64,000 nt of DNA from an uncultured Clostridia bacterium (GTDB lineage Bacteria > Bacillota > Clostridia > Christensenellales > UBA1242). Within the stretch, counting starts at the first letter, position 1; each line of letters starts with the position of its first letter. The translations under genes and the position numbers were made by a program. This document shows positions 1-64,000 of the stretch, one piece after another. The stretch lies in the NCBI GenBank assembly GCA_944381185.1, contig CALWKE010000001.1:186001-250000 (forward strand), in the 5' to 3' direction. The notes under the pieces were generated by a model. It had not been told where the DNA came from and made no database searches. It saw nothing but the letters and a program-made list of their open reading frames with translations.

Positions 1-1274
1 CTTGAAACTTGATAAACCATTCTTTTATCTGCAACATCTGGAAGAATTATTTTTACATCAACACCAGATTGAGCCTTTGAAATAAGCAAATCACGAATGG
101 TGTCGTCAATAATAAAGTATGGCGTCATTATATGTATTTTTTGTTTTGCATTTGCAATTAAATTTGCATACATATTTTTTGCAATATTTTGAGTGTAGTC
201 AAGCCCATCAGCATAAGGCACAACAACAGATGAATTTTCTATCTTTTCTTCTTGATTTAAAAATTCAGCAAAATCTAATTTTTCATCTTTAATAAATTCC
301 CATTGCCTTAAAAAGATTATTGAAAATTCATTAACTGCCGAACCTTCAATCTTTAACCCTGCATCTTTCCAATAACCATACATTCTTTTTTCATTCACAT
401 ATTCATCAGCCAAATTTATGCCACCAGTGAAGGCAACCTTGCCATCAATATCAATAATTTTTCGGTGGTCACGATAATTAACGCCCACACTAAATTTTGA
501 TATTAAAGGATTGAATACAGCAATCTTTATGCCCATATTTTTCATTCTTTTTTTAACTTTTCGTGAAAGTGTTCTGTGACTGCCCATGTCATCATAAATC
601 AGCCGAACTTCAACACCCTGTTTTATTTTTTGTTCTAAAATTTCTAAAACTTTGTTTAATAAAATTCCGTCAGAAATTATAAAAAATTCAATAAAAACAA
701 ACTTTGTTGCTTTCTCTAATTCTTCTAAAACATCATCAAAAAGTTGAGCACCACTTGAATAATATTTTAAATTTGTTTCTTTGTAAGCATAAAAATTGCC
801 CGCTTCTTTTAAATACTCACAATTTTTTTGAACGTCAATTGAACCACCAACTTCTTCCACCCTTGGCACTTCATATTTGTTTGCTTCATTAAAAATTGCC
901 TTGTATTTCTTTTTTGACTTTCCAAAAAACACCCTTTCATCTGCTATGAAGTAAATGATATATGCAAACCAGAAGAATATTAAAACAAAAAATATCCATG
1001 TTGCTTTTGATATGCTGTTTTTATTAGATGAAATTATATATATGCTTGTGATTATGCTCAAAATAAATGAAACTAACAAATAATAGCCAATTAGTGAAAT
1101 CAAGTACATATTCATAAGCACAATAAAAACAACTTGAAGCAGTATTACAAAACCAGAAAACAAAAGTTTTATTATTCCAAAAGTATTTGTTTCCGTTTTG
1201 ATTTTCATCACTTCAAATTCAGGGTTTTTAGCCAATTTGAATGACCTAGGATTCGTGATTTTCTTTGAACTCAT
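1..1274 (-). CDS. cls: Cardiolipin synthase, 3' end outside window
   Basis: Membrane phospholipase-D-family enzyme that condenses phosphatidylglycerol into cardiolipin. I translated the minus strand by hand: about 424 residues are open and run off the left edge. Two hydrophobic helices lie near residues 33-80 and 90-112, followed by the first PLD site HRKIIDID (H-x-K-x4-D) with the downstream GGIN near residue 270. The second HKD site should lie outside the window. The start at 1274 is chosen because GAGG sits 9 nt upstream; this makes a 29-bp overlap with the preceding gene. A later ATG at 1208 lacks a ribosome binding site. The call is secure; only the start is inferred. Confidence 0.9.
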   Translation of the reverse strand, partial: MSSKKITNPRSFKLAKNPEFEVMKIKTETNTFGIIKLLFSGFVILLQVVFIVLMNMYLISLIGYYLLVSFILSIITSIYIISSNKNSISKATWIFFVLIFFWFAYIIYFIADERVFFGKSKKKYKAIFNEANKYEVPRVEEVGGSIDVQKNCEYLKEAGNFYAYKETNLKYYSSGAQLFDDVLEELEKATKFVFIEFFIISDGILLNKVLEILEQKIKQGVEVRLIYDDMGSHRTLSRKVKKRMKNMGIKIAVFNPLISKFSVGVNYRDHRKIIDIDGKVAFTGGINLADEYVNEKRMYGYWKDAGLKIEGSAVNEFSIIFLRQWEFIKDEKLDFAEFLNQEEKIENSSVVVPYADGLDYTQNIAKNMYANLIANAKQKIHIMTPYFIIDDTIRDLLISKAQSGVDVKIILPDVADKRMVYQVS

Positions 1275-1809
1275 TTTTATCAACCTCTACTAACTTTTTT
1301 GACATATCACAAATCGAACTGATTTCTGCATTTATTGATTTTAATTGCTCAACATATTTTTCATTATCAGACTTTTTTAATTGGTCAATTTTAATGAGCA
1401 TTAACACTAATAAAACAGAAGAAATTATTGTTAATATTATTCCCCCAAACCTTGAAAAGATTGTGTTTTGTTCTGCCATTAAAAATATTCCAAGAGAAAG
1501 CAAAAGAAACAAACCTATACCAGCAGTTAAACCAAATATAATTGATTTTGAATATTTATATTTTTCGCATTTGCCCAGTTCATTAAGTTTTGACTCTAAT
1601 CTTACTTGCAAAAGTTGAAGCCTTTCTTTATTTTTTAATTTGTGTGCACGATAAAAAGTTATGATGAGAGTGTCATCATATTTTTCATCTTCTTTTTTTT
1701 CATAAATTTGCCAACCAAAACTCTTGTAGTATTTTAAGATATTTTCAACATCTTTCTTCTTTACTAAAAGGGTTAAGTAATCAAAATTTTTATGATCTAA
1801 CATATCCAT
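1246..1809 (-). CDS. Unknown protein with two membrane helices
   Basis: 187 residues. A charged N-terminal domain of about 90 residues with a predicted alpha/beta pattern is followed by two hydrophobic segments (about residues 93-112 and 122-142) and a charged C-terminal helix. I do not recognise a family with confidence. GGAAGAG lies 8 nt before the ATG at 1809. The 3' end overlaps the start of cardiolipin synthase by 29 bp, so the two are probably co-transcribed and translationally coupled, which hints at an envelope role but does not prove it. Confidence 0.7.
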   Translation of the reverse strand: MDMLDHKNFDYLTLLVKKKDVENILKYYKSFGWQIYEKKEDEKYDDTLIITFYRAHKLKNKERLQLLQVRLESKLNELGKCEKYKYSKSIIFGLTAGIGLFLLLSLGIFLMAEQNTIFSRFGGIILTIISSVLLVLMLIKIDQLKKSDNEKYVEQLKSINAEISSICDMSKKLVEVDKNEFKENHES

Positions 1810-1831
1810 AGATTAAACTCTTCCTGTATTA

Positions 1832-1860
1832 ATTATAAAAAATTCTGTGTAAATTGTCTA
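1832..1860 (-). promoter_or_regulatory. Promoter of the 187-aa/cls operon
   Basis: Reading the minus strand, TAGACA (1855-1860) and TATAAT (1832-1837) are separated by 17 bp. The rest of the 318-bp divergent gap 1810-2127 is extremely AT-rich, with short imperfect repeats of TTATGTTAT type around 1970-2010 and no ORF or RNA gene that I can support. Confidence 0.6.
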
Positions 1861-2060
1861 CATTTTTTAAAATTTTTATCATAGTGTTATTTTTTATTAA
1901 TTTAGTTGTTATTTAACTTATTCTTCCTAATAAAATATCTATCGTTATTAATATATAACAAATTATAAATATAATGTTATGATTATATAATTATTATGTT
2001 ATGCTGTAATAACTTAAATTTATAATTTGCATAAATATGCTACTTTTTTGATTAAAAAAT

Positions 2061-2089
2061 TTGACTAATTTTGATATTTTGAGTATTAT
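2061..2089 (+). promoter_or_regulatory. Promoter of the DegV gene
   Basis: TTGACT (2061-2066), 17-bp spacer, TATTAT (2084-2089). This predicts a leader of about 30 nt that contains the SD GGGAGAAG. Confidence 0.6.
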
Positions 2090-2127
2090 TCTAATAGTTT
2101 ATATTTATTGTGGGAGAAGATTAAAAT

Positions 2128-2997
2128 ATGAAAATTGCAATTGTTACAGATAGCAACAGTGGAATAACTCAAAGTGAAGCAAAAGAACTTGGTTGTTTTT
2201 TGGTTCCAATGCCCTTTTTGATTGACGAAAAAGAATATTTTGAAGAAATAAGCCTTTCGCAAGAAGAATTTTATGACAAACTTTTATCTGGTGCAGATGT
2301 TTCAACAAGTCAGCCAAACATCTTTTCAGTCACAGAACTTTGGAAAGATCTTTTAAAAACTTATGATCAAATTGTTCATATCCCAATGAGCAGTGGGCTT
2401 TCAGCAAGCACTGAAACTGCCATTAATGCGGCAAAGGATTTTAATGGAAAAGTTGAAGTGGTTGACAATAAGCGAATTTCTGTAACATTAAAGCAATCTG
2501 TAATTGATGCAATAAACCTTGCAAAAGATGGAAAAAATGCAAAAGAAATTAAAGATTGGCTTGAAAATACTGCTCTTGATTCAAGCATATACATTATGGT
2601 TACAACTCTTAAATATCTTAAAAAAGGTGGAAGAATAACACCAGCCGCCGCTGCTATTGGTAGCCTTTTAAAAATAAAACCAATCCTTCAAATTCAAGGT
2701 TCTAAACTTGATAAATTCTGTCAAGTTATTTCATTCAATCAAGGTAAAAAGCGAATGATTGAACAAATGATTCAAGACATTGAACATCGCTTCAAATCTC
2801 AACTTGATGAAGGCAAATTAAAAATTCAAATGGCTTATACTCACGCCAAGGATGAATGTCTTGAATTTAAAAAAGAAGCAGATAAAGAACTTGAAAAATA
2901 TGGGCTTAAAGTTGAAATGATTGACCCACTTTCACTTTCAGTTGCCTGCCACATTGGTGATGGAGCAATCGCCATTGCCTGCTCAACAAGTTACTAA
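2128..2997 (+). CDS. DegV family fatty-acid-binding protein
   Basis: 289 residues, the usual size for DegV/FakB-type proteins, which bind a fatty acid and in characterised Gram-positives present it to the kinase FakA for incorporation into phospholipid. The N-terminus KIAIVTDSNSGI, the MSSGLSAS segment near residue 90 and the GGRITP loop near residue 170 are family hallmarks. GGGAGAAG precedes the ATG. It stands alone with its own promoter and a hairpin terminator. No FakA gene is seen in the window, so the lipid assignment is by family only. Confidence 0.88.
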   Translation: MKIAIVTDSNSGITQSEAKELGCFLVPMPFLIDEKEYFEEISLSQEEFYDKLLSGADVSTSQPNIFSVTELWKDLLKTYDQIVHIPMSSGLSASTETAINAAKDFNGKVEVVDNKRISVTLKQSVIDAINLAKDGKNAKEIKDWLENTALDSSIYIMVTTLKYLKKGGRITPAAAAIGSLLKIKPILQIQGSKLDKFCQVISFNQGKKRMIEQMIQDIEHRFKSQLDEGKLKIQMAYTHAKDECLEFKKEADKELEKYGLKVEMIDPLSLSVACHIGDGAIAIACSTSY

Positions 2998-3000
2998 TAA

Positions 3001-3029
3001 AAAAACTGGATATATCCAGTTTTTTTTTA
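3001..3029. terminator. Bidirectional terminator
   Basis: AAAAACTGGA and its complement surround a short TAT loop and are followed by a T-run. It lies between convergent genes (DegV and the HAD nucleotidase) and can serve both strands. Confidence 0.8.
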
Positions 3030-3037
3030 TTTTATAT

Positions 3038-3676
3038 CTATCCCTGAAAAATAGGTTGCAGATATTCCTCATCATAAATTATTTTTTCAGGTAAAAAGTA
3101 ATTTCTTCTTACGTTTCTAATAAAATTAACTAATAAATTTACTTCAATCCAATTTGATGCCACTCTAAAACCCTGATTTTCTAATCGTTCTCTCATTTCT
3201 CCGTTGATTGCATCTTTAAATAGTATTGAACGAACCCCCTTTTGTTCACAGTTATAACAATTTTCACGAGAATCATCAACAAGAACATCTATGCCATATT
3301 TTTTACAAAATTCTGCCTTGTTATTGCATGCAACAACTATAAAATCAACATCTATATTAAATTTATTAATCAAATCAACAATAACTCTTTGAAATGCTTT
3401 AAAATTTGGTCTGCTTGAAAGCAAGATAACTGTGTGATTGTTTTTGTGCCAGTTATTTAAAACCATACATGCGTTAAGAATTTCACGATATTCTCGGTAG
3501 TTACTCATCTTGCCAAATGGTATTGCAAAACCTGTTTTTGTCACTTTGCTAACATCTAAAACATCATATTTTAATTTTTTTGATTTCTTTTTATAGAGCG
3601 CAAAAAAATTGAACAACTGATAAATAGTTGAACTGCAATCAAATAATGTTTTATCAATATCAACAGCAATCTTCAT
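3038..3676 (-). CDS. HAD-family 5'-nucleotidase-like phosphatase
   Basis: 212 residues. Cytoplasmic HAD phosphatase. Motif I is DIDKT (residues 5-9, both Asp present), motif II the Ser in LLSSRP near residue 93, and motif IV VDDSRE near residue 138. The layout resembles the NT5C/YqfW-type 5'(3')-deoxyribonucleotidases that dephosphorylate dNMPs, but the substrate is inferred. There is no Shine-Dalgarno sequence; TATAAT ends 8 nt before the ATG, so the mRNA is probably leaderless or nearly so. Confidence 0.72.
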   Translation of the reverse strand: MKIAVDIDKTLFDCSSTIYQLFNFFALYKKKSKKLKYDVLDVSKVTKTGFAIPFGKMSNYREYREILNACMVLNNWHKNNHTVILLSSRPNFKAFQRVIVDLINKFNIDVDFIVVACNNKAEFCKKYGIDVLVDDSRENCYNCEQKGVRSILFKDAINGEMRERLENQGFRVASNWIEVNLLVNFIRNVRRNYFLPEKIIYDEEYLQPIFQG

Positions 3677-3739
3677 AGACTTTTATTATATCATAAATAT
3701 ATTATTATTCAATAGTTTTACAAAATTAATTTAATTCTT

Positions 3740-3768
3740 TTGCAATTAAATTTTGTTTATTGTAAACT
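3740..3768 (+). promoter_or_regulatory. Promoter of the S66 peptidase gene
   Basis: TTGCAA (3740-3745), 17-bp spacer, TAAACT (3763-3768). The same TAAACT -10 box recurs before the genes at 41075 and 48967. Confidence 0.55.
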
Positions 3769-3786
3769 AAAGAAGAGGTAAAAAAT

Positions 3787-4860
3787 ATGAACGCAAAAAA
3801 ATTAAAACCAAATGATAAAGTTGCAATTATCAGTTTGTCAAGTGGAGTTTTAGGAGAGCCATTTGCATCTCATGAACTTGAACTTGGAGTCAAAAGACTT
3901 AAAGAGTTTGGGCTTGTTCCCATTATTATGCCAAATAGTTTGAAGGGTATGGAATATTTAAAAAATCACCCTGAAGCCCGAGCAGATGACCTTAAAACCG
4001 CCTTTGCAGATAGTGAAATTAAAGCCATTATTTGTGCCATTGGTGGAAACGATACCTACAAAACTTTTCCCTATCTATTAAATGATGATGTTTTTATTTC
4101 AAATGTTAAAAACCACCCTAAAATATTTATAGGGTTTTCTGACACAACAGCAAATCATATAATGTTTCATTATCTTGGGCTTGATACCTTTTACGGCCCT
4201 GCTCTTTTAACTGATTTTGCTGAATTTGAAAAGGATATGCTTCCATATACAAAAAATGCAATAGACTATTTGTTTAATCCAACAAAAGAATATGAAATAA
4301 AATCTAGCCCTATTTGGTATGAAGACCGAAAAGACTTTTCAGTTAGTGCCGTTGGAACTTTGAGGGTTAGTCATAACGAATCAAAAGGTTATGAAGTTTT
4401 GCAAGGGTCAAATGTTGTTTCTGGAAAACTTTTAGGCGGTTGCATTGAAGTTTTAAATCAACTTTTGCCTGATGAAAACTCTTCAAATGAAGAAAAAGAA
4501 ATTTTGACAAAATTTAATATCTTTCCTTCCCTTAACGATTGGAAAAATAAAATCATGTTCATTGAAACAAGTGAAGAAAAAATCAAACCTGAAAATTACC
4601 GAAGAATTATTCAAAAATTTAAAAATCTTGGCATTTTTAATCAAATTAATGGGCTTTTAGTTGGAAAACCTATTGATGAAATTTATTACGAAGAATACAA
4701 ACAAATTTTAAAAGAAGAACTTGCAGAGTTTGATTTTCCAATAATTTATAACTTAAATTTTGGGCATGCCTATCCACGAATGGTCTTGCCATATGGTGCA
4801 ATTTGTGAGATTAATCCAAGTAAAAAATCAATAAAATTAATTTCAACAACACTTGAGTAA
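3787..4860 (+). CDS. LD-carboxypeptidase family (S66) protein
   Basis: 357 residues. S66 serine peptidases cut the L,D bond of murein peptides (LdcA) or, in the MccF branch, inactivate microcin C-type peptide nucleotides. The predicted nucleophile is the Ser of GFSDTTANH (about residue 120), with Glu in IETSEEK (about 260) and His in NFGHAYPR (about 328). The length and the acidic stretch after the Glu fit the MccF-like branch better than short LdcA, but I cannot separate the two activities from sequence alone. The SD AGAGG is 7 nt from the ATG. No signal peptide is seen, so it is cytoplasmic. Confidence 0.82.
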   Translation: MNAKKLKPNDKVAIISLSSGVLGEPFASHELELGVKRLKEFGLVPIIMPNSLKGMEYLKNHPEARADDLKTAFADSEIKAIICAIGGNDTYKTFPYLLNDDVFISNVKNHPKIFIGFSDTTANHIMFHYLGLDTFYGPALLTDFAEFEKDMLPYTKNAIDYLFNPTKEYEIKSSPIWYEDRKDFSVSAVGTLRVSHNESKGYEVLQGSNVVSGKLLGGCIEVLNQLLPDENSSNEEKEILTKFNIFPSLNDWKNKIMFIETSEEKIKPENYRRIIQKFKNLGIFNQINGLLVGKPIDEIYYEEYKQILKEELAEFDFPIIYNLNFGHAYPRMVLPYGAICEINPSKKSIKLISTTLE

Positions 4861-4891
4861 AAAAAAAGAGATGACTACATCTCTTTTTTTT
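4861..4891. terminator. Bidirectional terminator
   Basis: A7-GAGATG, loop ACTA, CATCTC-T8. Shared by the convergent S66 peptidase and the O-antigen-ligase-like gene. Confidence 0.85.
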
Positions 4892-6351
4892 CTTTAAGAA
4901 TATTCTCATCAATATTATTTTTCATATCTTCAATTTTAGAAACTTTTACTGAACAAACGGCTGTCAACAGATAAAAGACTGTTAAACAAAAATATATTCC
5001 CGGAAAGATGCTTTCAACAAAAAATATCATTAAATATGTGATTATCAAAAAGTAAAATGAAACATCTTTAAATGCAGTAACAAAAATATCTTTAACTTTT
5101 AACTCACTAAAATAATAAATATAAAAACAAGTTATTAATATTAGTAAAATTGTTCCTACGATTCCAACATTCCATAAAACTTGCAAATAAAAATTATGTG
5201 CAGCAAGTCCGCCTAAATTTGGATAACTTATTCCACGGCCAAACAACAATATAAGTGGTGTTGAAATAAAATCATATAAATACTTTTTTAAAAGACCACC
5301 TCTCCCCGGGTCATTAATATCTTCTAAATCTTCTAATGGCAAATCAACAGAATCACCATAACCATGAATTAAATCACTAATACCCAAACGCTCTAAATGA
5401 CATATTGTGTACTTTAAAAGTATTAACGATATTGCAACCAATTCTAATAATAATGGTAATAGTTTTTTATAACAATTTTTTCTTTCTTTCGCAATAACTG
5501 CAACTACATATATCACAAAGCATAGGATAAATGAATATAAAAACGACCTTGAAACCGTCATATAACCAAACATAAATACTATTGGAAAATATAGGTAAGT
5601 TTCTATGCCAAGTTTATTATTATAGTGCAGATACAAAATTCCTGAAATAATAAATGTTGAATATATTGCTATAGAATTTGGGTGTTGCGCAAGCCCACAG
5701 AATCTAAATATATTATCATTATAACTAAATTCTCCAATTACATTTTGAAGCCTTTCACTAACGGGTCTTAAAAATCCCAAAAATCCAGCAATTATAAAAC
5801 CAATAACAATAGCTCTAAAAATTGTTAAAAAATCAATTTTATTTTTCTCTTTTAAAATTATATATAATAAAACAAAAAGACAACCAAAAGTTAAAAATGA
5901 ACCAACACTGCAAACAGGCGAAAGATTGCCACTTGCATCTTTTCTTATTGGCAATAATAAATAAATTAAAAACAAAACAAACAAACCTGCAATAACAAAA
6001 TTAATTTTTACCTGTTTTTTTATTATTAATATCAAATGCTTAATTGCCAAAATTAAAGAAACACAAGCAAATATTATCATATAAACACTTTCAAGCCCAA
6101 AAAAACAATCCATTTTCCATAATAAATAAAGCATAAAATGGAAATAAAAATAACAGCATAGACAATGCATATGTTATTGATAAAAATATAGATGAAATCA
6201 ACACTAAAACAACAACGACATAAATTATTGGTTCATAAAAATAAGCCCCAACAAGAAGTGCAAATAATGCTAAAAATATATAGGATTCTTTTTTATGAAA
6301 TATACTTATAAACCAATTTTTTAAATTTAACATATTTTCATTTATTTTCAT
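4875..6351 (-). pseudogene. O-antigen-ligase-like membrane protein, frameshifted
   Basis: Two overlapping reading frames (starting at 6351, and open to 4875) together match the neighbouring 488-aa paralogue from end to end: LSMLLFLFPF near residue 70, a PGRGGL loop, the LFGRG motif and the HNxYLQ motif of the Wzy_C/O-antigen ligase family. The frame changes at an A7 run (6099-6105; T7 on the coding strand). With six bases the product would be a continuous protein of about 490 residues with many membrane helices, attaching or polymerising surface glycans. The first part ends after 86 aa. The start overlaps the upstream paralogue by 14 bp with a GGAG site. It could be a phase-variable gene, a fresh pseudogene or a sequencing error. 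Confidence 0.75.
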
Positions 6352-7804
6352 TTGCTATCTCCACATCTATTGTCTGTTTGTTATTAATCAAATTATCTTG
6401 ACCCACACTAGATTCTTTTTCATAAACAGCACTAATAATTATAACTAAATAAACAACCAATTCAACTGCTGGAAAGATATTTTCAACAAAAATTCCTGCT
6501 AATATTGGAATTAATAATAAATATAAATAAATATCACTAAATGCAGTTTTTATAAATTTTTTATATGAAATGTTTGTATAGAGTTTTATTGAGGCAAGCA
6601 TTATAACAATAAAAAGTAACACGCCCACAATTCCAATTTTCCATGCAATTTGAAGATAAGTGTTGTGACTTGTTAACCCTGATTTTATTATTGGTTCATG
6701 ACTCATTCCTCTTCCAAAAAGAAAAACAATTGGACTTGAAATTAAGTCAAGAAAAAAAACCTTGTAAAGACCACCTCTCCCCGGGTCTCCACCATTAAGC
6801 AAATCTTCATAGGAATTATCAACAGAATTTCCATACCCAAAGAAAATTTCTGAAATGCCTAAATCATTAAAAAGTATTTTTGAATAATTAAACATAATTA
6901 GTGTGCTTGCTAAAAATAAAGAAAACACAATGAGTGTTTTTTTATAAAATTGTTTTTTATCTTTCACAATAGTCACAATCACAAAAATTACAAATGAAAT
7001 AATAAAACAATATAAAAACGTTCTTGACAATGTTGCATATCCAACGGCACATGTTAAAACAAATGATAAAACAAATTCAATATGACCAATTTTTTTCAAT
7101 AGATAAAAATATAACAGACAAACCACCAATATTATTGACATTGTCGATAATCTGTTTGGGTGAATAAATAACCCCGGAAATCTAATTAATTCATATCTTT
7201 TTAATATTACAAAATTTGTTTGCATACTTGGAACAACCAAACAAATAACTGCAACTATATTTGAAATAACAAAACCTATAAATAATATTCTAAATAGTTT
7301 CAAAAATTTTAACTCTTTCAAGTTCACTGCAAACAAAAACAATGCCAAAAACAAATTAAAACAGAATAAAAAATTGTTTAATGAAAATGAACTTAAAAAT
7401 CCTGCATCAAATGATTTGTGAATTGGAAGTACAAGATAAATTATAAAAATAGCAACAGTAATAAAGTATACTGTGTAAATTTTTTTGAACTCTTTTATTT
7501 TTATTGATTTTATTATAAATTTTACCCAATAAACTAACATTGCAAAAGCAAATAAATAATCAAATATTCTTGCTGTAAGAAGCTTAAATGGAAATAAAAA
7601 CAAAAGCATTGATAATGAATTTTCAAAATTTAAAAATATTACTGCATATACTATTATAAAAATAGATAATAAAATAAAAAAACTATTAAAAGAAGATGCA
7701 AGAATAATTAAAAACAAAGCAAGATAAAGATAAAAAACCTTATTTTTAAAAAGGCTTTTTATAAAATCCGTAATTTTCTTACTTTGCTCCACCAATCTTT
7801 GCAT
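6338..7804 (-). CDS. O-antigen ligase / polysaccharide polymerase-like
   Basis: 488 residues with roughly 11-12 hydrophobic helices. The large loop carrying PGRGGL, LFGRGMS and SHNTYLQ before the last helices is the pattern of the WaaL/Wzy_C superfamily, membrane enzymes that transfer or join lipid-linked glycans. It is intact, and is a tandem paralogue of the downstream frameshifted copy, which it overlaps by 14 bp. AAGGAAA lies 8 nt before the ATG. No glycosyltransferases accompany it here, so the glycan is unknown. Confidence 0.8.
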   Translation of the reverse strand: MQRLVEQSKKITDFIKSLFKNKVFYLYLALFLIILASSFNSFFILLSIFIIVYAVIFLNFENSLSMLLFLFPFKLLTARIFDYLFAFAMLVYWVKFIIKSIKIKEFKKIYTVYFITVAIFIIYLVLPIHKSFDAGFLSSFSLNNFLFCFNLFLALFLFAVNLKELKFLKLFRILFIGFVISNIVAVICLVVPSMQTNFVILKRYELIRFPGLFIHPNRLSTMSIILVVCLLYFYLLKKIGHIEFVLSFVLTCAVGYATLSRTFLYCFIISFVIFVIVTIVKDKKQFYKKTLIVFSLFLASTLIMFNYSKILFNDLGISEIFFGYGNSVDNSYEDLLNGGDPGRGGLYKVFFLDLISSPIVFLFGRGMSHEPIIKSGLTSHNTYLQIAWKIGIVGVLLFIVIMLASIKLYTNISYKKFIKTAFSDIYLYLLLIPILAGIFVENIFPAVELVVYLVIIISAVYEKESSVGQDNLINNKQTIDVEIANENK

Positions 7805-7849
7805 TTACTATTTTTTCCTTGTGTAAAAACTTCACCTATCAAAAACATT

Positions 7850-7878
7850 ATAATAAAAGCCTAAAAAAATATCAAGCA
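7850..7878 (-). promoter_or_regulatory. Promoter of the O-antigen-ligase pair
   Basis: On the minus strand TTGATA, a 17-bp spacer and TATAAT precede the 488-aa gene. The -35 box abuts the orphan hairpin at 7873-7905. Confidence 0.5.
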
Positions 7879-7905
7879 GAATGCTTTTGAATGCTTGTTT
7901 TTTTT
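7873..7905 (+). terminator. Orphan hairpin with T8, plus strand
   Basis: CAAGCA and TGCTTG flank a 13-nt loop, followed by eight T. No plus-strand gene lies upstream in this divergent gap, so what it would terminate is unclear. Confidence 0.4.
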
Positions 7906-7923
7906 ATAACTTATTGATTTTTC

Positions 7924-7952
7924 TTGACAAATTTTAATATAAAATCTATTGT
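7924..7952 (+). promoter_or_regulatory. Promoter placing +1 at the ATG
   Basis: TTGACA (7924-7929), exactly 17 bp, TATTGT (7947-7952), then 6 nt to the ATG at 7959. No SD is present. The arrangement predicts a leaderless mRNA. Confidence 0.65.
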
Positions 7953-7958
7953 TTTTAT

Positions 7959-8663
7959 ATGAATAAACAAAAATTAAATTTTAAATTTTTAATGGTTATA
8001 GCTCTAAATTTTTTTGTATGTTTTTTCTTAACCATATTCGCTTTACCAGACAATATTCCAGTTATTATTGATTTTAATCAAACAATTTCAAAACTCGGTT
8101 CAAAGTGGATTATGTTTCTGTGTGCCATAATTCCAACAATCGTTGGGGCTGTTATTCTTGCAATAAAAAACAAAGATGCAAAGTTTTGGCTAACAGTTTT
8201 ATTTGGATTTTTTATTTATCAAAACTTACTATCTTTCATCTATCTTTCTTTAAGTAATAAATTAGCAGTTGGCAATATGATTGAAATTCCATTTTCAATT
8301 TTTATATTCTTACCGCTTTCTGTTATTCTTTTAATTTATGGTGCAAAAATAAAAAGAGCACCATATAAATCTTGCTGGTCAATAAACTTTAAATCTATGC
8401 AAAAAACCGAATTTATTTGGATTCAATCACACATGCAAGCAAGCAGAATTATTATGTTTGAAAGTTTGTTTCTTTTTATTTGTTCTATTGTTTTTGCATT
8501 TATAAAATATTGGTGGATAATGTTAATTCTATTTGCTTTGCTAACTATTATTTCTTTAATTTTAATTGACGTCTATGCAAAATCACTTGTCAAAAAATAT
8601 GAAGACATGGAAAAAAGAAAGGCTAAAATTGATGAGGAAAATAAAAAAAACAAATCTAAATAA
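7959..8663 (+). CDS. SdpI-like membrane protein with DUF1648
   Basis: 234 residues. The LPDNIPVIIDFNQ segment near residue 29 is the DUF1648 signature (helix, then a loop with D-x-N), followed by four to five further membrane helices and a Lys/Glu-rich cytoplasmic tail. Such proteins belong to the SdpI superfamily, whose founding member gives immunity to a peptide toxin; most relatives have no known role. The W-x-Q-x3-A-type stretch IWIQSHMQASR near residue 150 also fits the family. No toxin gene adjoins it. Confidence 0.75.
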   Translation: MNKQKLNFKFLMVIALNFFVCFFLTIFALPDNIPVIIDFNQTISKLGSKWIMFLCAIIPTIVGAVILAIKNKDAKFWLTVLFGFFIYQNLLSFIYLSLSNKLAVGNMIEIPFSIFIFLPLSVILLIYGAKIKRAPYKSCWSINFKSMQKTEFIWIQSHMQASRIIMFESLFLFICSIVFAFIKYWWIMLILFALLTIISLILIDVYAKSLVKKYEDMEKRKAKIDEENKKNKSK

Positions 8664-8672
8664 TAAAACACA

Positions 8673-8701
8673 AAAATATAGGGGTCTATCCCCTATATTT
8701 T
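8673..8701. terminator. Bidirectional terminator
   Basis: AAAATATAGGGG, loop TCTAT, CCCCTATATTTT: a perfect 12-bp stem between convergent genes. Confidence 0.85.
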
Positions 8702-9672
8702 AATTTTATTAAATTACATTTTGACAAACTTAAAGTTGTTTCAATTTCGAACTTTTCACTAATAAAACTATCAATAGTTTCATATTTTGGAAGCATGAGT
8801 GCAATCACTTTAACTTTTAAACCATATAATTTATTAAAAAACTCTTTATAAAAATTATTTGATGAAAAATAGCCGTCTGCATCAAAACTTGGTATTATTG
8901 AAATCACCTTATCAATAAAATGAATTGGAAATTTTTCATCTAAAAAGTCATAATTTAAAACAGAAAATTGTTTTTCTTTAAGCCTTTTTGCTTTCTTTTT
9001 TAGTTCTGGCAAAAATTCACTGTTTTTTTCATTGGCAATAACTTTTGCCTTTTTAAAGCATAGTGAGCGAATATAAGAAACTCGCCCCTTCTCTGCAAAA
9101 GGGTCAAGAATTGTTTCGTTTGTGGCAGGCTCTGACAAATGACAAAGAGTGTAAATCACATCAGATGAATATGAATTTTTTTCATCAAAAATTGCCATTT
9201 CGGCATTTTTGAAAATCTTTTTCATAAACAGACACTCGCCATCATTTTTTGTTAAAAATACAAGTTCTGCATTTTGAGAATTAAAACTTATTGACCTTTT
9301 TGTTAATTGTTTAAGCCTTGTTTCAACTGCTCGCCTTAAAGCGTCGTCTGGTTTGGCGACTTGACTTTCACTTTTATATTCAAGTTTGAATGAAAAAACT
9401 TCTTTTGGAAAATAGATTTTTAAATCTTTGCGTTCCAAAAAATGTTTAAGTTGCACATTAATTGCACCCATTCCCGTTTTTTTCACACTATCAAGCACTT
9501 GATATATTGTTTTGAATGGGTCATAACACGACTTAAAAATTTCGCCTGCAACAAAAATTACTGCATCATCATAGATTTTTTTAATAATTGCAGTTTTATC
9601 AATCTTTTTTATTATATTCTTTATAACTGGGGCAACTCCCCTTTCAAATGTTGCATAATATAAATTTTTCAT
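8686..9672 (-). CDS. THUMP/UPF0020-type RNA methyltransferase-like protein
   Basis: About 328 residues from the ATG at 9672. The N-terminal half resembles a THUMP/ferredoxin-like RNA-binding unit, and the C-terminal half a class I SAM fold with ILDPFAEKGRVSYI as the SAM-binding motif near residue 185. The expected catalytic N/D-PP-Y is not evident; the equivalent strand reads VISIIPSF, so it may have lost or changed activity. A 12-codon upstream extension is open but lies across the -10 box; TATAAT sits 6 nt before the chosen ATG, so I prefer a leaderless start there. Confidence 0.65.
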   Translation of the reverse strand: MKNLYYATFERGVAPVIKNIIKKIDKTAIIKKIYDDAVIFVAGEIFKSCYDPFKTIYQVLDSVKKTGMGAINVQLKHFLERKDLKIYFPKEVFSFKLEYKSESQVAKPDDALRRAVETRLKQLTKRSISFNSQNAELVFLTKNDGECLFMKKIFKNAEMAIFDEKNSYSSDVIYTLCHLSEPATNETILDPFAEKGRVSYIRSLCFKKAKVIANEKNSEFLPELKKKAKRLKEKQFSVLNYDFLDEKFPIHFIDKVISIIPSFDADGYFSSNNFYKEFFNKLYGLKVKVIALMLPKYETIDSFISEKFEIETTLSLSKCNLIKLKYRG

Positions 9673-9678
9673 GTGAAT

Positions 9679-9684
9679 ATTATA
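9679..9684 (-). promoter_or_regulatory. -10 box, leaderless start of the methyltransferase-like gene
   Basis: TATAAT on the minus strand with 6 nt to the ATG at 9672. The -35 region is not clear; the segment overlaps palindromic sites at 9688-9717. Confidence 0.55.
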
Positions 9685-9687
9685 ACA

Positions 9688-9717
9688 CACAAATGTGAAC
9701 ATTTCCACAAATTTGTG
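9688..9717. promoter_or_regulatory. Paired palindromes, possible operator
   Basis: CACAAATGTG (9688-9697, near-palindrome) and CACAAATTTGTG (9706-9717, perfect 12-bp palindrome) share CACAAA half-sites and have centres 19 bp apart, just upstream of the -10 box of the minus gene and about 85 bp upstream of lepB. Function is inferred only from position and symmetry. Confidence 0.4.
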
Positions 9718-9785
9718 TATTTTGCAGTAAATTATATAGATTTGCCTTAAAAATTAAAAAATTATTGATTAAACTTACAAAATAG

Positions 9786-9796
9786 TATAATATAAT
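9786..9796 (+). promoter_or_regulatory. -10 region of lepB, leaderless
   Basis: Two overlapping TATAAT boxes (9786-9791 and 9791-9796), the second ending 6 nt before the lepB ATG. TTGATT (9765-9770) is the likely -35. Either box leaves a 5' leader of at most about 5 nt and there is no SD. Confidence 0.6.
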
Positions 9797-9802
9797 ATAG
9801 GT

Positions 9803-10696
9803 ATGAGCGAAATTGAAAAGATTGATTCTATTAGTTCAAAAGAAAAGGTTGAACAATCTTCACAAAATAACGATTTTCTCGAAATCCAAACGAAAACTGA
9901 TAAAAAACAAACAAAACTTATTGATAGTTATCTTTTTGCTATATTTTCAGTATTCGGCGTTATTTTTATGTCGCTTGTTCTGGTTTTTCAAATTTGGCTA
10001 ACACCAATTAAAGTTGTTGGTTCAAGCATGCAACCAACAATAAATGTTTCAATCACAAGCGAAGCAGATGAAGAACATTGTGACGTGGTGTATTACACAA
10101 AACAAGATTCTTATTCTTCAGATGACATTGTTATTGTTGAAAACACTAACAATAAATATGTTCCTACTTCTGACACCCAAACTATTGAGTATATAATTAA
10201 AAGAATTGTTGCAACACCCGGTCAAACAATAAGATTTTGCCGAGATGACAAGTCTGATGACTCAATGCTTTATTATTACATTCGAGTTTTAGATGAAAAT
10301 GGAAACGATACTGGCTTTGAAGACACAACAATCAAAGAAGAAATGTGTTTTTCAAGAACAGACATTGAAACCATTATCAACAATTATAAACGGGCAACTA
10401 ATGAAAATAGTTTAAACTATAGCCAAGCCACTGCCAACTTTTACAAACGATATTACAGCATGTTTTATAATATTTTTGAAAAGGCATTTGACAACCTTGA
10501 TAACGGCATACTTTATGAATATACCGTGCCTGAAAATGAATACTTTGTTATGGGCGACAACCGAAATATTTCACAAGATAGCAGATTTTTTGGCTCGGTT
10601 GATGTTGATGATATTGCTGGCTATGTTGTTCTGCACATTCCCTATGGTCAAAATATTTGGCAAGCAATTTGGAAAAAAATTACTTATGCAATTTAA
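9803..10696 (+). CDS. lepB: Signal peptidase I
   Basis: 297 residues. Membrane-anchored serine protease that removes signal peptides from secreted proteins. A charged cytoplasmic N-terminus of about 48 residues precedes one membrane helix (about 49-70). The catalytic Ser lies in GSSMQPT (about residue 76), the Lys in IIKRIVATPG (about 133), and the C-terminal box is MGDNRNISQDSRFFG. Between Lys and that box there is an insertion of about 80 residues, making it longer than a typical Gram-positive SipS. It probably forms an operon with the lipoprotein gene that starts 12 nt downstream. Confidence 0.93.
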   Translation: MSEIEKIDSISSKEKVEQSSQNNDFLEIQTKTDKKQTKLIDSYLFAIFSVFGVIFMSLVLVFQIWLTPIKVVGSSMQPTINVSITSEADEEHCDVVYYTKQDSYSSDDIVIVENTNNKYVPTSDTQTIEYIIKRIVATPGQTIRFCRDDKSDDSMLYYYIRVLDENGNDTGFEDTTIKEEMCFSRTDIETIINNYKRATNENSLNYSQATANFYKRYYSMFYNIFEKAFDNLDNGILYEYTVPENEYFVMGDNRNISQDSRFFGSVDVDDIAGYVVLHIPYGQNIWQAIWKKITYAI

Positions 10697-10707
10697 AGGA
10701 TACTTTT

Positions 10708-11310
10708 ATGAAAAAACTATTAAAAAGAATTTGTATTATAGCATTAATCTTCCCCATTATTTTTCTTTGCAGTTGTTCAAAGGTTTCTAAACTTCCCAGC
10801 ATAAATGTGAGCACTTATTTTGAAGATACCGTTGAAACCTCTGTTTTAGGTAATAATGTCAGTTCAAAAGAAATTACTCTTGCAAGTTTAACAGCAAAAA
10901 AACCTAACCCTGACTTCTATGACAGATATGTTCAATTTACTTTGACAGGAAATGGTGCATGGCTATATAAAATGTATATTGACAAAATCACATTCTATGT
11001 TTACACAAACAAAACCGTTGACACTGAAATGATTATTAAATTTTCAATCACAAATGTTGCTGATGAAGACGATTTAGAAAATTCCGAAGAAATTTCGGGC
11101 GAATGCTCTTTTAATCCAAAAAAGAATGGCAAAGCATACTGTGAGATTTCTGTTAATAAAGTTATTGCAACTGCGACGGGCTGTGAAATTAAATTTGATA
11201 TAACAAATTCAACATCGGGCACCATTACTGACAACGAAGGAAATGTTACAGATTTCAAGTGGCAAATCTACGGGCTTAAAATTTATGGCGAAAGCAGGTC
11301 TTATTCATAA
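10708..11310 (+). CDS. Lipoprotein of unknown function
   Basis: 200 residues from the ATG at 10708, chosen because AAAGGA is 7 nt upstream; the open frame extends further 5' into lepB but without a site. The N-terminus KKLLKR, a hydrophobic core and LCSC form a type II signal with a lipidated Cys near residue 22. The mature part is rich in beta-type Thr/Ser sequence and I do not recognise its fold. It is exported and membrane-tethered, and its place behind lepB suggests co-expression. Confidence 0.75.
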   Translation: MKKLLKRICIIALIFPIIFLCSCSKVSKLPSINVSTYFEDTVETSVLGNNVSSKEITLASLTAKKPNPDFYDRYVQFTLTGNGAWLYKMYIDKITFYVYTNKTVDTEMIIKFSITNVADEDDLENSEEISGECSFNPKKNGKAYCEISVNKVIATATGCEIKFDITNSTSGTITDNEGNVTDFKWQIYGLKIYGESRSYS

Positions 11311-11313
11311 ACA

Positions 11314-11346
11314 CAAAAAACACCACCAATTTGGCGGTGTTTTTAT
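11314..11346. terminator. Terminator after the lipoprotein gene
   Basis: AAAAACACCACCA / TGGCGGTGTTTTT hairpin with one internal mismatch and a T-run, between convergent genes. Confidence 0.8.
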
Positions 11347-11368
11347 TATTATAATTTAAAATAATATT

Positions 11369-12658
11369 TTATTTTGTTACTTTTTCAATTTTCTCTTTGC
11401 CACCCATGTATGGACGAAGAACTTCTGGAATTGAAATGCTTCCGTCTGCATTATAATTATTTTCCAAGAAAGCAATAAGTGCTCTTGGGCTGGCAAGAAC
11501 AGTGTTATTGAGTGTGTTAACCAAATAATTTCCGTTTTTGCCCTTTGCCTTTATGTTAAGCCTTCTTGCCTGTGCATCGCCAAGAGTTGAACAAGAGCAA
11601 ACTTCAAAGTATTTTTGTTGCCTTGGACTCCACGCTTCAATATCACAAGATTTAACTTTAAGGTCTGCAAGGTCGCCACTGCAACACTCAAGTTGACGAA
11701 CAGGAATGTTAAGATTTCTAAAAATTTCAACTGAATATGACCACATCTTGTTATACCAGTCCATGGCATCTTCGGCTTTGCAAAGCACAACCATCTCTTG
11801 TTTTTCAAATTGATGAACGCGGTAAACTCCCCTTTCTTCAAGCCCATGTGAGCCAATTTCTTTTCTAAAACATGGTGAATATGATGTGAGTGTGATTGGA
11901 AGGTCTTCTTCTTTTATTGTTTGGTCTTTAAATCTGCCAATCATAGAGTGTTCACTTGTTCCAATCAAAAACAAGTCTTCATTTTCAATTTTATACATCA
12001 TTGCGTCCATTTCCGCAAAACTCATAACGCCCGTCACAACATCGGCATGAATCATGAATGGTGGAATGCAATAAGTGAAACCCTTGCCTATCATATAATC
12101 TCTGCCATAGGCAAGCATTGCTTCATGAAGCCTTGCAATATCACCCAAAAGATAATAAAAACCCGTTCCACTTGTTCGCCCTGCACTATCTTTGTCAAGC
12201 CCGCCAACAGCGTTCATGATGTCAGCATGATAAGGAATTTCGAAGTCTGGAACTTTTGGCTCACCAAATCTTTGAACTTCAACATTAAATGTGTCATCTC
12301 TGCCAATTGGAACACTGCTGTCAATTATATTTGGAATAACCATCATACGCTTTTTAATTTCTTCATCAATCTTTGCCTGTTCAGCTTCAATTTCAAGAAG
12401 TTTTTCAGCATCTGCTTTAACTTGTGCTTTAATTTTTTCAGCTTCTTCCTTTTTGCCTTCTTTCATGAATTTTCCAACTTCAGCTGAAAGTTTGTTTCTT
12501 GATGCTCGAAGGTCATCGCCTTGAACTTTAAGTGCTCTGTTTTTTTTGTCAAGTTCAATAACTTCATCAACCAAAACAAGTTTTTCGTCTTGAAATTTTT
12601 TCTTAATATTTTCCTTAACAATGTCTGGATTATTTCTTATTAAATTAATGTCTATCAT
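11369..12658 (-). CDS. serS: Seryl-tRNA synthetase
   Basis: 429 residues, full length. The N-terminal coiled-coil arm for the tRNA-Ser long variable loop covers about residues 28-100 (alternating Lys/Glu/Ala), followed by the class II catalytic core with motif 2 FRKEIGSHG near residue 262 and motif 3 near SPRALIAFLE. It charges tRNA-Ser, one of which is encoded at 53079. The upstream region is short, with TTGAAA-17-TATCAT and an AGGTGA site; I find no T-box, which is a common control of serS in Bacillota. Confidence 0.95.
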   Translation of the reverse strand: MIDINLIRNNPDIVKENIKKKFQDEKLVLVDEVIELDKKNRALKVQGDDLRASRNKLSAEVGKFMKEGKKEEAEKIKAQVKADAEKLLEIEAEQAKIDEEIKKRMMVIPNIIDSSVPIGRDDTFNVEVQRFGEPKVPDFEIPYHADIMNAVGGLDKDSAGRTSGTGFYYLLGDIARLHEAMLAYGRDYMIGKGFTYCIPPFMIHADVVTGVMSFAEMDAMMYKIENEDLFLIGTSEHSMIGRFKDQTIKEEDLPITLTSYSPCFRKEIGSHGLEERGVYRVHQFEKQEMVVLCKAEDAMDWYNKMWSYSVEIFRNLNIPVRQLECCSGDLADLKVKSCDIEAWSPRQQKYFEVCSCSTLGDAQARRLNIKAKGKNGNYLVNTLNNTVLASPRALIAFLENNYNADGSISIPEVLRPYMGGKEKIEKVTK

Positions 12659-12716
12659 AAGTCACCTACCAAGTTTTTATGAGATAATGATAGCACTAAT
12701 ATAAAATTTTTTCAAT

Positions 12717-12740
12717 AAAAAAAGACAGATAACTGTCTTT
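12717..12740 (-). terminator. Terminator after the GlmU-type acyltransferase
   Basis: On the minus strand AAAGACAG, a 4-nt loop, CTGTC and a T-run. It separates the acyltransferase from the serS promoter. Confidence 0.8.
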
Positions 12741-12755
12741 AAATTAATCTTTAAC

Positions 12756-13379
12756 TTAATTTAGATATTTTTTTGCCCTGCCTTCTTTGCCTTCTTGTCG
12801 AACTCTTCCAATAACAAATTCGTTATCTGCAACATCTCTGTCAACGGTTGTTCCTGCACAAATATATGCACCATTGCCAATTTTGACAGGAGCAATAACA
12901 TTTACATTAGAACCAACAAAACTTCCGTTACCAACATAACTCATCTGTTTTGATTTCCCATTATAGTTCACAAAGATTGCCCCACAACCAATGTTACATT
13001 TTTCACCAATAACAGCATCTCCAACATAAGCAAGATGAGCAAGTTTTGTGTGAGAACCAATCTGTGCATTTTTTGTTTCACAAAAATTACCCACTTTAAC
13101 GGCATCAGCAAGTTTTGTGCCCGCCCGAAGATGAGCAAATGGCCCAATAAGGCAACAACTTCCAATTGTTGATTTTTCAATAAATGATGAATAAATTTTT
13201 GTGCCTTTGCCAATAATTGAATTTGAAATATACGAATTTGGATAAATAGTCACATTGTCATCAATTCGGGTGCAACCTTCAATTCGTGTGTTTTCATAAA
13301 TTATAACATTTTCACCAATTTTAACTTTGTCATCAATGTGTGTTGTTGCTTTATCTTTAATTATATATTTTTTTGCGAT
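12756..13379 (-). CDS. GlmU C-terminal-type acetyltransferase, non-AUG start
   Basis: Left-handed beta-helix hexapeptide protein equivalent to the GlmU acetyltransferase domain, which makes GlcNAc-1-phosphate for cell-wall precursors. Key residues survive: Arg in HLRAGT, Lys in GNFCETKN, His and Tyr in AHLAYVGD, and Asn-Tyr in VNYNGKSK. The uridylyltransferase half is missing, so that step must be encoded elsewhere or the substrate differs. The only canonical start (GTG at 13253) would delete about 42 residues of clear hexapeptide sequence; the frame stays open upstream to an in-frame TAG and has a strong GGGAGG 6 nt before an ATC codon at 13379 (ATT at 13382). I therefore infer AUC/AUU initiation, about 207 aa. 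Confidence 0.7.
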   Translation of the reverse strand: MAKKYIIKDKATTHIDDKVKIGENVIIYENTRIEGCTRIDDNVTIYPNSYISNSIIGKGTKIYSSFIEKSTIGSCCLIGPFAHLRAGTKLADAVKVGNFCETKNAQIGSHTKLAHLAYVGDAVIGEKCNIGCGAIFVNYNGKSKQMSYVGNGSFVGSNVNVIAPVKIGNGAYICAGTTVDRDVADNEFVIGRVRQEGKEGRAKKYLN

Positions 13380-13533
13380 AATACACCTCCCAACAAACTA
13401 ATCTATTCTATGAAAAAATAAAATTTTTGTTAAAAAATTTATATTAAACCATCTATTAGTCATAAAAATATTACTATTTAATCTCATAAAGTATGATTTT
13501 TTCAATATTTTTTAAAAAAAGGCTTAAAAAGTT

Positions 13534-13561
13534 TTGACAATTTTTTAAATTATGTTATAGT
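13534..13561 (+). promoter_or_regulatory. Promoter of the HU gene
   Basis: TTGACA (13534-13539), 16-bp spacer, TATAGT (13556-13561), with a roughly 40-nt leader ending in TAGGAGG. The rest of the 13383-13609 gap shows nothing else. Confidence 0.65.
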
Positions 13562-13609
13562 TGAAACAGTAAGTAACGCTTATTAAAAGCAAATTAGGAG
13601 GAATTACTT

Positions 13610-13885
13610 ATGAACAAAAATGAATTTTTAAGAACTATTGCAGACAAAACAGAGTCTACAATCAAAGATGCTAATGCATTCTATGAAGCATTTGTGTCAA
13701 CCGTTCAAGAAGCTATGAAAGCTGATGACAAAATCACACTTGTTGGCTTTGGCACATTCGTTGCAAGACACAAGGCAGCAAGCGTTCGCCCAAACCCACA
13801 AAAACCAGGCGAAACAATCAAAGTTGCTGCATGCAAAGTTCCAGCTCTTAAGTTCGGAAAAAGCTTCAAAGATTCTATCAACTAA
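13610..13885 (+). CDS. hup: Nucleoid protein HU
   Basis: 91 residues, the usual HU size. Dimeric DNA-bending protein of the nucleoid. The GFGTF turn (about residues 46-50) and the DNA-inserting arm with RPNPQKPGE (about 61-69) are present. A consensus promoter and near-perfect SD suggest high expression. It is monocistronic, closed by a strong terminator. Confidence 0.95.
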   Translation: MNKNEFLRTIADKTESTIKDANAFYEAFVSTVQEAMKADDKITLVGFGTFVARHKAASVRPNPQKPGETIKVAACKVPALKFGKSFKDSIN

Positions 13886-13901
13886 TATTTTGCTTGAAGT
13901 T

Positions 13902-13930
13902 GCCCAACCTTTATGGTTGGGCTTTTATTT
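13902..13930 (+). terminator. Terminator after HU
   Basis: GCCCAACC, loop TTTAT, GGTTGGGC, then TTTTATTTT. Confidence 0.9.
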
Positions 13931-13943
13931 TGCTTCAAAAAAA

Positions 13944-13972
13944 TTGACATAGAATTTTTTATATAATATACT
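13944..13972 (+). promoter_or_regulatory. gatCAB promoter
   Basis: TTGACA (13944-13949), 17 bp, TATACT (13967-13972). The next ATG (13979) is 6 nt downstream, so transcription should begin at or beside it. Confidence 0.75.
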
Positions 13973-13978
13973 TTTCGT

Positions 13979-14029
13979 ATGAAAATATCTTTTTTAAATG
14001 TAAATAATAACAATAATTTTAACTTTTAG
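13979..14029 (+). CDS. Asn-rich leader peptide of the gatCAB operon
   Basis: Sixteen codons reading MKISFLNVNNNNNFNF and then TAG. Seven residues are Asn, five of them consecutive (AAT AAT AAC AAT AAT). There is no SD; the ATG lies 6 nt after the -10 box, so it would be read from a leaderless 5' end. The stop codon is 12 nt before the 5' arm of a hairpin with a U-tract, and gatC follows. This is the anatomy of an amino-acid-operon attenuator: stalling at Asn codons when charged tRNA-Asn is scarce would be expected to raise read-through into gatCAB. Translation of the peptide is inferred, not shown. Confidence 0.6.
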   Translation: MKISFLNVNNNNNFNF

Positions 14030-14041
14030 AGAAGAACTTTG

Positions 14042-14090
14042 CTCTCGTTTTTTGCCGCAGCACCTAAAACGAGAGGTGTTTATTTTTTTT
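14042..14090 (+). terminator. Attenuator hairpin before gatC
   Basis: CTCTCGTTTT (14042-14051) and AAAACGAGAG (14066-14075) form a perfect 10-bp stem with a 14-nt loop, followed by GTG, TTTA and T8. It lies inside the leader, downstream of the only visible promoter, so it can act only by conditional termination. Competing pairings visible: AGAG (14028-14031) with CTCT (14042-14045), and CACCT (14061-14065) with AGGTG (14074-14078). Confidence 0.7.
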
Positions 14091-14104
14091 GTTAAGGAGT
14101 TTTT

Positions 14105-14392
14105 ATGAAAAATATATCAGACAGACAAATTGAACACTTGGCAGAACTTTCTGCACTAAAACTTTCAAGTGACGAAAAAATTAAAATGAAAAATGACCTT
14201 GGGCAAATTTTGGGTTTTGTTGACGAAATTAATAAATGCAACACTGCCGGCGTTAACTATGATGAAACTGAAATAACCTTTGCTGAACTTCGTGAAGACA
14301 AGGTTAAACCGGGACTAAAACAAAAAGAAGCAACAGCAAACGCTCCAAAAACTGAAGATGGATTTTTTGTTGTTACAAAGGTGGTGGACTAA
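14105..14392 (+). CDS. gatC: Asp/Glu-tRNA amidotransferase subunit C
   Basis: 95 residues, the usual GatC length. GatC is the small subunit that wraps around GatA and stabilises the GatCAB complex, which converts Glu-tRNA(Gln) and, where a non-discriminating AspRS exists, Asp-tRNA(Asn) to the amide form. ISDRQIEHLAELSALKLS at the N-terminus is typical. AAGGAG lies 7 nt before the ATG. Its stop overlaps the gatA start by one base (TAATG), indicating coupling. Confidence 0.93.
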   Translation: MKNISDRQIEHLAELSALKLSSDEKIKMKNDLGQILGFVDEINKCNTAGVNYDETEITFAELREDKVKPGLKQKEATANAPKTEDGFFVVTKVVD

Positions 14393-15831
14393 TGGAATTT
14401 GCAAATCTTTCACTTACAGAAATAATTGAACTTATTCAAAATAGAAAAGTAACAGCAACCGAACTTGTTAGTTACTATATTTCTAGAATTCAAAAATTTA
14501 AAGCAAAAAATGCAGTGCTTGAAGTTTTTGACGATGCACTTTTGATTGCAAAAGAAAAAGATGATTTTGCAAAATCAAATAGCACCCTTCCCCTTTTGCA
14601 TGGCATTCCCGTTTTGATTAAAGATAATATTAGTTACAAGGGTCACAGACTCACCTGTGCATCAAAATTTCTTGAAAACTATGTTGCACCATATAACGCA
14701 ACAGTTATTCAAAAACTTATTGATGCTGGTGCAATTATTTTGGGGCGAACTAATATGGACGAATTTGCCATGGGTGGCTCAACCGAAAATAGTGCGTTTG
14801 GCGTTGCAAAAAATGCTCTTGATGACAGCCGTGTTTCAGGTGGGTCATCAGGTGGAAGTGCGTGCGCCACTGCCCTTGGGCTTGCTTGCTTTACACTCGG
14901 AAGTGACACAGGCGGTTCAATTCGTCAGCCATCATCGTTTAATGGTGTTGTTGGCTTAAAGCCAACTTATGGCAGGGTTTCAAGGTATGGCTTGGTTGCC
15001 TTTGCCAGCAGTCTTGACCAAATTGGTCCAATAACAAAAACGGCAGAAGACACCGCCATAGTTATGAATATCATTGCTGGAAATGATGAAAAAGACTTAA
15101 CTTCAAGTCAAATTAATGTGCCTGACTTTACACATAAACTTGGAAACAATATTTCAGGGCTTGTGTTTGGAATTCCAACAGAAATTTTAAACTTAATAAA
15201 AAAGACAAAATATTTTGATAAATATCAAAAATTGTTTAATTACATCAATTCTCAAGGCGGAATTTTGAAAGAAGTCAATATTCCTCACTATGAAATGAGC
15301 CTTCCAGTTTACTATGTTCTTGCACCTGCTGAAGCCGCCAGCAACCTTGGCAGATTTGACGGAATTAAATACACAAAAAGAGATGAAAGTGCTTACAGCA
15401 TTGATGAAATCTATAGTTTTAGCCGAACAAAGTATTTTGGTGAAGAAGTTAAACGCCGAATTATGCTAGGCAACTTCGTTCTTTCAAGTGGATATTATGA
15501 TGCTTATTACATGAAGGCAAAAACTATTAAAAATCTACTTAAAACAGAAGTGACAAAGGCTCTTGATGAATGTGATGTTATTTTGATGCCAACCACTTTT
15601 GGCGAAGCATTTAAAATTGGTGAAAAATCAACTGACCCCGTTTCAATGTATGCAGAAGACATGTTCACAATCTTTGCAAATCTTACCGAACTGCCTTCAA
15701 TAAGCATTCCTTTTGATAAGGGCGTTTCGGGTCTTCCACTTGGTCTTCAAATCTTGGGCAGACATTTTGATGAAGAAACCATTATTTCTGTTGCAGATTA
15801 TTTTCAAAAAAATTATAAGGAGAAGGCATAA
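14392..15831 (+). CDS. gatA: Asp/Glu-tRNA amidotransferase subunit A
   Basis: 479 residues. Amidase-signature subunit that hydrolyses glutamine and supplies ammonia to GatB. The Lys-cisSer-Ser triad is visible: Lys in IPVLIKDN (about residue 77), Ser in SGGSSGGSAC (about 150) and Ser in GSDTGGSIRQP (about 173). Second gene of gatCAB, overlapping gatC and gatB by one base each in TAATG junctions, so expression of the three is tied to the single upstream promoter and attenuator-like leader. Confidence 0.96.
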   Translation: MEFANLSLTEIIELIQNRKVTATELVSYYISRIQKFKAKNAVLEVFDDALLIAKEKDDFAKSNSTLPLLHGIPVLIKDNISYKGHRLTCASKFLENYVAPYNATVIQKLIDAGAIILGRTNMDEFAMGGSTENSAFGVAKNALDDSRVSGGSSGGSACATALGLACFTLGSDTGGSIRQPSSFNGVVGLKPTYGRVSRYGLVAFASSLDQIGPITKTAEDTAIVMNIIAGNDEKDLTSSQINVPDFTHKLGNNISGLVFGIPTEILNLIKKTKYFDKYQKLFNYINSQGGILKEVNIPHYEMSLPVYYVLAPAEAASNLGRFDGIKYTKRDESAYSIDEIYSFSRTKYFGEEVKRRIMLGNFVLSSGYYDAYYMKAKTIKNLLKTEVTKALDECDVILMPTTFGEAFKIGEKSTDPVSMYAEDMFTIFANLTELPSISIPFDKGVSGLPLGLQILGRHFDEETIISVADYFQKNYKEKA

Positions 15832-17255
15832 TGAAAACAGATTATGAAGTTAATATTGGTCTTGAAATTCATGCAGAACTAAAAACTAAAACTAAAATTT
15901 TCTGCTCTTGCAAAAACAGTTTTGGTGACAAGCCAAACACAAATGTTTGCCCTGTTTGCATTGGTCTTCCGGGAACACTTCCCGTAACAAACAAACAAGC
16001 GGTTATTCTTGCCATTCGTGCGGGGCTTGCTCTTGGTTCAAGAATTTCCCCTCACCTGCTATTTGACCGCAAACATTACTTTTATCCAGACCTTCCAAAG
16101 GCCTATCAAATTAGCCAAGACAAACTTCCACTTTGCATTGGTGGCGGGATAAAACTTGATAGCGGAAAATTTGTTAGATTCAATCACATTCATCTAGAAG
16201 AAGATGCCGGAAAACTTATTCACGACACATTTACTGACCAAACATTTATTGATTATAACCGTGGTGGTGTGCCACTTATTGAATGCGTTACCGAAGTTGA
16301 CCTTTCATCTGCTGAAGAAACTGTTGAATTTTTAACAAAATTAAGACAAACTCTTATATTTGCTGATGTTGCAAATTGCAAAATGGAACAGGCAGGCATG
16401 CGTTGTGATGTTAACCTTTCAGTAAAAAAACATGGTAGCAGTGAACTTGGAACAAAAGTTGAAATGAAAAACCTTAACAGTTTTAAGTCAGTTTATGGGG
16501 CAATTAAATATGAGATGAACAGGCAGATTGAAGAACTTGAAAAAGGTGGAAAAATTGTTCAAGAAACAAGAAAGTGGGACGAAACTAAAGAAATAACCAC
16601 TTCAATGCGAAAAAAAGAAGAAAGTAAAGATTATAGGTATATGCCTGAACCTGACTTTATTTCAATCAATATTTCCCCAAAAGATATTGACAAAATAAGA
16701 AATACTCTTCCAATGATGCCGGAAGAAAGGTTTAAAAAATATACAGAAGAATATGGTCTTCCTGAACAAGATGCAAATCTTTTGATATCTGAAAAAGATT
16801 ATTCTGATTATTTTGACAACTGCCTAAAACTCTTCTTTGAACCAAAAACAGTTGCAAACTGGATTATGACCGACCTTTTAAAACTTTTAAAGAGTGCAAA
16901 CTTTAATACACTTGAAGATATTATTAGCGAAGAATATCTTTGCATAATTTTAAAACTTCTTGCAGATAAAAAAATCACCCGTCCCGTTGCAAAGGAACTT
17001 TTTGAAAAAACCATTCAAACAAAAAATAACCCACTAGAAATTGCAAAAACCGAAAAAATGCTATCAACCATTTCTTCTGAACAAATTTGCAAAATTGTAG
17101 ACCAAATTATAGCCGAAAAACCTGAACTTAAATCCGAATACAAAGTTCAGCCAGACAAGATTACAAACTTTATTGTTGGTGGCGTTATGAAACAAACACA
17201 GGGCAAAGCCGATGCAACATTTATCAAAGATTATGTTTCAAAAATCATGAATTAA
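15831..17255 (+). CDS. gatB: Asp/Glu-tRNA amidotransferase subunit B
   Basis: 474 residues. Kinase/transferase subunit that activates the tRNA-bound Asp or Glu and binds the tRNA. EVNIGLEIHAEL at the start, the zinc-type cysteines of FCSCKNSFG and NVCPVC (about residues 24-46), and the C-terminal YqeY-like helical tail (about 330-474) are all present. GGAGAAGG precedes the ATG. An AsnRS gene is also present at 44229, so whether this complex serves Asn, Gln or both is open. Confidence 0.96.
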   Translation: MKTDYEVNIGLEIHAELKTKTKIFCSCKNSFGDKPNTNVCPVCIGLPGTLPVTNKQAVILAIRAGLALGSRISPHLLFDRKHYFYPDLPKAYQISQDKLPLCIGGGIKLDSGKFVRFNHIHLEEDAGKLIHDTFTDQTFIDYNRGGVPLIECVTEVDLSSAEETVEFLTKLRQTLIFADVANCKMEQAGMRCDVNLSVKKHGSSELGTKVEMKNLNSFKSVYGAIKYEMNRQIEELEKGGKIVQETRKWDETKEITTSMRKKEESKDYRYMPEPDFISINISPKDIDKIRNTLPMMPEERFKKYTEEYGLPEQDANLLISEKDYSDYFDNCLKLFFEPKTVANWIMTDLLKLLKSANFNTLEDIISEEYLCIILKLLADKKITRPVAKELFEKTIQTKNNPLEIAKTEKMLSTISSEQICKIVDQIIAEKPELKSEYKVQPDKITNFIVGGVMKQTQGKADATFIKDYVSKIMN

Positions 17256-17266
17256 ATTTTAAAATA

Positions 17267-17296
17267 AAAAGAGAGGTTGAACCTCTCTTTTTTGTT
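17267..17296. terminator. Terminator after gatB
   Basis: AAAAGAGAGGT, loop TGA, ACCTCTCTTTT with further T. Convergent with the cupin gene, and can serve both. Confidence 0.85.
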
Positions 17297-17297
17297 T

Positions 17298-17640
17298 TTA
17301 ATTAAAAATCACATCGTCTTGTGGATTGAATTTTGGGCAGTCAATCAAAATTGCGTCAAACTCACCTTTCAAAACTATACTTTGTTTTCTTTTCAATCAC
17401 AAGCATTTCATTCTTTTTTAATTCAACCGTTTTTCCATCAATTAAAAAAGTTGCATGACCATCAATCAAAAAATATGTTCTGTTTGATAACTTATTTAAC
17501 ATTACAGGATGCTTGCCATTAAGGTGGGTCTGAACAACAGAATAACCAATATCAACACTTTCATCAAAATAATTGTCAACAATGTAACCTTTTTCAACTT
17601 CAACACTTGAACTTTTAACAAGTTTTTTAAAACTTTCCAT
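17298..17640 (-). pseudogene. Small cupin protein, single-base frameshift
   Basis: The frame from 17640 encodes a cupin barrel (HLNGKHP near residue 40, YFLIDGHATFLIDG) and stops after 92 aa just past KYSFER. Removing one base from the AAA run (17367-17369 on plus) restores a continuous reading through FDAILIDCPKFNPQDDVIFN to a TAA at 17298, about 113 aa, a more natural cupin end with its last strand. GAGGAG precedes the start. It may therefore be a disrupted gene or a one-base sequence error; a truncated but functional 92-aa form is less likely. Ligand unknown. Confidence 0.65.
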
Positions 17641-17646
17641 AACTCC

Positions 17647-18225
17647 TCAATTTAAAAAAGACAATAACAAATCAAATTTACTATATCCTGAACCACTATT
17701 CAAATGTCCACCATTATCAACCACAATTTGCTTTGTTGCAATGGTTTCAGCAAATTCTTTTTCAACATCAAACTTAACATATGGGTCATTATTTGAATAG
17801 ATTGCAACAATATCACTGCAACATTTTTTAATATTTTTCAAATCTTCTGTTTTAAGATACATTGATCCATTAACATTGTCATAGTCTTCGTTTAATCCAA
17901 AATAATTGTTAAAGCCTGCAACAAACACAAGCCTTTCAACTTTAATTTTGTGCTTAATTAAAAATTTGCAAACAAAAATTGGTGCAATGCTATGAGCAAA
18001 AATTATTGTTTCTTCATTAATTAGTCCTGCATCAACATAAGACATTAAAACTTTTTCCCAATTATCAAAATTTTGAAAGCCAACGCCCGTTGGAAATTGT
18101 GGAACGTAGCAAATTGGCTCTTCTTTTTCATCTGTTTTCATTTTTTCAATTTCACCAGCAAGCCAAGGAAACCAATTTGCATAAGGTCCAGAAAATGAAC
18201 CATGAATAATAAAATAATTCTTCAT
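17647..18225 (-). CDS. RBBP9/YdeN-like serine hydrolase
   Basis: 192 residues from the ATG at 18225, chosen for GGAGC 5 nt upstream; the seven extra codons above it lack a site. Small alpha/beta hydrolase: IIHGSFSGP at the oxyanion strand, the nucleophile Ser in FAHSIAP (about residue 80), Asp in NNDPYV (about 145) and His in NGGHLNSGSG (about 172). Members cleave esters or amides of unknown natural substrate. It lies 6 nt from the cupin start, so they are likely one transcript. Confidence 0.8.
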   Translation of the reverse strand: MKNYFIIHGSFSGPYANWFPWLAGEIEKMKTDEKEEPICYVPQFPTGVGFQNFDNWEKVLMSYVDAGLINEETIIFAHSIAPIFVCKFLIKHKIKVERLVFVAGFNNYFGLNEDYDNVNGSMYLKTEDLKNIKKCCSDIVAIYSNNDPYVKFDVEKEFAETIATKQIVVDNGGHLNSGSGYSKFDLLLSFLN

Positions 18226-18249
18226 AAATGCTCCTATTAAAAACAAAAC

Positions 18250-18278
18250 GCAAAGATAACATGTATCTTTGCATTTTT
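18250..18278. terminator. Terminator after DUF1858 gene
   Basis: GCAAAGATA, loop ACATG, TATCTTTGC, with T-rich flanks on both strands. Confidence 0.8.
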
Positions 18279-18280
18279 GT

Positions 18281-18493
18281 TTATTTATTTAAAAATTCGT
18301 TGATTTTGTCAAGCATAAGATCGGTGTCTACACCATGAACCATTGCTGCTTCTTCAAGAGTTTCCATTTGGCTCATTGGGCAACCAAAGCAGTGAAGCCC
18401 AAAACCAATCAAAATATCTTTAACATTTGGGTTGAGCCTTAAAAGTTCACCTATTTGCATATCTTTTGTTGCTTCTATTTTCTTTTTTTTCAT
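18281..18493 (-). CDS. DUF1858 redox-disulfide protein
   Basis: 70 residues. The conserved core is I-G-E-L-L-x2-N-P, GFGLHCFGCPMS with the CxxC pair near residues 34-37, then E-T-L-E-E-A-A. This domain is common in anaerobes, often near hybrid-cluster proteins, and is presumed to be a small redox carrier. Its ATG overlaps the stop of the 792-aa membrane protein (TAATG), so it is coupled to that gene. Confidence 0.85.
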   Translation of the reverse strand: MKKKKIEATKDMQIGELLRLNPNVKDILIGFGLHCFGCPMSQMETLEEAAMVHGVDTDLMLDKINEFLNK

Positions 18494-20871
18494 TACCTAT
18501 TCTCCTTATATCTGTTCATTGCGTCCATAAGCATTTTAAGCTCTTTTTCAATTCGTTTAGATTGACTTTGTGACAAGCCTTCTTCACTCTTTCTCATAAG
18601 TTTTTCAGCTCTTGACAAAACTTCATCAAACTCTTTGTCGTCTTTAATGGTAAGTGACTCATCAAAAACCTGTTTCTTTGGTCTTCCCCTGCCACGAGTT
18701 GCAGATTTTTGTGCTTGAACACTCTTTTCAACCTTTTCTTTTTGTCTTTTTAAAGCAGGTTCTACTTTGCTTTTTGTTGAAGGCTTTTTCTTTGTTTCTT
18801 GTGGTTCTTCTTGAACTACATCTTCTTCATAAGGGGTGTTAAACCCACCATTATAATTTGCATAACTTTGATCATACATAGTTTGATTTTGAACTCCATA
18901 ATTTTGATTATATCCCGTGTAGTTTGGATAGCCATAGCCCGCATAATTTGTGTTTTGATAAGGGGTTTGATTTACATTATAGCCATAACCATAATTTGCG
19001 TAGTTTTGATTTTGTTGAGCATTATTATATGGGTTTTCTTGAGTATAAACATTATCTTGCGCAGGAATTTGATTTTCTTCTTCAAAAGTATTATTTGAAT
19101 AAAGCCCACCTTTAAGTGAATTCAAAATATTATCTGTGTTGTCATCTGCTGAAAGCACATTGATATCTGCACCCGCACTACCAAATGATGTTGGTTCATC
19201 ATTTACTTCAACACTTTCTTCTTGCCTTTTTCTGCGTGCAAATGGTTCATTTTTTTGAATTTCAACCCCACCATTTGCTAATTTTGACCTATGTTTTTTA
19301 AATCCACCAACAATTGTTGTATAGTCTGTTTGTTCATCTGCTCTGTTTTCGCTTAAATCATTTGCAGTTTCTGTTTCTTCTTTAACATCTTTCTTTTCAT
19401 CATCTATCATGCCAAAGTCACTATCAGAAACATCTTCAATTACTACTTGTTTTTTTTTATTGTCGCTTTCGTCAGAAACTTCAGTTTTTTCGGTTGTAGA
19501 ATTTTCAATTTCAACGCTTGATTGTTCGCCATTATTATTTTCTAATTGGTCCTGACTATCTTTATTTTCTTCACCCTTTACGCCTTCATCATTTGAATTA
19601 TTGATTTCAAACTGTTTAAGTGAATCAAAAATATTATCACTACTATCGCTACCATTGTTTTCTTCATTATTTTGAGAAGGCTTATCTTCAGAATCTTTAT
19701 CTGAATTTTCTTCACTGCTTTCTTCGTTTTCTGACTTTAATTCTTTTAATTTCTCTTCATCTATTTTAGCAATCTCTTTGTCAGTATCAATAAAATTATT
19801 TGAATTCTTTTTGATGCTTGACATATCTTGCATCATTCCGCCCAAAACTTCACTGCCATTACTTGCCACTGAAAACGACTTTAACTCTTCAGTTGAACTT
19901 GACACATTATCATCTTTAATAACATAGTCGCTATCAACATTTATATATGGAAGAGAATTTGAACTTGCTGGAACTTCATTTATAAGTTTTTCAACATCAA
20001 TATTTTTCTTTTTAAACACATCATATTCATCGAGTAAATTTGTCTTTTTTGCAGGCTTTAAATGTTTGTCACTCTTTTCTTCACCATCAGCATCTTCAGA
20101 GGTTGTGTTTGATAATTCTTCAGCATTTTGCAAATCATTATCTTTAACTTCACTTTGTTCTTCTGGTAAATCTGTTTTTGTTTCTTGATTTTCTTCAAGT
20201 GATTCGTTATTTTGCTCTACTGCTTGAGTTTGAACAGAAGTATATTGAACTGCATTAGCCTTTGCAAACTTTTCATCAAGAAAATCAATTAGTTCATAAT
20301 ATGCTTCAATGTCACTTTTATAAAGCTGTTGCTTAACCGATGTATAAAGAAAATAGAATATTTTCATTACAAACAAAACAATAAGTGGCAAAACAAGCGA
20401 TTCACCAATAAGGTAGAATGTTATTGTTTGAGTGTTACCATAATATGCAAAATTGAACACCAACAAAACAATAAAGATAAATGATATATAGGCTTTCATG
20501 AATGATTTGCCTTGATTGAGCACACCGCCATTGATTTCAACATCAAGTGCTTCTCTTCTTGAAATATAATCTGAAGGTTTGCCACTTTCTGATTTTTTAA
20601 ACTTTTTAAAGCCATGATAAAAACCTGAAGAAATACTCTTCACTCTTTTATCAATCATTTCGTCATTAATTGATAAATTTGAATTATTTTTTAGATAATT
20701 ATACAATTTAAATGAATTTTTGTAAAATTTACGCTGAAAGCTGTTAAGAAGAGCCAAGCATACCCAAATCAAATAAATTGCAAGTGCAATTAGTGCACCA
20801 TAAACAAGCCTTTCGGTTGTAATCAAACCCACTATAACTTTAAAAAAGGTTATTAAATAATCATACAGCAC
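18493..20871 (-). CDS. Membrane protein with acidic, prion-like and AT-hook segments
   Basis: 792 residues, GTG start with AGGAGG 8 nt upstream. The N-terminus has a membrane helix at about 22-43 and two more at about 126-175. Residues about 215-560 are Asp/Glu/Ser/Asn-rich and probably disordered. Residues about 605-690 are a Tyr/Asn/Gln/Gly-rich low-complexity stretch (NYANYGYGYN, YGYPNYTGYN) like a prion-like domain. Then follow a basic Lys-rich segment, the AT-hook-like RGRGRPKKQ near residue 732 and a charged C-terminal helix of about 50 residues. I know no named family. The sequence suggests a membrane-tethered DNA- or RNP-contacting scaffold; that is inference. Confidence 0.75.
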   Translation of the reverse strand: MLYDYLITFFKVIVGLITTERLVYGALIALAIYLIWVCLALLNSFQRKFYKNSFKLYNYLKNNSNLSINDEMIDKRVKSISSGFYHGFKKFKKSESGKPSDYISRREALDVEINGGVLNQGKSFMKAYISFIFIVLLVFNFAYYGNTQTITFYLIGESLVLPLIVLFVMKIFYFLYTSVKQQLYKSDIEAYYELIDFLDEKFAKANAVQYTSVQTQAVEQNNESLEENQETKTDLPEEQSEVKDNDLQNAEELSNTTSEDADGEEKSDKHLKPAKKTNLLDEYDVFKKKNIDVEKLINEVPASSNSLPYINVDSDYVIKDDNVSSSTEELKSFSVASNGSEVLGGMMQDMSSIKKNSNNFIDTDKEIAKIDEEKLKELKSENEESSEENSDKDSEDKPSQNNEENNGSDSSDNIFDSLKQFEINNSNDEGVKGEENKDSQDQLENNNGEQSSVEIENSTTEKTEVSDESDNKKKQVVIEDVSDSDFGMIDDEKKDVKEETETANDLSENRADEQTDYTTIVGGFKKHRSKLANGGVEIQKNEPFARRKRQEESVEVNDEPTSFGSAGADINVLSADDNTDNILNSLKGGLYSNNTFEEENQIPAQDNVYTQENPYNNAQQNQNYANYGYGYNVNQTPYQNTNYAGYGYPNYTGYNQNYGVQNQTMYDQSYANYNGGFNTPYEEDVVQEEPQETKKKPSTKSKVEPALKRQKEKVEKSVQAQKSATRGRGRPKKQVFDESLTIKDDKEFDEVLSRAEKLMRKSEEGLSQSQSKRIEKELKMLMDAMNRYKENR

Positions 20872-20950
20872 AATACAGGCCTCCTATCTATAATACATTT
20901 TTAGTTTAACATATTGTGCAAAAAAATACTAATAAATTATGCATTATTTT

Positions 20951-23900
20951 TTAAATTTCTATTAATTTTTGGCAATCAATAAAACATAGAAGTTTTTTTG
21001 TTACCTGCTTTTGTAATGCTTTTTGAATAACATCAGCATAAAGATTTAATTGAAATGAATACTTTTTAATTTTTTCATCTGTAATTTTGCCCGTTTTATA
21101 ATCAAGCAAAATTAATTCTTTTTCATTTAAAACAAGCAAATCAATAACACCTTGCAAGATAAAATTATCACTGTTATCAGCCCCTTCAAAAATTTGTTTT
21201 GCATTAATTTTTGCGTAAAATTCTCGCTCTTTAATAACTTTATCATCTGTTTTTATTTGGTTAAAAAATGGAAGTGCCAAAACTTTTAAAATAACATTTT
21301 TATCAACTAATTGCCTTTCACTATCCGTTAATTTTTCATTTAAAATTAACTCTAATTGTTCATCAAAATTTTTGTTTTGAAATTCAATATTTTGAAATAC
21401 TTTGTGATAAGCCGTTCCCCTTTTGGCAGATGAGTTGTTTTTTAAATTATTTTCTTCATCAAAAAAACTATTTTCATAATCCTCATTCTCATCTTCACCA
21501 GTCAATTTTTCAATCATTAACTTTGACGCTGATGACTTTAATGGAACAAGTGTTGAAGCATTAAAATTATATTTAAAAGGTTCTTGCCCATCACTTTTAG
21601 CAGTTAGCAAAAGTTCTCTTTTTTCACTTTTTGGAACAAATAACAAATCTTCTAAAATGTAGTTTTCAAAATTAATATTTTTATCGTGCTTCCCTGAAAG
21701 TTCTTCGGTTATTATTGGTTCAAACCAATTAATATATGCCTTTGGATAATCTGGAAATTTTTCAAAAAGTTTATTGCTATCTTTAGTGCAAACAACAAAA
21801 AGTTTTTCAATCGCACGGGTCAGCCCAACATAAAGAACTCTTTGTTGCTCTTCAACAAGCCTTCGCTTTTGCGTTAATCTTATTGCAGACATTGGAATTG
21901 ATGTTTGTTTTGTTCGGTTTTCCAAGTCAAAAAAATCTATTCCCGCCCCTAGTTCTTCACTAAAGAGCAAACTGCCATAAGTTGATTTTAAGTTTATGTT
22001 ATTTGAAGTGTTTATGTAAAACACAACTTTAAATTCAATACCTTTTGACGCATGAATTGTCATCATTTGAACAGCGTCACCACCGCTTGATTTTTCAATT
22101 TCAAGCATATAGTTTTGATAATCAATAACAAAATTTGAAACGCTTACATTTGGAAGTGAAATGACAAATCTTTTTATGTCATTATACGCATTTTCACCAT
22201 CAACACCCGAAAGGTAAATTTCATCTAAATTAAATTCATCAATAACCATATTCACAAAATCTTGCACCAAAACAAGTTTTGCTATCCTTGAAAATTTATT
22301 TAATTTTTCTTTGAAAAACTCAAGTTTTTTGTTAAGTTTTTCATCTGATAAATTTTCCGCAAGAGCCACACACTCATAAAATTTTAAACTCATATTGAGT
22401 TTTCGAATTGAAACAAGTTCTTCATCACTAAAATCAAACATTTTACTCTTTAAAACCTTAAAGAGCAAAATATCATCATTGGCACTTACAGATAATTTTG
22501 TAAAATTGATTATTTCTTGAATATATGTTTTTTCAATTAAATCATATTTTTCACTGCTAGACAAAGGAATGTTATAACTTGAAAGTATTTCTGTGAACTT
22601 TGAAATCTTTTCATTTCGTGAAGAAATTAAAATTGCAATATCTTGATAGTTGTAATGACTTGGATTTTTTGGATTAACCAGTTCAGCAATTTTGCCCGCA
22701 ACCAAGTTTGCTTCCGCAATGATTTTTGAAGTTTCTTCACTTTCTTGCTCTTCGTGATTTTTAACTGAATAAACTCCTTTAGCAAGTGGTTTTTCATTAT
22801 TTTTACCTTTTGCATCAATATATAATAAATTTATGCTTTTTTCATTATCTAAATTACTTTCACCCGCAATAAATTTTGCTTCGTTGGCATAATCAATACT
22901 TCCGAATTTTTCCGTCATAACACCTGAAAAAACTCGGTCGACAAAACTTAAAATCTTTTTATCACTTCTGAAATTAGTATTTAATTTTAACGCTTCAGCA
23001 TCTTTGCTTGCTTTGTAATCATTATAAGTTTTTATAAATATGTCAGGGTTACAAAGCCTAAACGCATAGATGCTTTGCTTGACATCTCCCACCATAAACC
23101 TGTTATTTGAAGACGACACCCTTTTAATTATCTCTTCTTGAACTTCATTTATGTCTTGATATTCATCAACAAAAACATATTTATATTTTTCTTGAACCGC
23201 TTTTTTTATTGCGTTATTATCCAAAATTATAAGTGCATATTTTTCAAGGTCATTGAAATCAAGCACGCCCATTTCTCGCTTTAAATTTTGATAAGATTCT
23301 TCAAACTCTTTTGTTAGATTATAAAGCATTTCAATATGTTTTTTTGCCTGAACAACACCCATTAATAATGTTTTTTCATCTGCGGATATCATGTTTGACT
23401 TTAAGTCTTTTAACAGGTCTTTTGTGTCTACAATAAAATTATTAACTTTTAAAATTAAATCCTCATTTTTTCCTTCAAACTTTGCATTTCCATATATACT
23501 TATTTCAAACAAATTTTTTGCATTAACAAAATATGAATTAGAAAATTTTATCGTTTTAAACTTTGATGAAATTTCAACCAAAAATTCATAGGCTTTTTGC
23601 TCATTAAAGTTTAAGCAAAGTGTTTCAAGTTCTTCTGCCTCTCTTGCAACATCACTGCAAACCCCTGAAACATAATTATTTATTATAACTGCACATTTAT
23701 TCTTTGATAAATCACCTGAATATGATGAGTTTAACGTTTCATTAAACCACTTTTCACCACTCACAAGTGCTTTTAAAAAATTATCAAATCTTAAAATTGC
23801 CCTTCTTAAATTTTTGTCACTTCGTTTGCTCTGAAAAATCTCAAAAAGTTCAAAATAGTCTTCATCAACTTTTCTTTCTTTTTCTTCAAAAAGATTTGTT

Positions 23901-24310
23901 AAAATTCTATCTTTTAAAAGTGAACTTTGCTTGTCATCAATAACCGAAAAGTTTGGTTCAACAGACGCTTCATAAAAATAGGTTGAAATGAGTTTTGAAC
24001 AAAACACATGAAGGGTTGAAATATCACTTGACGATACCTTGCTGATTTGTTCAAGCAAAAACTCATCTGGTTCTCTTTCAAGCAATTTTTGTGTAAGTTT
24101 TCTTCTCATATCACTTGCAGAAGCATTGGTGAATGTGACAACTAAAAAGTTTGATATTGGAACTTTTTTTTGAGTCATCAAACGAATGATTTTTTCAATC
24201 ATAACCGTTGTTTTTCCACTGCCCGCTGAAGCACTGACAATTAAGTTTTTATCCTTACTGTCAAGAACCTTCTCTTGCTCTTCTGTCCACTTAACGACTT
24301 TTTTATCCAT
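20951..24310 (-). CDS. addA: ATP-dependent helicase/nuclease subunit A
   Basis: 1119 residues. UvrD-type helicase plus RecB-type nuclease of the AddAB complex that resects double-strand breaks for recombination. Walker A is SASAGSGKTT near residue 27, the Walker B region FVDEYQDIN near 377, and motif VI VLYVGLTRAIEKL near 820. The C-terminal nuclease motif LLDYKTGK is near 1080. Its start overlaps the end of addB by 8 bp with GGAAG upstream. Confidence 0.95.
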   Translation of the reverse strand: MDKKVVKWTEEQEKVLDSKDKNLIVSASAGSGKTTVMIEKIIRLMTQKKVPISNFLVVTFTNASASDMRRKLTQKLLEREPDEFLLEQISKVSSSDISTLHVFCSKLISTYFYEASVEPNFSVIDDKQSSLLKDRILTNLFEEKERKVDEDYFELFEIFQSKRSDKNLRRAILRFDNFLKALVSGEKWFNETLNSSYSGDLSKNKCAVIINNYVSGVCSDVAREAEELETLCLNFNEQKAYEFLVEISSKFKTIKFSNSYFVNAKNLFEISIYGNAKFEGKNEDLILKVNNFIVDTKDLLKDLKSNMISADEKTLLMGVVQAKKHIEMLYNLTKEFEESYQNLKREMGVLDFNDLEKYALIILDNNAIKKAVQEKYKYVFVDEYQDINEVQEEIIKRVSSSNNRFMVGDVKQSIYAFRLCNPDIFIKTYNDYKASKDAEALKLNTNFRSDKKILSFVDRVFSGVMTEKFGSIDYANEAKFIAGESNLDNEKSINLLYIDAKGKNNEKPLAKGVYSVKNHEEQESEETSKIIAEANLVAGKIAELVNPKNPSHYNYQDIAILISSRNEKISKFTEILSSYNIPLSSSEKYDLIEKTYIQEIINFTKLSVSANDDILLFKVLKSKMFDFSDEELVSIRKLNMSLKFYECVALAENLSDEKLNKKLEFFKEKLNKFSRIAKLVLVQDFVNMVIDEFNLDEIYLSGVDGENAYNDIKRFVISLPNVSVSNFVIDYQNYMLEIEKSSGGDAVQMMTIHASKGIEFKVVFYINTSNNINLKSTYGSLLFSEELGAGIDFFDLENRTKQTSIPMSAIRLTQKRRLVEEQQRVLYVGLTRAIEKLFVVCTKDSNKLFEKFPDYPKAYINWFEPIITEELSGKHDKNINFENYILEDLLFVPKSEKRELLLTAKSDGQEPFKYNFNASTLVPLKSSASKLMIEKLTGEDENEDYENSFFDEENNLKNNSSAKRGTAYHKVFQNIEFQNKNFDEQLELILNEKLTDSERQLVDKNVILKVLALPFFNQIKTDDKVIKEREFYAKINAKQIFEGADNSDNFILQGVIDLLVLNEKELILLDYKTGKITDEKIKKYSFQLNLYADVIQKALQKQVTKKLLCFIDCQKLIEI

Positions 24311-27300
24311 TATTTTCTTCCTTTTGTTTTAATTCAAAACTACTTTTATTAACTTCAGCAAAAAGAGTTCTTCCTTCGCTAAATTTTGCCTTTTCAAGCC
24401 CACAAAAACCCGCAAACTTGCAATATTTACATGTTTCAATCTCTCCGTCTTGTTTTGCTTTTATTGGCGACGGCTCAATGTTTCCACTTAAAATTTCACT
24501 TATTGCCTGTTTGCAAAGTTCATTTGTGTAATTTTCAACATTTTTAAAATCAAGTTCACTTAAATATTTATTTGATGAGCCTGAAATTTCAAATTTGTTT
24601 TCGTTAATAACTTTGCTATTTTTCTTAATTTTTAAATGAATAAATTCACTTTCAGGTCTATCAAACGACAATCCGTTATCCATATGTTTTATTATTTCAA
24701 TATCATCAAGCAAAAAACCTTCAAACTTATATATATTGCGAATTTTTTTTGTTACACTAACAAAATCACTATGGATTGGCATATAAAATAACCCTGCCAC
24801 TTTTTTGCTTGTTAATTTTGAGATTGCTGATAAATATGACACCAACTGTATTTTTTTGCCAAAGTAAATTGAAGAGAGTTCACTTGAAACATCTCCTGTT
24901 TTATAATCTATAATTCTCAAATAGTCACCAAATTCGTCAATTCGGTCAATCTTTCCCTCTAAAGAAATTAATGATTTGTTATTGATATTTAATTTTACTC
25001 CGTTTTCGCCAGCAAAAACAAATTCTGTGCCATTTTTTGATGTTTTAAAACTTGAATTTTGCTGTTCATAAAACATATATCTGCAAAGCCTAACGCTTTC
25101 ATTTGCAAGCAATTTCAAAATCGCCTTGTTTCTTTCTTTTGAAGTATTTGCTTCTTCTAAAACATAATTCAATAAATTTATAACTTTTTCAGAAAATTGC
25201 TTTTCATCAAGATTTGCAAAATTATTTATCTTTTTAATAAAAAGTTCCGCAACCCTATGCAAAATGTTACCCACATCAAGACTTGAAAGTTTTGCTAACT
25301 TATTTTCTTTGAGTCGCAAACCATAGGTTGCAAAAAATTGGTAAGGGCAAGCAAAATATTTTTCTAACTGTGAAACACTTGTTTTTCCGCCAACAAAAAA
25401 TAATTCATCGGCATCATTCAAATTGAATAAATTTTGATTTTGAAATAAGTTTTCTAAATAATTTTTGAATGAAAAATCTATTCTGCCCGCAAGTTTTCCA
25501 TATAAATTATTTAACTCTTTTAGTGGAACATATTTTTCAGGGTCATTCGAATAAAACCTGCCAAGGCTTTTTGCAAAATCTTTTTCAAGGCTTTTTAAAC
25601 TTGCAAAATCAAATTTTTCATAAGTTGTTTCAACAATCTTTTTATCAAACAAGTTTATTAGCCTTTCAACAGACATTGCAGGCTTATTTAAATTTCCAAC
25701 TTCATCATTTTCGCTAAATGACACAAAAAGTTTTTCAGTGGGCTCAATAAAACACTCAAAACACCTAAACTCTTCCCTAGAATTAATTTGAGCAACTGTT
25801 GGTTCGACTGTTTTGCCAGATAAAATTTTTGTTTCTTCAAGTTCAGCATCTGAAATTATGCCACCATCATAAATTTGAACAGGAAATTTTCCTTCAACGG
25901 CATCAAATATAAACAAGTCTTTTATTCCAAAAAAACCATCTGTGTTTTCTTGAACAACAACCGAATCAACTGAAAGTGGCAAAATATTTAATTTTATTGT
26001 TCCTATTCCTGAAAACAATTCAGACACAAACTCATCAAATGAAACTTCTGTTTCACCCAAAAAATTAGACATCATTTTTAAATAGTTTTCAACTTTTTCA
26101 AAAACTTTTTTTGTGACTTCACTTTCAGCAAACAGTTTAAGTTGTTCTTGCACTTTTGAAACTTCAATCAATTTGTTATCTATATCAAAAAATTCACAAA
26201 CTAAATCAAAAAAACGCAAATATTCACTAATTTTATGTGAATTATTGATAATTTTTTCGAATTTATCATAAAATTTTTGCAATTTTTCAATATTTAATTT
26301 AGCATCTTCAAACCCTTCAAACCCAGCAAATTTTTCACTGTCAAGTTCAGCCAAAAAACCTTTATAGTTAATTCCTGATGCCAAAACAAAGTTATAGGTG
26401 CATGAATAATTTTTTGTTCCAAAAAGTTCACTTGACAAAAGTTTTAAAACTTCTTCCGCTTTAAAATTTTGTTTGTAAACAGAAAAAATTTGTTTTAAAA
26501 AATCAACAAAAAAATGCGACGAAATGTCATAGTCTTGGTTGATAAAATAAGGAATATTATATTCTTTAAAAGTTTTTTCAATAATATTTTTATTTGATTT
26601 TACATCGCTTGCAAGAACACCAATATCTCTAAAACGCAAATTTCTTTCTTTAATTTCTTTTAAAATTGTGTTAACAACAAATTCAATTTCATCATCTTTA
26701 TTTTTAGATTTAAAAACACAAACATTTCCGTTTGATGAAACAACTTTTTTTTCTGTTGAATAAAGAAAATTTTGAATATTATAAAAATCACCCGAAGAAA
26801 AAGTTTTATAAAAAACAGGAGTATAAGGAATTTTTAAACTATCTGCAATATGAGTAAACTTTTTAAAAAGTTCGTTCTTTTGAATATATTTGTCTGTTCT
26901 GCTTTCATTGAAATAAACACTTGAAAATGTTATGCTTTTAGAGGTTTTGGCAAATTCTGTTAAAACATGTTGCATTTCAAAAGTAATATTGTCAAAACCA
27001 ACAACAAATATATGTGAATTTTTAATAAAATCGCTAGTTTTTGCGTATTTTATTAAAAGTGAAAGTTTGTCACAATCGTCAAAGAGTTCTTCACCCATTG
27101 CCTTTTCATATTCTTCATAAATCAAAACAATATCAGTTAACTTTTGTTTTAATGCTTCACTTTTTGTGTTTAAAACGCTTTTTAAATCACAAGGCAAAAT
27201 ATTGCTAGACTTAAATTGTGCAATAGTTTCATACATTTTTTCGGCAAAACCAACAGATTTTGCGGTTTTTTTGTAGCAGACCAAATTGTTTAAATTATTA

Positions 27301-27590
27301 TAAATAATCTTTCGAAGCATCAAAATTGCTGTCTGTTTATTCGCAATTTTTTCAGGACTAATAAGACCAAGTTTGTTTATTAATCTAACAAAACTATAAA
27401 TGTAAACATTTAAAAAAGCACCTGTCTTTGAAAGTGACAAAAGTTCCTTTTCAATTATAATTGACTTTGTTTCGGGAACAATAACAAGAAAATTTTCATA
27501 CAAATTTTCTTCAGCACTCTTGACCAAATTTTTTAATGCTGAAGTTGTTGCCCTTTTTGTTGTATCTGAAATAATAAAATCAATTTTCAT
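24303..27590 (-). CDS. addB: ATP-dependent nuclease subunit B
   Basis: About 1095 residues from the ATG at 27590, taken because GAGG is 5 nt upstream; five extra in-frame codons lie above. Partner of AddA with a degenerate helicase half and a C-terminal nuclease (IIDYKTGD near residue 900). The four cysteines of its Fe-S clasp are present: one in FACPYQFF (about 775) and three in CKYCKFAGFC (about 1060). The promoter TTGAAT-17-TAAAAT lies directly upstream. Confidence 0.94.
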   Translation of the reverse strand: MKIDFIISDTTKRATTSALKNLVKSAEENLYENFLVIVPETKSIIIEKELLSLSKTGAFLNVYIYSFVRLINKLGLISPEKIANKQTAILMLRKIIYNNLNNLVCYKKTAKSVGFAEKMYETIAQFKSSNILPCDLKSVLNTKSEALKQKLTDIVLIYEEYEKAMGEELFDDCDKLSLLIKYAKTSDFIKNSHIFVVGFDNITFEMQHVLTEFAKTSKSITFSSVYFNESRTDKYIQKNELFKKFTHIADSLKIPYTPVFYKTFSSGDFYNIQNFLYSTEKKVVSSNGNVCVFKSKNKDDEIEFVVNTILKEIKERNLRFRDIGVLASDVKSNKNIIEKTFKEYNIPYFINQDYDISSHFFVDFLKQIFSVYKQNFKAEEVLKLLSSELFGTKNYSCTYNFVLASGINYKGFLAELDSEKFAGFEGFEDAKLNIEKLQKFYDKFEKIINNSHKISEYLRFFDLVCEFFDIDNKLIEVSKVQEQLKLFAESEVTKKVFEKVENYLKMMSNFLGETEVSFDEFVSELFSGIGTIKLNILPLSVDSVVVQENTDGFFGIKDLFIFDAVEGKFPVQIYDGGIISDAELEETKILSGKTVEPTVAQINSREEFRCFECFIEPTEKLFVSFSENDEVGNLNKPAMSVERLINLFDKKIVETTYEKFDFASLKSLEKDFAKSLGRFYSNDPEKYVPLKELNNLYGKLAGRIDFSFKNYLENLFQNQNLFNLNDADELFFVGGKTSVSQLEKYFACPYQFFATYGLRLKENKLAKLSSLDVGNILHRVAELFIKKINNFANLDEKQFSEKVINLLNYVLEEANTSKERNKAILKLLANESVRLCRYMFYEQQNSSFKTSKNGTEFVFAGENGVKLNINNKSLISLEGKIDRIDEFGDYLRIIDYKTGDVSSELSSIYFGKKIQLVSYLSAISKLTSKKVAGLFYMPIHSDFVSVTKKIRNIYKFEGFLLDDIEIIKHMDNGLSFDRPESEFIHLKIKKNSKVINENKFEISGSSNKYLSELDFKNVENYTNELCKQAISEILSGNIEPSPIKAKQDGEIETCKYCKFAGFCGLEKAKFSEGRTLFAEVNKSSFELKQKEENNG

Positions 27591-27713
27591 GTTCGCCTCA
27601 AACATATTTTACATTATTTTTGGGCATAATTCAAGAAACTATGAATAATTTATTTATATAATAAAATTGACATTAATTAATTTTTACATTAAAATTTATT
27701 CAAGGAGATAATT

Positions 27714-28436
27714 ATGGATTGGACTCTTCTATACATCATTACAATTATACTTATATTGCCTTGTTTCATTTATGGCGTGATAACTCAAAATGGCGTTTAT
27801 TCAACCTTTGAAAAATTTTCAAAAGTTTCAGCTAAAAGCGGAATAACAGCCTCTGAACTTTCACAAAAACTTCTTAATGCTTCGGGAATTGATAATGTTG
27901 AAGTTGTTAATATTGACGGAAAATTGACCGATTGTTATGACTCAAAACACAAAGTTGTAAAACTTTCAACTTCAACCTACTCATCTTCATCAGTATCTGC
28001 ACTGGGCGTTTGTGCTCATGAAATCGGGCATGCAGTTCAAGATAAAAATAAAAATGTGTTATTTAAAATTCGAACATTCCTTGTTCCAATTTTGAACTTT
28101 TTTACACGAGCATTTGTTCCACTTATTTTAATTGGCTCAATTTTAAGTTTTGGATTTTATTTAGAAAGCATTGGTTATTACATAATTTGGGCAAGTGTCA
28201 TTCTATACGGATTAAGTTTTTTGTTTTATCTTGTTACCCTTTCACTTGAATTTGATGCATCAAAAAAAGCACTAAAACTGCTTGAAGAAACTGGCACACT
28301 TGATAGTGAAGAACTTGACCAAGCAAAAAAAGTTTTAAGTGCTGCTGCAAAAACTTATATTGCTGCATTTTTAACATCATTGCTTTACTTTTTAAGGTTT
28401 TTAAGTTATGCAATGATTTTTGCAAGGAGAGATTAA
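27714..28436 (+). CDS. Membrane zinc metallopeptidase, YugP type
   Basis: 240 residues. A membrane helix at the N-terminus, then the HExxH site in VCAHEIGHAVQ (about residues 100-105), three more helices, and a C-terminal Glu region (LEFDASKKAL) as expected for the third zinc ligand. The family (DUF/Zn_peptidase_2) is widespread in Bacillota with unknown substrates. AAGGAG precedes the ATG. A second copy at 54140 has lost the zinc site. Confidence 0.88.
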   Translation: MDWTLLYIITIILILPCFIYGVITQNGVYSTFEKFSKVSAKSGITASELSQKLLNASGIDNVEVVNIDGKLTDCYDSKHKVVKLSTSTYSSSSVSALGVCAHEIGHAVQDKNKNVLFKIRTFLVPILNFFTRAFVPLILIGSILSFGFYLESIGYYIIWASVILYGLSFLFYLVTLSLEFDASKKALKLLEETGTLDSEELDQAKKVLSAAAKTYIAAFLTSLLYFLRFLSYAMIFARRD

Positions 28437-28454
28437 ATTTTACCAAATTATATA

Positions 28455-28482
28455 AAAAAAGAGGGCTTTCCCCTCTTTTTTA
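28455..28482. terminator. Bidirectional terminator
   Basis: A-run GAGGG, loop CTTTC, CCCTC T-run, between convergent genes. Confidence 0.8.
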
Positions 28483-28974
28483 ATTAATCATTCTTTTTTC
28501 ACAATCAAAAAGTGCACCAATTCTTGCAACTGTTATGTTATAAGTTGCTGCGTCGTCAAACGCAACTCTATCTGCCGCTTCTGCAATGATTGCAGAACGC
28601 CTTTCTTCGTTAGATTTTTCTTTTATTTGTGAAATGGCAGATGATTTTTCTTTTATAACCTCAACATCTTCACTTTTCATTTTTAAAGCATTAGATTTTT
28701 TTGAATTTGCTCTTAAATCAAAATCAAAATAATCATCAACTACATGAAGATTTGATTTTACTGGTTTTTTTGAGCATGAACTTGTGTTTTTTTCAAAACC
28801 AGCATCTGCCTTTTTTGTTCCTTTTGCCTTTGCAGAACCATTGTTAATTTCAACAATGCCAAATTTTTCAACTTCTGCTTGAGATGCACTTTCTTTCACT
28901 TTTGAAGTTTTTGACTTTGCACCTTCAACCAATTTTTTATCTTCAACATCAAATGTTTTAACTCTTTTATTCAT
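28480..28974 (-). CDS. Unknown Lys/Ser-rich protein
   Basis: 164 residues. The first 120 are rich in Lys, Ser, Ala and Glu and probably disordered. The last 40 (RRSAIIAEAADRVAFDDAATYNITVARIGALFD) look ordered and may be the functional part. No signal peptide or membrane helix. A strong AGGGGGAAG site supports it as a real gene. Family not recognised. Confidence 0.65.
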   Translation of the reverse strand: MNKRVKTFDVEDKKLVEGAKSKTSKVKESASQAEVEKFGIVEINNGSAKAKGTKKADAGFEKNTSSCSKKPVKSNLHVVDDYFDFDLRANSKKSNALKMKSEDVEVIKEKSSAISQIKEKSNEERRSAIIAEAADRVAFDDAATYNITVARIGALFDCEKRMIN

Positions 28975-29128
28975 ATAAACTTCCCCCTTCTATAAATAAT
29001 ATTTATAATTACCATTAAGTTGGTTTATATTCAACTAGTAATATTATTATAATCAAATTTTACTTAAAAGTAAATAGTTATGAAAAAAATTTTTTGCGTT
29101 TTTTGAAAAATTTTGGCTAAAAATAAAA

Positions 29129-29644
29129 TCAATACTTCAATTCATCGATAATTTCACCATCTAGATTATAAATTCTTATATACTCTCCGTCAATTATTGC
29201 ATATGTTTTGTCACTTCCACCCCTAGGAACTGCAATCGACCCCGGGCACATAAAAATTATACCTTGCTCAACTTGAAGAATTGGACGGTGAACATGCCCT
29301 ATCATTATTATTTTTGCACCATAACCTGCAAGGTCCATATCGTTGAGCCTGTGTCCATGCGAAAGATATGCAAGTCTGCCATTTATGTTTTCATAAAGTT
29401 TGTCATAAATTTGAAACTTTGCATTTTCAGGTTCAAAATACCAATCATTATTGCCTTTTACAATGTCTAATTTTTGTGCAAAATCGTTTAATAAATTTAC
29501 CATTTCTGTTGCATTTGCACCAAAAATGTCACCCAAAAGAATTATTTTATCAACATTCTGTTCTTTTGCAATGTCAAGTGTTCTTTGAAGAGCAATAAGT
29601 GAGCCATGAATATCTGATGCTACTAAATATTTTTTTGTTTGCAT
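29129..29644 (-). CDS. YfcE-type metallophosphoesterase
   Basis: 171 residues. Small calcineurin-like phosphodiesterase of the YfcE/MJ0936 family: DIHGS (Asp9, His11), GDIFG (Asp38), GNND (about 68-71), SHGHR (about 97) and GHVHRP (about 119) supply the two-metal site. It hydrolyses model phosphodiesters; the natural substrate is unknown. AAAGGTGA precedes the ATG. Confidence 0.88.
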   Translation of the reverse strand: MQTKKYLVASDIHGSLIALQRTLDIAKEQNVDKIILLGDIFGANATEMVNLLNDFAQKLDIVKGNNDWYFEPENAKFQIYDKLYENINGRLAYLSHGHRLNDMDLAGYGAKIIMIGHVHRPILQVEQGIIFMCPGSIAVPRGGSDKTYAIIDGEYIRIYNLDGEIIDELKY

Positions 29645-29722
29645 AATTCACCTTTTGTTTTAATTAAATAAAAACTCTTAACATGTAAGAGTTTTTACTT
29701 TTAATCGCATTTATAAAATTTA

Positions 29723-31297
29723 TTAAATATTCAACAAATTAATATACTTTGACTTATCTGATGCAGCAAAGAACATATAGAGCCTTGGCCCACTATCCTT
29801 TCCAAATAAAAGGTTATAGAAAATTTTAAAATATTTTTGTTGAACGGCAATGTTCTCTTTCTTTGTTAAATTTGGATTGTTAACTGCATCATAAATAAAT
29901 TGTTGAACTTCTTTATCTTTAATTACTTCAGTGTTATTTAGATAATCATAAAGTTTTTTAACCACTGCCTTTTCTTCTGAAGAAAGTGTGTTTGCGTAAT
30001 CATGATTAACTTCGGTTAACAAATTAAAAATCTTTTCAGGTTGATAAGTCTTTAAAAAGTAAGTTGCCTTTTCAAAACGAAGGTCAGCCTCTTTTGTCCA
30101 AGGCAAATCAAGTTTAGCAATGGCTTTAACAAGGCTGTCATGATTAAAGTCTACAATTGGTGCCAAACTTGCAATTGTGTTAAATGAAGTTTCATCTTCA
30201 TAGGTTTTTCCTTCAATTAAGCAAAGGTCAAAAAGTGACTTTGTAAACCCATCGGCTTCACCAGAAAGATAAGCATGAAGCCCCCTGTCATATTCTGAAT
30301 AATGCCTGATGATTGTGTCATCAAAATAAAAGTTATAGGCATCTTCTGGTTCATATTTAGCAAAGAGCCACCTAATGACTTCTGGTGTATAGAATTTTAA
30401 AACTCCTGCTGGGGTTATATTTATGCCACTTGATGAGTGCATGCTTGAAACACCCGCAAAACCAAGCCAACCATATGCTTGATATGTTGGTGGTTCGCCA
30501 TTAAATATTTCACGAACAACTCTTGAACAAACATCATAACTTCCGCCCGGTGTTGAATGGTCAATTCCACCCGCTTCAAAGTCAACACCCTCTTCTTTCC
30601 AACGCATTGGCCAGTCAACCTTCCAAGCAAGTTTTATTTTAAAGTATTCAAGAACATTAACCGTTTCTTCCTTTCCACAAGCCTTGCAAACATAGGTTAA
30701 ATTATGTGTTTTTTCATCGTATTTTATAACTTTTGTTGAATCCTTATTGCAACCACTGCAATAAACGGCTACTGGGTAATAATTTTCCCTTTCTTCATCT
30801 GATGCTTCCTGTGACTTAAAACTCATCAAAATGTCATAGATTTCTTTTCTTCTTTCAAGTGCATAAGTCACTTTGTCGGCATATCTGCCTGATAAATACT
30901 CTTTTGACTGATAGATATATTCAACATCAATTCCAAGTTCAGCAAGCGATTTTTCAAACTCTATTTCAAAGTGTCTGCCATAACTTTCTGCCCCGTCATC
31001 AAATGGATTTGGAATCATGGTGTATGGACAGCCAACATATTTTTCATAGCCATCAACCACTTGTGAAACATTAACAGGAACTTTTCGAAGCCTGTCAAAA
31101 TCGTCCCATGAAAAAATAAAGCGAACTTTTTTGCCCTTCATTTTAAGTGCTTTTGCAACAAAATAAGGAATGGCTATTTCACGGAAATTTCCGATATGCA
31201 CACTGCCCGATGGGCTGACGCCACTCGCACAAACATAAACTTCTTTATTTGGATTTTTAGCAATAATTTTATCAGCAATTCTTTCACTCCAATGCAT
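29723..31297 (-). CDS. lysS: Lysyl-tRNA synthetase, class I
   Basis: 524 residues. Class I LysRS of the archaeal/spirochaete type, unrelated in fold to the class II LysRS used by most Bacillota. The HIGH-like motif is GSVHIGN (about residues 32-38). A zinc-ribbon pair CSGC ... CKAC sits near residues 181 and 206, and the KMSKS-equivalent loop reads SMHSSSGI near 292, lacking the usual lysines. The helical anticodon-binding domain fills the C-terminal 170 residues. Promoter TTGACA-17-TAAAGT and a GGAGATG site precede it; no T-box is seen. Confidence 0.92.
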   Translation of the reverse strand: MHWSERIADKIIAKNPNKEVYVCASGVSPSGSVHIGNFREIAIPYFVAKALKMKGKKVRFIFSWDDFDRLRKVPVNVSQVVDGYEKYVGCPYTMIPNPFDDGAESYGRHFEIEFEKSLAELGIDVEYIYQSKEYLSGRYADKVTYALERRKEIYDILMSFKSQEASDEERENYYPVAVYCSGCNKDSTKVIKYDEKTHNLTYVCKACGKEETVNVLEYFKIKLAWKVDWPMRWKEEGVDFEAGGIDHSTPGGSYDVCSRVVREIFNGEPPTYQAYGWLGFAGVSSMHSSSGINITPAGVLKFYTPEVIRWLFAKYEPEDAYNFYFDDTIIRHYSEYDRGLHAYLSGEADGFTKSLFDLCLIEGKTYEDETSFNTIASLAPIVDFNHDSLVKAIAKLDLPWTKEADLRFEKATYFLKTYQPEKIFNLLTEVNHDYANTLSSEEKAVVKKLYDYLNNTEVIKDKEVQQFIYDAVNNPNLTKKENIAVQQKYFKIFYNLLFGKDSGPRLYMFFAASDKSKYINLLNI

Positions 31298-31441
31298 AAT
31301 TTCATCTCCTAATTAATAATGACTAAACTTTATCACAGGTAACTGAATTTGTCAATTAAGTTGGTGCAAAATAGCATAGCAATGTGCCAAAATGCCAAAA
31401 AATTAACTTTAATCAAAATTATAATTATTTTTTTTGCACAA

Positions 31442-31474
31442 AAAAAGATTGAAGAAAACTCTTCAATCTTTTTA
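31442..31474 (-). terminator. Terminator after the 1039-aa gene
   Basis: A-run AGATTGAAGA, loop AAAC, TCTTCAATCT T-run. Present on both strands; the minus-strand gene ends just upstream. Confidence 0.8.
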
Positions 31475-31477
31475 TTT

Positions 31478-34400
31478 TTACATGCCCGGTTGACTTGCAT
31501 ATTGCGATGCTTTTGCAGGTGTATTTGAAGTGTCAGCAGATTCTTTTGCTGAAGTGAATTTTCTGTCACCCCTACCTCGAGAATACTCTGCAAGTTTTTT
31601 ATCAATAAGTTTTAAAATACCATCTTTGGTTGTATCATTACCGCCATAAACCCATTGATTATAAACATCTTCAACAAACATTCTCTTTTTAGACGGATCA
31701 TTCATAAATTGATCAATTGTTAATGAGCCTCTGTTTCTTTCGTAGAAACTATTTACATACTTTTTATACGCAACTATGCATCGTTTTTTTAGTATCAACA
31801 TTGCTGCAAATTTATCTTCAGTATCCAACCAACTATCTATATTACTAATAGAATTAATCATGTTTCTAACAAATGTTGATGCGTTAATATCAGTTTCTAC
31901 TCTATCAGTTGGGCAAACCTGTGTATAAACCATTGCATCATCATTTTGGTTAAATGCCATATTTTCAAGTTCTTTATATAAACTATCAGTTGAAACTTCA
32001 CGATCTTTTGAAAAGTAAATTTCTGCAAAAATTCTGTTTTCAGCATCAGATTGCTTCATCTCTTCGCCACCGAACTTAATTTCACTTTTTGCAAGTCCAT
32101 ATAATGCAAGTTGATTACGCATATAATTAACTTCTTCTTTTAAAGCATTACTCTTTGGCGTGTTTAATTCAAAATATTCTTTTAAACCACCTTCACTGTA
32201 TGATTGCCTTATTAAATCTGCAAATTTCTTTTCATCATATTCAGTCGTCATAAATTGTTCTTTTGAAATCCTTAAAATGTTTTCAACAGCTGCACTAATT
32301 TTTGGTTCAAGTTCAGTTATAAGATTCATTTTTTGGGCACTTGAAATAAAATTATTTGCTTCAAGTTCTGAAATTGTTTTTAAAATATTTGTTAAATTTT
32401 TAAGAACATCAGGACCTGTTCCACTATATTGTGATTTTTTAATTTCATCACCAATCTTTTCTTCTATTTTGCTTTGAAATTTCATTACCAAGAAATTTGC
32501 AACAGCAGTATTACCAGTTTTCTTTTTAATGTCATTAAGAAGTTCTCTGCTTTGGTCAATTTCAAAAGATTTTATATCTGAAATTTTTGAAAGATAATCA
32601 CCAAAAACTGGACTAACATTATTCTTTATTGGGTCAACAACCGCTGCATAAATATCATCTTTCTTTTTTGTTTCAATTGATTCAACTTGTTTATTTAAAG
32701 CTTTAATTGCTTCAGTTTTTTCATCGTCACTTAATGCTGAAACCATAATTCTTGAACGAATTCCATCAGCTTCTTCACTTCTTGTCATGCTAGCAATTGC
32801 TGATCTTATTGCAGAATCACTAATAGAAGCAAGGTCAGTTACACCAAGTTTTGTTTGCTTGGTCTTTTTTTGCAACATTGTTTCTAAATATTTTTTTACT
32901 GACGAATTTACTGCAAGACTTGCAATACGTGTTTCAATTGCTGGTGAAGCACTTCTTGTTGCAAGTGAATTAATATCACCAATAACAGTTTGAACATTTG
33001 CAAATTCTGGGTCAGCACCATCAAGCCCAAGCGACATCGCACCATGTTCCATATGAGATTGATCCAAGTGAACTTGATCCATTATTGAAACACCGATATC
33101 TGGTTTTAAATAACTTCTAGATGTTTTTACAAATTTAACAATATTTTCAACATCATCAACCTTATCACCAACAGCAGTGTGTTCAAGTCTTTCTTTTACA
33201 ATAGGGTCTTTAAACGCATTTTCTAAATCACCATAAGATGCCGCTGTGTATGCATTTTCAAATGCTTCCTCTCTTATAGCGTCAACAATCTTATCTGAAT
33301 ACTCCGTCATAATTTTATCATAAGTAAATTTGTCATCACCCTGAAACTTTCCTTCTGATGTTTTGAGGTCACGAACAAGTTTAACAACATCAGTAAGACC
33401 TAAATTAGGGTTTGCAATTGCATTTTGAGCTTCAATAACATGTGATTGAACAGACTGTGTGTCACTAGAGTTAAAGGATTTTGCTTCACCTAAAAGATTT
33501 TCCATGTATCTAAAGCCATAATTTTGCTTTCCTTCGTTATAAACATCGGTAACAAATTTATAATATGCTGGCTCTTTAATAAAATCGCTTGGCTCCATTG
33601 GAATTCCAAATTTGCCCTTTTTAATCATTTTTATGTATTTTTTATTTCTACGACCTTTAACTTCGCCCTTTTCAAGATATTCTTTCATTGCCCTGTCAGC
33701 ATAGAATTGGTCTCTTAATTGCTTCATACCAAAATGTTTGCCATCTTTATCGGCATATTTGCCAAAACCTTTTTTAAACTCACGCATATCTTGTTTTAAT
33801 CGCTTAAGTTCACCATGCTCTTCTAAAAATTTGCCAAACAAATGCTTTGTTAAAGTTCCGCCAGCAACCGTTCCAATAAGCCCAAGCCCCGCAGTTCCAA
33901 TGCTAGATGCTGAATACATGGTGCCAAAAACAGAACTTATTGCCATTCCACCAACAGAGAGAAGTGCACCAATCGAAAACACAGTTACACCTGCAAATGC
34001 AAGTGCACCCAACGCCTTTAAAGCCAATCTAAATCTACTTCTTCTTAAAATTGCCTTTTTGTTTTTATATTCGGCTAGTGCTTGGTTATATTTTTCATAA
34101 TCAGAACCGTTTTTTGATTTTTCCCCTTCCCAATCACCAAATTTGCCTTTTGCATTCTTTCTAACATTTTCATGATAACCACGAACATCAACTCTTTTTT
34201 GCTCTAAAAGCTCTTTAACTTCTTGGTTTGACAAAAGACCCGTCAAATTGCCCTTTCCATCATTATGAAGTGGCATAGAAAGCCTGTTTGCCTCTGCAAT
34301 AAGATGAGGCAAATCCTTATCAAATGATTCACACTTTAAAGGCCCAACATTGTTCTTGCTTTGAACCTCTTTCAAATGTGTGTGATATTCAGCGTCAAGA

Positions 34401-34597
34401 TCTTCCCAATGATCCCTTATATATGCATTAATAACTTGGTTGCCATTAGAATTTTCAAGACCATACTTTTTAGGGTCATTTGCAATAGCATTATAAAAAA
34501 GAAAATATGCTGAAAGCATATAATATCTTGCAGGTGGCCATGCAAAGTTTGGCTGGGTATCATATTTCTTTTGTGGTTTTGAACTTCCTTCTGCCAT
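31478..34597 (-). CDS. Large unknown protein with Gly-rich membrane segment
   Basis: 1039 residues. An N-terminal domain of about 185 residues with many aromatic residues is followed by a hydrophobic, Gly/Ala-rich stretch (about 190-255, GLGLIGTVAGG) likely to be two membrane helices with glycine-zipper character. Then come about 750 mostly helical, charged residues ending in a Ser/Ala tail. No signal peptide. AAAGGAGAAG precedes the ATG. I recognise no domain. The neighbouring 450-aa membrane/coiled-coil protein lies 114 bp upstream in the same direction, and the two may act together. Confidence 0.7.
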   Translation of the reverse strand: MAEGSSKPQKKYDTQPNFAWPPARYYMLSAYFLFYNAIANDPKKYGLENSNGNQVINAYIRDHWEDLDAEYHTHLKEVQSKNNVGPLKCESFDKDLPHLIAEANRLSMPLHNDGKGNLTGLLSNQEVKELLEQKRVDVRGYHENVRKNAKGKFGDWEGEKSKNGSDYEKYNQALAEYKNKKAILRRSRFRLALKALGALAFAGVTVFSIGALLSVGGMAISSVFGTMYSASSIGTAGLGLIGTVAGGTLTKHLFGKFLEEHGELKRLKQDMREFKKGFGKYADKDGKHFGMKQLRDQFYADRAMKEYLEKGEVKGRRNKKYIKMIKKGKFGIPMEPSDFIKEPAYYKFVTDVYNEGKQNYGFRYMENLLGEAKSFNSSDTQSVQSHVIEAQNAIANPNLGLTDVVKLVRDLKTSEGKFQGDDKFTYDKIMTEYSDKIVDAIREEAFENAYTAASYGDLENAFKDPIVKERLEHTAVGDKVDDVENIVKFVKTSRSYLKPDIGVSIMDQVHLDQSHMEHGAMSLGLDGADPEFANVQTVIGDINSLATRSASPAIETRIASLAVNSSVKKYLETMLQKKTKQTKLGVTDLASISDSAIRSAIASMTRSEEADGIRSRIMVSALSDDEKTEAIKALNKQVESIETKKKDDIYAAVVDPIKNNVSPVFGDYLSKISDIKSFEIDQSRELLNDIKKKTGNTAVANFLVMKFQSKIEEKIGDEIKKSQYSGTGPDVLKNLTNILKTISELEANNFISSAQKMNLITELEPKISAAVENILRISKEQFMTTEYDEKKFADLIRQSYSEGGLKEYFELNTPKSNALKEEVNYMRNQLALYGLAKSEIKFGGEEMKQSDAENRIFAEIYFSKDREVSTDSLYKELENMAFNQNDDAMVYTQVCPTDRVETDINASTFVRNMINSISNIDSWLDTEDKFAAMLILKKRCIVAYKKYVNSFYERNRGSLTIDQFMNDPSKKRMFVEDVYNQWVYGGNDTTKDGILKLIDKKLAEYSRGRGDRKFTSAKESADTSNTPAKASQYASQPGM

Positions 34598-34645
34598 AAT
34601 CTTCTCCTTTGAAGTTATTTTCGAGCAAAATTTTCTAGTGCTATG

Positions 34646-34674
34646 ATTATATCACATTTAGTCAAAAATGTAAA
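34646..34674 (-). promoter_or_regulatory. Promoter of the 1039-aa gene
   Basis: On the minus strand TTTACA, 17 bp, TATAAT, then an approximately 45-nt leader with AAAGGAGAAG. The gene is thus separately transcribed from its upstream neighbour. Confidence 0.6.
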
Positions 34675-34711
34675 TACCTAATTTATAAAAACATAACCAA
34701 ATAAGTGCTTA

Positions 34712-36052
34712 TTATTTTTCTCTTTCAGCGATTTCGTCACCAGAACCAAACCCTAAAATATCTTTAATATAATCAATCGAATCAAGAAGTTCTTCTTGCT
34801 TTTCTTTTGAAAGCTCTTCCTGTTGTTTTCTTTCAAACTCTTCTTGTTTGCGTCTCATTTCTTCTTGTGTTTTTATCTGCTTTTCATCTTGCTCTGCTTG
34901 CTTTTCTTGTGCATCATCTTCTTTGTTTTGTTCTTTTTCTTCAGATTTTGCTCTTGTTGATTTTTCAAATTTTTCATTGAAGGCCTCTTCATCAATCACA
35001 CCTTCAAGATTGATTGCTTCACGACTAACAGAATGCAAATTTTCCTCTTGTTCCTTTGAAAGTTTTACAGGTGCAAATTCTTCATCTGAAAGTGCATTTT
35101 GCTCATCAGTTAAATTGCTTTGATATGCCTTTACTCCACTAAACTCTTCTTCATAATCACAAAGTCTTTGATAATATTTGTTTGTTGCAATAAGTTTTTG
35201 AATGTTGTTTTTTACATCAAAGGTTTTATTTTTATCGTTAATCTCTTCATGAACAATCTTTAAATCATTTTTAAGTTTGTTTAATTTTCTTTTTAAAATC
35301 TCTTCTTCTTTGTATGTTTCATCACTTCTTTTAAAAATCATTGAAGTTGCAACTTTTAAGTCAAGATATTTATCTTTTGTTGAAACATAAAGCCTGTCAA
35401 AAATAGCAAACAAAATAACAGCAACAATAAGCAAAATTATTGCACCAATATACTGCGCCTTCCAAAACTTAAATGGAGCGCCAATAAAAGTTACAATAAC
35501 ATTATCAAAAAAGAAACTTACAACTGCAAAACAACCAATTAAAACTGCAAACATCATAAAAATAAAACAAACTATGTTCGCTGAACGCAAAAGCGACAAC
35601 TTGTTATCAGCAATATCCGCTTCACGCTCTCTTGAAAGGGTAACACTATGTTGCTTTAAATATTCACTTTCAGCTTTATCAGTGGCTTCATCAACAAAAT
35701 TATAATAATGCTTTTGAGCATCGGCAACATCGTCAACACTTGCAAGCCTTTTTGTGCTTTTATCTAACGAGCCAATTTCAAGTGCATAATTATAGTAAAT
35801 AATAAGGTCATTCACCGTTGGTTTTTCTTGAAAGCCAAGGTCACAAGTTTGCATAATTTTGACAAACTGATTCCAGTTGAGCATTTCACTGTCTTCATTA
35901 ATAAGTGGAAGCCCAACCTCTTTCAAAAATTCATTAGGGTTATTAACAATTGTGGTGTATGCTTGAACAAATTTAGCCACTTCAATATAAAATTCGGAAT
36001 TTTTCACCATTGAGGCAGCAACTCTTTCACCATTAACATTATTTATTAACAT
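34712..36052 (-). CDS. Unknown membrane and coiled-coil protein
   Basis: 446 residues from the ATG at 36052 with GGGGGAA upstream. The helical N-terminal domain (about 160 residues) is followed by two membrane helices (about 165-190 and 205-225), a short coiled coil, and a Glu/Gln/Lys-rich coiled-coil tail from about 340 (EEMRRKQEEFERKQQEEL). No recognised domain. Promoter TTGCGA (36103-36108)-17-TATTAT (36080-36085) lies upstream. It pairs with the 1039-aa gene. Confidence 0.7.
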   Translation of the reverse strand: MLINNVNGERVAASMVKNSEFYIEVAKFVQAYTTIVNNPNEFLKEVGLPLINEDSEMLNWNQFVKIMQTCDLGFQEKPTVNDLIIYYNYALEIGSLDKSTKRLASVDDVADAQKHYYNFVDEATDKAESEYLKQHSVTLSREREADIADNKLSLLRSANIVCFIFMMFAVLIGCFAVVSFFFDNVIVTFIGAPFKFWKAQYIGAIILLIVAVILFAIFDRLYVSTKDKYLDLKVATSMIFKRSDETYKEEEILKRKLNKLKNDLKIVHEEINDKNKTFDVKNNIQKLIATNKYYQRLCDYEEEFSGVKAYQSNLTDEQNALSDEEFAPVKLSKEQEENLHSVSREAINLEGVIDEEAFNEKFEKSTRAKSEEKEQNKEDDAQEKQAEQDEKQIKTQEEMRRKQEEFERKQQEELSKEKQEELLDSIDYIKDILGFGSGDEIAEREK

Positions 36053-36245
36053 AATTTCCCCCAAAATAATCTCAAATAAATAATAACATAATGAAAGAAA
36101 ATTCGCAAATAAATATATAAATTATATAAACAAAATATTAATACTCTTCAGAACACAATTTTAATTAAAAAATAAAATCGCAAAAATATATAAAAATTTA
36201 TGAAAAATAACTTAAAAATCATTAAAAATATATTAATTAATGCAA

Positions 36246-36275
36246 AAAAGCAGGCATTATCAAGCACCTGCTTTT
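36246..36275 (-). terminator. Terminator after the HD-domain gene
   Basis: AAAAGCAGG, a 12-nt loop, CCTGCTTTT. Confidence 0.75.
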
Positions 36276-36277
36276 AT

Positions 36278-37303
36278 TTAAAAATCAAAATCTAAATAAA
36301 CATAGCTAGACATATCATAGGCAAAATTTTTATCAATATAATTTTTGGCAATTTTACAAATATCCTTAATTCTCACCCCACAAACCAGTGGATTAATCCA
36401 CCTTATTTTTGATTTTAGGTGAACAGAATAAACATTTTCGGGCTTATTTTTAGAAATATTGATATTTTTTGCGTTTTTCCATTTATTAAAAATTTCTGCG
36501 TATTTTGAATTTTCAATTATTTTTATAACATCTTCTTCTTTTAAAGTGTAAAGATCATTGACTGTTAATTTATTTTCTTCAACTAACCTTTTTACTATGT
36601 CTGCAATAAGTTGCATTGAAAAATGTGCCCTATTGCACCTGTAAATAACTGATAGTTTGCTTGAAATTTTAACTAAATTTCTAGCAAATTTTTTAGTTTT
36701 AAAACCTAACTCATCAATATTTTCTTCGTTCTTTTGAATTTCAATATCGTTATAGATTTCTTTTACTTCATCAATATTTGCTAGCCCATAGGTAAATAAA
36801 GCATTTGAAAAGGTATATTCAAGCCTATCAGCCGCCAGCCTTGGTGTGTTGTTATCGGCAATTGGGTACTTATGATAGTCACAAATATCTTCAAGCAAAA
36901 TTTTATCTCGTTTTAACAAATTCATAATTTCGGTTGAATTATTTAGCACTTTAACTGTTAAATCTTCTGTTGATTCTTGATTTGCATAGTCACCATTCAT
37001 AAAATCAATGCTATGCTTAAAAACAGGAGTTGAAATATCATGAAAGAGCCCTGCAAGTGTTTGAATTTTGCTGTGAGTGAAATGCCAAATAATAAGTGCA
37101 ACACCCACCGAATGTTCAAGCACTGAATAAAATTTGCTACCCTCAAAAAGTTTGCTATAATTAATTCCACAACAGTTGCCAACAAATCTTAATCTTTGCA
37201 TTTCTTTTGAATTTATGTAATCATTCAAAAATTCTGGAAAATCACTTTCCAGAATTTTAAAATACTCTTTTCTATCACTTTCAATTAAATCATAAAAATT
37301 CAT
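36278..37303 (-). CDS. HD-domain phosphohydrolase
   Basis: 341 residues. The metal-binding HD set is present: His in LEHSVGVAL (about 65), HD in GLFHDIST (about 89-90), a downstream His in FKHSIDFM (about 97) and an Asp in AADRLEYTF (about 164). The spacing resembles dGTPase-like/YdhJ-type HD proteins that hydrolyse nucleotides. Substrate inferred only. Cytoplasmic; AGGTTGA site upstream. Confidence 0.78.
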   Translation of the reverse strand: MNFYDLIESDRKEYFKILESDFPEFLNDYINSKEMQRLRFVGNCCGINYSKLFEGSKFYSVLEHSVGVALIIWHFTHSKIQTLAGLFHDISTPVFKHSIDFMNGDYANQESTEDLTVKVLNNSTEIMNLLKRDKILLEDICDYHKYPIADNNTPRLAADRLEYTFSNALFTYGLANIDEVKEIYNDIEIQKNEENIDELGFKTKKFARNLVKISSKLSVIYRCNRAHFSMQLIADIVKRLVEENKLTVNDLYTLKEEDVIKIIENSKYAEIFNKWKNAKNINISKNKPENVYSVHLKSKIRWINPLVCGVRIKDICKIAKNYIDKNFAYDMSSYVYLDFDF

Positions 37304-37367
37304 TATTTCAACCTAAAAATGTATAAATTTATTTTATTTAAAAATTTTTATACAATTATAAATTAAA

Positions 37368-40070
37368 TTATTTATCTTTTCCACAGCAGTTTTTATATTT
37401 TTTTCCACTGCCACATGGGCATGGGTCATTTCTGCCAACAGTTTTTGATTTTGTTACAGGCGCTGGTGTGCTTGAACCTGCATTGTTTGTTTTTAGCCCT
37501 GCAAGGTGTGCCCTTCTCATTTTTACAAGTTGCTCTGGTGAAACACCTATTCTGATATTTATGCCCATCATAAAGTTTGCCACATCTCGCCTTACACTCA
37601 TAATCATTTCATCAAACATTTCAAAGCCTTCTGTTTGATAAACCGTTATTGGATTTTTGTTGCCATAACCACGAAGACCTATACCTGTTCGAAGATTATC
37701 CATATCATCAATATGGTCAATCCATTTTCTATCTAAAATTCGAAGAAGGACATCTCGTTCAACTGCACTAAAATTGATACCTTGTTTTTCATAGCCAGCC
37801 TTTCGTTCTTCATATCTTTTAACTGCAATTTCATAAATTTGGTCTTTTATTTCAGAAGATGTATAATCTGAAAGTCTATCAATTGTCATGAAATTGGTTT
37901 CTGGTTCAATAAGTCGTTTTTCAAGTTCCCTGTTATATGCTTCAAGGTCAACATCTTCAGGTTTTTGGAAGTTAGAAAATTCATCAACAATCTCTTCAAC
38001 AACATCACGAATCATGCCAATGATATTTTGATGCATATCGTCGCCATTTAAGATTTTGTTGCGTTCACTATAAACCTCTTCTCTTTGTCTATTTAAAACA
38101 TTATCAAATTCAACGACATTTTTACGAATAGAATAGTTATTTCCTTCAACACGCTTTTGTGCGGTTTCAACACTTCGTGAAAAGAACTTCCAATTTATTG
38201 AAGTGTCACTGTCAAGCTTAAATATCTCTGCCATTCGTTTAAGCCTTTCACTTCCAAACACTCTTGAAAGGTCATCATCGGCTGAAATGTAAAACACAGA
38301 TGAACCAGGGTCACCTTGCCTTCCTGCACGACCACGAAGCTGATTGTCAATACGCCTGCTCTCGTGCCTTTCGGTGCCGATTATTCGAAGACCACCAAGA
38401 GCAACAACCTGCTCCTTTTCTTTTTTTACTTGTTCATCAAATTTTGCCTTTAACTTAAAATATTCTTCTCTTGCTTGTTTTTCTTCATCGGTGGTAATTG
38501 GGAAAAATGATGCGGCAATATCAATAACTTCATCATCAAACCCCTGCTTTTTGAGTTCTTGTTTAGCCATAAACTCACTGTTTCCGCCAAGCAAAATATC
38601 CGTTCCACGACCAGCCATGTTGGTCGCAATGGTAACTGCACCAAGTCTACCGGCCTGCGCAATAATCTCTGCTTCTCTTAAATGGTTTTTAGCATTCAAA
38701 ACATTGTGCTTTATGCCCAGCCTTGTAAGTGCTTTTGAAAGTTCTTCTGACTTTGCAACTGAAAGCGTGCCAACAAGCACTGGCCTGTTGGTTTCATGAG
38801 TCTTTTTAATATCCTCACAAATTGCTTTTATTTTTGCTTCATGTGAAAAGAAGAAGACATCATTTTCATCAATTCTCTTTGATGGAATGTTTGTTGGAAT
38901 GGTAACAACATCAAGCCCATAGATTTCTCTAAACTCACCTTCTTCAGTTTTTGCAGTACCTGTCATACCTGAAACTTTTTTATAAAGCTTAAAGAAATTT
39001 TGGAAGGTTACTGTTGCAAAAGTTTTGTTTTCGCCATTGATTTTAACACCTTCTTTTGCTTCAATTGCCTGATGAAGCCCATCACTATATCTTCTGCCCA
39101 CCATTATACGACCTGTGAACTCGTCAACAATCAAAACTTCACCATCACGAACAATATAATCTTCATCGCGGTGCATTAAAAATCTTGCACGAATGGCATT
39201 ATTTATATTGTGGTTGATATCTGTGTTTTCAACATCAGCCAAATTTTCAATTCTATAATATCTTTCAGCTTTGGCAATACCCTCTTCATTAAGATTGATT
39301 GTCTTTTGTTTTTCATCAATATCAACATCAGTTTCTTTGAGTGATTTCGCAAATTTTGCAGCAGTTACATATTGGTCAGAAGTTTCACCTGTTGGACCTG
39401 AAATAATAAGCGGAGTTCTTGCTTCATCAATCAAAATTGAGTCGACTTCATCGACAATGGCAAAGTCTAACCCCCTGCCAACCATATCCGACTTTTTTGT
39501 GCACATGTTATCACGAAGATAATCAAAGCCAAATTCACTGTTTGTGCCATAAGTTATATCACATTCATACGCTTTTCGTTTGTCATTTTGGTCTTGACCA
39601 TTAAAGATATATCCAACTGAAAGCCCCAAAAACCTGTGAACTTTGCCCATCCATTCAGCGTCACGCTTTGCAAGGTATTCATTGACAGTTACAACATGCA
39701 CTGCCTTTCTTGAAAGTGCATTAAGGTATGCTGGAAGAGTTGCAACAAGTGTTTTACCTTCACCTGTGCTCATTTCAGCAATACGACCTTGATGAAGAAC
39801 AATACCACCCAAGATTTGAACATGAAAGTGACGCATGTTAAGCACTCTTGTGCTGGCTTCACGAACAACAGCATAAGCATCAGGCAAAAGGTCATCAAGG
39901 GTTTCACCTGCATCAAATCTGCCACGCAAAACTTCTGTTTGCTTTTTGAGGTCCTCATCGCTCATTGCCTTATATTTATCAGCAAGGTTTTCAACCTTTG
40001 CAGCAATCTTTTCAAGTTTCTTTAAACTTCTTTTGTTATCAAAATTTTTAAGTGAACTAAATAAGCCCAT
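37368..40070 (-). CDS. secA: Protein translocase ATPase SecA
   Basis: 900 residues, full length. The motor drives preproteins through SecYEG. Walker A is MSTGEGKT near residue 101, Walker B VDEVDSILIDEART near 207, and the helicase motif in GRGTDI near 490. The C-terminal zinc-binding SEC-C motif CPCGSGKKYKNCC is intact. AAGGAG precedes the ATG. No prfB adjoins it, unlike many Bacillota. Confidence 0.97.
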   Translation of the reverse strand: MGLFSSLKNFDNKRSLKKLEKIAAKVENLADKYKAMSDEDLKKQTEVLRGRFDAGETLDDLLPDAYAVVREASTRVLNMRHFHVQILGGIVLHQGRIAEMSTGEGKTLVATLPAYLNALSRKAVHVVTVNEYLAKRDAEWMGKVHRFLGLSVGYIFNGQDQNDKRKAYECDITYGTNSEFGFDYLRDNMCTKKSDMVGRGLDFAIVDEVDSILIDEARTPLIISGPTGETSDQYVTAAKFAKSLKETDVDIDEKQKTINLNEEGIAKAERYYRIENLADVENTDINHNINNAIRARFLMHRDEDYIVRDGEVLIVDEFTGRIMVGRRYSDGLHQAIEAKEGVKINGENKTFATVTFQNFFKLYKKVSGMTGTAKTEEGEFREIYGLDVVTIPTNIPSKRIDENDVFFFSHEAKIKAICEDIKKTHETNRPVLVGTLSVAKSEELSKALTRLGIKHNVLNAKNHLREAEIIAQAGRLGAVTIATNMAGRGTDILLGGNSEFMAKQELKKQGFDDEVIDIAASFFPITTDEEKQAREEYFKLKAKFDEQVKKEKEQVVALGGLRIIGTERHESRRIDNQLRGRAGRQGDPGSSVFYISADDDLSRVFGSERLKRMAEIFKLDSDTSINWKFFSRSVETAQKRVEGNNYSIRKNVVEFDNVLNRQREEVYSERNKILNGDDMHQNIIGMIRDVVEEIVDEFSNFQKPEDVDLEAYNRELEKRLIEPETNFMTIDRLSDYTSSEIKDQIYEIAVKRYEERKAGYEKQGINFSAVERDVLLRILDRKWIDHIDDMDNLRTGIGLRGYGNKNPITVYQTEGFEMFDEMIMSVRRDVANFMMGINIRIGVSPEQLVKMRRAHLAGLKTNNAGSSTPAPVTKSKTVGRNDPCPCGSGKKYKNCCGKDK

Positions 40071-40179
40071 TTTTACTCCTTAAAATAAACTATTAAAATA
40101 ATAAACTATTTTACTCTTTTTGTAAAGTTATGTTTTTATTTTATTAACTTAACATTTTAATTTTTTATAATAAAAAGCA

Positions 40180-40926
40180 TTAATTTGCCGAATTAAACTT
40201 TGTTTTGGCAAAAGTTACAGTGTTAATTGAAATTGGTCTGCAAACTCTTATCACTCTTGCACACTCGTTTAGTGTTGCACCAGTTGTGAAAACATCGTCA
40301 ACAATTAAAACTCGCTTGCCCCTAACTTTGTTCACATTTTCCGCTATAATTTTAAAAGAACCCTTCAAATTTTTAAGTCTATCTTTTTGACCAAGTGCAG
40401 CCTGATGTTTGCCATCTTTTTCCTTTTCTAAAATTGTAACAAGCGGAATGTTAAGCATTTTAGATAAGTGCTTCGCAATTTCTTCTGACTGATTAAATCC
40501 ACGCTCTCGCCTTCTCTTTTTGTTTATTGGAACAAAGGTTATAACATCAACATCTTCAAAAAAATCACTTCGCTGTGCCATAATCTCTGCAATGCTTTTT
40601 GCGTAATATTTTCTACCATTATATTTAAAATTTTTGATTATGCTTGCTGACACTGCGTTATAATAAAAACACGAATGATTTGAATTAAATTTATAATCAC
40701 GCTCTTTGCAATAATCACATACTCTCACATTTTCACCAACAATTTCTTCTCCACACTTTTTGCAAAGCCTGCCTTCAATTTTATCAAGAGAATTTAAACA
40801 ATTTTCACAAAGATTAAATTTTGTTCCATCTTCAATCTCTTTTCCACAAGACATACATGAATGACTTGTCATAAACAAATCTTCAAAACGATTAAGCAAG
40901 TCTATTATTTTCTTCTTAAAACTCAT
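40180..40926 (-). CDS. comFC: ComF-family phosphoribosyltransferase-like protein
   Basis: 248 residues from the ATG at 40926. N-terminal zinc fingers (CMSCGKE, LCENCLN, CKKCGEE, CDYCKER) are followed by the PRPP-binding loop LIVDDVFTTGATLNEC near residue 215. ComFC homologues assist uptake and processing of transforming DNA. A two-codon upstream extension is possible, but TTGACA-17-CATAAT ends exactly 6 nt before the chosen ATG and no SD exists, so this is a leaderless start. Confidence 0.88.
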   Translation of the reverse strand: MSFKKKIIDLLNRFEDLFMTSHSCMSCGKEIEDGTKFNLCENCLNSLDKIEGRLCKKCGEEIVGENVRVCDYCKERDYKFNSNHSCFYYNAVSASIIKNFKYNGRKYYAKSIAEIMAQRSDFFEDVDVITFVPINKKRRRERGFNQSEEIAKHLSKMLNIPLVTILEKEKDGKHQAALGQKDRLKNLKGSFKIIAENVNKVRGKRVLIVDDVFTTGATLNECARVIRVCRPISINTVTFAKTKFNSAN

Positions 40927-40932
40927 AAACAT

Positions 40933-40961
40933 ATTATGAATTTTTTAATATATTTTGTCAA
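40933..40961 (-). promoter_or_regulatory. Promoter of comFC, +1 at the ATG
   Basis: TTGACA (40956-40961), 17 bp, CATAAT (40933-40938), 6 nt, ATG. Confidence 0.65.
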
Positions 40962-41074
40962 TTTTTAAACATTTAACTATAAATATAAAAATTTAAAAAT
41001 TTTGTGCAACTGTCAAAAATACTTGCAAAAATAATAATTTATATGCTAAACTAAACTTGTAATTGGAGGATATT

Positions 41075-41500
41075 ATGGTTGATTATATTGTTGGTGGCAT
41101 AATTCTTGCTGTTTTGTTAATAACTCTTATTGTTGGTATTGTTGAAACTGTTAGAAAATCAAAAGCAAGAGCAGAAGAAAAAACTCGTGAAGTTGATGAG
41201 GTTGTTGAAAAACATGGTGTGAGATACACCCCAGAGGCAACTATTGTTGACCCAAATGGCAAAGAAAATGTTACTTATGTTCAAGGCGACATTATCATCA
41301 AACCAAGAAAAGTTTTACTTGTTGGCAAACATGCAGATATCAAACCGGGAAAATGGACAATTTTAGCATCTAATGAAAAGGCAACAACCTTTAATGTTAG
41401 GGTTGGCAACTATGTTCAAGAATATAAACATGGTCAAGAAATCATTCTTTCAGAAGGCGATGAAATTTGCCCAACAAGCACAACAATCATTTTAAGATAA
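41075..41500 (+). CDS. Small single-helix membrane protein
   Basis: 141 residues from the ATG at 41075 (GGAGG 6 nt upstream). One membrane helix (about residues 4-24), a charged linker, then a beta-rich soluble domain of about 80 residues (GKHADIKPGKWTILASNEKA) repeating short Gly turns. Family not recognised. TTGCAA-18-TAAACT lies upstream. Monocistronic. Confidence 0.7.
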   Translation: MVDYIVGGIILAVLLITLIVGIVETVRKSKARAEEKTREVDEVVEKHGVRYTPEATIVDPNGKENVTYVQGDIIIKPRKVLLVGKHADIKPGKWTILASNEKATTFNVRVGNYVQEYKHGQEIILSEGDEICPTSTTIILR

Positions 41501-41508
41501 ATAAAATT

Positions 41509-41534
41509 GGGAAGTGAAAATCACTTCCCTTTTT
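41509..41534 (+). terminator. Terminator
   Basis: GGGAAGTGA, loop AAA, TCACTTCCC, T5. Confidence 0.9.
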
Positions 41535-41554
41535 ATATGAAATTTAATTAAAAC

Positions 41555-41586
41555 AAAAAAAGAGATGAATTCATCTCTTTTTTATT
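41555..41586. terminator. Terminator after the SDR gene
   Basis: A-run GAGATGAATTCATCTC T-run on both strands, 20 bp beyond the previous hairpin. Confidence 0.8.
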
Positions 41587-41588
41587 TT

Positions 41589-42422
41589 CTATTTTTTCCT
41601 TTTAAACTCTTTCATGCCGTTGGTGCTTCCACCATCAACTAAAACATCAACGCCTGCAAGATATCCATTTCGCTCATCTGCAACTGTTGCAATGGCAAAG
41701 CCAAGTTCTTCTGGTGTTCCCATTCTCTCTTCTGCTGAAAAAGGAATGAGCATTCCACCATCTTTTGCCTCAAGGTTGCCCATGTCTGTTGAAATTAAAC
41801 CCGGGCTGAGTGAAACTACTCGAATGCCATTTTTGCCATATTCAAAAGCACATTTTTTTGCATACCAAGTAACGAAATTTTTTGAAAGTGAATATGCAAA
41901 ACCTGAAACAGCATAAGCCCCTTTAGATTTTGCTAAATTGCTTTTTTTAAGAAGTTTTTTAACAAAGAGTTCCTCATCTGTATCTGCAAGTTTATAAACC
42001 TTTGTGCTTATTAAAAAATTTGGCAAAATATATGCTGAATTTGAAGCAATATCAACAATAACACTTCCCTTTTTCATTACTTTTGAAAATTCCTGATTCA
42101 TATAAACAGTGCCAAGTGCATTAACCCTTAAAATTGTTTCTGGGTCAGACATTGCTGGTGAAAGACCTGCACTATTTATAACATTTTTAACTTCACCATG
42201 TTTTGCTGCATATTCTGCAAGTTCACGAACACTTTCTCTGTTTGAAGTGTCACAAACTTTTGCAAATGCTTTGTAGCCAAGTTCTTTAAGTTCTTTAACC
42301 GCACCTTCCAATTTTTTTTCAGTTCTGCCTGCAACAATAATCGTTTTTGTTTTAGGCATAAATTTTGCAGCAGCAAGCCCCATTCCGCTTCCGCCACCAG
42401 TTATAACGCAAACTTCAGCCAT
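41589..42422 (-). CDS. Short-chain dehydrogenase
   Basis: 277 residues. Rossmann motif TGGGSGMG (residues 8-15), NSAG near 86, and active-site Tyr/Lys in AYSLSK near 177. The long insertion before the active site resembles hydroxysteroid-dehydrogenase-like SDRs, but the substrate cannot be set. AGGAGG precedes the ATG. Confidence 0.85.
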   Translation of the reverse strand: MAEVCVITGGGSGMGLAAAKFMPKTKTIIVAGRTEKKLEGAVKELKELGYKAFAKVCDTSNRESVRELAEYAAKHGEVKNVINSAGLSPAMSDPETILRVNALGTVYMNQEFSKVMKKGSVIVDIASNSAYILPNFLISTKVYKLADTDEELFVKKLLKKSNLAKSKGAYAVSGFAYSLSKNFVTWYAKKCAFEYGKNGIRVVSLSPGLISTDMGNLEAKDGGMLIPFSAEERMGTPEELGFAIATVADERNGYLAGVDVLVDGGSTNGMKEFKRKK

Positions 42423-42544
42423 AAAAATCCTCCTAAATATTCTGATTAAATTATATTAAACATGAACTTTTTCGTCAAATAAAATCAATATTAAACTTTT
42501 TTTGTTTTTTGAATAAAATAAATTAGTTTGTTGGAGCAATTTTT

Positions 42545-43090
42545 ATGAATTATATTGAGATTTTACTTCTTTCAATCAGTGTTTCACTAGACACTTTTGC
42601 CGTTAGTCTTTGCAAAGGTATGGAAGCAAAAAATCTATCAAAAACAATAATAGTTTGTTCAATTTGGTTTTGTGCCTTTCAACTAATAATGCCCCTTGCT
42701 GGATACTTTGCTTTCAAAAATATAAACACCTACATTGAAAGTTTTGACCACTGGATTGCCTTTGGGCTATTTTTAATTTTGGGCATAAATATGATTAAAG
42801 AAAGTTTTTCAAAAAACAAGCCAACAGCCGACCTTAATTTTAAAACCATGTTCACACTTTCACTTGCAACCAGCATTGATTCCCTTATGCTTGGAATAAC
42901 ATTATCATTACTTGAATTCAGCATTTTTCCTTCAACGGCAATCATTGTTTGTTGCACATTAATTTCAGTTGTCATAGGTTCAATTATTGGATATAAATTT
43001 GGAACAAAATATAAAAAAATCTCAAATATTATTGGTGGAATAATACTTATTTTGATGGGAATTAAAGTTTTGATTGAACACTTGTTGTAA
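42545..43090 (+). CDS. mntP: Manganese efflux pump MntP
   Basis: 181 residues with six membrane helices. The conserved acidic residues of MntP appear in SVSLDTFAVSL (Asp about 16), the central ILGINMIKES, and SLATSIDSLMLG (Asp about 107). It exports Mn2+. TTGGAG precedes the ATG. I looked for a yybP-ykoY manganese riboswitch in the 120 bp upstream and do not see one. Confidence 0.9.
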   Translation: MNYIEILLLSISVSLDTFAVSLCKGMEAKNLSKTIIVCSIWFCAFQLIMPLAGYFAFKNINTYIESFDHWIAFGLFLILGINMIKESFSKNKPTADLNFKTMFTLSLATSIDSLMLGITLSLLEFSIFPSTAIIVCCTLISVVIGSIIGYKFGTKYKKISNIIGGIILILMGIKVLIEHLL

Positions 43091-43128
43091 AAAAATATTT
43101 TTAGTGCTAAAATACTGATGAGGAATTT

Positions 43129-44148
43129 ATGGAAACTAAACTTTTAAAACCAAATGAAGAATCTATTCGTCTTGCCTGTAAACTTTTAAAACAGGGCGAA
43201 GTTGTGGGCGTGCCAACCGAAACCGTTTACGGTCTTGCTGGCGATGCCACAAAGCCCGAAGCAATAAAAAAAATTTATCAGGCAAAGGGACGACCTGCCG
43301 ATAACCCACTTATTGTTCATATTTCAAACACAAATATGCTTGACGGAATTGTTAAATTTGTTCCTGAAGATGCAAAAATTTTGATGCAGAATTTTTGGCC
43401 GGGACCACTGACCATTATCATGCCAAAAGGTGACAGAGTTTGTGATGCAACTTGTGCAGGGCTTGACAGCGTTGGTGTTCGCATGCCTTCTAACAAAATT
43501 GCCCATGAAATTATTGAAAAGTCGGGCATTGCCTTTGCTGCACCCAGTGCAAACACAAGTGGCAAACCAAGCCCAACAAATGCAGGTGATGTTTTTGCCG
43601 ACATGAACGGTAAAATTCCACTAATTATTGATGGTGGCGATTCAGATGCTGGGGTTGAATCAACCGTTGTTTCTGTGCTTCAAAACACTCCAATAATTCT
43701 TCGCCCCGGGGTCATCACAAAAGAAATGATGGAAAGCGTTTTAAATAAACCCGTTCAAATTGCCCGAGCAATAACCGAAGAAGTTAAAAGTGATGAAAAG
43801 GTTCTCTCTCCCGGAATGAAATATAAACACTATGCACCAAATGCTGAAGTTGTGATTTTGAAAGGAACAATTGATAAGTTTGCAAAATATGTCAATAAAC
43901 ATAGTGATGATGATACCTTTGCCCTTGTTTTTGACGGCGAAGAAAAATTTTTAAATGTTAAAGCAATAACCTTTGGGCATCACGAAAATGCAAATGAACA
44001 AGCTCACAAACTATTCTCTGCACTTCGAGAACTTGACAAACTTCACGCAAAAAAAGTTTACGCAAGGTGCCCTGATACCACAGGCGTTGCCCTTGCAGTT
44101 TATAACAGACTTATTCGCTCTGCCGGCTTTAAAATTATTGAATTATAA
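43129..44148 (+). CDS. sua5: Threonylcarbamoyl-AMP synthase
   Basis: 339 residues, the long Sua5 form. It makes threonylcarbamoyl-AMP for t6A37 of ANN-decoding tRNAs. The YrdC domain covers residues 10-200: GVPTETVYGLAGDA, KGRPADNPLIVHI and SANTSGKPSPT. A linker and a C-terminal Sua5 domain follow from about 235. GAGG precedes the ATG, 38 nt after mntP, so read-through from mntP is possible. Confidence 0.95.
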   Translation: METKLLKPNEESIRLACKLLKQGEVVGVPTETVYGLAGDATKPEAIKKIYQAKGRPADNPLIVHISNTNMLDGIVKFVPEDAKILMQNFWPGPLTIIMPKGDRVCDATCAGLDSVGVRMPSNKIAHEIIEKSGIAFAAPSANTSGKPSPTNAGDVFADMNGKIPLIIDGGDSDAGVESTVVSVLQNTPIILRPGVITKEMMESVLNKPVQIARAITEEVKSDEKVLSPGMKYKHYAPNAEVVILKGTIDKFAKYVNKHSDDDTFALVFDGEEKFLNVKAITFGHHENANEQAHKLFSALRELDKLHAKKVYARCPDTTGVALAVYNRLIRSAGFKIIEL

Positions 44149-44202
44149 TAAAAAATTTTTATAAAAAACGCAAAAATCAATAAAAATATATTGAAAATAT
44201 AA

Positions 44203-44230
44203 AAAAATCGCTAAAATAGCGATTTTTTTT
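44203..44230. terminator. Bidirectional terminator
   Basis: AAAAATCGCTA, short loop, TAGCGATTTTT between convergent sua5 and asnS. Confidence 0.85.
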
Positions 44231-45611
44231 AATATTCACAATTATTTGGCGTTCGTGGAAATAGTTCAACATCACGAATATTGCTCATGCCAGTTACATA
44301 CATAACAAGCCTTTCAAAGCCAATGCCAAAACCTGAATGCTCAACACTGCCATATTTTCGAAGATTCAAATACCACCAATAGTCTTTTTCTTTAAGCCCA
44401 AGTTCATTCATTCGAGTGATGAGTTTGTTATAATCTGTTTCTCTTTGGCTTCCACCAGTAAGTTCTCCAATTCCCGGAACAAGGCAGTCAACTGCAGAAA
44501 CCGTTTTGCCACCTTCATCTTGCTTCATATAAAACGCTTTGATTTCCTTTGGATAATTGGTCACAAACACAGGCCTTTTGAACACAACTTCGCTTAAATA
44601 TTTTTCATGTTCTGTTTGAATGTCTGTTCCCCACTTAACCTTAAATTCAAAATTATCATTATTCTTTTCTAACTCTTTGATTGCATCGGTATATGTTATT
44701 CTTCCAAACTTTGAATTTGCAACTAGTTTTAATCTTTCAATCAAGTCATTATCAATATTTTTGTTGCAAAATTCAAGTTCATCGCTACATTTTTCAAGAA
44801 GATGGTTGATAACATATTTAATCATTTTTTCTTCAAAATCCATAAGCCCGTTAAGGTCACAGAATGCAATTTCAGGTTCCATCATCCAAAACTCGTTTGC
44901 ATGCCTTGTAGTGTTGCTGTTTTCTGCTCTGAATGTTGGACCAAATGTGTAAATTTTGCCAAAGGCAAGTGCAAAGGCCTCGCCTTCAAGTTGCCCCGTT
45001 GGGGTTAAAAATACTTTGCCACCAAAAAGTTCATCTTCTGGCTTTAGGGTTGAATTTGGAGCATAAATATCCTGCGTTGAAACTTTAAAAAGTTCACTTC
45101 CACCCTCACAATCTGACTTTGTTAAAATTGGGGTATGAACATAAATAAAGCCTTCTTCATTCATAAACTTATGAATAGCATAAGCACATTCACTTCTGAT
45201 TCTAAACACTGCACTATAGGTGTTTGTTCGTGGACGAAGATATGCTTGCTCACGCAAAAATTCAAGGGTCATCTTCTTTTTTTGAAGTGGATATTCACTG
45301 TCTGTTGCCGATAAAACTTCAACCGACTTTGCCTGAATTTCAAATGGTTGCCTTGCATCTGGAGTTAAAATAAAAGTCCCTTCACACACAATGCTTGAAC
45401 CTGTGTTTAGTTTTGAAATTTCATCATAGTTATTAAGTTTTTCAGCCTCAATAACAATTTGAACACCTTTAAAAGAACTTCCGTCATTAAGGTCAAGAAA
45501 ACCAAAGGCTTTACCACCGCGAGCACTTTTAACCCAACCCGCAACCTTAATAACTTTGTTTTCATATTCATTAGGATTTTTATATAATTTAACAATATCT
45601 AATTTTTCCAT
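44229..45611 (-). CDS. asnS: Asparaginyl-tRNA synthetase
   Basis: 460 residues from the ATG at 45611 with AGGTG 7 nt upstream. The N-terminal OB-fold (VAGWVKSARGGKAFGFLDL) that reads the anticodon is present, so this is a true AsnRS and not the shorter asparagine synthetase AsnA-like form. The class II core has motif 2 FRAENSNTTRHANEFWMMEPE near 235 and motif 3 GFGIGFERLVMY near 437. TTGTAA-16-TATAAT lies upstream. Its presence bears on the Asn-rich gatCAB leader. Confidence 0.95.
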   Translation of the reverse strand: MEKLDIVKLYKNPNEYENKVIKVAGWVKSARGGKAFGFLDLNDGSSFKGVQIVIEAEKLNNYDEISKLNTGSSIVCEGTFILTPDARQPFEIQAKSVEVLSATDSEYPLQKKKMTLEFLREQAYLRPRTNTYSAVFRIRSECAYAIHKFMNEEGFIYVHTPILTKSDCEGGSELFKVSTQDIYAPNSTLKPEDELFGGKVFLTPTGQLEGEAFALAFGKIYTFGPTFRAENSNTTRHANEFWMMEPEIAFCDLNGLMDFEEKMIKYVINHLLEKCSDELEFCNKNIDNDLIERLKLVANSKFGRITYTDAIKELEKNNDNFEFKVKWGTDIQTEHEKYLSEVVFKRPVFVTNYPKEIKAFYMKQDEGGKTVSAVDCLVPGIGELTGGSQRETDYNKLITRMNELGLKEKDYWWYLNLRKYGSVEHSGFGIGFERLVMYVTGMSNIRDVELFPRTPNNCEY

Positions 45612-45670
45612 ACTTTTCACCTATCATTTATTATAATTACCAAAAAAGATTTTACAACAAAATAATAAAA

Positions 45671-45696
45671 AAAACCACAAATTATTGTGGTTTTTT
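45671..45696 (-). terminator. Terminator after the C1 peptidase gene
   Basis: A-run CCACAA, loop ATTA, TTGTGG T-run. Confidence 0.8.
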
Positions 45697-45697
45697 A

Positions 45698-48600
45698 TTA
45701 TGAAACTTTATTTTTTCGTTGTTTTCTTGTGACAATCAGATATGCTGCAACAAAAACAACCACAACAACAACTGCAATAATTATCCATGCATAATTTGTT
45801 ACTCTAACAGTTATATAAAGGTCCATTCCCTTATTTTCAAGGCTTTCACTATACAAATATCCATCTAAAAAGCCCTTTGGATAGATGTCATTATTCAAAC
45901 CTTTTGGGTCTTCTCCGTCATTGACAATTTCTTCATGTATTAAATTTCCGTCTGTGTCTAAATAATAAACATAATAGTAACCAGTAAGCGTGTAAATTGC
46001 GTCGTTAAAATATGCTTGATAGTTTGGATTATTGCACTTGCCAGTAATTGTGTATCTTCCACTTTTTTTAGAAGTTAACCCATCACTAATAACTTCAAGT
46101 TTAATGTCGTCATTATTATAGATTGTTCCATTAATTGTATATTTAACTTCTTCTCTATAAAGTGGGTCTGTTTGAAGCCTATCTGTGACATCTTCAAATG
46201 TTATTGTGATAGTTGCGGGATTTATTTTTATTGTTGTATAAGCACCTGCATCAACCTTATAGTTACTATTAGAAATGCCACTAACAGTTACTTTATATTC
46301 GCCCACATCTTTTTGCCCGTCACCTGCAAGCACAAGGTCAACACTGTCACCCGGCACAACGCCATCAAGTTCATATTTTGCATACTGCAATTCACCATTA
46401 TAGGTAACATTAATATTTTTCCAGTCTACTGTTAAAAGTTTTTGTTCAATATATAAAACTCCAAACAATTCTTCGTCAAAGGCATAGTTATCATTGCTTA
46501 TTGATGAAATGTAATATCTGTAACTGCCATAATCTGTTTTAGGTGTGTCTGAAAGTGTGTAGGTAAAATCACTTAAATCTTCAGCATAAACACCCAAGAA
46601 TGTTATTGCTTCAAGTTCTTTTGGGTCATAAGGTTCACCACAATAAACCTGTTTTAAAGCCTGATTATCAAATGCAAAATCAACCATTTTTTTATTCACA
46701 ACAAACTCTTTCTGGCTTGTTGCAGTTAAATTTAAACTATGACTTATAACAACAGCTGTAACAACTTCAACATTGTAATCCCCCGCCTCAAGTTCAGGAA
46801 AATCAAAATTTAAAACAACATCTTGTGTTCCTGTGTTTAAAGTTGCCCCACCAACTTCTTCACCATTAACATAAAGATAATATCTTAAAGTGTAGTTTCT
46901 TCCCGAACCAGCAAGATTTGGAAGCACCGTGAAGTTATAATTAAGTTTAACACTGTCGCCATAAATTATATTTTCTTCAATATCTTTTTCTAACCCGTCA
47001 TAATCAGTTACTGACAAAATGTTGACATCTGTTTTGAAGTATTCAAGATCATTTCTTTCAAACAGAGCATATAAAACAAGGTCGCCAACATTTGAAGCCG
47101 AAATATTAAAAATCTGATTTTCAAAATTTTCGTCTAAATACCAACCCAAAAAACTATAGCCTGATTTTGAAGGGTCTGCTAATTTAATCTGTGTCATTCC
47201 ACTTTCAAGTGAATAGTTTGGATATTTTGAAACATTAAATTCTGAATTCTTTCCACCATCAAGCACATATTCAATTGAATTGGTCAAATTTGTGCTCGCT
47301 GTTCCATAACCACCAACAAATATATTAACAAAATAACTCTGTGTGACTGAACTGTTTGTTACTGACCTAACATTTATTATAAATTCTATGCGTTTTCCGA
47401 CATAATCACTCAACCCATCAAGCACAATTGTATATTTGTTTGTTATTGTGTTTGAAAAAATTTGAAAGTTTTTAGATAATGAAGTTTTAACAACATCACC
47501 ACCAATTGTTTCATAAACAAATTGCCTTGATGTTGAAATAAACAAACCTGTTGCATAATTTTTATTCAAATTTGTTAAAAAGAAATCTAATGTATAGCTT
47601 CCGCTTCCAAAAATATAAAAGGTCATATTGTTTTGTGATGAAGCCATTCCATTAAAAAGTGCATAACTGTCAATCGTATCTAAAACATCATCTTTTGTAA
47701 GCTTAAAATAAGCAACTTCTGTTCCAGTGAAAATTGAAATGTTTTTAACTGAAATCAAATTAACATCTTCATAAATTTTAATTAAATAAGTTCCACCAAC
47801 AAAATCAGGTGAAGTTTCACCATTTTGAATATAAATTTGCCTTAAATCATCATTATAATTGATAACAAATTTATCAGTAACATCTTCTGTTCCCTTGATT
47901 ATTGACACATAGATGCTTTTAAAATTATAGTCTTCACTAACCAAGTAAGTTAAATCTATATCTTCACCATAGTTAAAATAATTTTTAGTTACCTTGTCAC
48001 TTTTTAAAATGTTTTGTGAAAAGTCATTTGCGTTTGAAGAAACAAGACTCACCTTTTCATTATTATTATAAATATAGCCATAGGCATTGTCGTAAATATA
48101 GCCATAGTCAAAAGGAATATAAAATCTTGAATTATAAGACTCTTCCATTCCCCAACTATTGAGTGCAATAAAACCATAGTTATCATAGCCAATTATGCAA
48201 ACTGCATGATTTTCTTCAAAATATTTTCCATCTTCAGTGTTATGGTCGACCTTGTTAATATACATATAACCCGTATCTGAACGATAGATTGTTCCCGGTT
48301 CAATGCCAACAAAAATTCCGCCATAATCTTCGATATATTGTTTTAAAACATTTTCTTTTATTTGAAGTGAACTTGCTGTGTATGTGCTTGAATCAGCAAA
48401 CCTTATTGGGTTAACATTCATCATGATATCTTTTGTTGCAAATTCAGTTAAATATAAATAGTTTTGATAATTACTTTCATCAATATCAAAATACTTATCA
48501 TTTGAAAAATCATTTTCATAAACCAAACCATAATTTTTCACAACAACATTAAATCTTTCAAAATTTCCTGTTGAATTTATTGATTGATTTATGCCATTAA

Positions 48601-48967
48601 TGTATGCAAAATAAGCCACAGCAGTTTCTGAAAAATTGTAATATTCGCCTGTTTGTGCAATTAAAGTTGTTTCAAGTGATTTTAACCCTGCATAAGCCCA
48701 ACAAAGTTCAGAATTAGTTTGATTTTCAGTGTAAATTGGATAAATTTTTGAAATATCATAACTTGCCAAAATATCTGTTTGGTCTGAAACAAGTGGCAAA
48801 AGATATTCATCTGCATTAGCATAGGTTTCTGACGCACTAACACTTTTAAAATTATTTTTATTCAAAGAAAAATCTATGCCAAACACGACAGAAAATGCCA
48901 ACATTATAGCAACAAAAATCAAGCAGAAATTATTAAAAATCTTACTTCTATTTTTTAAATTTTTCAT
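45698..48967 (-). CDS. Surface-anchored papain-like (C1) peptidase with repeats
   Basis: 1089 residues. Signal peptide at about 13-45. C1 peptidase domain at about 60-310 with Cys in SELCWAYAG, His in ENHAVCIIGYD and Asn in IALNSWG. Then beta-rich modules, an InlB-type repeat (GYSFLGWYLDENF near 625), several MBG-like modules (about 790-1010), and a C-terminal membrane helix with a basic tail (AWIIIAVVVVVVFVAAYLIV, RKQRKNK). No LPxTG, so it is anchored by its C-terminal helix. Promoter TTGACA-17-TAAACT upstream. Target unknown; host or peer protein degradation is a guess. Confidence 0.88.
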   Translation of the reverse strand: MKNLKNRSKIFNNFCLIFVAIMLAFSVVFGIDFSLNKNNFKSVSASETYANADEYLLPLVSDQTDILASYDISKIYPIYTENQTNSELCWAYAGLKSLETTLIAQTGEYYNFSETAVAYFAYINGINQSINSTGNFERFNVVVKNYGLVYENDFSNDKYFDIDESNYQNYLYLTEFATKDIMMNVNPIRFADSSTYTASSLQIKENVLKQYIEDYGGIFVGIEPGTIYRSDTGYMYINKVDHNTEDGKYFEENHAVCIIGYDNYGFIALNSWGMEESYNSRFYIPFDYGYIYDNAYGYIYNNNEKVSLVSSNANDFSQNILKSDKVTKNYFNYGEDIDLTYLVSEDYNFKSIYVSIIKGTEDVTDKFVINYNDDLRQIYIQNGETSPDFVGGTYLIKIYEDVNLISVKNISIFTGTEVAYFKLTKDDVLDTIDSYALFNGMASSQNNMTFYIFGSGSYTLDFFLTNLNKNYATGLFISTSRQFVYETIGGDVVKTSLSKNFQIFSNTITNKYTIVLDGLSDYVGKRIEFIINVRSVTNSSVTQSYFVNIFVGGYGTASTNLTNSIEYVLDGGKNSEFNVSKYPNYSLESGMTQIKLADPSKSGYSFLGWYLDENFENQIFNISASNVGDLVLYALFERNDLEYFKTDVNILSVTDYDGLEKDIEENIIYGDSVKLNYNFTVLPNLAGSGRNYTLRYYLYVNGEEVGGATLNTGTQDVVLNFDFPELEAGDYNVEVVTAVVISHSLNLTATSQKEFVVNKKMVDFAFDNQALKQVYCGEPYDPKELEAITFLGVYAEDLSDFTYTLSDTPKTDYGSYRYYISSISNDNYAFDEELFGVLYIEQKLLTVDWKNINVTYNGELQYAKYELDGVVPGDSVDLVLAGDGQKDVGEYKVTVSGISNSNYKVDAGAYTTIKINPATITITFEDVTDRLQTDPLYREEVKYTINGTIYNNDDIKLEVISDGLTSKKSGRYTITGKCNNPNYQAYFNDAIYTLTGYYYVYYLDTDGNLIHEEIVNDGEDPKGLNNDIYPKGFLDGYLYSESLENKGMDLYITVRVTNYAWIIIAVVVVVVFVAAYLIVTRKQRKNKVS

Positions 48968-48985
48968 AATCTTACCTTATTTTCA

Positions 48986-49014
48986 AGTTTACATATTTTG
49001 CTGATTTTTGTCAA
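48986..49014 (-). promoter_or_regulatory. Promoter of the C1 peptidase gene
   Basis: TTGACA (49009-49014), 17 bp, TAAACT (48986-48991), then a short leader with AAGGTAAG. Confidence 0.65.
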
Positions 49015-49139
49015 ACTTAAAAATACTATATATTATATTAGTTTGTTATTTTAATATTTAAAAATTCGTAAGATTGTTGCTAATTTAATTTACAAAAATA
49101 TCAAAAAATTTTATTATAGTATTAATCAAAGGAGTATGA

Positions 49140-50888
49140 ATGTCTTATATAACACTAAAATGTAAAAATTGTGGTGCATCAATGTCTATTGACTTTAATG
49201 CAAAAACAGTCACCTGCTTGCATTGTGGAAGCACTTTTTTGTTGTCTGAACTTTTTGATGAAAAAGATGTTGGCATGATTAAAGACTTTACTCCCGAAGA
49301 CCTTGAAAAAAAAGCCAACTTTACCGAGGCAATTAAAAAAGGTGAAGTCAGCCTTTATCAAGGTGATTTTGAAAGAGCGGAACAATATTTTAAAAAGGCC
49401 ATTGAAATTGATGAAGATAACTATAAAGGCTATTTTGGAGTAATTAAAGCAAAAACACATAATTTTAATATTTTGCCTGAAACTGACGACTATGTTGAAT
49501 ATTCTAAAATAACTCTTAATTTAGTTGATAAAGATGATGAAATTCATATTAAAAGCGAACTTCAAAAACTTGAACTGTTAAAACGCGAGAAAAAAGAACT
49601 TCAAAAACTTGAAGAAGAAAAAGAAGTTGAACGAGAAAAACAAGAAAAGAAAAAACAAAAATCTGAAAACTTTTTAACAAAACTTATCTGTGTGCTTATT
49701 GTTGCAATCGCTGCTATTGTTCTTTTAATAATCTATCTTTCTGGTCCTTTTGATAAAGGAAACCCTTCTCAATCGGCTGATACCTATGAAATAAATAACA
49801 TTGAAGATTTTAATTATTTTCTAGAAAATTTATATACCGAAGATTTAATTTCGTCAGAAGTGGTTTTAAACACTTGCATTGATTTAAGCGGAAGCACTAA
49901 TGAAGAATTTTCACCTATTGGAACCTTTGACAAACCATTCACGGGCAAATTTTATGGCAATGGTCACACAATTAAAAACTTTACTTTAATAAGTTTAAGT
50001 TCTAATAATGAAGTTTATTCAGGATTTTTTGGATATGTTAAAGGTGCCGAAATTTATGGTATTAAACTTGAAAATGTAACATCTAATTCTTCTCAATCAA
50101 ATGAATATAATCATAATTATTTTGGCTTTATTGCTTCATATGCTGAAGGGTCAAAAATTGCAAATTGTGCAGTTGAAAAAACATGCACTGCCTCATTAAC
50201 AAAAGCAAATTCTGGCTCATTTTCAGTTGGTGGAATTGTTGGAAAAGCCGTAAATTCAAATATTAGTTTTTGTTCTTCATTATCAAATATAACAGCGTCA
50301 TACACAAATGTTAAATATGTTTCAGGTTTTAACTCACTTCGCTACTACATGGGTGGAATTGCTGGTGAAGCAATAACAACAAAATTGCCAAACGAAGTTA
50401 ACGAAGAAAAAATAAATATAACAAAATTTTCAAATTGCTATTTTTCGGGCAATTTAAATTCAAATATCACTTCAACAACTAATGACAGGTTAACAGTTTA
50501 CACCGCTGGAATTGTTGCCTATGTTAACTATCAATTAAATGAATTTTCTTTAAATTACTGTTTTGTCAATTCAACAATAACAAGCAATGTAAATGCACCA
50601 AATGTTGAACAAGCAACTGCTGGAATTGTTGCACACGGCGCAACTAGTAATGAACTTTCTCAAAATTGTGCACTATATGAAGAAAATAAATTTATTCAAA
50701 ATTCTGTAAATTTAAGTTATTTAAATTTAAGTGATATCAGTTTTAGTCAAAATTCAATTAGTTATAAATATAGTGAAAATGAATTAATAAATTCAATAAA
50801 AACCATTCTTGATAACACAAATTGGTCTTTTGATAATCCACTATTACCAGTGCAGAATATATTTATAACCCACACAGACAAAAAATAA
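49140..50888 (+). CDS. Zinc-ribbon / TPR / GLUG membrane protein
   Basis: 582 residues. An N-terminal zinc ribbon (CKNCGAS ... CLHCGST, residues 8-32) is followed by a TPR-like helix pair (ADFTE, DFERAEQYFKKAIEID, about 70-100), a Lys/Glu coiled coil (about 140-178) and one membrane helix (about 181-204). The outside portion carries GLUG-type repeats (KFYGNGHTIKNFTL, SGFFGYVKGAEIYGIKLENV and later copies). The order implies a cytoplasmic zinc-ribbon/TPR part joined to an extracellular adhesin-like part. AAAGGAG precedes the ATG. Confidence 0.8.
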   Translation: MSYITLKCKNCGASMSIDFNAKTVTCLHCGSTFLLSELFDEKDVGMIKDFTPEDLEKKANFTEAIKKGEVSLYQGDFERAEQYFKKAIEIDEDNYKGYFGVIKAKTHNFNILPETDDYVEYSKITLNLVDKDDEIHIKSELQKLELLKREKKELQKLEEEKEVEREKQEKKKQKSENFLTKLICVLIVAIAAIVLLIIYLSGPFDKGNPSQSADTYEINNIEDFNYFLENLYTEDLISSEVVLNTCIDLSGSTNEEFSPIGTFDKPFTGKFYGNGHTIKNFTLISLSSNNEVYSGFFGYVKGAEIYGIKLENVTSNSSQSNEYNHNYFGFIASYAEGSKIANCAVEKTCTASLTKANSGSFSVGGIVGKAVNSNISFCSSLSNITASYTNVKYVSGFNSLRYYMGGIAGEAITTKLPNEVNEEKINITKFSNCYFSGNLNSNITSTTNDRLTVYTAGIVAYVNYQLNEFSLNYCFVNSTITSNVNAPNVEQATAGIVAHGATSNELSQNCALYEENKFIQNSVNLSYLNLSDISFSQNSISYKYSENELINSIKTILDNTNWSFDNPLLPVQNIFITHTDKK

Positions 50889-50911
50889 AATCGCCAGTCA
50901 TGGCGATTTTT
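50887..50911. terminator. Bidirectional terminator
   Basis: AAAATCGCCA, loop GTCA, TGGCGATTTT between convergent genes. Confidence 0.88.
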
Positions 50912-50926
50912 ATTTTCTTTAAATTT

Positions 50927-51625
50927 TTATTTCTTTTTTTCTTTTGCTTTTTCTTTTTTACTCACAGAAGAATTTTTACTTTTGTTTTCAGGAATATATT
51001 TTGTGTTAAATCCCGGGTTTTCACTTGGTCTAAATTTATTTGGAAATTCAATATCAGTTTTTATGTCGTTCACAATCTTTTGAAGTTCATTAGTTATTTT
51101 ATATGGATTTTCAATATCCCAAAGCACAACTGCACCCGACGATGCAACAATGTAAATATCACCAACTTTCATCATTCTGTCAATTATGCCCACCTTAAGG
51201 TTTACTGACTGAATATCTGCATAATAAACATTTTTTATATCAACAAAAACGCCTGTTCTTATAATAATTCGTTTATTTGTAAAAGCATATTCAATATTTT
51301 TATATTGTGCCCAAGCCGTCACAACATTAGATATCCAAATCCAAACAGGAGTTAGGTGAAAAATAAAAAATATGACAATAAAAACCTCAAGAGCAACGGG
51401 AATATGTGAAAAAATATCTTGCGATATCATCATATAGATAAAAAATCCGTCAAGCAAAATCCAAATCAATGCAATTGGAAGCATTTGAAAAATTTTAGAT
51501 GCAATAAAAGCCGATTTTTTTGGTTTTGTTTTAAACAATAATTGTTCATCTTTTTCAATAAGGTCTTCTATTTTGTTATCATGCATGCCATTAAAATTAA
51601 AGTACTTTTCATTATATTTTGCCAA
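50927..51625 (-). CDS. Bacterial PH-domain membrane protein (YdbS type)
   Basis: 232 residues from a TTG start with GGAGG 8 nt upstream; no ATG lies near. Two membrane helices (about 48-70 and 78-102), a bPH2/DUF304 domain (YAFTNKRIIIRTGVFVDIKNVYYADIQSVNLK, about 130-165) and a Lys-rich tail. Function of the family is unknown. Confidence 0.82.
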   Translation of the reverse strand: MAKYNEKYFNFNGMHDNKIEDLIEKDEQLLFKTKPKKSAFIASKIFQMLPIALIWILLDGFFIYMMISQDIFSHIPVALEVFIVIFFIFHLTPVWIWISNVVTAWAQYKNIEYAFTNKRIIIRTGVFVDIKNVYYADIQSVNLKVGIIDRMMKVGDIYIVASSGAVVLWDIENPYKITNELQKIVNDIKTDIEFPNKFRPSENPGFNTKYIPENKSKNSSVSKKEKAKEKKK

Positions 51626-51740
51626 AACTTATACCTCCAAAATCTTTATATTTTTAGTTTATCATATTGTTTTTTATTTTTCAATGAAAATTTGTTTTTA
51701 AATTCATTATTATATGTTATACTTTTTTTAGGTTTTAATT

Positions 51741-52448
51741 ATGAACAAGGTTAAAGATTTTTTTCGTGAAATTCGTTGGTATGAATATGCATTTGTGGCG
51801 TTTGCCACTGCTATACTTATAATTTTCAGCATAATTTTTAAAATTAATGTGCTGTATTTTTTTAGCACATTCTTTGGAATTATTGCCGTTTCATTTTTAA
51901 GCAAAGGCAACATTGTTGGCATATTTATCAGTTTTATTCAAATTGCCTTTTAATCAACAATTTCATACATTAATGGGCTATATGGTGAAGTTATCAGCAA
52001 TGCTTGCATCACCCTACCACTTTATATTGCAAATGTGATAGCGTGGGCAAAAAACCTGCACTCAAAAACAGGTGAAGTAAAAATTACCCCAACAGTAAGT
52101 GTTAAAGAAATCATACTTGCGATTTTTGCTGCTACTATTATTTCAGTTGGAATGTATTATTTGCTTGATGTTTTTAACACTAACGCACTTTTGTTTAGCA
52201 CATTAACCTTTGCTCTTAACCTTTTGGGCGTTTACTTTTTAATAAGGAGAAATTCAATAAATTTTTTGTTTTATGTTTTAAGTAACATAACGGGAATTAT
52301 TATGTGGATAACAATATTTAATGAAACAAAAGATTATTCTATTATTGCTACTTTTATAAATTTATCTGTCTTTTTAATTTTAAACATCTATGGAATTTTT
52401 AATTGGAAAAAACTTAAAAATAATCAAAAAAAGTCATCAACAAACTGA
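51741..52448 (+). pseudogene. pnuC: PnuC-like nicotinamide riboside transporter with in-frame stop
   Basis: The frame opened at 51741 reads a membrane protein for 70 aa, meets TAA at 51951-51953 and continues in the same frame without other stops to 52448, about 235 codons in all. Directly after the stop comes SYINGLYGEVISN, a segment typical of PnuC, which imports nicotinamide riboside for NAD synthesis. A Tyr codon (TAT/TAC) is the likely ancestral codon. Multiple membrane helices run throughout. Either a nonsense pseudogene or a base error; TAA is an ordinary stop in other genes here. Confidence 0.72.
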
Positions 52449-52457
52449 TGACTTTTT
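52428..52457. terminator. Bidirectional terminator
   Basis: AAAAAGTCATCA, loop ACAAAC, TGATGACTTTTT, partly inside the pnuC 3' end. Confidence 0.85.
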
Positions 52458-52923
52458 AATTTTCTCGAACAACCTTTGAATATAAAAGATTAAAATTTTC
52501 ATCATACACAAAACTTCCAACAAAACTATGACCTTCTAAAATGTTATTCATCCAAAATTTATCATCTGCAAACATTTTGTCATAAGGAATTTGGTCAAGC
52601 GAAAACCAAACAGGCTTCATTTCATCACTTTCAACAGGCTCACCCAAATAGTCATAAGCGGTGTAAATGTTCATGAAAACTTTTGTTCTTTCACCTTTAA
52701 CAAACTCATCAAAAACAAGCAAACCATGCTTCACATAATTTGTTGGAGTGACTCCTATTTCTTCTTTTGTTTCACGAATCATAGCCTCTTCAATGCTTTC
52801 ATTCTCTTCAACCTTTCCACCTACCCCATTGAATAGACCTTTGCCAAAACCTCGCTTCTTTTCAGCAAGTAAAATTTTTCCGTCTTTAATTATATGAAGA
52901 AGTGTTGTGTAAAGTTCTTTCAT
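52456..52923 (-). CDS. Nudix hydrolase, 8-oxo-dGTPase-like
   Basis: 155 residues from the ATG at 52923 (TTGGAG upstream). Complete Nudix box: GGKVEENESIEEAMIRETKEEIG fits G-x5-E-x7-R-E-x2-E-E-x-G (about residues 38-60). The GKGLFNGVGGKVE and FDEFVKGE segments resemble MTH1/YtkD-type 8-oxo-dGTP cleaners. Substrate inferred. Confidence 0.85.
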   Translation of the reverse strand: MKELYTTLLHIIKDGKILLAEKKRGFGKGLFNGVGGKVEENESIEEAMIRETKEEIGVTPTNYVKHGLLVFDEFVKGERTKVFMNIYTAYDYLGEPVESDEMKPVWFSLDQIPYDKMFADDKFWMNNILEGHSFVGSFVYDENFNLLYSKVVREN

Positions 52924-53078
52924 AAAGTTCTCCAAAATATTTATATTCACAATATATCACAAAAAATTAAAAACGCCAACTACAAAAATTTGAAAATTTA
53001 TATAATAAACTTTACAAAAAACACTTGATTTTTACTTAAAAGTTTAGTATATTATTGCTTGTTACAACTAAATCTTAT

Positions 53079-53166
53079 GGAAGAATGGCAGAGCGGTCTA
53101 ATGCAGCGGTCTTGAAAACCGTCGTGGTGAAAGCCACCTGGGGTTCGAATCCCTATTCTTCCGCCA
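53079..53166 (+). tRNA. tRNA-Ser (UGA)
   Basis: Acceptor GGAAGAA pairs with TTCTTCC, CCA is encoded, and the T-arm is GGGGTTCGAATCCC. The anticodon loop CTTGAAA in a GCGGT/ACCGT stem gives anticodon TGA. The long variable arm (CGTGGTGAAAGCCACC) is typical of tRNA-Ser. It starts a gene-poor stretch with remnants, consistent with its use as an integration site, though no att repeat was found. Confidence 0.96.
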
Positions 53167-53170
53167 AGTG

Positions 53171-53201
53171 AAACTGATAAGAACACCTTATCAGTTTTTT
53201 T
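53171..53201 (+). terminator. Terminator after tRNA-Ser
   Basis: AAACTGATAAG, loop AACAC, CTTATCAGTTT with further T. Confidence 0.9.
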
Positions 53202-53204
53202 GTT

Positions 53205-53318
53205 TTAAAGCATTTTTACTATTTCATCCTTATATCTCTTTGCCTTTTGAGTGTCTTTTGTAGCATAGTTTTCGTAGGAGTAAACGGAAGTAAATATGCT
53301 TAAACAATTTAATAACAT
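53205..53318 (-). pseudogene. Possible gene remnant, 37 codons
   Basis: The minus strand reads a short frame ending in YENYATKDTQKAKRYKDEIV and a stop at 53205. The tail looks like genuine protein, but the frame lacks a ribosome binding site and a proper N-terminus. I cannot name a parent family. The remaining part of the 407-bp gap 53167-53573 holds two hairpins and an inverted repeat, nothing else. Confidence 0.3.
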
Positions 53319-53419
53319 AATAAATCTATTTCATAAGACTAGGTTTTTAACCTGGTCTTTTTTTTATTGCAATCAAGAAATTATAATACAATATTTTCTT
53401 CTTTTTCGTTGACTCCTAC
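53274..53419. repeat. Imperfect inverted repeat, 146-bp span
   Basis: GTAGGAGTAAACGGAAG (53274-53290) recurs inverted at 53401-53419 as CTTTTTCGTTGACTCCTAC (14 of 17 positions alike with small gaps). It could mark the ends of a tiny decayed element. Confidence 0.35.
53335..53365 (+). terminator. Hairpin with T-run
   Basis: AAGACTAGGTT, loop TTT, AACCTGGTCTT (one wobble) and T8; no clear plus-strand gene precedes it. Confidence 0.55.
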
Positions 53420-53500
53420 TAAAAAATTAAAAGTAAAACAACCTTCTTACCAAACAATGCAAGTAAAATTAAATTAAAAAATTTAATGTTTAATATAAAG

Positions 53501-53537
53501 AAAAATGAGATTTCATCAATTGATGTAATCTCATTTT
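53501..53537. terminator. Terminator after the 151-aa gene
   Basis: A-run TGAGATT with nested CATCA/TGATG and AATCTCA T-run. Confidence 0.8.
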
Positions 53538-53573
53538 TTATATATCATTACAATAAAAATTTTTACTTCTTGA

Positions 53574-54029
53574 CTAATTACTTGGCAAAGACATTATATA
53601 AATTGCAATAAATAGATATGCAATAATGATAATAATAGTTAGAATTGTAAATATTATTCCAACCGCCTTTTGTCCTTTACTGCTTGACTTAATTACAAAT
53701 GGGTTCAAACATAGTGAAATAATTGAACAAATAACTCCCGGAATATAACTAATCCAACCTATTGATAAAATAAAAACAATGAATGTAACTGCTTTTTGCG
53801 CATCACTATTTGAACTATATGTCTGAAATAAAAAATATACAGTAACTGCCATAAAACACATTGAAAGAAAAAACGAAATTAACCCGCCAATCATAAGTCC
53901 AGTTTTTAATTCTTTAGGTTCATTTACATTTGTTACTTGCGTTATCACATTTTGGGTATTTTCTAAATTATTTTGATTTTTTATATCTTCTGCTTTTACA
54001 ACATTAATTTGATAATCTTTTTTAACCAT
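53574..54029 (-). CDS. Unknown protein with three membrane helices
   Basis: 151 residues. A polar N-terminus of about 42 residues is followed by hydrophobic segments at about 44-68, 82-108 and 122-146, resembling small DUF4190-like membrane proteins, but I do not claim the family. AAGGAG precedes the ATG. It lies divergent from the peptidase paralogue at 54140. Confidence 0.65.
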   Translation of the reverse strand: MVKKDYQINVVKAEDIKNQNNLENTQNVITQVTNVNEPKELKTGLMIGGLISFFLSMCFMAVTVYFLFQTYSSNSDAQKAVTFIVFILSIGWISYIPGVICSIISLCLNPFVIKSSSKGQKAVGIIFTILTIIIIIAYLFIAIYIMSLPSN

Positions 54030-54089
54030 TCTAATCTCCTTATTTGATTATACAATTAAAAATTTTTGAAGTCAAATATATATATATAA

Positions 54090-54118
54090 GGTTGACATCT
54101 TATTTTTTATATGATATT
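54090..54118 (+). promoter_or_regulatory. Promoter of the YugP-like paralogue
   Basis: TTGACA, 17-bp spacer, TATTTT, then AAAAAGGAG. Confidence 0.5.
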
Positions 54119-54139
54119 TTTATTAAAAAGGAGATTAAT

Positions 54140-54892
54140 ATGTTAAATTTAAGTGGAATTGAACTTGCATCATTTATAGTTTCAGGATTAATTTTAATTT
54201 TTTTGGTAATTGCACTAGTTGTTCAAATCAGTTTAATTATCAAATATAAACAATATAACAAAATGCCCTTGTCTAATGGATTAACAGCAGAACAAACAGC
54301 AAGGTCATTACTTGATGCAAATGGTCTTCAATATGTACAAATTAAAAAACTTGGTTTTTTTAGAAGAATTTTACTTTTTGGAAATCATTATAGTGTAATG
54401 AAAAAGACAATATATTTAAGGACAAATATATTAAATTCATCATCTATAACTGCTGTTGGTATTGCGACACAAAAAGCTTGTCTTGCAATTCAACATAAAA
54501 ACAAAGATAAAAGTTTTGGATTTAGATATATTCTTCAAATTTTAACATTATTTACGCCACTTCTTTTCTATGGGGCTATTATTATAGGTCTTATTATAGA
54601 TATCCTAACTAAGTTTACAGGAATTCCTACACTTATCGGTTTGTTAATTGGACTTGGTTTTTATTTATTAGTATTTATTTTTCAAATTGTAAATATTAAA
54701 GTAGAGAAAAAAGCAAATGAACAGACTATTGAGATTTTGCAAAGCTCAAATATATTCAATGAACAAGAAATTACAACACTAAAAAATCTATTTAAACTTT
54801 ATATCTTGGCAGATATAATCGCACTAGTTTTGAGTTTGTTAAAACTTATTCAACAAATTTTAAAAGTATTTACAAAATTAAAAAGAAAATAA
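54140..54892 (+). CDS. YugP-like zinc-peptidase paralogue without zinc site
   Basis: 250 residues from the ATG at 54140 (AAAAAGGAG upstream; the longer open frame crosses the promoter). It follows the 240-aa peptidase at 27714 along its length: N-terminal helix, TAEQTARSLLDANG for SELSQKLLNASG, SSSITAVG for SSSVSALG, and the same C-terminal helices. Where the active copy has AHEIGHAVQ, this one has TQKACLAIQ, so both zinc His and the catalytic Glu are gone. The frame is intact and has promoter, SD and terminator, so it looks expressed: a pseudoenzyme rather than a dead gene. Confidence 0.75.
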   Translation: MLNLSGIELASFIVSGLILIFLVIALVVQISLIIKYKQYNKMPLSNGLTAEQTARSLLDANGLQYVQIKKLGFFRRILLFGNHYSVMKKTIYLRTNILNSSSITAVGIATQKACLAIQHKNKDKSFGFRYILQILTLFTPLLFYGAIIIGLIIDILTKFTGIPTLIGLLIGLGFYLLVFIFQIVNIKVEKKANEQTIEILQSSNIFNEQEITTLKNLFKLYILADIIALVLSLLKLIQQILKVFTKLKRK

Positions 54893-54906
54893 AATTAAAA
54901 TATTAA

Positions 54907-54944
54907 AAAGGTCATAGTAAATAATTACATACTATGACTTTTTT
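54907..54944 (+). terminator. Terminator after the peptidase paralogue
   Basis: GTCATAGTA, 10-nt loop, TACTATGAC, T6. Confidence 0.85.
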
Positions 54945-55016
54945 ATTTTGATTTTTACTTTTTAAAAAAATAAATTTAATTTTATTAAAATTATTTATAA
55001 ATTTGTAATACTTTTA

Positions 55017-55166
55017 TTACATATATTTTTTTGTATGTGTTGTAGAGTGTAGTCTTTTACCATTTATAACTAATCTATTACCAAAATAGAGATCAAACAA
55101 TTTGTCTAAATGTTTTGTTCTTAAATAATAAAAATCATCACTATGAATTGTTGAACTGCCATTCAT
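55017..55166 (-). CDS. Small unknown protein, 49 aa
   Basis: Frame from ATG at 55166 to TAA at 55017 with GGGAGAAG 7 nt upstream. It reads a hydrophilic protein with FYYLRTKHLDKLFDLYFGN and a basic C-terminus (KRLHSTTHTKKYM). Family unknown. Two operator-like repeats sit directly upstream (55188-55231), so a regulated small gene (for example a phage or toxin-antitoxin remnant) is plausible. The rest of the gap 54945-55328 shows no other gene. Confidence 0.5.
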   Translation of the reverse strand: MNGSSTIHSDDFYYLRTKHLDKLFDLYFGNRLVINGKRLHSTTHTKKYM

Positions 55167-55187
55167 TTATACTTCTCCCGTATTTAG

Positions 55188-55231
55188 TGTACCATATTGG
55201 TTCACATAAAAGCTAATATGTACCAAATTGG
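55188..55231. promoter_or_regulatory. Paired operator-like repeats
   Basis: TGTACCATATTGG (55188-55200) and TGTACCAAATTGG (55219-55231) are direct repeats 31 bp apart (about three helical turns), each with an internal CCAWATTGG-type dyad and each followed within 2-3 nt by CACA. They span the expected promoter of the 49-aa gene. Confidence 0.55.
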
Positions 55232-55328
55232 CACACACTTATTTTTTGCTTTAATATTTTTACCGATAACGACAATCTTCTACATTTGAATTAGTTGTAA
55301 ACATTATCATAAAAACAATCATCAAAAC

Positions 55329-55939
55329 CTACTCTACATAAAACCCATAGGCGAAGAGATGGCGGTAAGTTATTATTTCGCGGGTTGGGATGTAGTCGAT
55401 GAACTTGATGTGGTTTGAAAATTTTTGAATGGTTGATGGGGTTGCTTTTGTTTTGGTCTTAGCAATTTGCTCTTTTTTGTTTTCGATTTGTTTTTTATTT
55501 CTATGTTTAACTCTTCCCTGCCTTCAGGCTTTAATCTTTCGTTTGTTGTTTTGGTTGCGATGGTATTGGAATTTATTTTTTCATTTTCGGTTTCGTTAAT
55601 GAGAGTGCGAATGTTTTTGTTTTCGGTTTGCCTAGTTTTAACATCAACTATCTTAATGTCTATCACAACATCTTCACTATTAAATTTGTCAATTTTGGCT
55701 TCAGACTTCTCGTTCCCAAGATTGATTGCTTTGGTTTTTGCAAAAGGTTCGAATTCAGGTGCGCTTGCGCCATTTTCGAATTGAAATTTCGAACCATATG
55801 GCTCAGCACTCTGAAGGAACCCTCTTGAGTTCGAATTTTTATCGGCAGGTTCGAATTGAGAATTCGAACTCCCGCCAATGTTTGTCGTTTGGTTTTTAAC
55901 CAAACGATTTTTTATAAAAAAATTTAATTTTATTTTCAC
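55329..55939 (-). pseudogene. Degenerate ORF region rich in TTCGAA
   Basis: One frame is open from a GTG at 55939 to 55373 (188 codons, polar, Asn/Ser/Lys/Glu-rich) but lacks an SD and starts just beyond a terminator. Towards the 3' end a different frame (open 55329-55523) reads more natural protein, KFSNHIKFIDYIPTREIITY and on to FAYGFYVE and a TAG, suggesting a frameshifted or chimeric remnant. Six TTCGAA sites lie in about 130 bp (55742-55878). No family recognised; coding status doubtful. Confidence 0.35.
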
Positions 55940-55941
55940 AC

Positions 55942-55970
55942 AAAAAGAGCATGTTGTTCATGCTCTTTTT
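55942..55970. terminator. Terminator after the DUF11 gene
   Basis: AAAAAGAGCATG, loop TTGTT, CATGCTCTTTTT. Confidence 0.85.
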
Positions 55971-56007
55971 TGACGACTGCAATTTCTTTTGAAATTATTG
56001 TTAATTT

Positions 56008-56829
56008 TTAACTTAAATAACCAGTTAAAGTTATAACAGTTGTTCCATTAGCTGGAACTATTACTTGCGGACCTGTGCTTGATGGAATAACAAGTTGATT
56101 TGATGAAGAAAGTGTGTAATCGCTTGATGAAAGTGTAACTTCATCGCCCGCACCAATTTTGAGAGTAGCACCTGTTAATGTAAAATTTTGTGGAAGATTA
56201 TCTGTTACATTTGAAACGTTTGCTATTGCTGAATTATTATTTTGAAGAGATATATAATATTCAAATGATTCTGATGGGTCAACATCTGTTTTACTTGCAG
56301 ATTTTACTACTGAAAAATTTCCGCTATTTTTTTTTTGAATAGTGCTACTAGCAGACCCTGTTACTGTTCCTGATGCAGGGTAACCTATGCCTTGAACACT
56401 ATTTGTGATGCTTGTTACGCTTGATGGAAAATTGAAAACAACTTGAGCTTTATAAGTAAGTGTCATTGTTTGACCAACTGCAAGTTGTTGAAGTGTGAAA
56501 GTTAGTGGATTTGTTGCAACGGGTGTCACTGGATAAGTTTCCGAACTAGTGGTCAAACTGCCACTTCCAACAACATAAGCAAGATTGCCTCCACCAAGAT
56601 CATCAATTATTCTAACACCATTAAGATAATTTGTTCCTGTGTTTGAGATTACAACTGTGTAGGTTATTATATCCCCTGCTGAAAATTCAGTTGGTGAAGC
56701 CGATTTTGAAAGCGACAAACCGCTTGTGTTTAAATTAACAGCAAGTGTGTTTGATGTTACAGTTTGTGGGGTTGAAGACCCCGTCAAAGTATATGTGGTT
56801 GAAGCACTATTATTTACAATTTCTGCCAT
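56008..56829 (-). CDS. DUF11 repeat protein without signal peptide
   Basis: 273 residues. Two beta-sandwich repeats of DUF11 type: LSLSKSASPTEFSAGDIITYTVVISNTGT (about 38-66) and FSVVKSASKTDVDPSESFEYYISLQNN (about 172-198). It begins directly with MAEIVNNSASTTYT; no signal peptide or membrane helix, so it is not exported by Sec as read. Similar stand-alone proteins occur in Clostridia. AGGAGG precedes the ATG. Confidence 0.8.
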   Translation of the reverse strand: MAEIVNNSASTTYTLTGSSTPQTVTSNTLAVNLNTSGLSLSKSASPTEFSAGDIITYTVVISNTGTNYLNGVRIIDDLGGGNLAYVVGSGSLTTSSETYPVTPVATNPLTFTLQQLAVGQTMTLTYKAQVVFNFPSSVTSITNSVQGIGYPASGTVTGSASSTIQKKNSGNFSVVKSASKTDVDPSESFEYYISLQNNNSAIANVSNVTDNLPQNFTLTGATLKIGAGDEVTLSSSDYTLSSSNQLVIPSSTGPQVIVPANGTTVITLTGYLS

Positions 56830-57020
56830 TTTTCCTCCTAAAATATATTTTTATGCTATTTTTATTAAGTTTTTTAAAATTTTTTGCGATTTTTTATTTT
56901 TTAAGGTGTAAAAATCTTAACAAAAATTTCTTTGCAACTTTTCTCTTTCGTTAAATATTTGGCGAAAACTTTCGCCACTATCATATTATTCTAAAACTTA
57001 AAATTTTGTTACAACAAAAT

Positions 57021-57047
57021 AAAAAGAGAACCCATGTTCCCTTTTTT
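57021..57047 (-). terminator. Terminator after the 159-aa gene
   Basis: On the minus strand AAAGGGAAC, loop ATGG, GTTCTCTTTT with one G-U pair. Confidence 0.65.
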
Positions 57048-57525
57048 ATTCATTTACATTTTGTAAAAGTTGAAGAGATGTTTGATTTTTTAAATCGATT
57101 TGTTTTAAAAAATTTAAAAATGGTTCATCTATCTTTTCTTTAAAAACTTCAGTGTAAATGCTCTTTAAAAATTTCACACCTTGTTTTGAAAAATATCCAA
57201 CTGTTTGAGCGATAATTTTATCATAGGCTTTTGAATTTTCACTACTAGCAAAAATTTTAATTGCATCTTTTATCTGCACTCCGTCTTCAAGTGCCTGCAT
57301 AACCGAAAGTGCATCTTCAATGTCTTGACCATTAAAAACATCTCTTGCACGATTGTCAACATAAACATCCCAAGCCCCAATTTGATCAGGATAAACAAGT
57401 GTGTATCCTTGATTTTTCCACAAACTAACTTTTTTCCTTTTTATTTCCTCTTTTCTTTTATTTTCTTCATTAATTCGCATTAAATTCTCATAATAAAGTT
57501 TCATTAAATCGCTATCAATTTTCAT
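57046..57525 (-). CDS. Unknown 159-aa protein
   Basis: N-terminal charged helix (residues 1-35), a middle part QGYTLVYPDQIGAWDVYVDNRARDVF that could be a small alpha/beta domain, and a helical C-terminus. No signal peptide or membrane helix. GGAGG precedes the ATG. Not recognised. Confidence 0.6.
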   Translation of the reverse strand: MKIDSDLMKLYYENLMRINEENKRKEEIKRKKVSLWKNQGYTLVYPDQIGAWDVYVDNRARDVFNGQDIEDALSVMQALEDGVQIKDAIKIFASSENSKAYDKIIAQTVGYFSKQGVKFLKSIYTEVFKEKIDEPFLNFLKQIDLKNQTSLQLLQNVNE

Positions 57526-57624
57526 ACTATTCCTCCGAACGTGAAAATGATATCATAAACTCTTTAACGATATGAAAAAATCGCAAAATTAGTCAAAAAA
57601 CACTAAAATATTCATAAAAAATTA

Positions 57625-58875
57625 TCACCTAGCTAAAATTATGTTGTCTTCCGCTCTATTTTGAAGTTCTTTTATTGGGTGTTCAGTTGTTTGGTAGCGA
57701 TAGTCATTACCATTCTTTTTAATATATGTTTCAATCACAATATGACTTGGAACATTTGAAGCATTTTTGCAAACTTGTTTGTTATATTTTTTGAAATTTG
57801 AATTATTTGTAAGGCTGTTAACATCAACATAACATTCTCTATCTTTTGTGAGTGTAACGGTTTTTGCAAGAACCTCACGAATATATTCAACATTGCCTTC
57901 AAACTTTAATAGTTCAGGAAAATCCCCTCCGCACGGAAACATACATTGCCAAGTTTTACCTTCATACTTTTCAAGCATTTCAGCCGCTTTTTTAAGATGT
58001 CCACACTCTTCATAATAACATTCAAGATAAATATTTTTTATGTATGGGTCGGTTTCATCAGCATAACAAGAATAATAAAGATAACACTCTGTGTATTCAT
58101 GCATAACCCAATTTTCAAGCCATGAACAATTTGTGTCGAGCAGACTGCCATATTCAGACACATGCTGTTCTTCAATCATTGCTATTTCACTATATAATTT
58201 TCGTCCAATTTCTGTGCTGTGCAAATTTGCAATATTCATATAATAATTCATGGTTTGTTGTTCGGCAGCCGTTATTATGTTTGTTGTTAGTTTTGTGAAA
58301 AGGTCAGCAGATTGGTTGCAAATAAATTTGTTAATGCTTTCAAAGGGGTGTCTGTGTTCAGCAATTGTTGGTCTGCCCGGCATGATTTCTGTGTAGGTCT
58401 TTGTTATCTCTTTTGCTGATTTATGCTCTTCCATTTCAAGCAAATTTGCAAACCGATAAAGATGATCAAAATCTTCTAAAAGTGCAAAATTTAAAGCATT
58501 TTTAACGTTTTCATCTTTAACATGGCGAGCAAGAATTGCAGTGAGGTCGACCGCAAGTTGCTCATAACTAATGGTTGTTTCTAAATTGCTTTCATCAATG
58601 GGTTTAAGGCTTGCAATCATTTTTTGCTGTTGCTGTTCATGACGCCTTACGTTTGCAATTTCTCGTCTTAATTCATTATTGTTGCAATGTCTTGAAAATT
58701 GATGCAAAAACCAATTTTGTTCAAACTCGGTTCCGTTCATCAAAATTGCTCTGGTTTTGGTGTATGGTGATGCAGAATTTTTGTCATATGGTTTTAAACT
58801 TAAATTTTTTAAATCTTTAAAAGTTCCGTCAACTTTTATTGCATTTTCTTCTAAAAATGGATTTATTTTTTTCAT
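57625..58875 (-). CDS. Ferritin-like protein, possible di-metal carboxylate
   Basis: 416 residues from the ATG at 58875 with AGGGGGAA upstream. Mainly helical. Residues about 45-165 and 200-300 each look like four-helix ferritin-like units with Glu/His metal-type motifs: NGTEFEQNWFLHQFSRH, ALLEDFDHLYRF, SEIAMIEEQHVSEY, and MHEYTECYLYYS with LECYYEECGHL. Repeated ExxH/ExxxH patterns suggest iron or manganese binding. Exact family not established. Confidence 0.6.
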   Translation of the reverse strand: MKKINPFLEENAIKVDGTFKDLKNLSLKPYDKNSASPYTKTRAILMNGTEFEQNWFLHQFSRHCNNNELRREIANVRRHEQQQQKMIASLKPIDESNLETTISYEQLAVDLTAILARHVKDENVKNALNFALLEDFDHLYRFANLLEMEEHKSAKEITKTYTEIMPGRPTIAEHRHPFESINKFICNQSADLFTKLTTNIITAAEQQTMNYYMNIANLHSTEIGRKLYSEIAMIEEQHVSEYGSLLDTNCSWLENWVMHEYTECYLYYSCYADETDPYIKNIYLECYYEECGHLKKAAEMLEKYEGKTWQCMFPCGGDFPELLKFEGNVEYIREVLAKTVTLTKDRECYVDVNSLTNNSNFKKYNKQVCKNASNVPSHIVIETYIKKNGNDYRYQTTEHPIKELQNRAEDNIILAR

Positions 58876-58934
58876 AATTTCCCCCTGCAATAATCATTAA
58901 CTTTTAGTTATAAAATATACAAAAAAACAAAATA

Positions 58935-58965
58935 AAAAAGCCCTTGACTATCAAAGGCTTTATTT
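58935..58965 (-). terminator. Terminator after the DUF308 gene
   Basis: AAAGCC..TTGA / TCAA..GGCTTT imperfect hairpin with T-rich flank. Confidence 0.6.
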
Positions 58966-59543
58966 TATTTAACTTTATAATCTTTAAAATCTTCATTTTG
59001 TTGTTTTTCGTTAAGTTTTTTCAGTTTAAAATCTAAAATGAAATATGAAACTAAACTCAATATTCCGTTAACAAGCAAAGAAACACCGAAAATTATCATC
59101 AATATTTCTCTGGCAATTTTTGTGTTGCACATAACAACAATAACAAGACCAATTAAAAGAATAACTATTCCAAAAATTAATTCAATCCACCATTTTGAAA
59201 CTTCCGCCACTTTTAAATCATTGGCAATTTTTATTCTTGCTATTCCATTTGTTAAGACAATCAAACCAATTCCGAATATAAAAAACGAAGGTATAAGTGA
59301 AACAAGAAAACCCAAGCAAATGGTGATTACTGCCAAAACTAAATGTGATGTGTTTCTAAATTGTGAAGAAGTGAAACAATAAAGTATAACACAAACAAGT
59401 CCATATCCAATTAGCCCAACAGCAAGAATTGTTTCAACTATACTTAAAAATTCATTTGGAATAACACAAAATAAAATTCCAAAAACAATAAATAAACAAG
59501 GTGGAAGCAATGTTTGCACTTTTTCTTTTTTTGTTAAATTCAT
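58965..59543 (-). CDS. DUF308 (HdeD-like) membrane protein
   Basis: 192 residues with six hydrophobic helices in three pairs, each pair with the GxGLIxxGI/LLVNG pattern of DUF308 (AVGLIGYGLVCV, GIGLIVLTNGIARI, IFGVSLLVNGILSL). Role unknown; HdeD relatives link to acid resistance in enterobacteria. GGAAAG site upstream; 17 bp after fabG on the same strand, so probably co-transcribed. Confidence 0.8.
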   Translation of the reverse strand: MNLTKKEKVQTLLPPCLFIVFGILFCVIPNEFLSIVETILAVGLIGYGLVCVILYCFTSSQFRNTSHLVLAVITICLGFLVSLIPSFFIFGIGLIVLTNGIARIKIANDLKVAEVSKWWIELIFGIVILLIGLVIVVMCNTKIAREILMIIFGVSLLVNGILSLVSYFILDFKLKKLNEKQQNEDFKDYKVK

Positions 59544-59560
59544 AATACTTTCCTATAATT

Positions 59561-60310
59561 TTAAGTTCTTGCACAACCGTCAACTGAAAGAATTTCGCCA
59601 CTCACATAAGAAGCATTTTCACTTGCTAAATACAAAAACGCATTTGCAACATCTTCAGGTGTGCCAATTCTTCCAAGTGGGATAGTTTTCTTTATGCCTT
59701 CCCTAACTTGCTCTGGAAGATTTGCAACCATATCAGTGTCGGTTACACCCGGAGCAACTGCATTCACACGAATGCCATCAGCAGCAAGTTCTCTTGCAAG
59801 AGATTTTGTTAAACCATTAACAGCAAATTTGCTTGCAGGATATGCACAGCCGGCAGGTTGACCATAGAGTGAAACCATTGAAGATGTGTTTATAATAACA
59901 CCACCACCATTTGCCATCATAATTGGAGCAACTGCTCTAATGCCATAGAAAACAGCATTTACATTTAGTTTTATAAGATTATCAAATTCTTCTGGGTTAT
60001 AGTTATAAATGCTTGCCATTGCAGAAATACCAGCATTATTAACTAAAATATCAATCTTGCCATATTTTTTTGCAATATCGCTAATAGCCTTTTCAACTTC
60101 AGCGTAGTTTGTTAAATTTGGATACATGCCTTCAACTTCATATTTTTTGTTTTCGGCTTTTAATTCGGTGAGTGCTTTTTGAACAGATTCCTTTTTTGAA
60201 CCAAACAAAACAACCTTTGCACCATTATTCAAATAACTTTTAACAACTGCCAAACCAATTCCTCTTGTTCCGCCTGTTACAACTGCAACTTTGCCTTTTA
60301 ATAATTCCAT
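59561..60310 (-). CDS. fabG: 3-oxoacyl-ACP reductase-like SDR
   Basis: 249 residues. TGGTRGIG (13-20), NNAGISA near 90, and catalytic Ser-Tyr-Lys in NTSSMVSLYGQPAGCAYPASK (Tyr about 156, Lys about 160). The C-terminal SGEILSVDGC fits FabG. It uses NADPH to reduce 3-ketoacyl-ACP; a more general reductase role cannot be excluded because no fab cluster surrounds it. AAGGAG precedes the ATG. Confidence 0.85.
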   Translation of the reverse strand: MELLKGKVAVVTGGTRGIGLAVVKSYLNNGAKVVLFGSKKESVQKALTELKAENKKYEVEGMYPNLTNYAEVEKAISDIAKKYGKIDILVNNAGISAMASIYNYNPEEFDNLIKLNVNAVFYGIRAVAPIMMANGGGVIINTSSMVSLYGQPAGCAYPASKFAVNGLTKSLARELAADGIRVNAVAPGVTDTDMVANLPEQVREGIKKTIPLGRIGTPEDVANAFLYLASENASYVSGEILSVDGCART

Positions 60311-60357
60311 AAAATATCTCCTTTTATTAATTTTATTTAATTTTTTGCTATTTTTTA

Positions 60358-61803
60358 TTATTTTTTGCGAGATTTTGCGTTTTTTGATTTTATATAATCA
60401 TCAATTGCCTGACCTGCAACCTTGCCTGCACCCATCGCTGAAATAACCGTTGCAGCACCAGTAACAGCATCACCACCTGCATAAACAGCTTCCTTTGAAG
60501 TTTTTCCCGTTGTCTCTTCAACAATAATTCCACCATGACTATTAGTTTCAAGCCCAACAGTTGTGGTTTTTATAAGTGGATTTGGAGATGTTCCGATAGA
60601 CATGATAACTGTGTCAACAGGAAATTCATATTCACTGCCTGCAATTTCAACTGGTCTTCTTCTGCCACTAGCATCAGGCTCACCAAGTTGCATTTTTATA
60701 CATCTTAATGCCGTTACAAAAACATTCTTTGGGTCTTTTTTATTGTCAGGATTTCTGAATCCCAATATTGCAACAGGATTATTTAAAAGTCTAAATTCAA
60801 CACCTTCTTCTTTTGCGTGTTCAATTTCTTCTCTTCTTGCAGGAAGTTCCTCTTCACTTCTTCTGTAAACAATATAAACCTTTTTTGCTCCCAGTCGAAG
60901 TGCTGTTCTTGCTGCGTCCATAGCAACATTTCCACCACCAACAACGGCAACAATTCCGCCTTTCATTATTGGTGTTACGGGTTTATCAATATAAGCTTTC
61001 ATGAGATTGCTTCGTGTTAAAAACTCGTTGGCTGAATAAACACCATTGAGTTCTTCACCCGGTATTCCCATAAATCTTGGAAGGCCTGCACCCGAACCAA
61101 TAAACACAGCCTCATAACCCATTTTAAAAAGTTCATCAACCATGAGAGTTTTACCAATAACCATATTGGTTTTAATTTCAACCCCCATAGATTTAAGTTT
61201 ATCAACTTCACTTTGAACAATCTTTTTTGGCAAACGAAATTCTGGAATTCCATAAACCAAAACACCGCCCGCCTTATGAAGAGCTTCAAAAATTGTTACA
61301 CTGTAACCTTTTTTTGCTAAATCACCAGCACAAGTTAAACCTGATGGACCTGAACCAATAACGGCTACTTTGTGTCCATTAGGTTTTTCACAATGTTCGG
61401 GCGTGTTGCTGTGCATTGCGTGCCAATCGGCAACAAACCTTTCAAGCCTGCCAATTCCAACAGGTTCTCCTTTTATTCCTCGAACACATTTGGCTTCACA
61501 CTGTGATTCTTGTGGGCAAACTCTTCCACAAACCGCAGGAAGATTTGAAGACTCTGCAATAACTTGATAAGCCCCCTCAAAATCACCTTCACGAATTTTC
61601 TTAATAAAATCCGGAATATGAATTTTAACTGGGCAACCTGCAACGCATGGCATGTTGACGCAATGCAAACATCTTTTTGCTTCATCAATTGCAGTGGCCT
61701 CATCATATCCAAGTGCAACTTCTTCAAAATTATGTGCACGAACTTTTGGGTCTTGCGTTGGCATGTCATTCTTTGTCATTTTCATATTTGGAAGTTCAGC
61801 CAT
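60358..61803 (-). CDS. nfnB: NADP-dependent transhydrogenase NfnB (GltD-like)
   Basis: 481 residues. Homologue of the glutamate synthase small subunit. N-terminal Fe-S cysteines (CLHCVNMPCVAGCP, CGRVCPQESQCEAKC), the FAD motif GSGPSGLTCAG near 150 and the NADP motif VVGGGNVAMDAARTALRLG near 290. Directly behind an FNR-like alpha subunit, this is the NfnAB pair, which bifurcates electrons between NADPH, NADH and ferredoxin in anaerobes. It overlaps nfnA by one base (TAATG) with GGAGG upstream. Confidence 0.88.
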   Translation of the reverse strand: MAELPNMKMTKNDMPTQDPKVRAHNFEEVALGYDEATAIDEAKRCLHCVNMPCVAGCPVKIHIPDFIKKIREGDFEGAYQVIAESSNLPAVCGRVCPQESQCEAKCVRGIKGEPVGIGRLERFVADWHAMHSNTPEHCEKPNGHKVAVIGSGPSGLTCAGDLAKKGYSVTIFEALHKAGGVLVYGIPEFRLPKKIVQSEVDKLKSMGVEIKTNMVIGKTLMVDELFKMGYEAVFIGSGAGLPRFMGIPGEELNGVYSANEFLTRSNLMKAYIDKPVTPIMKGGIVAVVGGGNVAMDAARTALRLGAKKVYIVYRRSEEELPARREEIEHAKEEGVEFRLLNNPVAILGFRNPDNKKDPKNVFVTALRCIKMQLGEPDASGRRRPVEIAGSEYEFPVDTVIMSIGTSPNPLIKTTTVGLETNSHGGIIVEETTGKTSKEAVYAGGDAVTGAATVISAMGAGKVAGQAIDDYIKSKNAKSRKK

Positions 61804-62645
61804 TATTTAACCTCCTTTTTAAAAAGATTGCAAGTTTCTTCATAAGCCTGTCTTTCAAAATCACAATACATTCCATTTCGCTCAATCATTTCATCAAAAT
61901 TAACTTTATAGCCATCAAAATCAGGGCCATCAACACAGGCAAATTTCATTTCGCCATCAACCATAAGCCTGCAACAACCACACATGCCCGTGCCATCTAT
62001 CATTATTGGATTCATTGAAACCACGCATGGAATGTTGTATTTTTTTGCTGTTTGAACAACAAACTTCATCATAACAAGTGGCCCAATAGCAAAAATCTTA
62101 TCAAATTTTTTGCCAGATGAAAGCATTTTTTCAAGCGGAACGCAAACATTACCCATTTCACCATAAGAACCATCATCAGTCATAACATGAAACTCATTTG
62201 CACTATTTTTAAACTCGTCTTCAAGAATAATTAAGTCTTTGTTTCTAAAACCAATTATGCTTGTTACATCAATTCCCATTTCAAACATTTTTTTAGCAAC
62301 AGGAAAGGCAATGGCACAACCAACACCACCGCCAACAACACAGGCACTCTTTAAATTCGACACATCAGTTGCCATTCCTAGTGGTCCAACAAAATCTTGA
62401 ATAAACTCACCAACCTCTTTATGCTTCAACTTTTCAGTGGTTGCACCAACAATTTGAAATATGATTTTAACAAGACCTTTTTTTCTATCAAAACCAGCAA
62501 CTGTGAGCGGAATTCTTTCGCCTTCTTCATCAACTCGAAGAATTATAAATTGCCCCGGTTCTGCCTTTGCTGCAACAAAAGGTGCTTCAATATCCATCAT
62601 GCAAACTGTTGGATTTAAAAACTTTTTGTTAACAATTTTAAACAT
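61803..62645 (-). CDS. nfnA: NfnA, ferredoxin-NADP reductase alpha subunit
   Basis: 280 residues from the ATG at 62645 (GGGAG 5 nt upstream; four more in-frame codons exist). FAD-binding RVDEEGERIPLTVAGFD near 42, the NAD domain VVGGGVGCAIAFPVAKK near 110, and a C-terminal 2Fe-2S site in GTGMCGCCRLMVDGEMKFACVDG (about 225). Forms the bifurcating NfnAB enzyme with the next gene; it could also be annotated SudB. Confidence 0.88.
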   Translation of the reverse strand: MFKIVNKKFLNPTVCMMDIEAPFVAAKAEPGQFIILRVDEEGERIPLTVAGFDRKKGLVKIIFQIVGATTEKLKHKEVGEFIQDFVGPLGMATDVSNLKSACVVGGGVGCAIAFPVAKKMFEMGIDVTSIIGFRNKDLIILEDEFKNSANEFHVMTDDGSYGEMGNVCVPLEKMLSSGKKFDKIFAIGPLVMMKFVVQTAKKYNIPCVVSMNPIMIDGTGMCGCCRLMVDGEMKFACVDGPDFDGYKVNFDEMIERNGMYCDFERQAYEETCNLFKKEVK

Positions 62646-62857
62646 ACGCACTCCCAAATTAAATTTCTAACTAAATTTTAACACAAGAAAAATTATTTTC
62701 AAACTAAAAACCACACATTTTATAGACAGAAATATTTTTGTGTGCTAATATGATTATAATTTAAAAACGCAAAATTAATAAATTTTTGTTAAAAAATATA
62801 TAAAAAATTTAATAAAAATCAAAAAATATTGCGAAAAAATAAATTTCAGGTGAATTT

Positions 62858-63592
62858 ATGATAAGAAAAACAGTTATTATAACAGGTGGATTTAGTGGTA
62901 TTGGAAAGGCAACTGCAATAAAGTTTGCCAAAAATAATTACAACATTGCCCTGACCTACCACAACACATTTGATGCTGACTTTATTCAAGAATTAAAATC
63001 TTATAATGTTGATGTTTTTGCCCTTGGCTGTGACCAAAGCAAAGAGTCTGATATTATTAATTTTGTTAATTCAGCATTTAAAGAATTTGAATATGTTGAC
63101 TCTCTTGTTTGTTCGGCTGGTGTTGCTGAAAACGAAGGGCTTTTAACAGAAAAAGAAACAGAACAAATTGATAACATTTTAAATGTTAACCTTCGTGCTG
63201 TTATATTATTTAATCGTGAAGTTTTAAAGCACTTTATGTCACAAAAACATGGAAATATTATCAATGTTTCATCAATCTATGGCATTTATGGCGGAAGTTT
63301 AGAAAGCACCTATGCTGCCTGCAAGGCAGGAATTATTGGACTTACAAAATCACTTGCCACCGAAGTTGCACCTTTTGTTAGAGTTAATGCAGTTGCTCCC
63401 GGTTGCATTGAAACAAGAATGACCGAAAATCTTTCTAAAGAAACAAAACTTTACGTTAAAAACCAAACTCCACTTGCACGAATTGGAACTCCTGATGATA
63501 TTGCAAACACCATTTACTTTTTAGCAAGTGATGAATCTAGTTATATAACTGGCGAAACAATCTTGGTTTCAGGCGGTGCAGTTAGATACTAA
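62858..63592 (+). CDS. FabG-like short-chain dehydrogenase
   Basis: 244 residues. TGGFSGIG (residues 10-17), CSAGVAEN near 85, catalytic Ser/Tyr/Lys in NVSSIYGIYGG and YAACKAG (about 137-156), SGGAVRY at the end. Third SDR of the window, of unknown substrate. AGGTGA precedes the ATG. The 212-bp gap before it is AT-rich with no other feature. Confidence 0.83.
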   Translation: MIRKTVIITGGFSGIGKATAIKFAKNNYNIALTYHNTFDADFIQELKSYNVDVFALGCDQSKESDIINFVNSAFKEFEYVDSLVCSAGVAENEGLLTEKETEQIDNILNVNLRAVILFNREVLKHFMSQKHGNIINVSSIYGIYGGSLESTYAACKAGIIGLTKSLATEVAPFVRVNAVAPGCIETRMTENLSKETKLYVKNQTPLARIGTPDDIANTIYFLASDESSYITGETILVSGGAVRY

Positions 63593-63641
63593 TTTTTATT
63601 TAAAAATGTATAAAATTCTTTAATTTTAATAAAAATCAACA

Positions 63642-63670
63642 AAAAACAGCAGAAATTTTCTGCTGTTTTT
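63642..63670. terminator. Bidirectional terminator
   Basis: AAAAACAGCAGAAA / TTTCTGCTGTTTTT between convergent genes. Confidence 0.88.
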
Positions 63671-64000
63671 ATTCAACAATTAAATATTCACCATTAACGC
63701 CTGCAAATGCAAAATTTGAAATTGTTAATGATTTTGTTTCACTGTTATAGATAGCAAAAAAATTATATGGCCTTGAAGATGATGTGTAACTTAATGTTAA
63801 ATCATTACCACCTTCAATATTTGTATATGAAACACTGCCAGTAACAGTTGATTTTTTTATTGAACCCCGCTCCATGTAAACATATTCAAATTTGAACATG
63901 ATTGAACCAACACTTGAATAAATTTCAATTTTGCTTAAATTATTTTCATCGCCAATAGTATTTTTTGCATAAGTTCCAACAAACTCTGGTTCCTGAAACT
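63669..64000 (-). CDS. C-terminal part of an unknown protein
   Basis: The minus-strand frame is open from the right edge to 63669, about 110 codons (FVGTYAKNTIGDENNLSKIE near the edge, then EYLIVE at the end). Beta-rich, with Ser/Thr/Tyr stretches and short turns as in lipocalin- or lipoprotein-like domains. The start lies outside the window; an internal ATG at 63899 is not the start. Confidence 0.6.
   Translation of the reverse strand, partial: FQEPEFVGTYAKNTIGDENNLSKIEIYSSVGSIMFKFEYVYMERGSIKKSTVTGSVSYTNIEGGNDLTLSYTSSSRPYNFFAIYNSETKSLTISNFAFAGVNGEYLIVE

Follow-up and report, generated by a model that had tools for sequence, protein, structure and literature searches.

In Escherichia coli, ribosome-mediated attenuators of the trp, his, leu and pheST operons are classical. 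T-box control of tRNA(Asn) charging concerns the same pathway and the same kind of signal as the Asn leaders described here, and Firmicutes-type bacteria are usually regarded as T-box users. Attenuators of trp, trpS and leuS have been predicted in Actinobacteria (PMC1262725), uORFC-8-2 before cysS in Rhodobacterales is a predicted ribosome-mediated attenuator (PMC8632094), and a 2008 T-box survey reports that none precede amidotransferase genes (PMC2494555). The original prediction for the locus studied here placed an Asn-codon attenuator before gatCAB and knew of no ribosome-mediated attenuator described for this operon; this agrees with the open-access literature, in which we found no Asn attenuator of gatCAB; wider searches gave T-box work, attenuators for other amino acids and unrelated papers.

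Here, we analyze a window of 64,000 nucleotides (G000:C1:186001-250000) in a 1.37-Mb assembly of 5 contigs that is 94.67% complete. We conclude that the stretch preceding gatC in this window is very probably a ribosome-mediated attenuator through which the supply of Asn-tRNA(Asn) governs transcription of the gatCAB operon, whose predicted enzyme completes asparagine on its tRNA.

Results

An Asn-rich leader ORF precedes gatCAB

All elements on which the original prediction was built are in the sequence, i.e., TTGACA-17-TATACT, a 16-codon ORF that begins 6 nt later and contains seven Asn codons, five of them in a row, its TAG, a perfect 10-bp stem (14042-14051/14066-14075) that starts 12 nt past this stop, and then gatC with its Shine-Dalgarno (SD) sequence (Table 1). 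The Asn codons are at 13997, 14003-14017 (the five consecutive ones) and 14021. With just 6 nt between the −10 box and the ATG, translation of the window leader probably starts at a leaderless 5' end. A −10-like box 6 to 7 nt 5' of the start codon is present in 8 of the 47 leaders described below, including that of the window, and thus these leaders have no room for an SD sequence. Between 13880 and 14200, two terminators were found while 0.1 were expected from shuffles; the one outside the attenuator, at 13902-13922, sits behind an upstream HU-like gene and directly before the attenuator promoter. Promoter-like sites alone were not enriched (two found versus 1.5 expected in shuffles). No Rfam family matched the window leader, and the T-box (RF00230) was absent at gathering score.

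The upstream gene (window 13610-13922) encodes an HU/IHF-like DNA-binding protein, based on a match below model cut-offs, and the terminator behind it is strong and its own.

Table 1. Features of the gatCAB leader region and related genes in the window
Feature	Position	Strand	Basis
Sigma-70-type promoter, TTGACA-17-TATACT	13944..13972	+	11/12 consensus matches; transcription start putative
Leader ORF MKISFLNVNNNNNFNF, ATG...TAG, 16 codons, 7 Asn codons	13979..14029	+	Sequence; similar leaders in relatives
Predicted antiterminator 5' arm CTCTCGTTTT	14042..14051	+	Sequence and duplex test versus shuffles
Predicted antiterminator 3' arm AAAACGAGAG, within loop and 3' arm of terminator	14066..14075	+	
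Predicted intrinsic terminator hairpin AGCACCT-loop-AGGTGTT, arms 14059-14065/14074-14080	14059..14080	+	Terminator scan
U-tract of terminator TTTATTTTTTTT	14079..14090	+	Sequence
gatC Shine-Dalgarno sequence AAGGAG	14094..14099	+	Sequence
gatC	14105..14392	+	NCBIfam TIGR00135, over cut-off
gatA	14392..15831	+	NCBIfam TIGR00132, over cut-off
gatB	15831..17255	+	NCBIfam TIGR00133, over cut-off
asnS (AsnRS), direct Asn-tRNA route	44232..45599	-	G000:C1:230232-231599, over cut-off

Asn leaders recur in the family and are absent from control sequences

In the family of the window genome (very likely of the order Christensenellales), we found 47 Asn leaders in nine genera that encode 45 different peptides. 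Twenty-eight precede gatC, 17 precede aspS-gatCAB, and two precede an unlinked aspS (in G000, the window genome, and in G006). GatA was found in 133 of the 309 family genomes by searches that are incomplete, G010 having GatB though no GatA match. Of the 145 gatA loci fetched, 141 allowed placement of gatC, 132 of these in the family. An Asn-rich short ORF (at least four Asn in eight codons) lies before gatC in 28 of these 132 stretches, e.g., MFKNNNNNNNFLICK (G034), MIIKANNNDNNNN (G200) and MLFIVNNNNNNNNNALTHI (G277), and none of the 28 fell into the class of loci that lie behind aspS or ligA. The other 104 stretches have no leader before gatC; some have a leader or a T-box before aspS instead. 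None of the nine gatC loci scanned in the order's other families has a leader, which may thus be a trait of this family.

Several lines of evidence bear on the idea that these ORFs are simply Asn-rich frames that arose in AT-rich DNA beside an ordinary terminator. Chance would be favored by the AT-richness of Asn codons and by a GC content of about 32% in the stretches scanned (up to 330 nt before gatC). However, while a stricter count gave 25 ATG-started ORFs of 9 to 30 codons with at least five Asn in eight codons in the 132 family stretches, Asn-rich ORFs numbered zero on the antisense strand of the same stretches, zero in the 433 kb from gatC onward with both strands counted, zero in the 1000 nt upstream of 80 gatA loci of other phyla among the matches listed (these distant loci served as negative controls only) and zero in ten rounds of dinucleotide shuffles. 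With 67 leaders in the family, including those before asnA (see below), and none in any control set, conservation refutes chance, which we regard as extremely improbable. Moreover, the Asn codons are a mixture of AAT and AAC (228:103), with 39 different Asn-codon strings among the 47 leaders, and this mixing implies that the amino acid is conserved and not a DNA repeat. Five consecutive AAY triplets occur at seven sites (11 overlapping matches) in the 1.37-Mb genome; the reversed pattern, as a control, matches 10 times, so the count is not raised and the evidence lies in the placement. At two of the seven sites, the triplets belong to a short ORF that starts with ATG and has a terminator behind it, and these two ORFs precede gatC and an aspS, respectively; the remaining sites lie in longer frames or in short ones that lack an ATG.

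Cys/Asn-rich frames before gatC in G020, G251, G247 and G244 were rejected as leaders; they resemble the tail of a Cys-rich protein.

Leaders also precede aspS and asnA

Scanning of both AspRS loci of the window genome revealed a second leader, MKRFINNNNNNND (complete to its stop codon), before the aspS at C2:274583-276340. This leader has its own terminator and alternative pairing, and a homologue in G006. A leader before this unlinked aspS implies that both predicted pathway enzymes would be raised together. Among 49 loci fetched upstream of operons of the aspS-gatCAB type, one of which is from outside the family (L234), 17 have an Asn leader. For 22 of the 28 gatC leaders, coordinates place an aspS in the same orientation 1.4 to 1.6 kb past gatA, indicating the gene order leader-gatCAB-aspS.

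The presence of asnA in genomes lacking GatCAB prompted a scan upstream of this gene, and 20 of 30 loci have an Asn leader; in this set, L308 comprises only 78 nt of upstream sequence, and three further asnA places yielded no locus. asnA is present in 32 of the 309 family genomes and in none of 45 leader-gatCAB genomes. Strict exclusivity of AsnA and GatCAB, which is true in 80 chosen genomes, fails family-wide: AsnA is present in 5 of 133 GatA genomes versus 27 of 176 without a GatA match (Fisher p 0.001). Based on family models, the leader-controlled genes, i.e., gatCAB, aspS and asnA, serve Asn or its tRNA. By eye, many leaders of aspS-gatCAB and asnA share a recurrent ATGGGTTYCTTT-like arm within or right after the ORF.

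A second short ORF, e.g., MYHIKIINAVAGEVK, with a conserved N-A-(V/L/P/R)-(A/K/W)-G motif encoded by AAYGCCN6GGC, is located downstream of the first terminator and ahead of asnA or aspS at L292-L295, L309-L318, L320 and L323, and at L231, L232, L262, L265 and L284. Of the 30 asnA loci, 16 have the nucleotide pattern, as do 5 of the 47 other leaders in the 170 nt that follow them; on the window plus strand, it has zero matches. At some asnA loci, there is an apparent second terminator 5' of this ORF (by eye).

Predicted terminator and antiterminator hairpins are mutually exclusive

The original prediction proposed aligning leaders of gatC orthologues, and in the relatives both the Asn run and the hairpin recur (28 gatC leaders), with a terminator found by one rule in 46 of 47 leaders overall; G315, in which the rule found none, was excluded from structural counts. 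In the window, the 10-bp stem does not abut the U-tract, because the latter begins 3 nt past the stem. The hairpin that abuts the U-tract is 14059-14065/14074-14080 (CACCT/AGGTG), which has a stem of 11 bp in the close relative G006. The two window hairpins share bases and, therefore, are mutually exclusive. In all 46 terminator-bearing leaders, a pairing partner of the terminator is located after the Asn run. Given the position of CACCT/AGGTG next to the U-tract and the architecture of the relatives, the antiterminator is most likely formed by the 10-bp stem and the terminator by the short CACCT/AGGTG hairpin. Thus, the roles given to the two hairpins in the original prediction are most likely swapped. 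A reading in which the stem at 14042-14075 terminates and weaker upstream pairings act as antiterminator would leave the Asn logic unchanged, and this stem is the most stable pairing of the stretch and is followed by the U-tract after 3 nt; however, it is at odds with the abutting hairpin and with the partner location in the 46 leaders, and we consider it unlikely.

The predicted antiterminator duplex of the window, whose core is the 10-bp stem, has an energy of −16.2 kcal/mol (z −3.27, p 0.0075). Over all leaders, the sequence that follows the Asn run pairs with the terminator better than dinucleotide shuffles do (p≤0.05) in 35 of 46, with a mean z of −3.2, and does not beat them in 11. Own partners pair more strongly than swapped ones (mean −17.8 versus −10.8 kcal/mol), the own partner being among the best three in 21 of 46; because some leaders are near-identical, these pairing tests are not independent trials. 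For the asnA leaders, the alternative pairing has p≤0.05 in 11 of the 18 for which the first terminator was chosen and in 13 of 20 overall; the 13 include G327 and G323, for which the rule chose the second, downstream terminator because the first hairpin is without a U-tract. Pairing of the upstream (SD) stretch with the antiterminator arm has p≤0.05 in only 9 of 46 leaders (mean z −0.89; window p 0.28), a hint for a subset only, to which the window does not belong.

Ribosome-masked folding predicts a switch in some leaders

The features of an attenuator are present in the sequence, i.e., an ORF with an Asn run, a terminator-like hairpin abutting a U-tract, and a second hairpin that excludes the first. 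In the mechanism that we propose, transcription would begin at or beside the leader ATG with a ribosome trailing RNA polymerase. If Asn-tRNA is ample, the ribosome would reach the stop codon, beside the 5' arm of the antiterminator, and the terminator at 14059-14080 would form. If Asn-tRNA is scarce, the ribosome would stall in the Asn run, leaving 14042-14051 free to pair with 14066-14075, and once these are paired, polymerase would read through into gatCAB.

We folded the leaders at equilibrium with the RNA hidden to 12 nt past the first base of the A-site codon, and scored a switch if the terminator probability at the stop exceeded the Asn-run median by more than 0.3. Among 46 leaders, 18 switch as predicted, three are reversed and 25 show no clear change. 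In the aspS leader of the window genome, the terminator probability is 0.00 to 0.06 at the first six codons of the run, 0.96 at the seventh and 0.95 at the stop. In the window gatC leader, it is 0.00 at every Asn codon of the run and at the stop, and reaches 0.77 to 0.97 only with the first 15 to 16 nt past the stop covered, compared to a nominal footprint of ∼10. None of the 20 asnA leaders has the predicted switch. Since many leaders show no switch at equilibrium, the attenuator reading has to invoke folding kinetics; its least secure step is how exactly the window gatC copy would switch.

These data also bear on a trp-like variant with three hairpins, in which AGAG (14028-14031) pairs with CTCT (14042-14045) and, after departure of the ribosome, ties up the antiterminator arm, while a late-stalled ribosome masks this helix. 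In G018, G200 and G220, in which the spacing from stop to arm is similar, the terminator probability is 0.70 to 0.90 when the A site holds an early Asn codon of the run and 0.00 to 0.14 when it holds the last, as the variant predicts, and these leaders have CACAA/TTGTG-like arms past the stop (by eye). The window helix, however, is only 4 bp and is missing from the minimum-energy fold, and for the window we regard the variant as possible but doubtful.

A CACAA/TTGTG-like hairpin located right past the stop overlaps the antiterminator arm in a g12 subgroup (L012, L181, L190, L192 and L208; by eye) and is possibly a trp-type first hairpin.

The leaders that lack an equilibrium switch would also be compatible with hairpins that answer another signal, i.e., a protein or small molecule, with the Asn ORF merely coupling translation. 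However, besides hairpins, the leaders of gatCAB, aspS and asnA have the Asn run in common, their genes all serve Asn or its tRNA, the T-box that substitutes for the leader reads an Asn codon, and the window leader matches nothing in Rfam. We therefore hold a different signal to be very unlikely and favor reading of Asn-tRNA(Asn) by the ribosome.

T-boxes and Asn leaders replace each other

On aspS-gatCAB, T-boxes and Asn leaders replace each other within the family. Among the 48 of 49 aspS-upstream loci that were scanned with Rfam (L284 being outside the scan), 19 have a T-box, 18 of them in the family, and none has both a T-box and an Asn leader. Using a consensus-anchored pattern, the specifier is AAC (Asn) in all 18 family T-boxes and in the one from outside. 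An Rfam scan of 20 mostly standalone gatCAB loci without a leader near gatC found no T-box.

The window genome has two T-boxes over the cut-off, L111 (G000:C2:397527-397743) and L112 (C1:53735-53908), and thus T-box and leader devices coexist there; the specifiers of L111 and L112 are UUC- and GGC-like, i.e., for other amino acids (by eye).

Leader genomes point to a role of GatCAB in Asn synthesis

The original prediction listed the asnS gene as a complication. The gene is indeed present in the window, but leader genomes often have one: among the 42 with leader-gatCAB that were tested, AsnRS is over the cut-off in 21, GlnRS in 20 and both in 13. With both synthetases present, GatCAB is needed for charging neither tRNA in these 13 genomes, and its role there is likely Asn synthesis. 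Such a role has been described for Bdellovibrio (PMC4206432).

The window genome has AsnRS and two AspRS over the cut-off and no GlnRS match, and therefore Gln-tRNA(Gln) has to come from its GatCAB as well, a need to which control by Asn would be blind; leakiness of the attenuator would fit this extra role. With GatCAB, two AspRS and no AsnA match in an assembly that is 94.67% complete, this genome has the set for tRNA-dependent Asn synthesis. AsnB-type matches in 80 genomes were partial only, none extending over more than 119 of 354 positions. At an AspRS position that we take to be the site separating the two AspRS types, 10 of 10 gatCAB-linked AspRS of bacterial type examined have H, as does 4wj3 (labeled Asp/Asn in the PDB). 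The AspRS pair of the window genome has F in the leader-controlled copy and L, like E. coli, in the copy without a leader; G029, whose single AspRS match is accompanied by no AsnRS over the cut-off, also has F. The residue at this position is a hint regarding putative charging of tRNA(Asn) by AspRS.

In G028, which has two gatCAB copies (L009 and L219), one is standalone with an Asn leader, while the other has no leader and an upstream gene with a ligA-like end, which suggests a division of labor for Gln and Asn between the two. G007, G005, G014, G019, G024 and G031 have no GatA or GatB match, no GlnRS over the cut-off and at most one GltX-like match each.

Discussion

The original idea of an Asn-codon attenuator before gatCAB gains strong support from conservation, from the leaders of aspS and asnA and from the Asn T-boxes; its hairpin roles are most likely swapped, and the window copy does not display an equilibrium switch with a normal footprint. 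Altogether, we consider it probable that a family of Christensenellales has its own Asn attenuator regulon over its asparagine routes (GatCAB, a non-discriminating AspRS and AsnA), which swaps with Asn T-boxes on aspS-gatCAB. If so, this would be the first attenuator reading asparagine and the first on indirect aminoacylation, and the molecule sensed would be made by the very enzymes controlled. One operon under either device within one family would represent a natural experiment on the replacement of tRNA sensors, and the balance of direct versus indirect Asn-tRNA synthesis in bacteria would become testable. The regulon predicts that the Asn-serving GatCAB copies are those with an Asn leader or an AAC T-box and not the ligA-linked ones.

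In common with the E. coli attenuators, the window leader has a short ORF in which codons of the controlled amino acid follow one another, a predicted intrinsic terminator and a predicted exclusive antiterminator. The attenuators predicted in Actinobacteria share codon run, terminator and exclusive antiterminator with the Asn leaders, and a term search of that paper gave no asn, asparag or gat (PMC1262725). The Asn leaders differ from the classical and the actinobacterial attenuators in the amino acid, which is Asn, and in the genes, which are those for the amidotransferase, its AspRS and AsnA, and 8 of 47 differ in being without room for an SD sequence. uORFC-8-2 is similar in that a tRNA-charging gene is predicted to be controlled and the uORF has codons for the cognate amino acid, and different in that it concerns Cys, direct aminoacylation and alpha-proteobacteria (PMC8632094). 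The RNA of a T-box binds uncharged tRNA directly and without a leader peptide, whereas the Asn leaders would use a leader peptide. Judged on sequence comparisons, the Asn-reading ribosome-mediated attenuator is most likely real and conserved, and would be a variation on the familiar leader-peptide control to which Asn and gatCAB are new.
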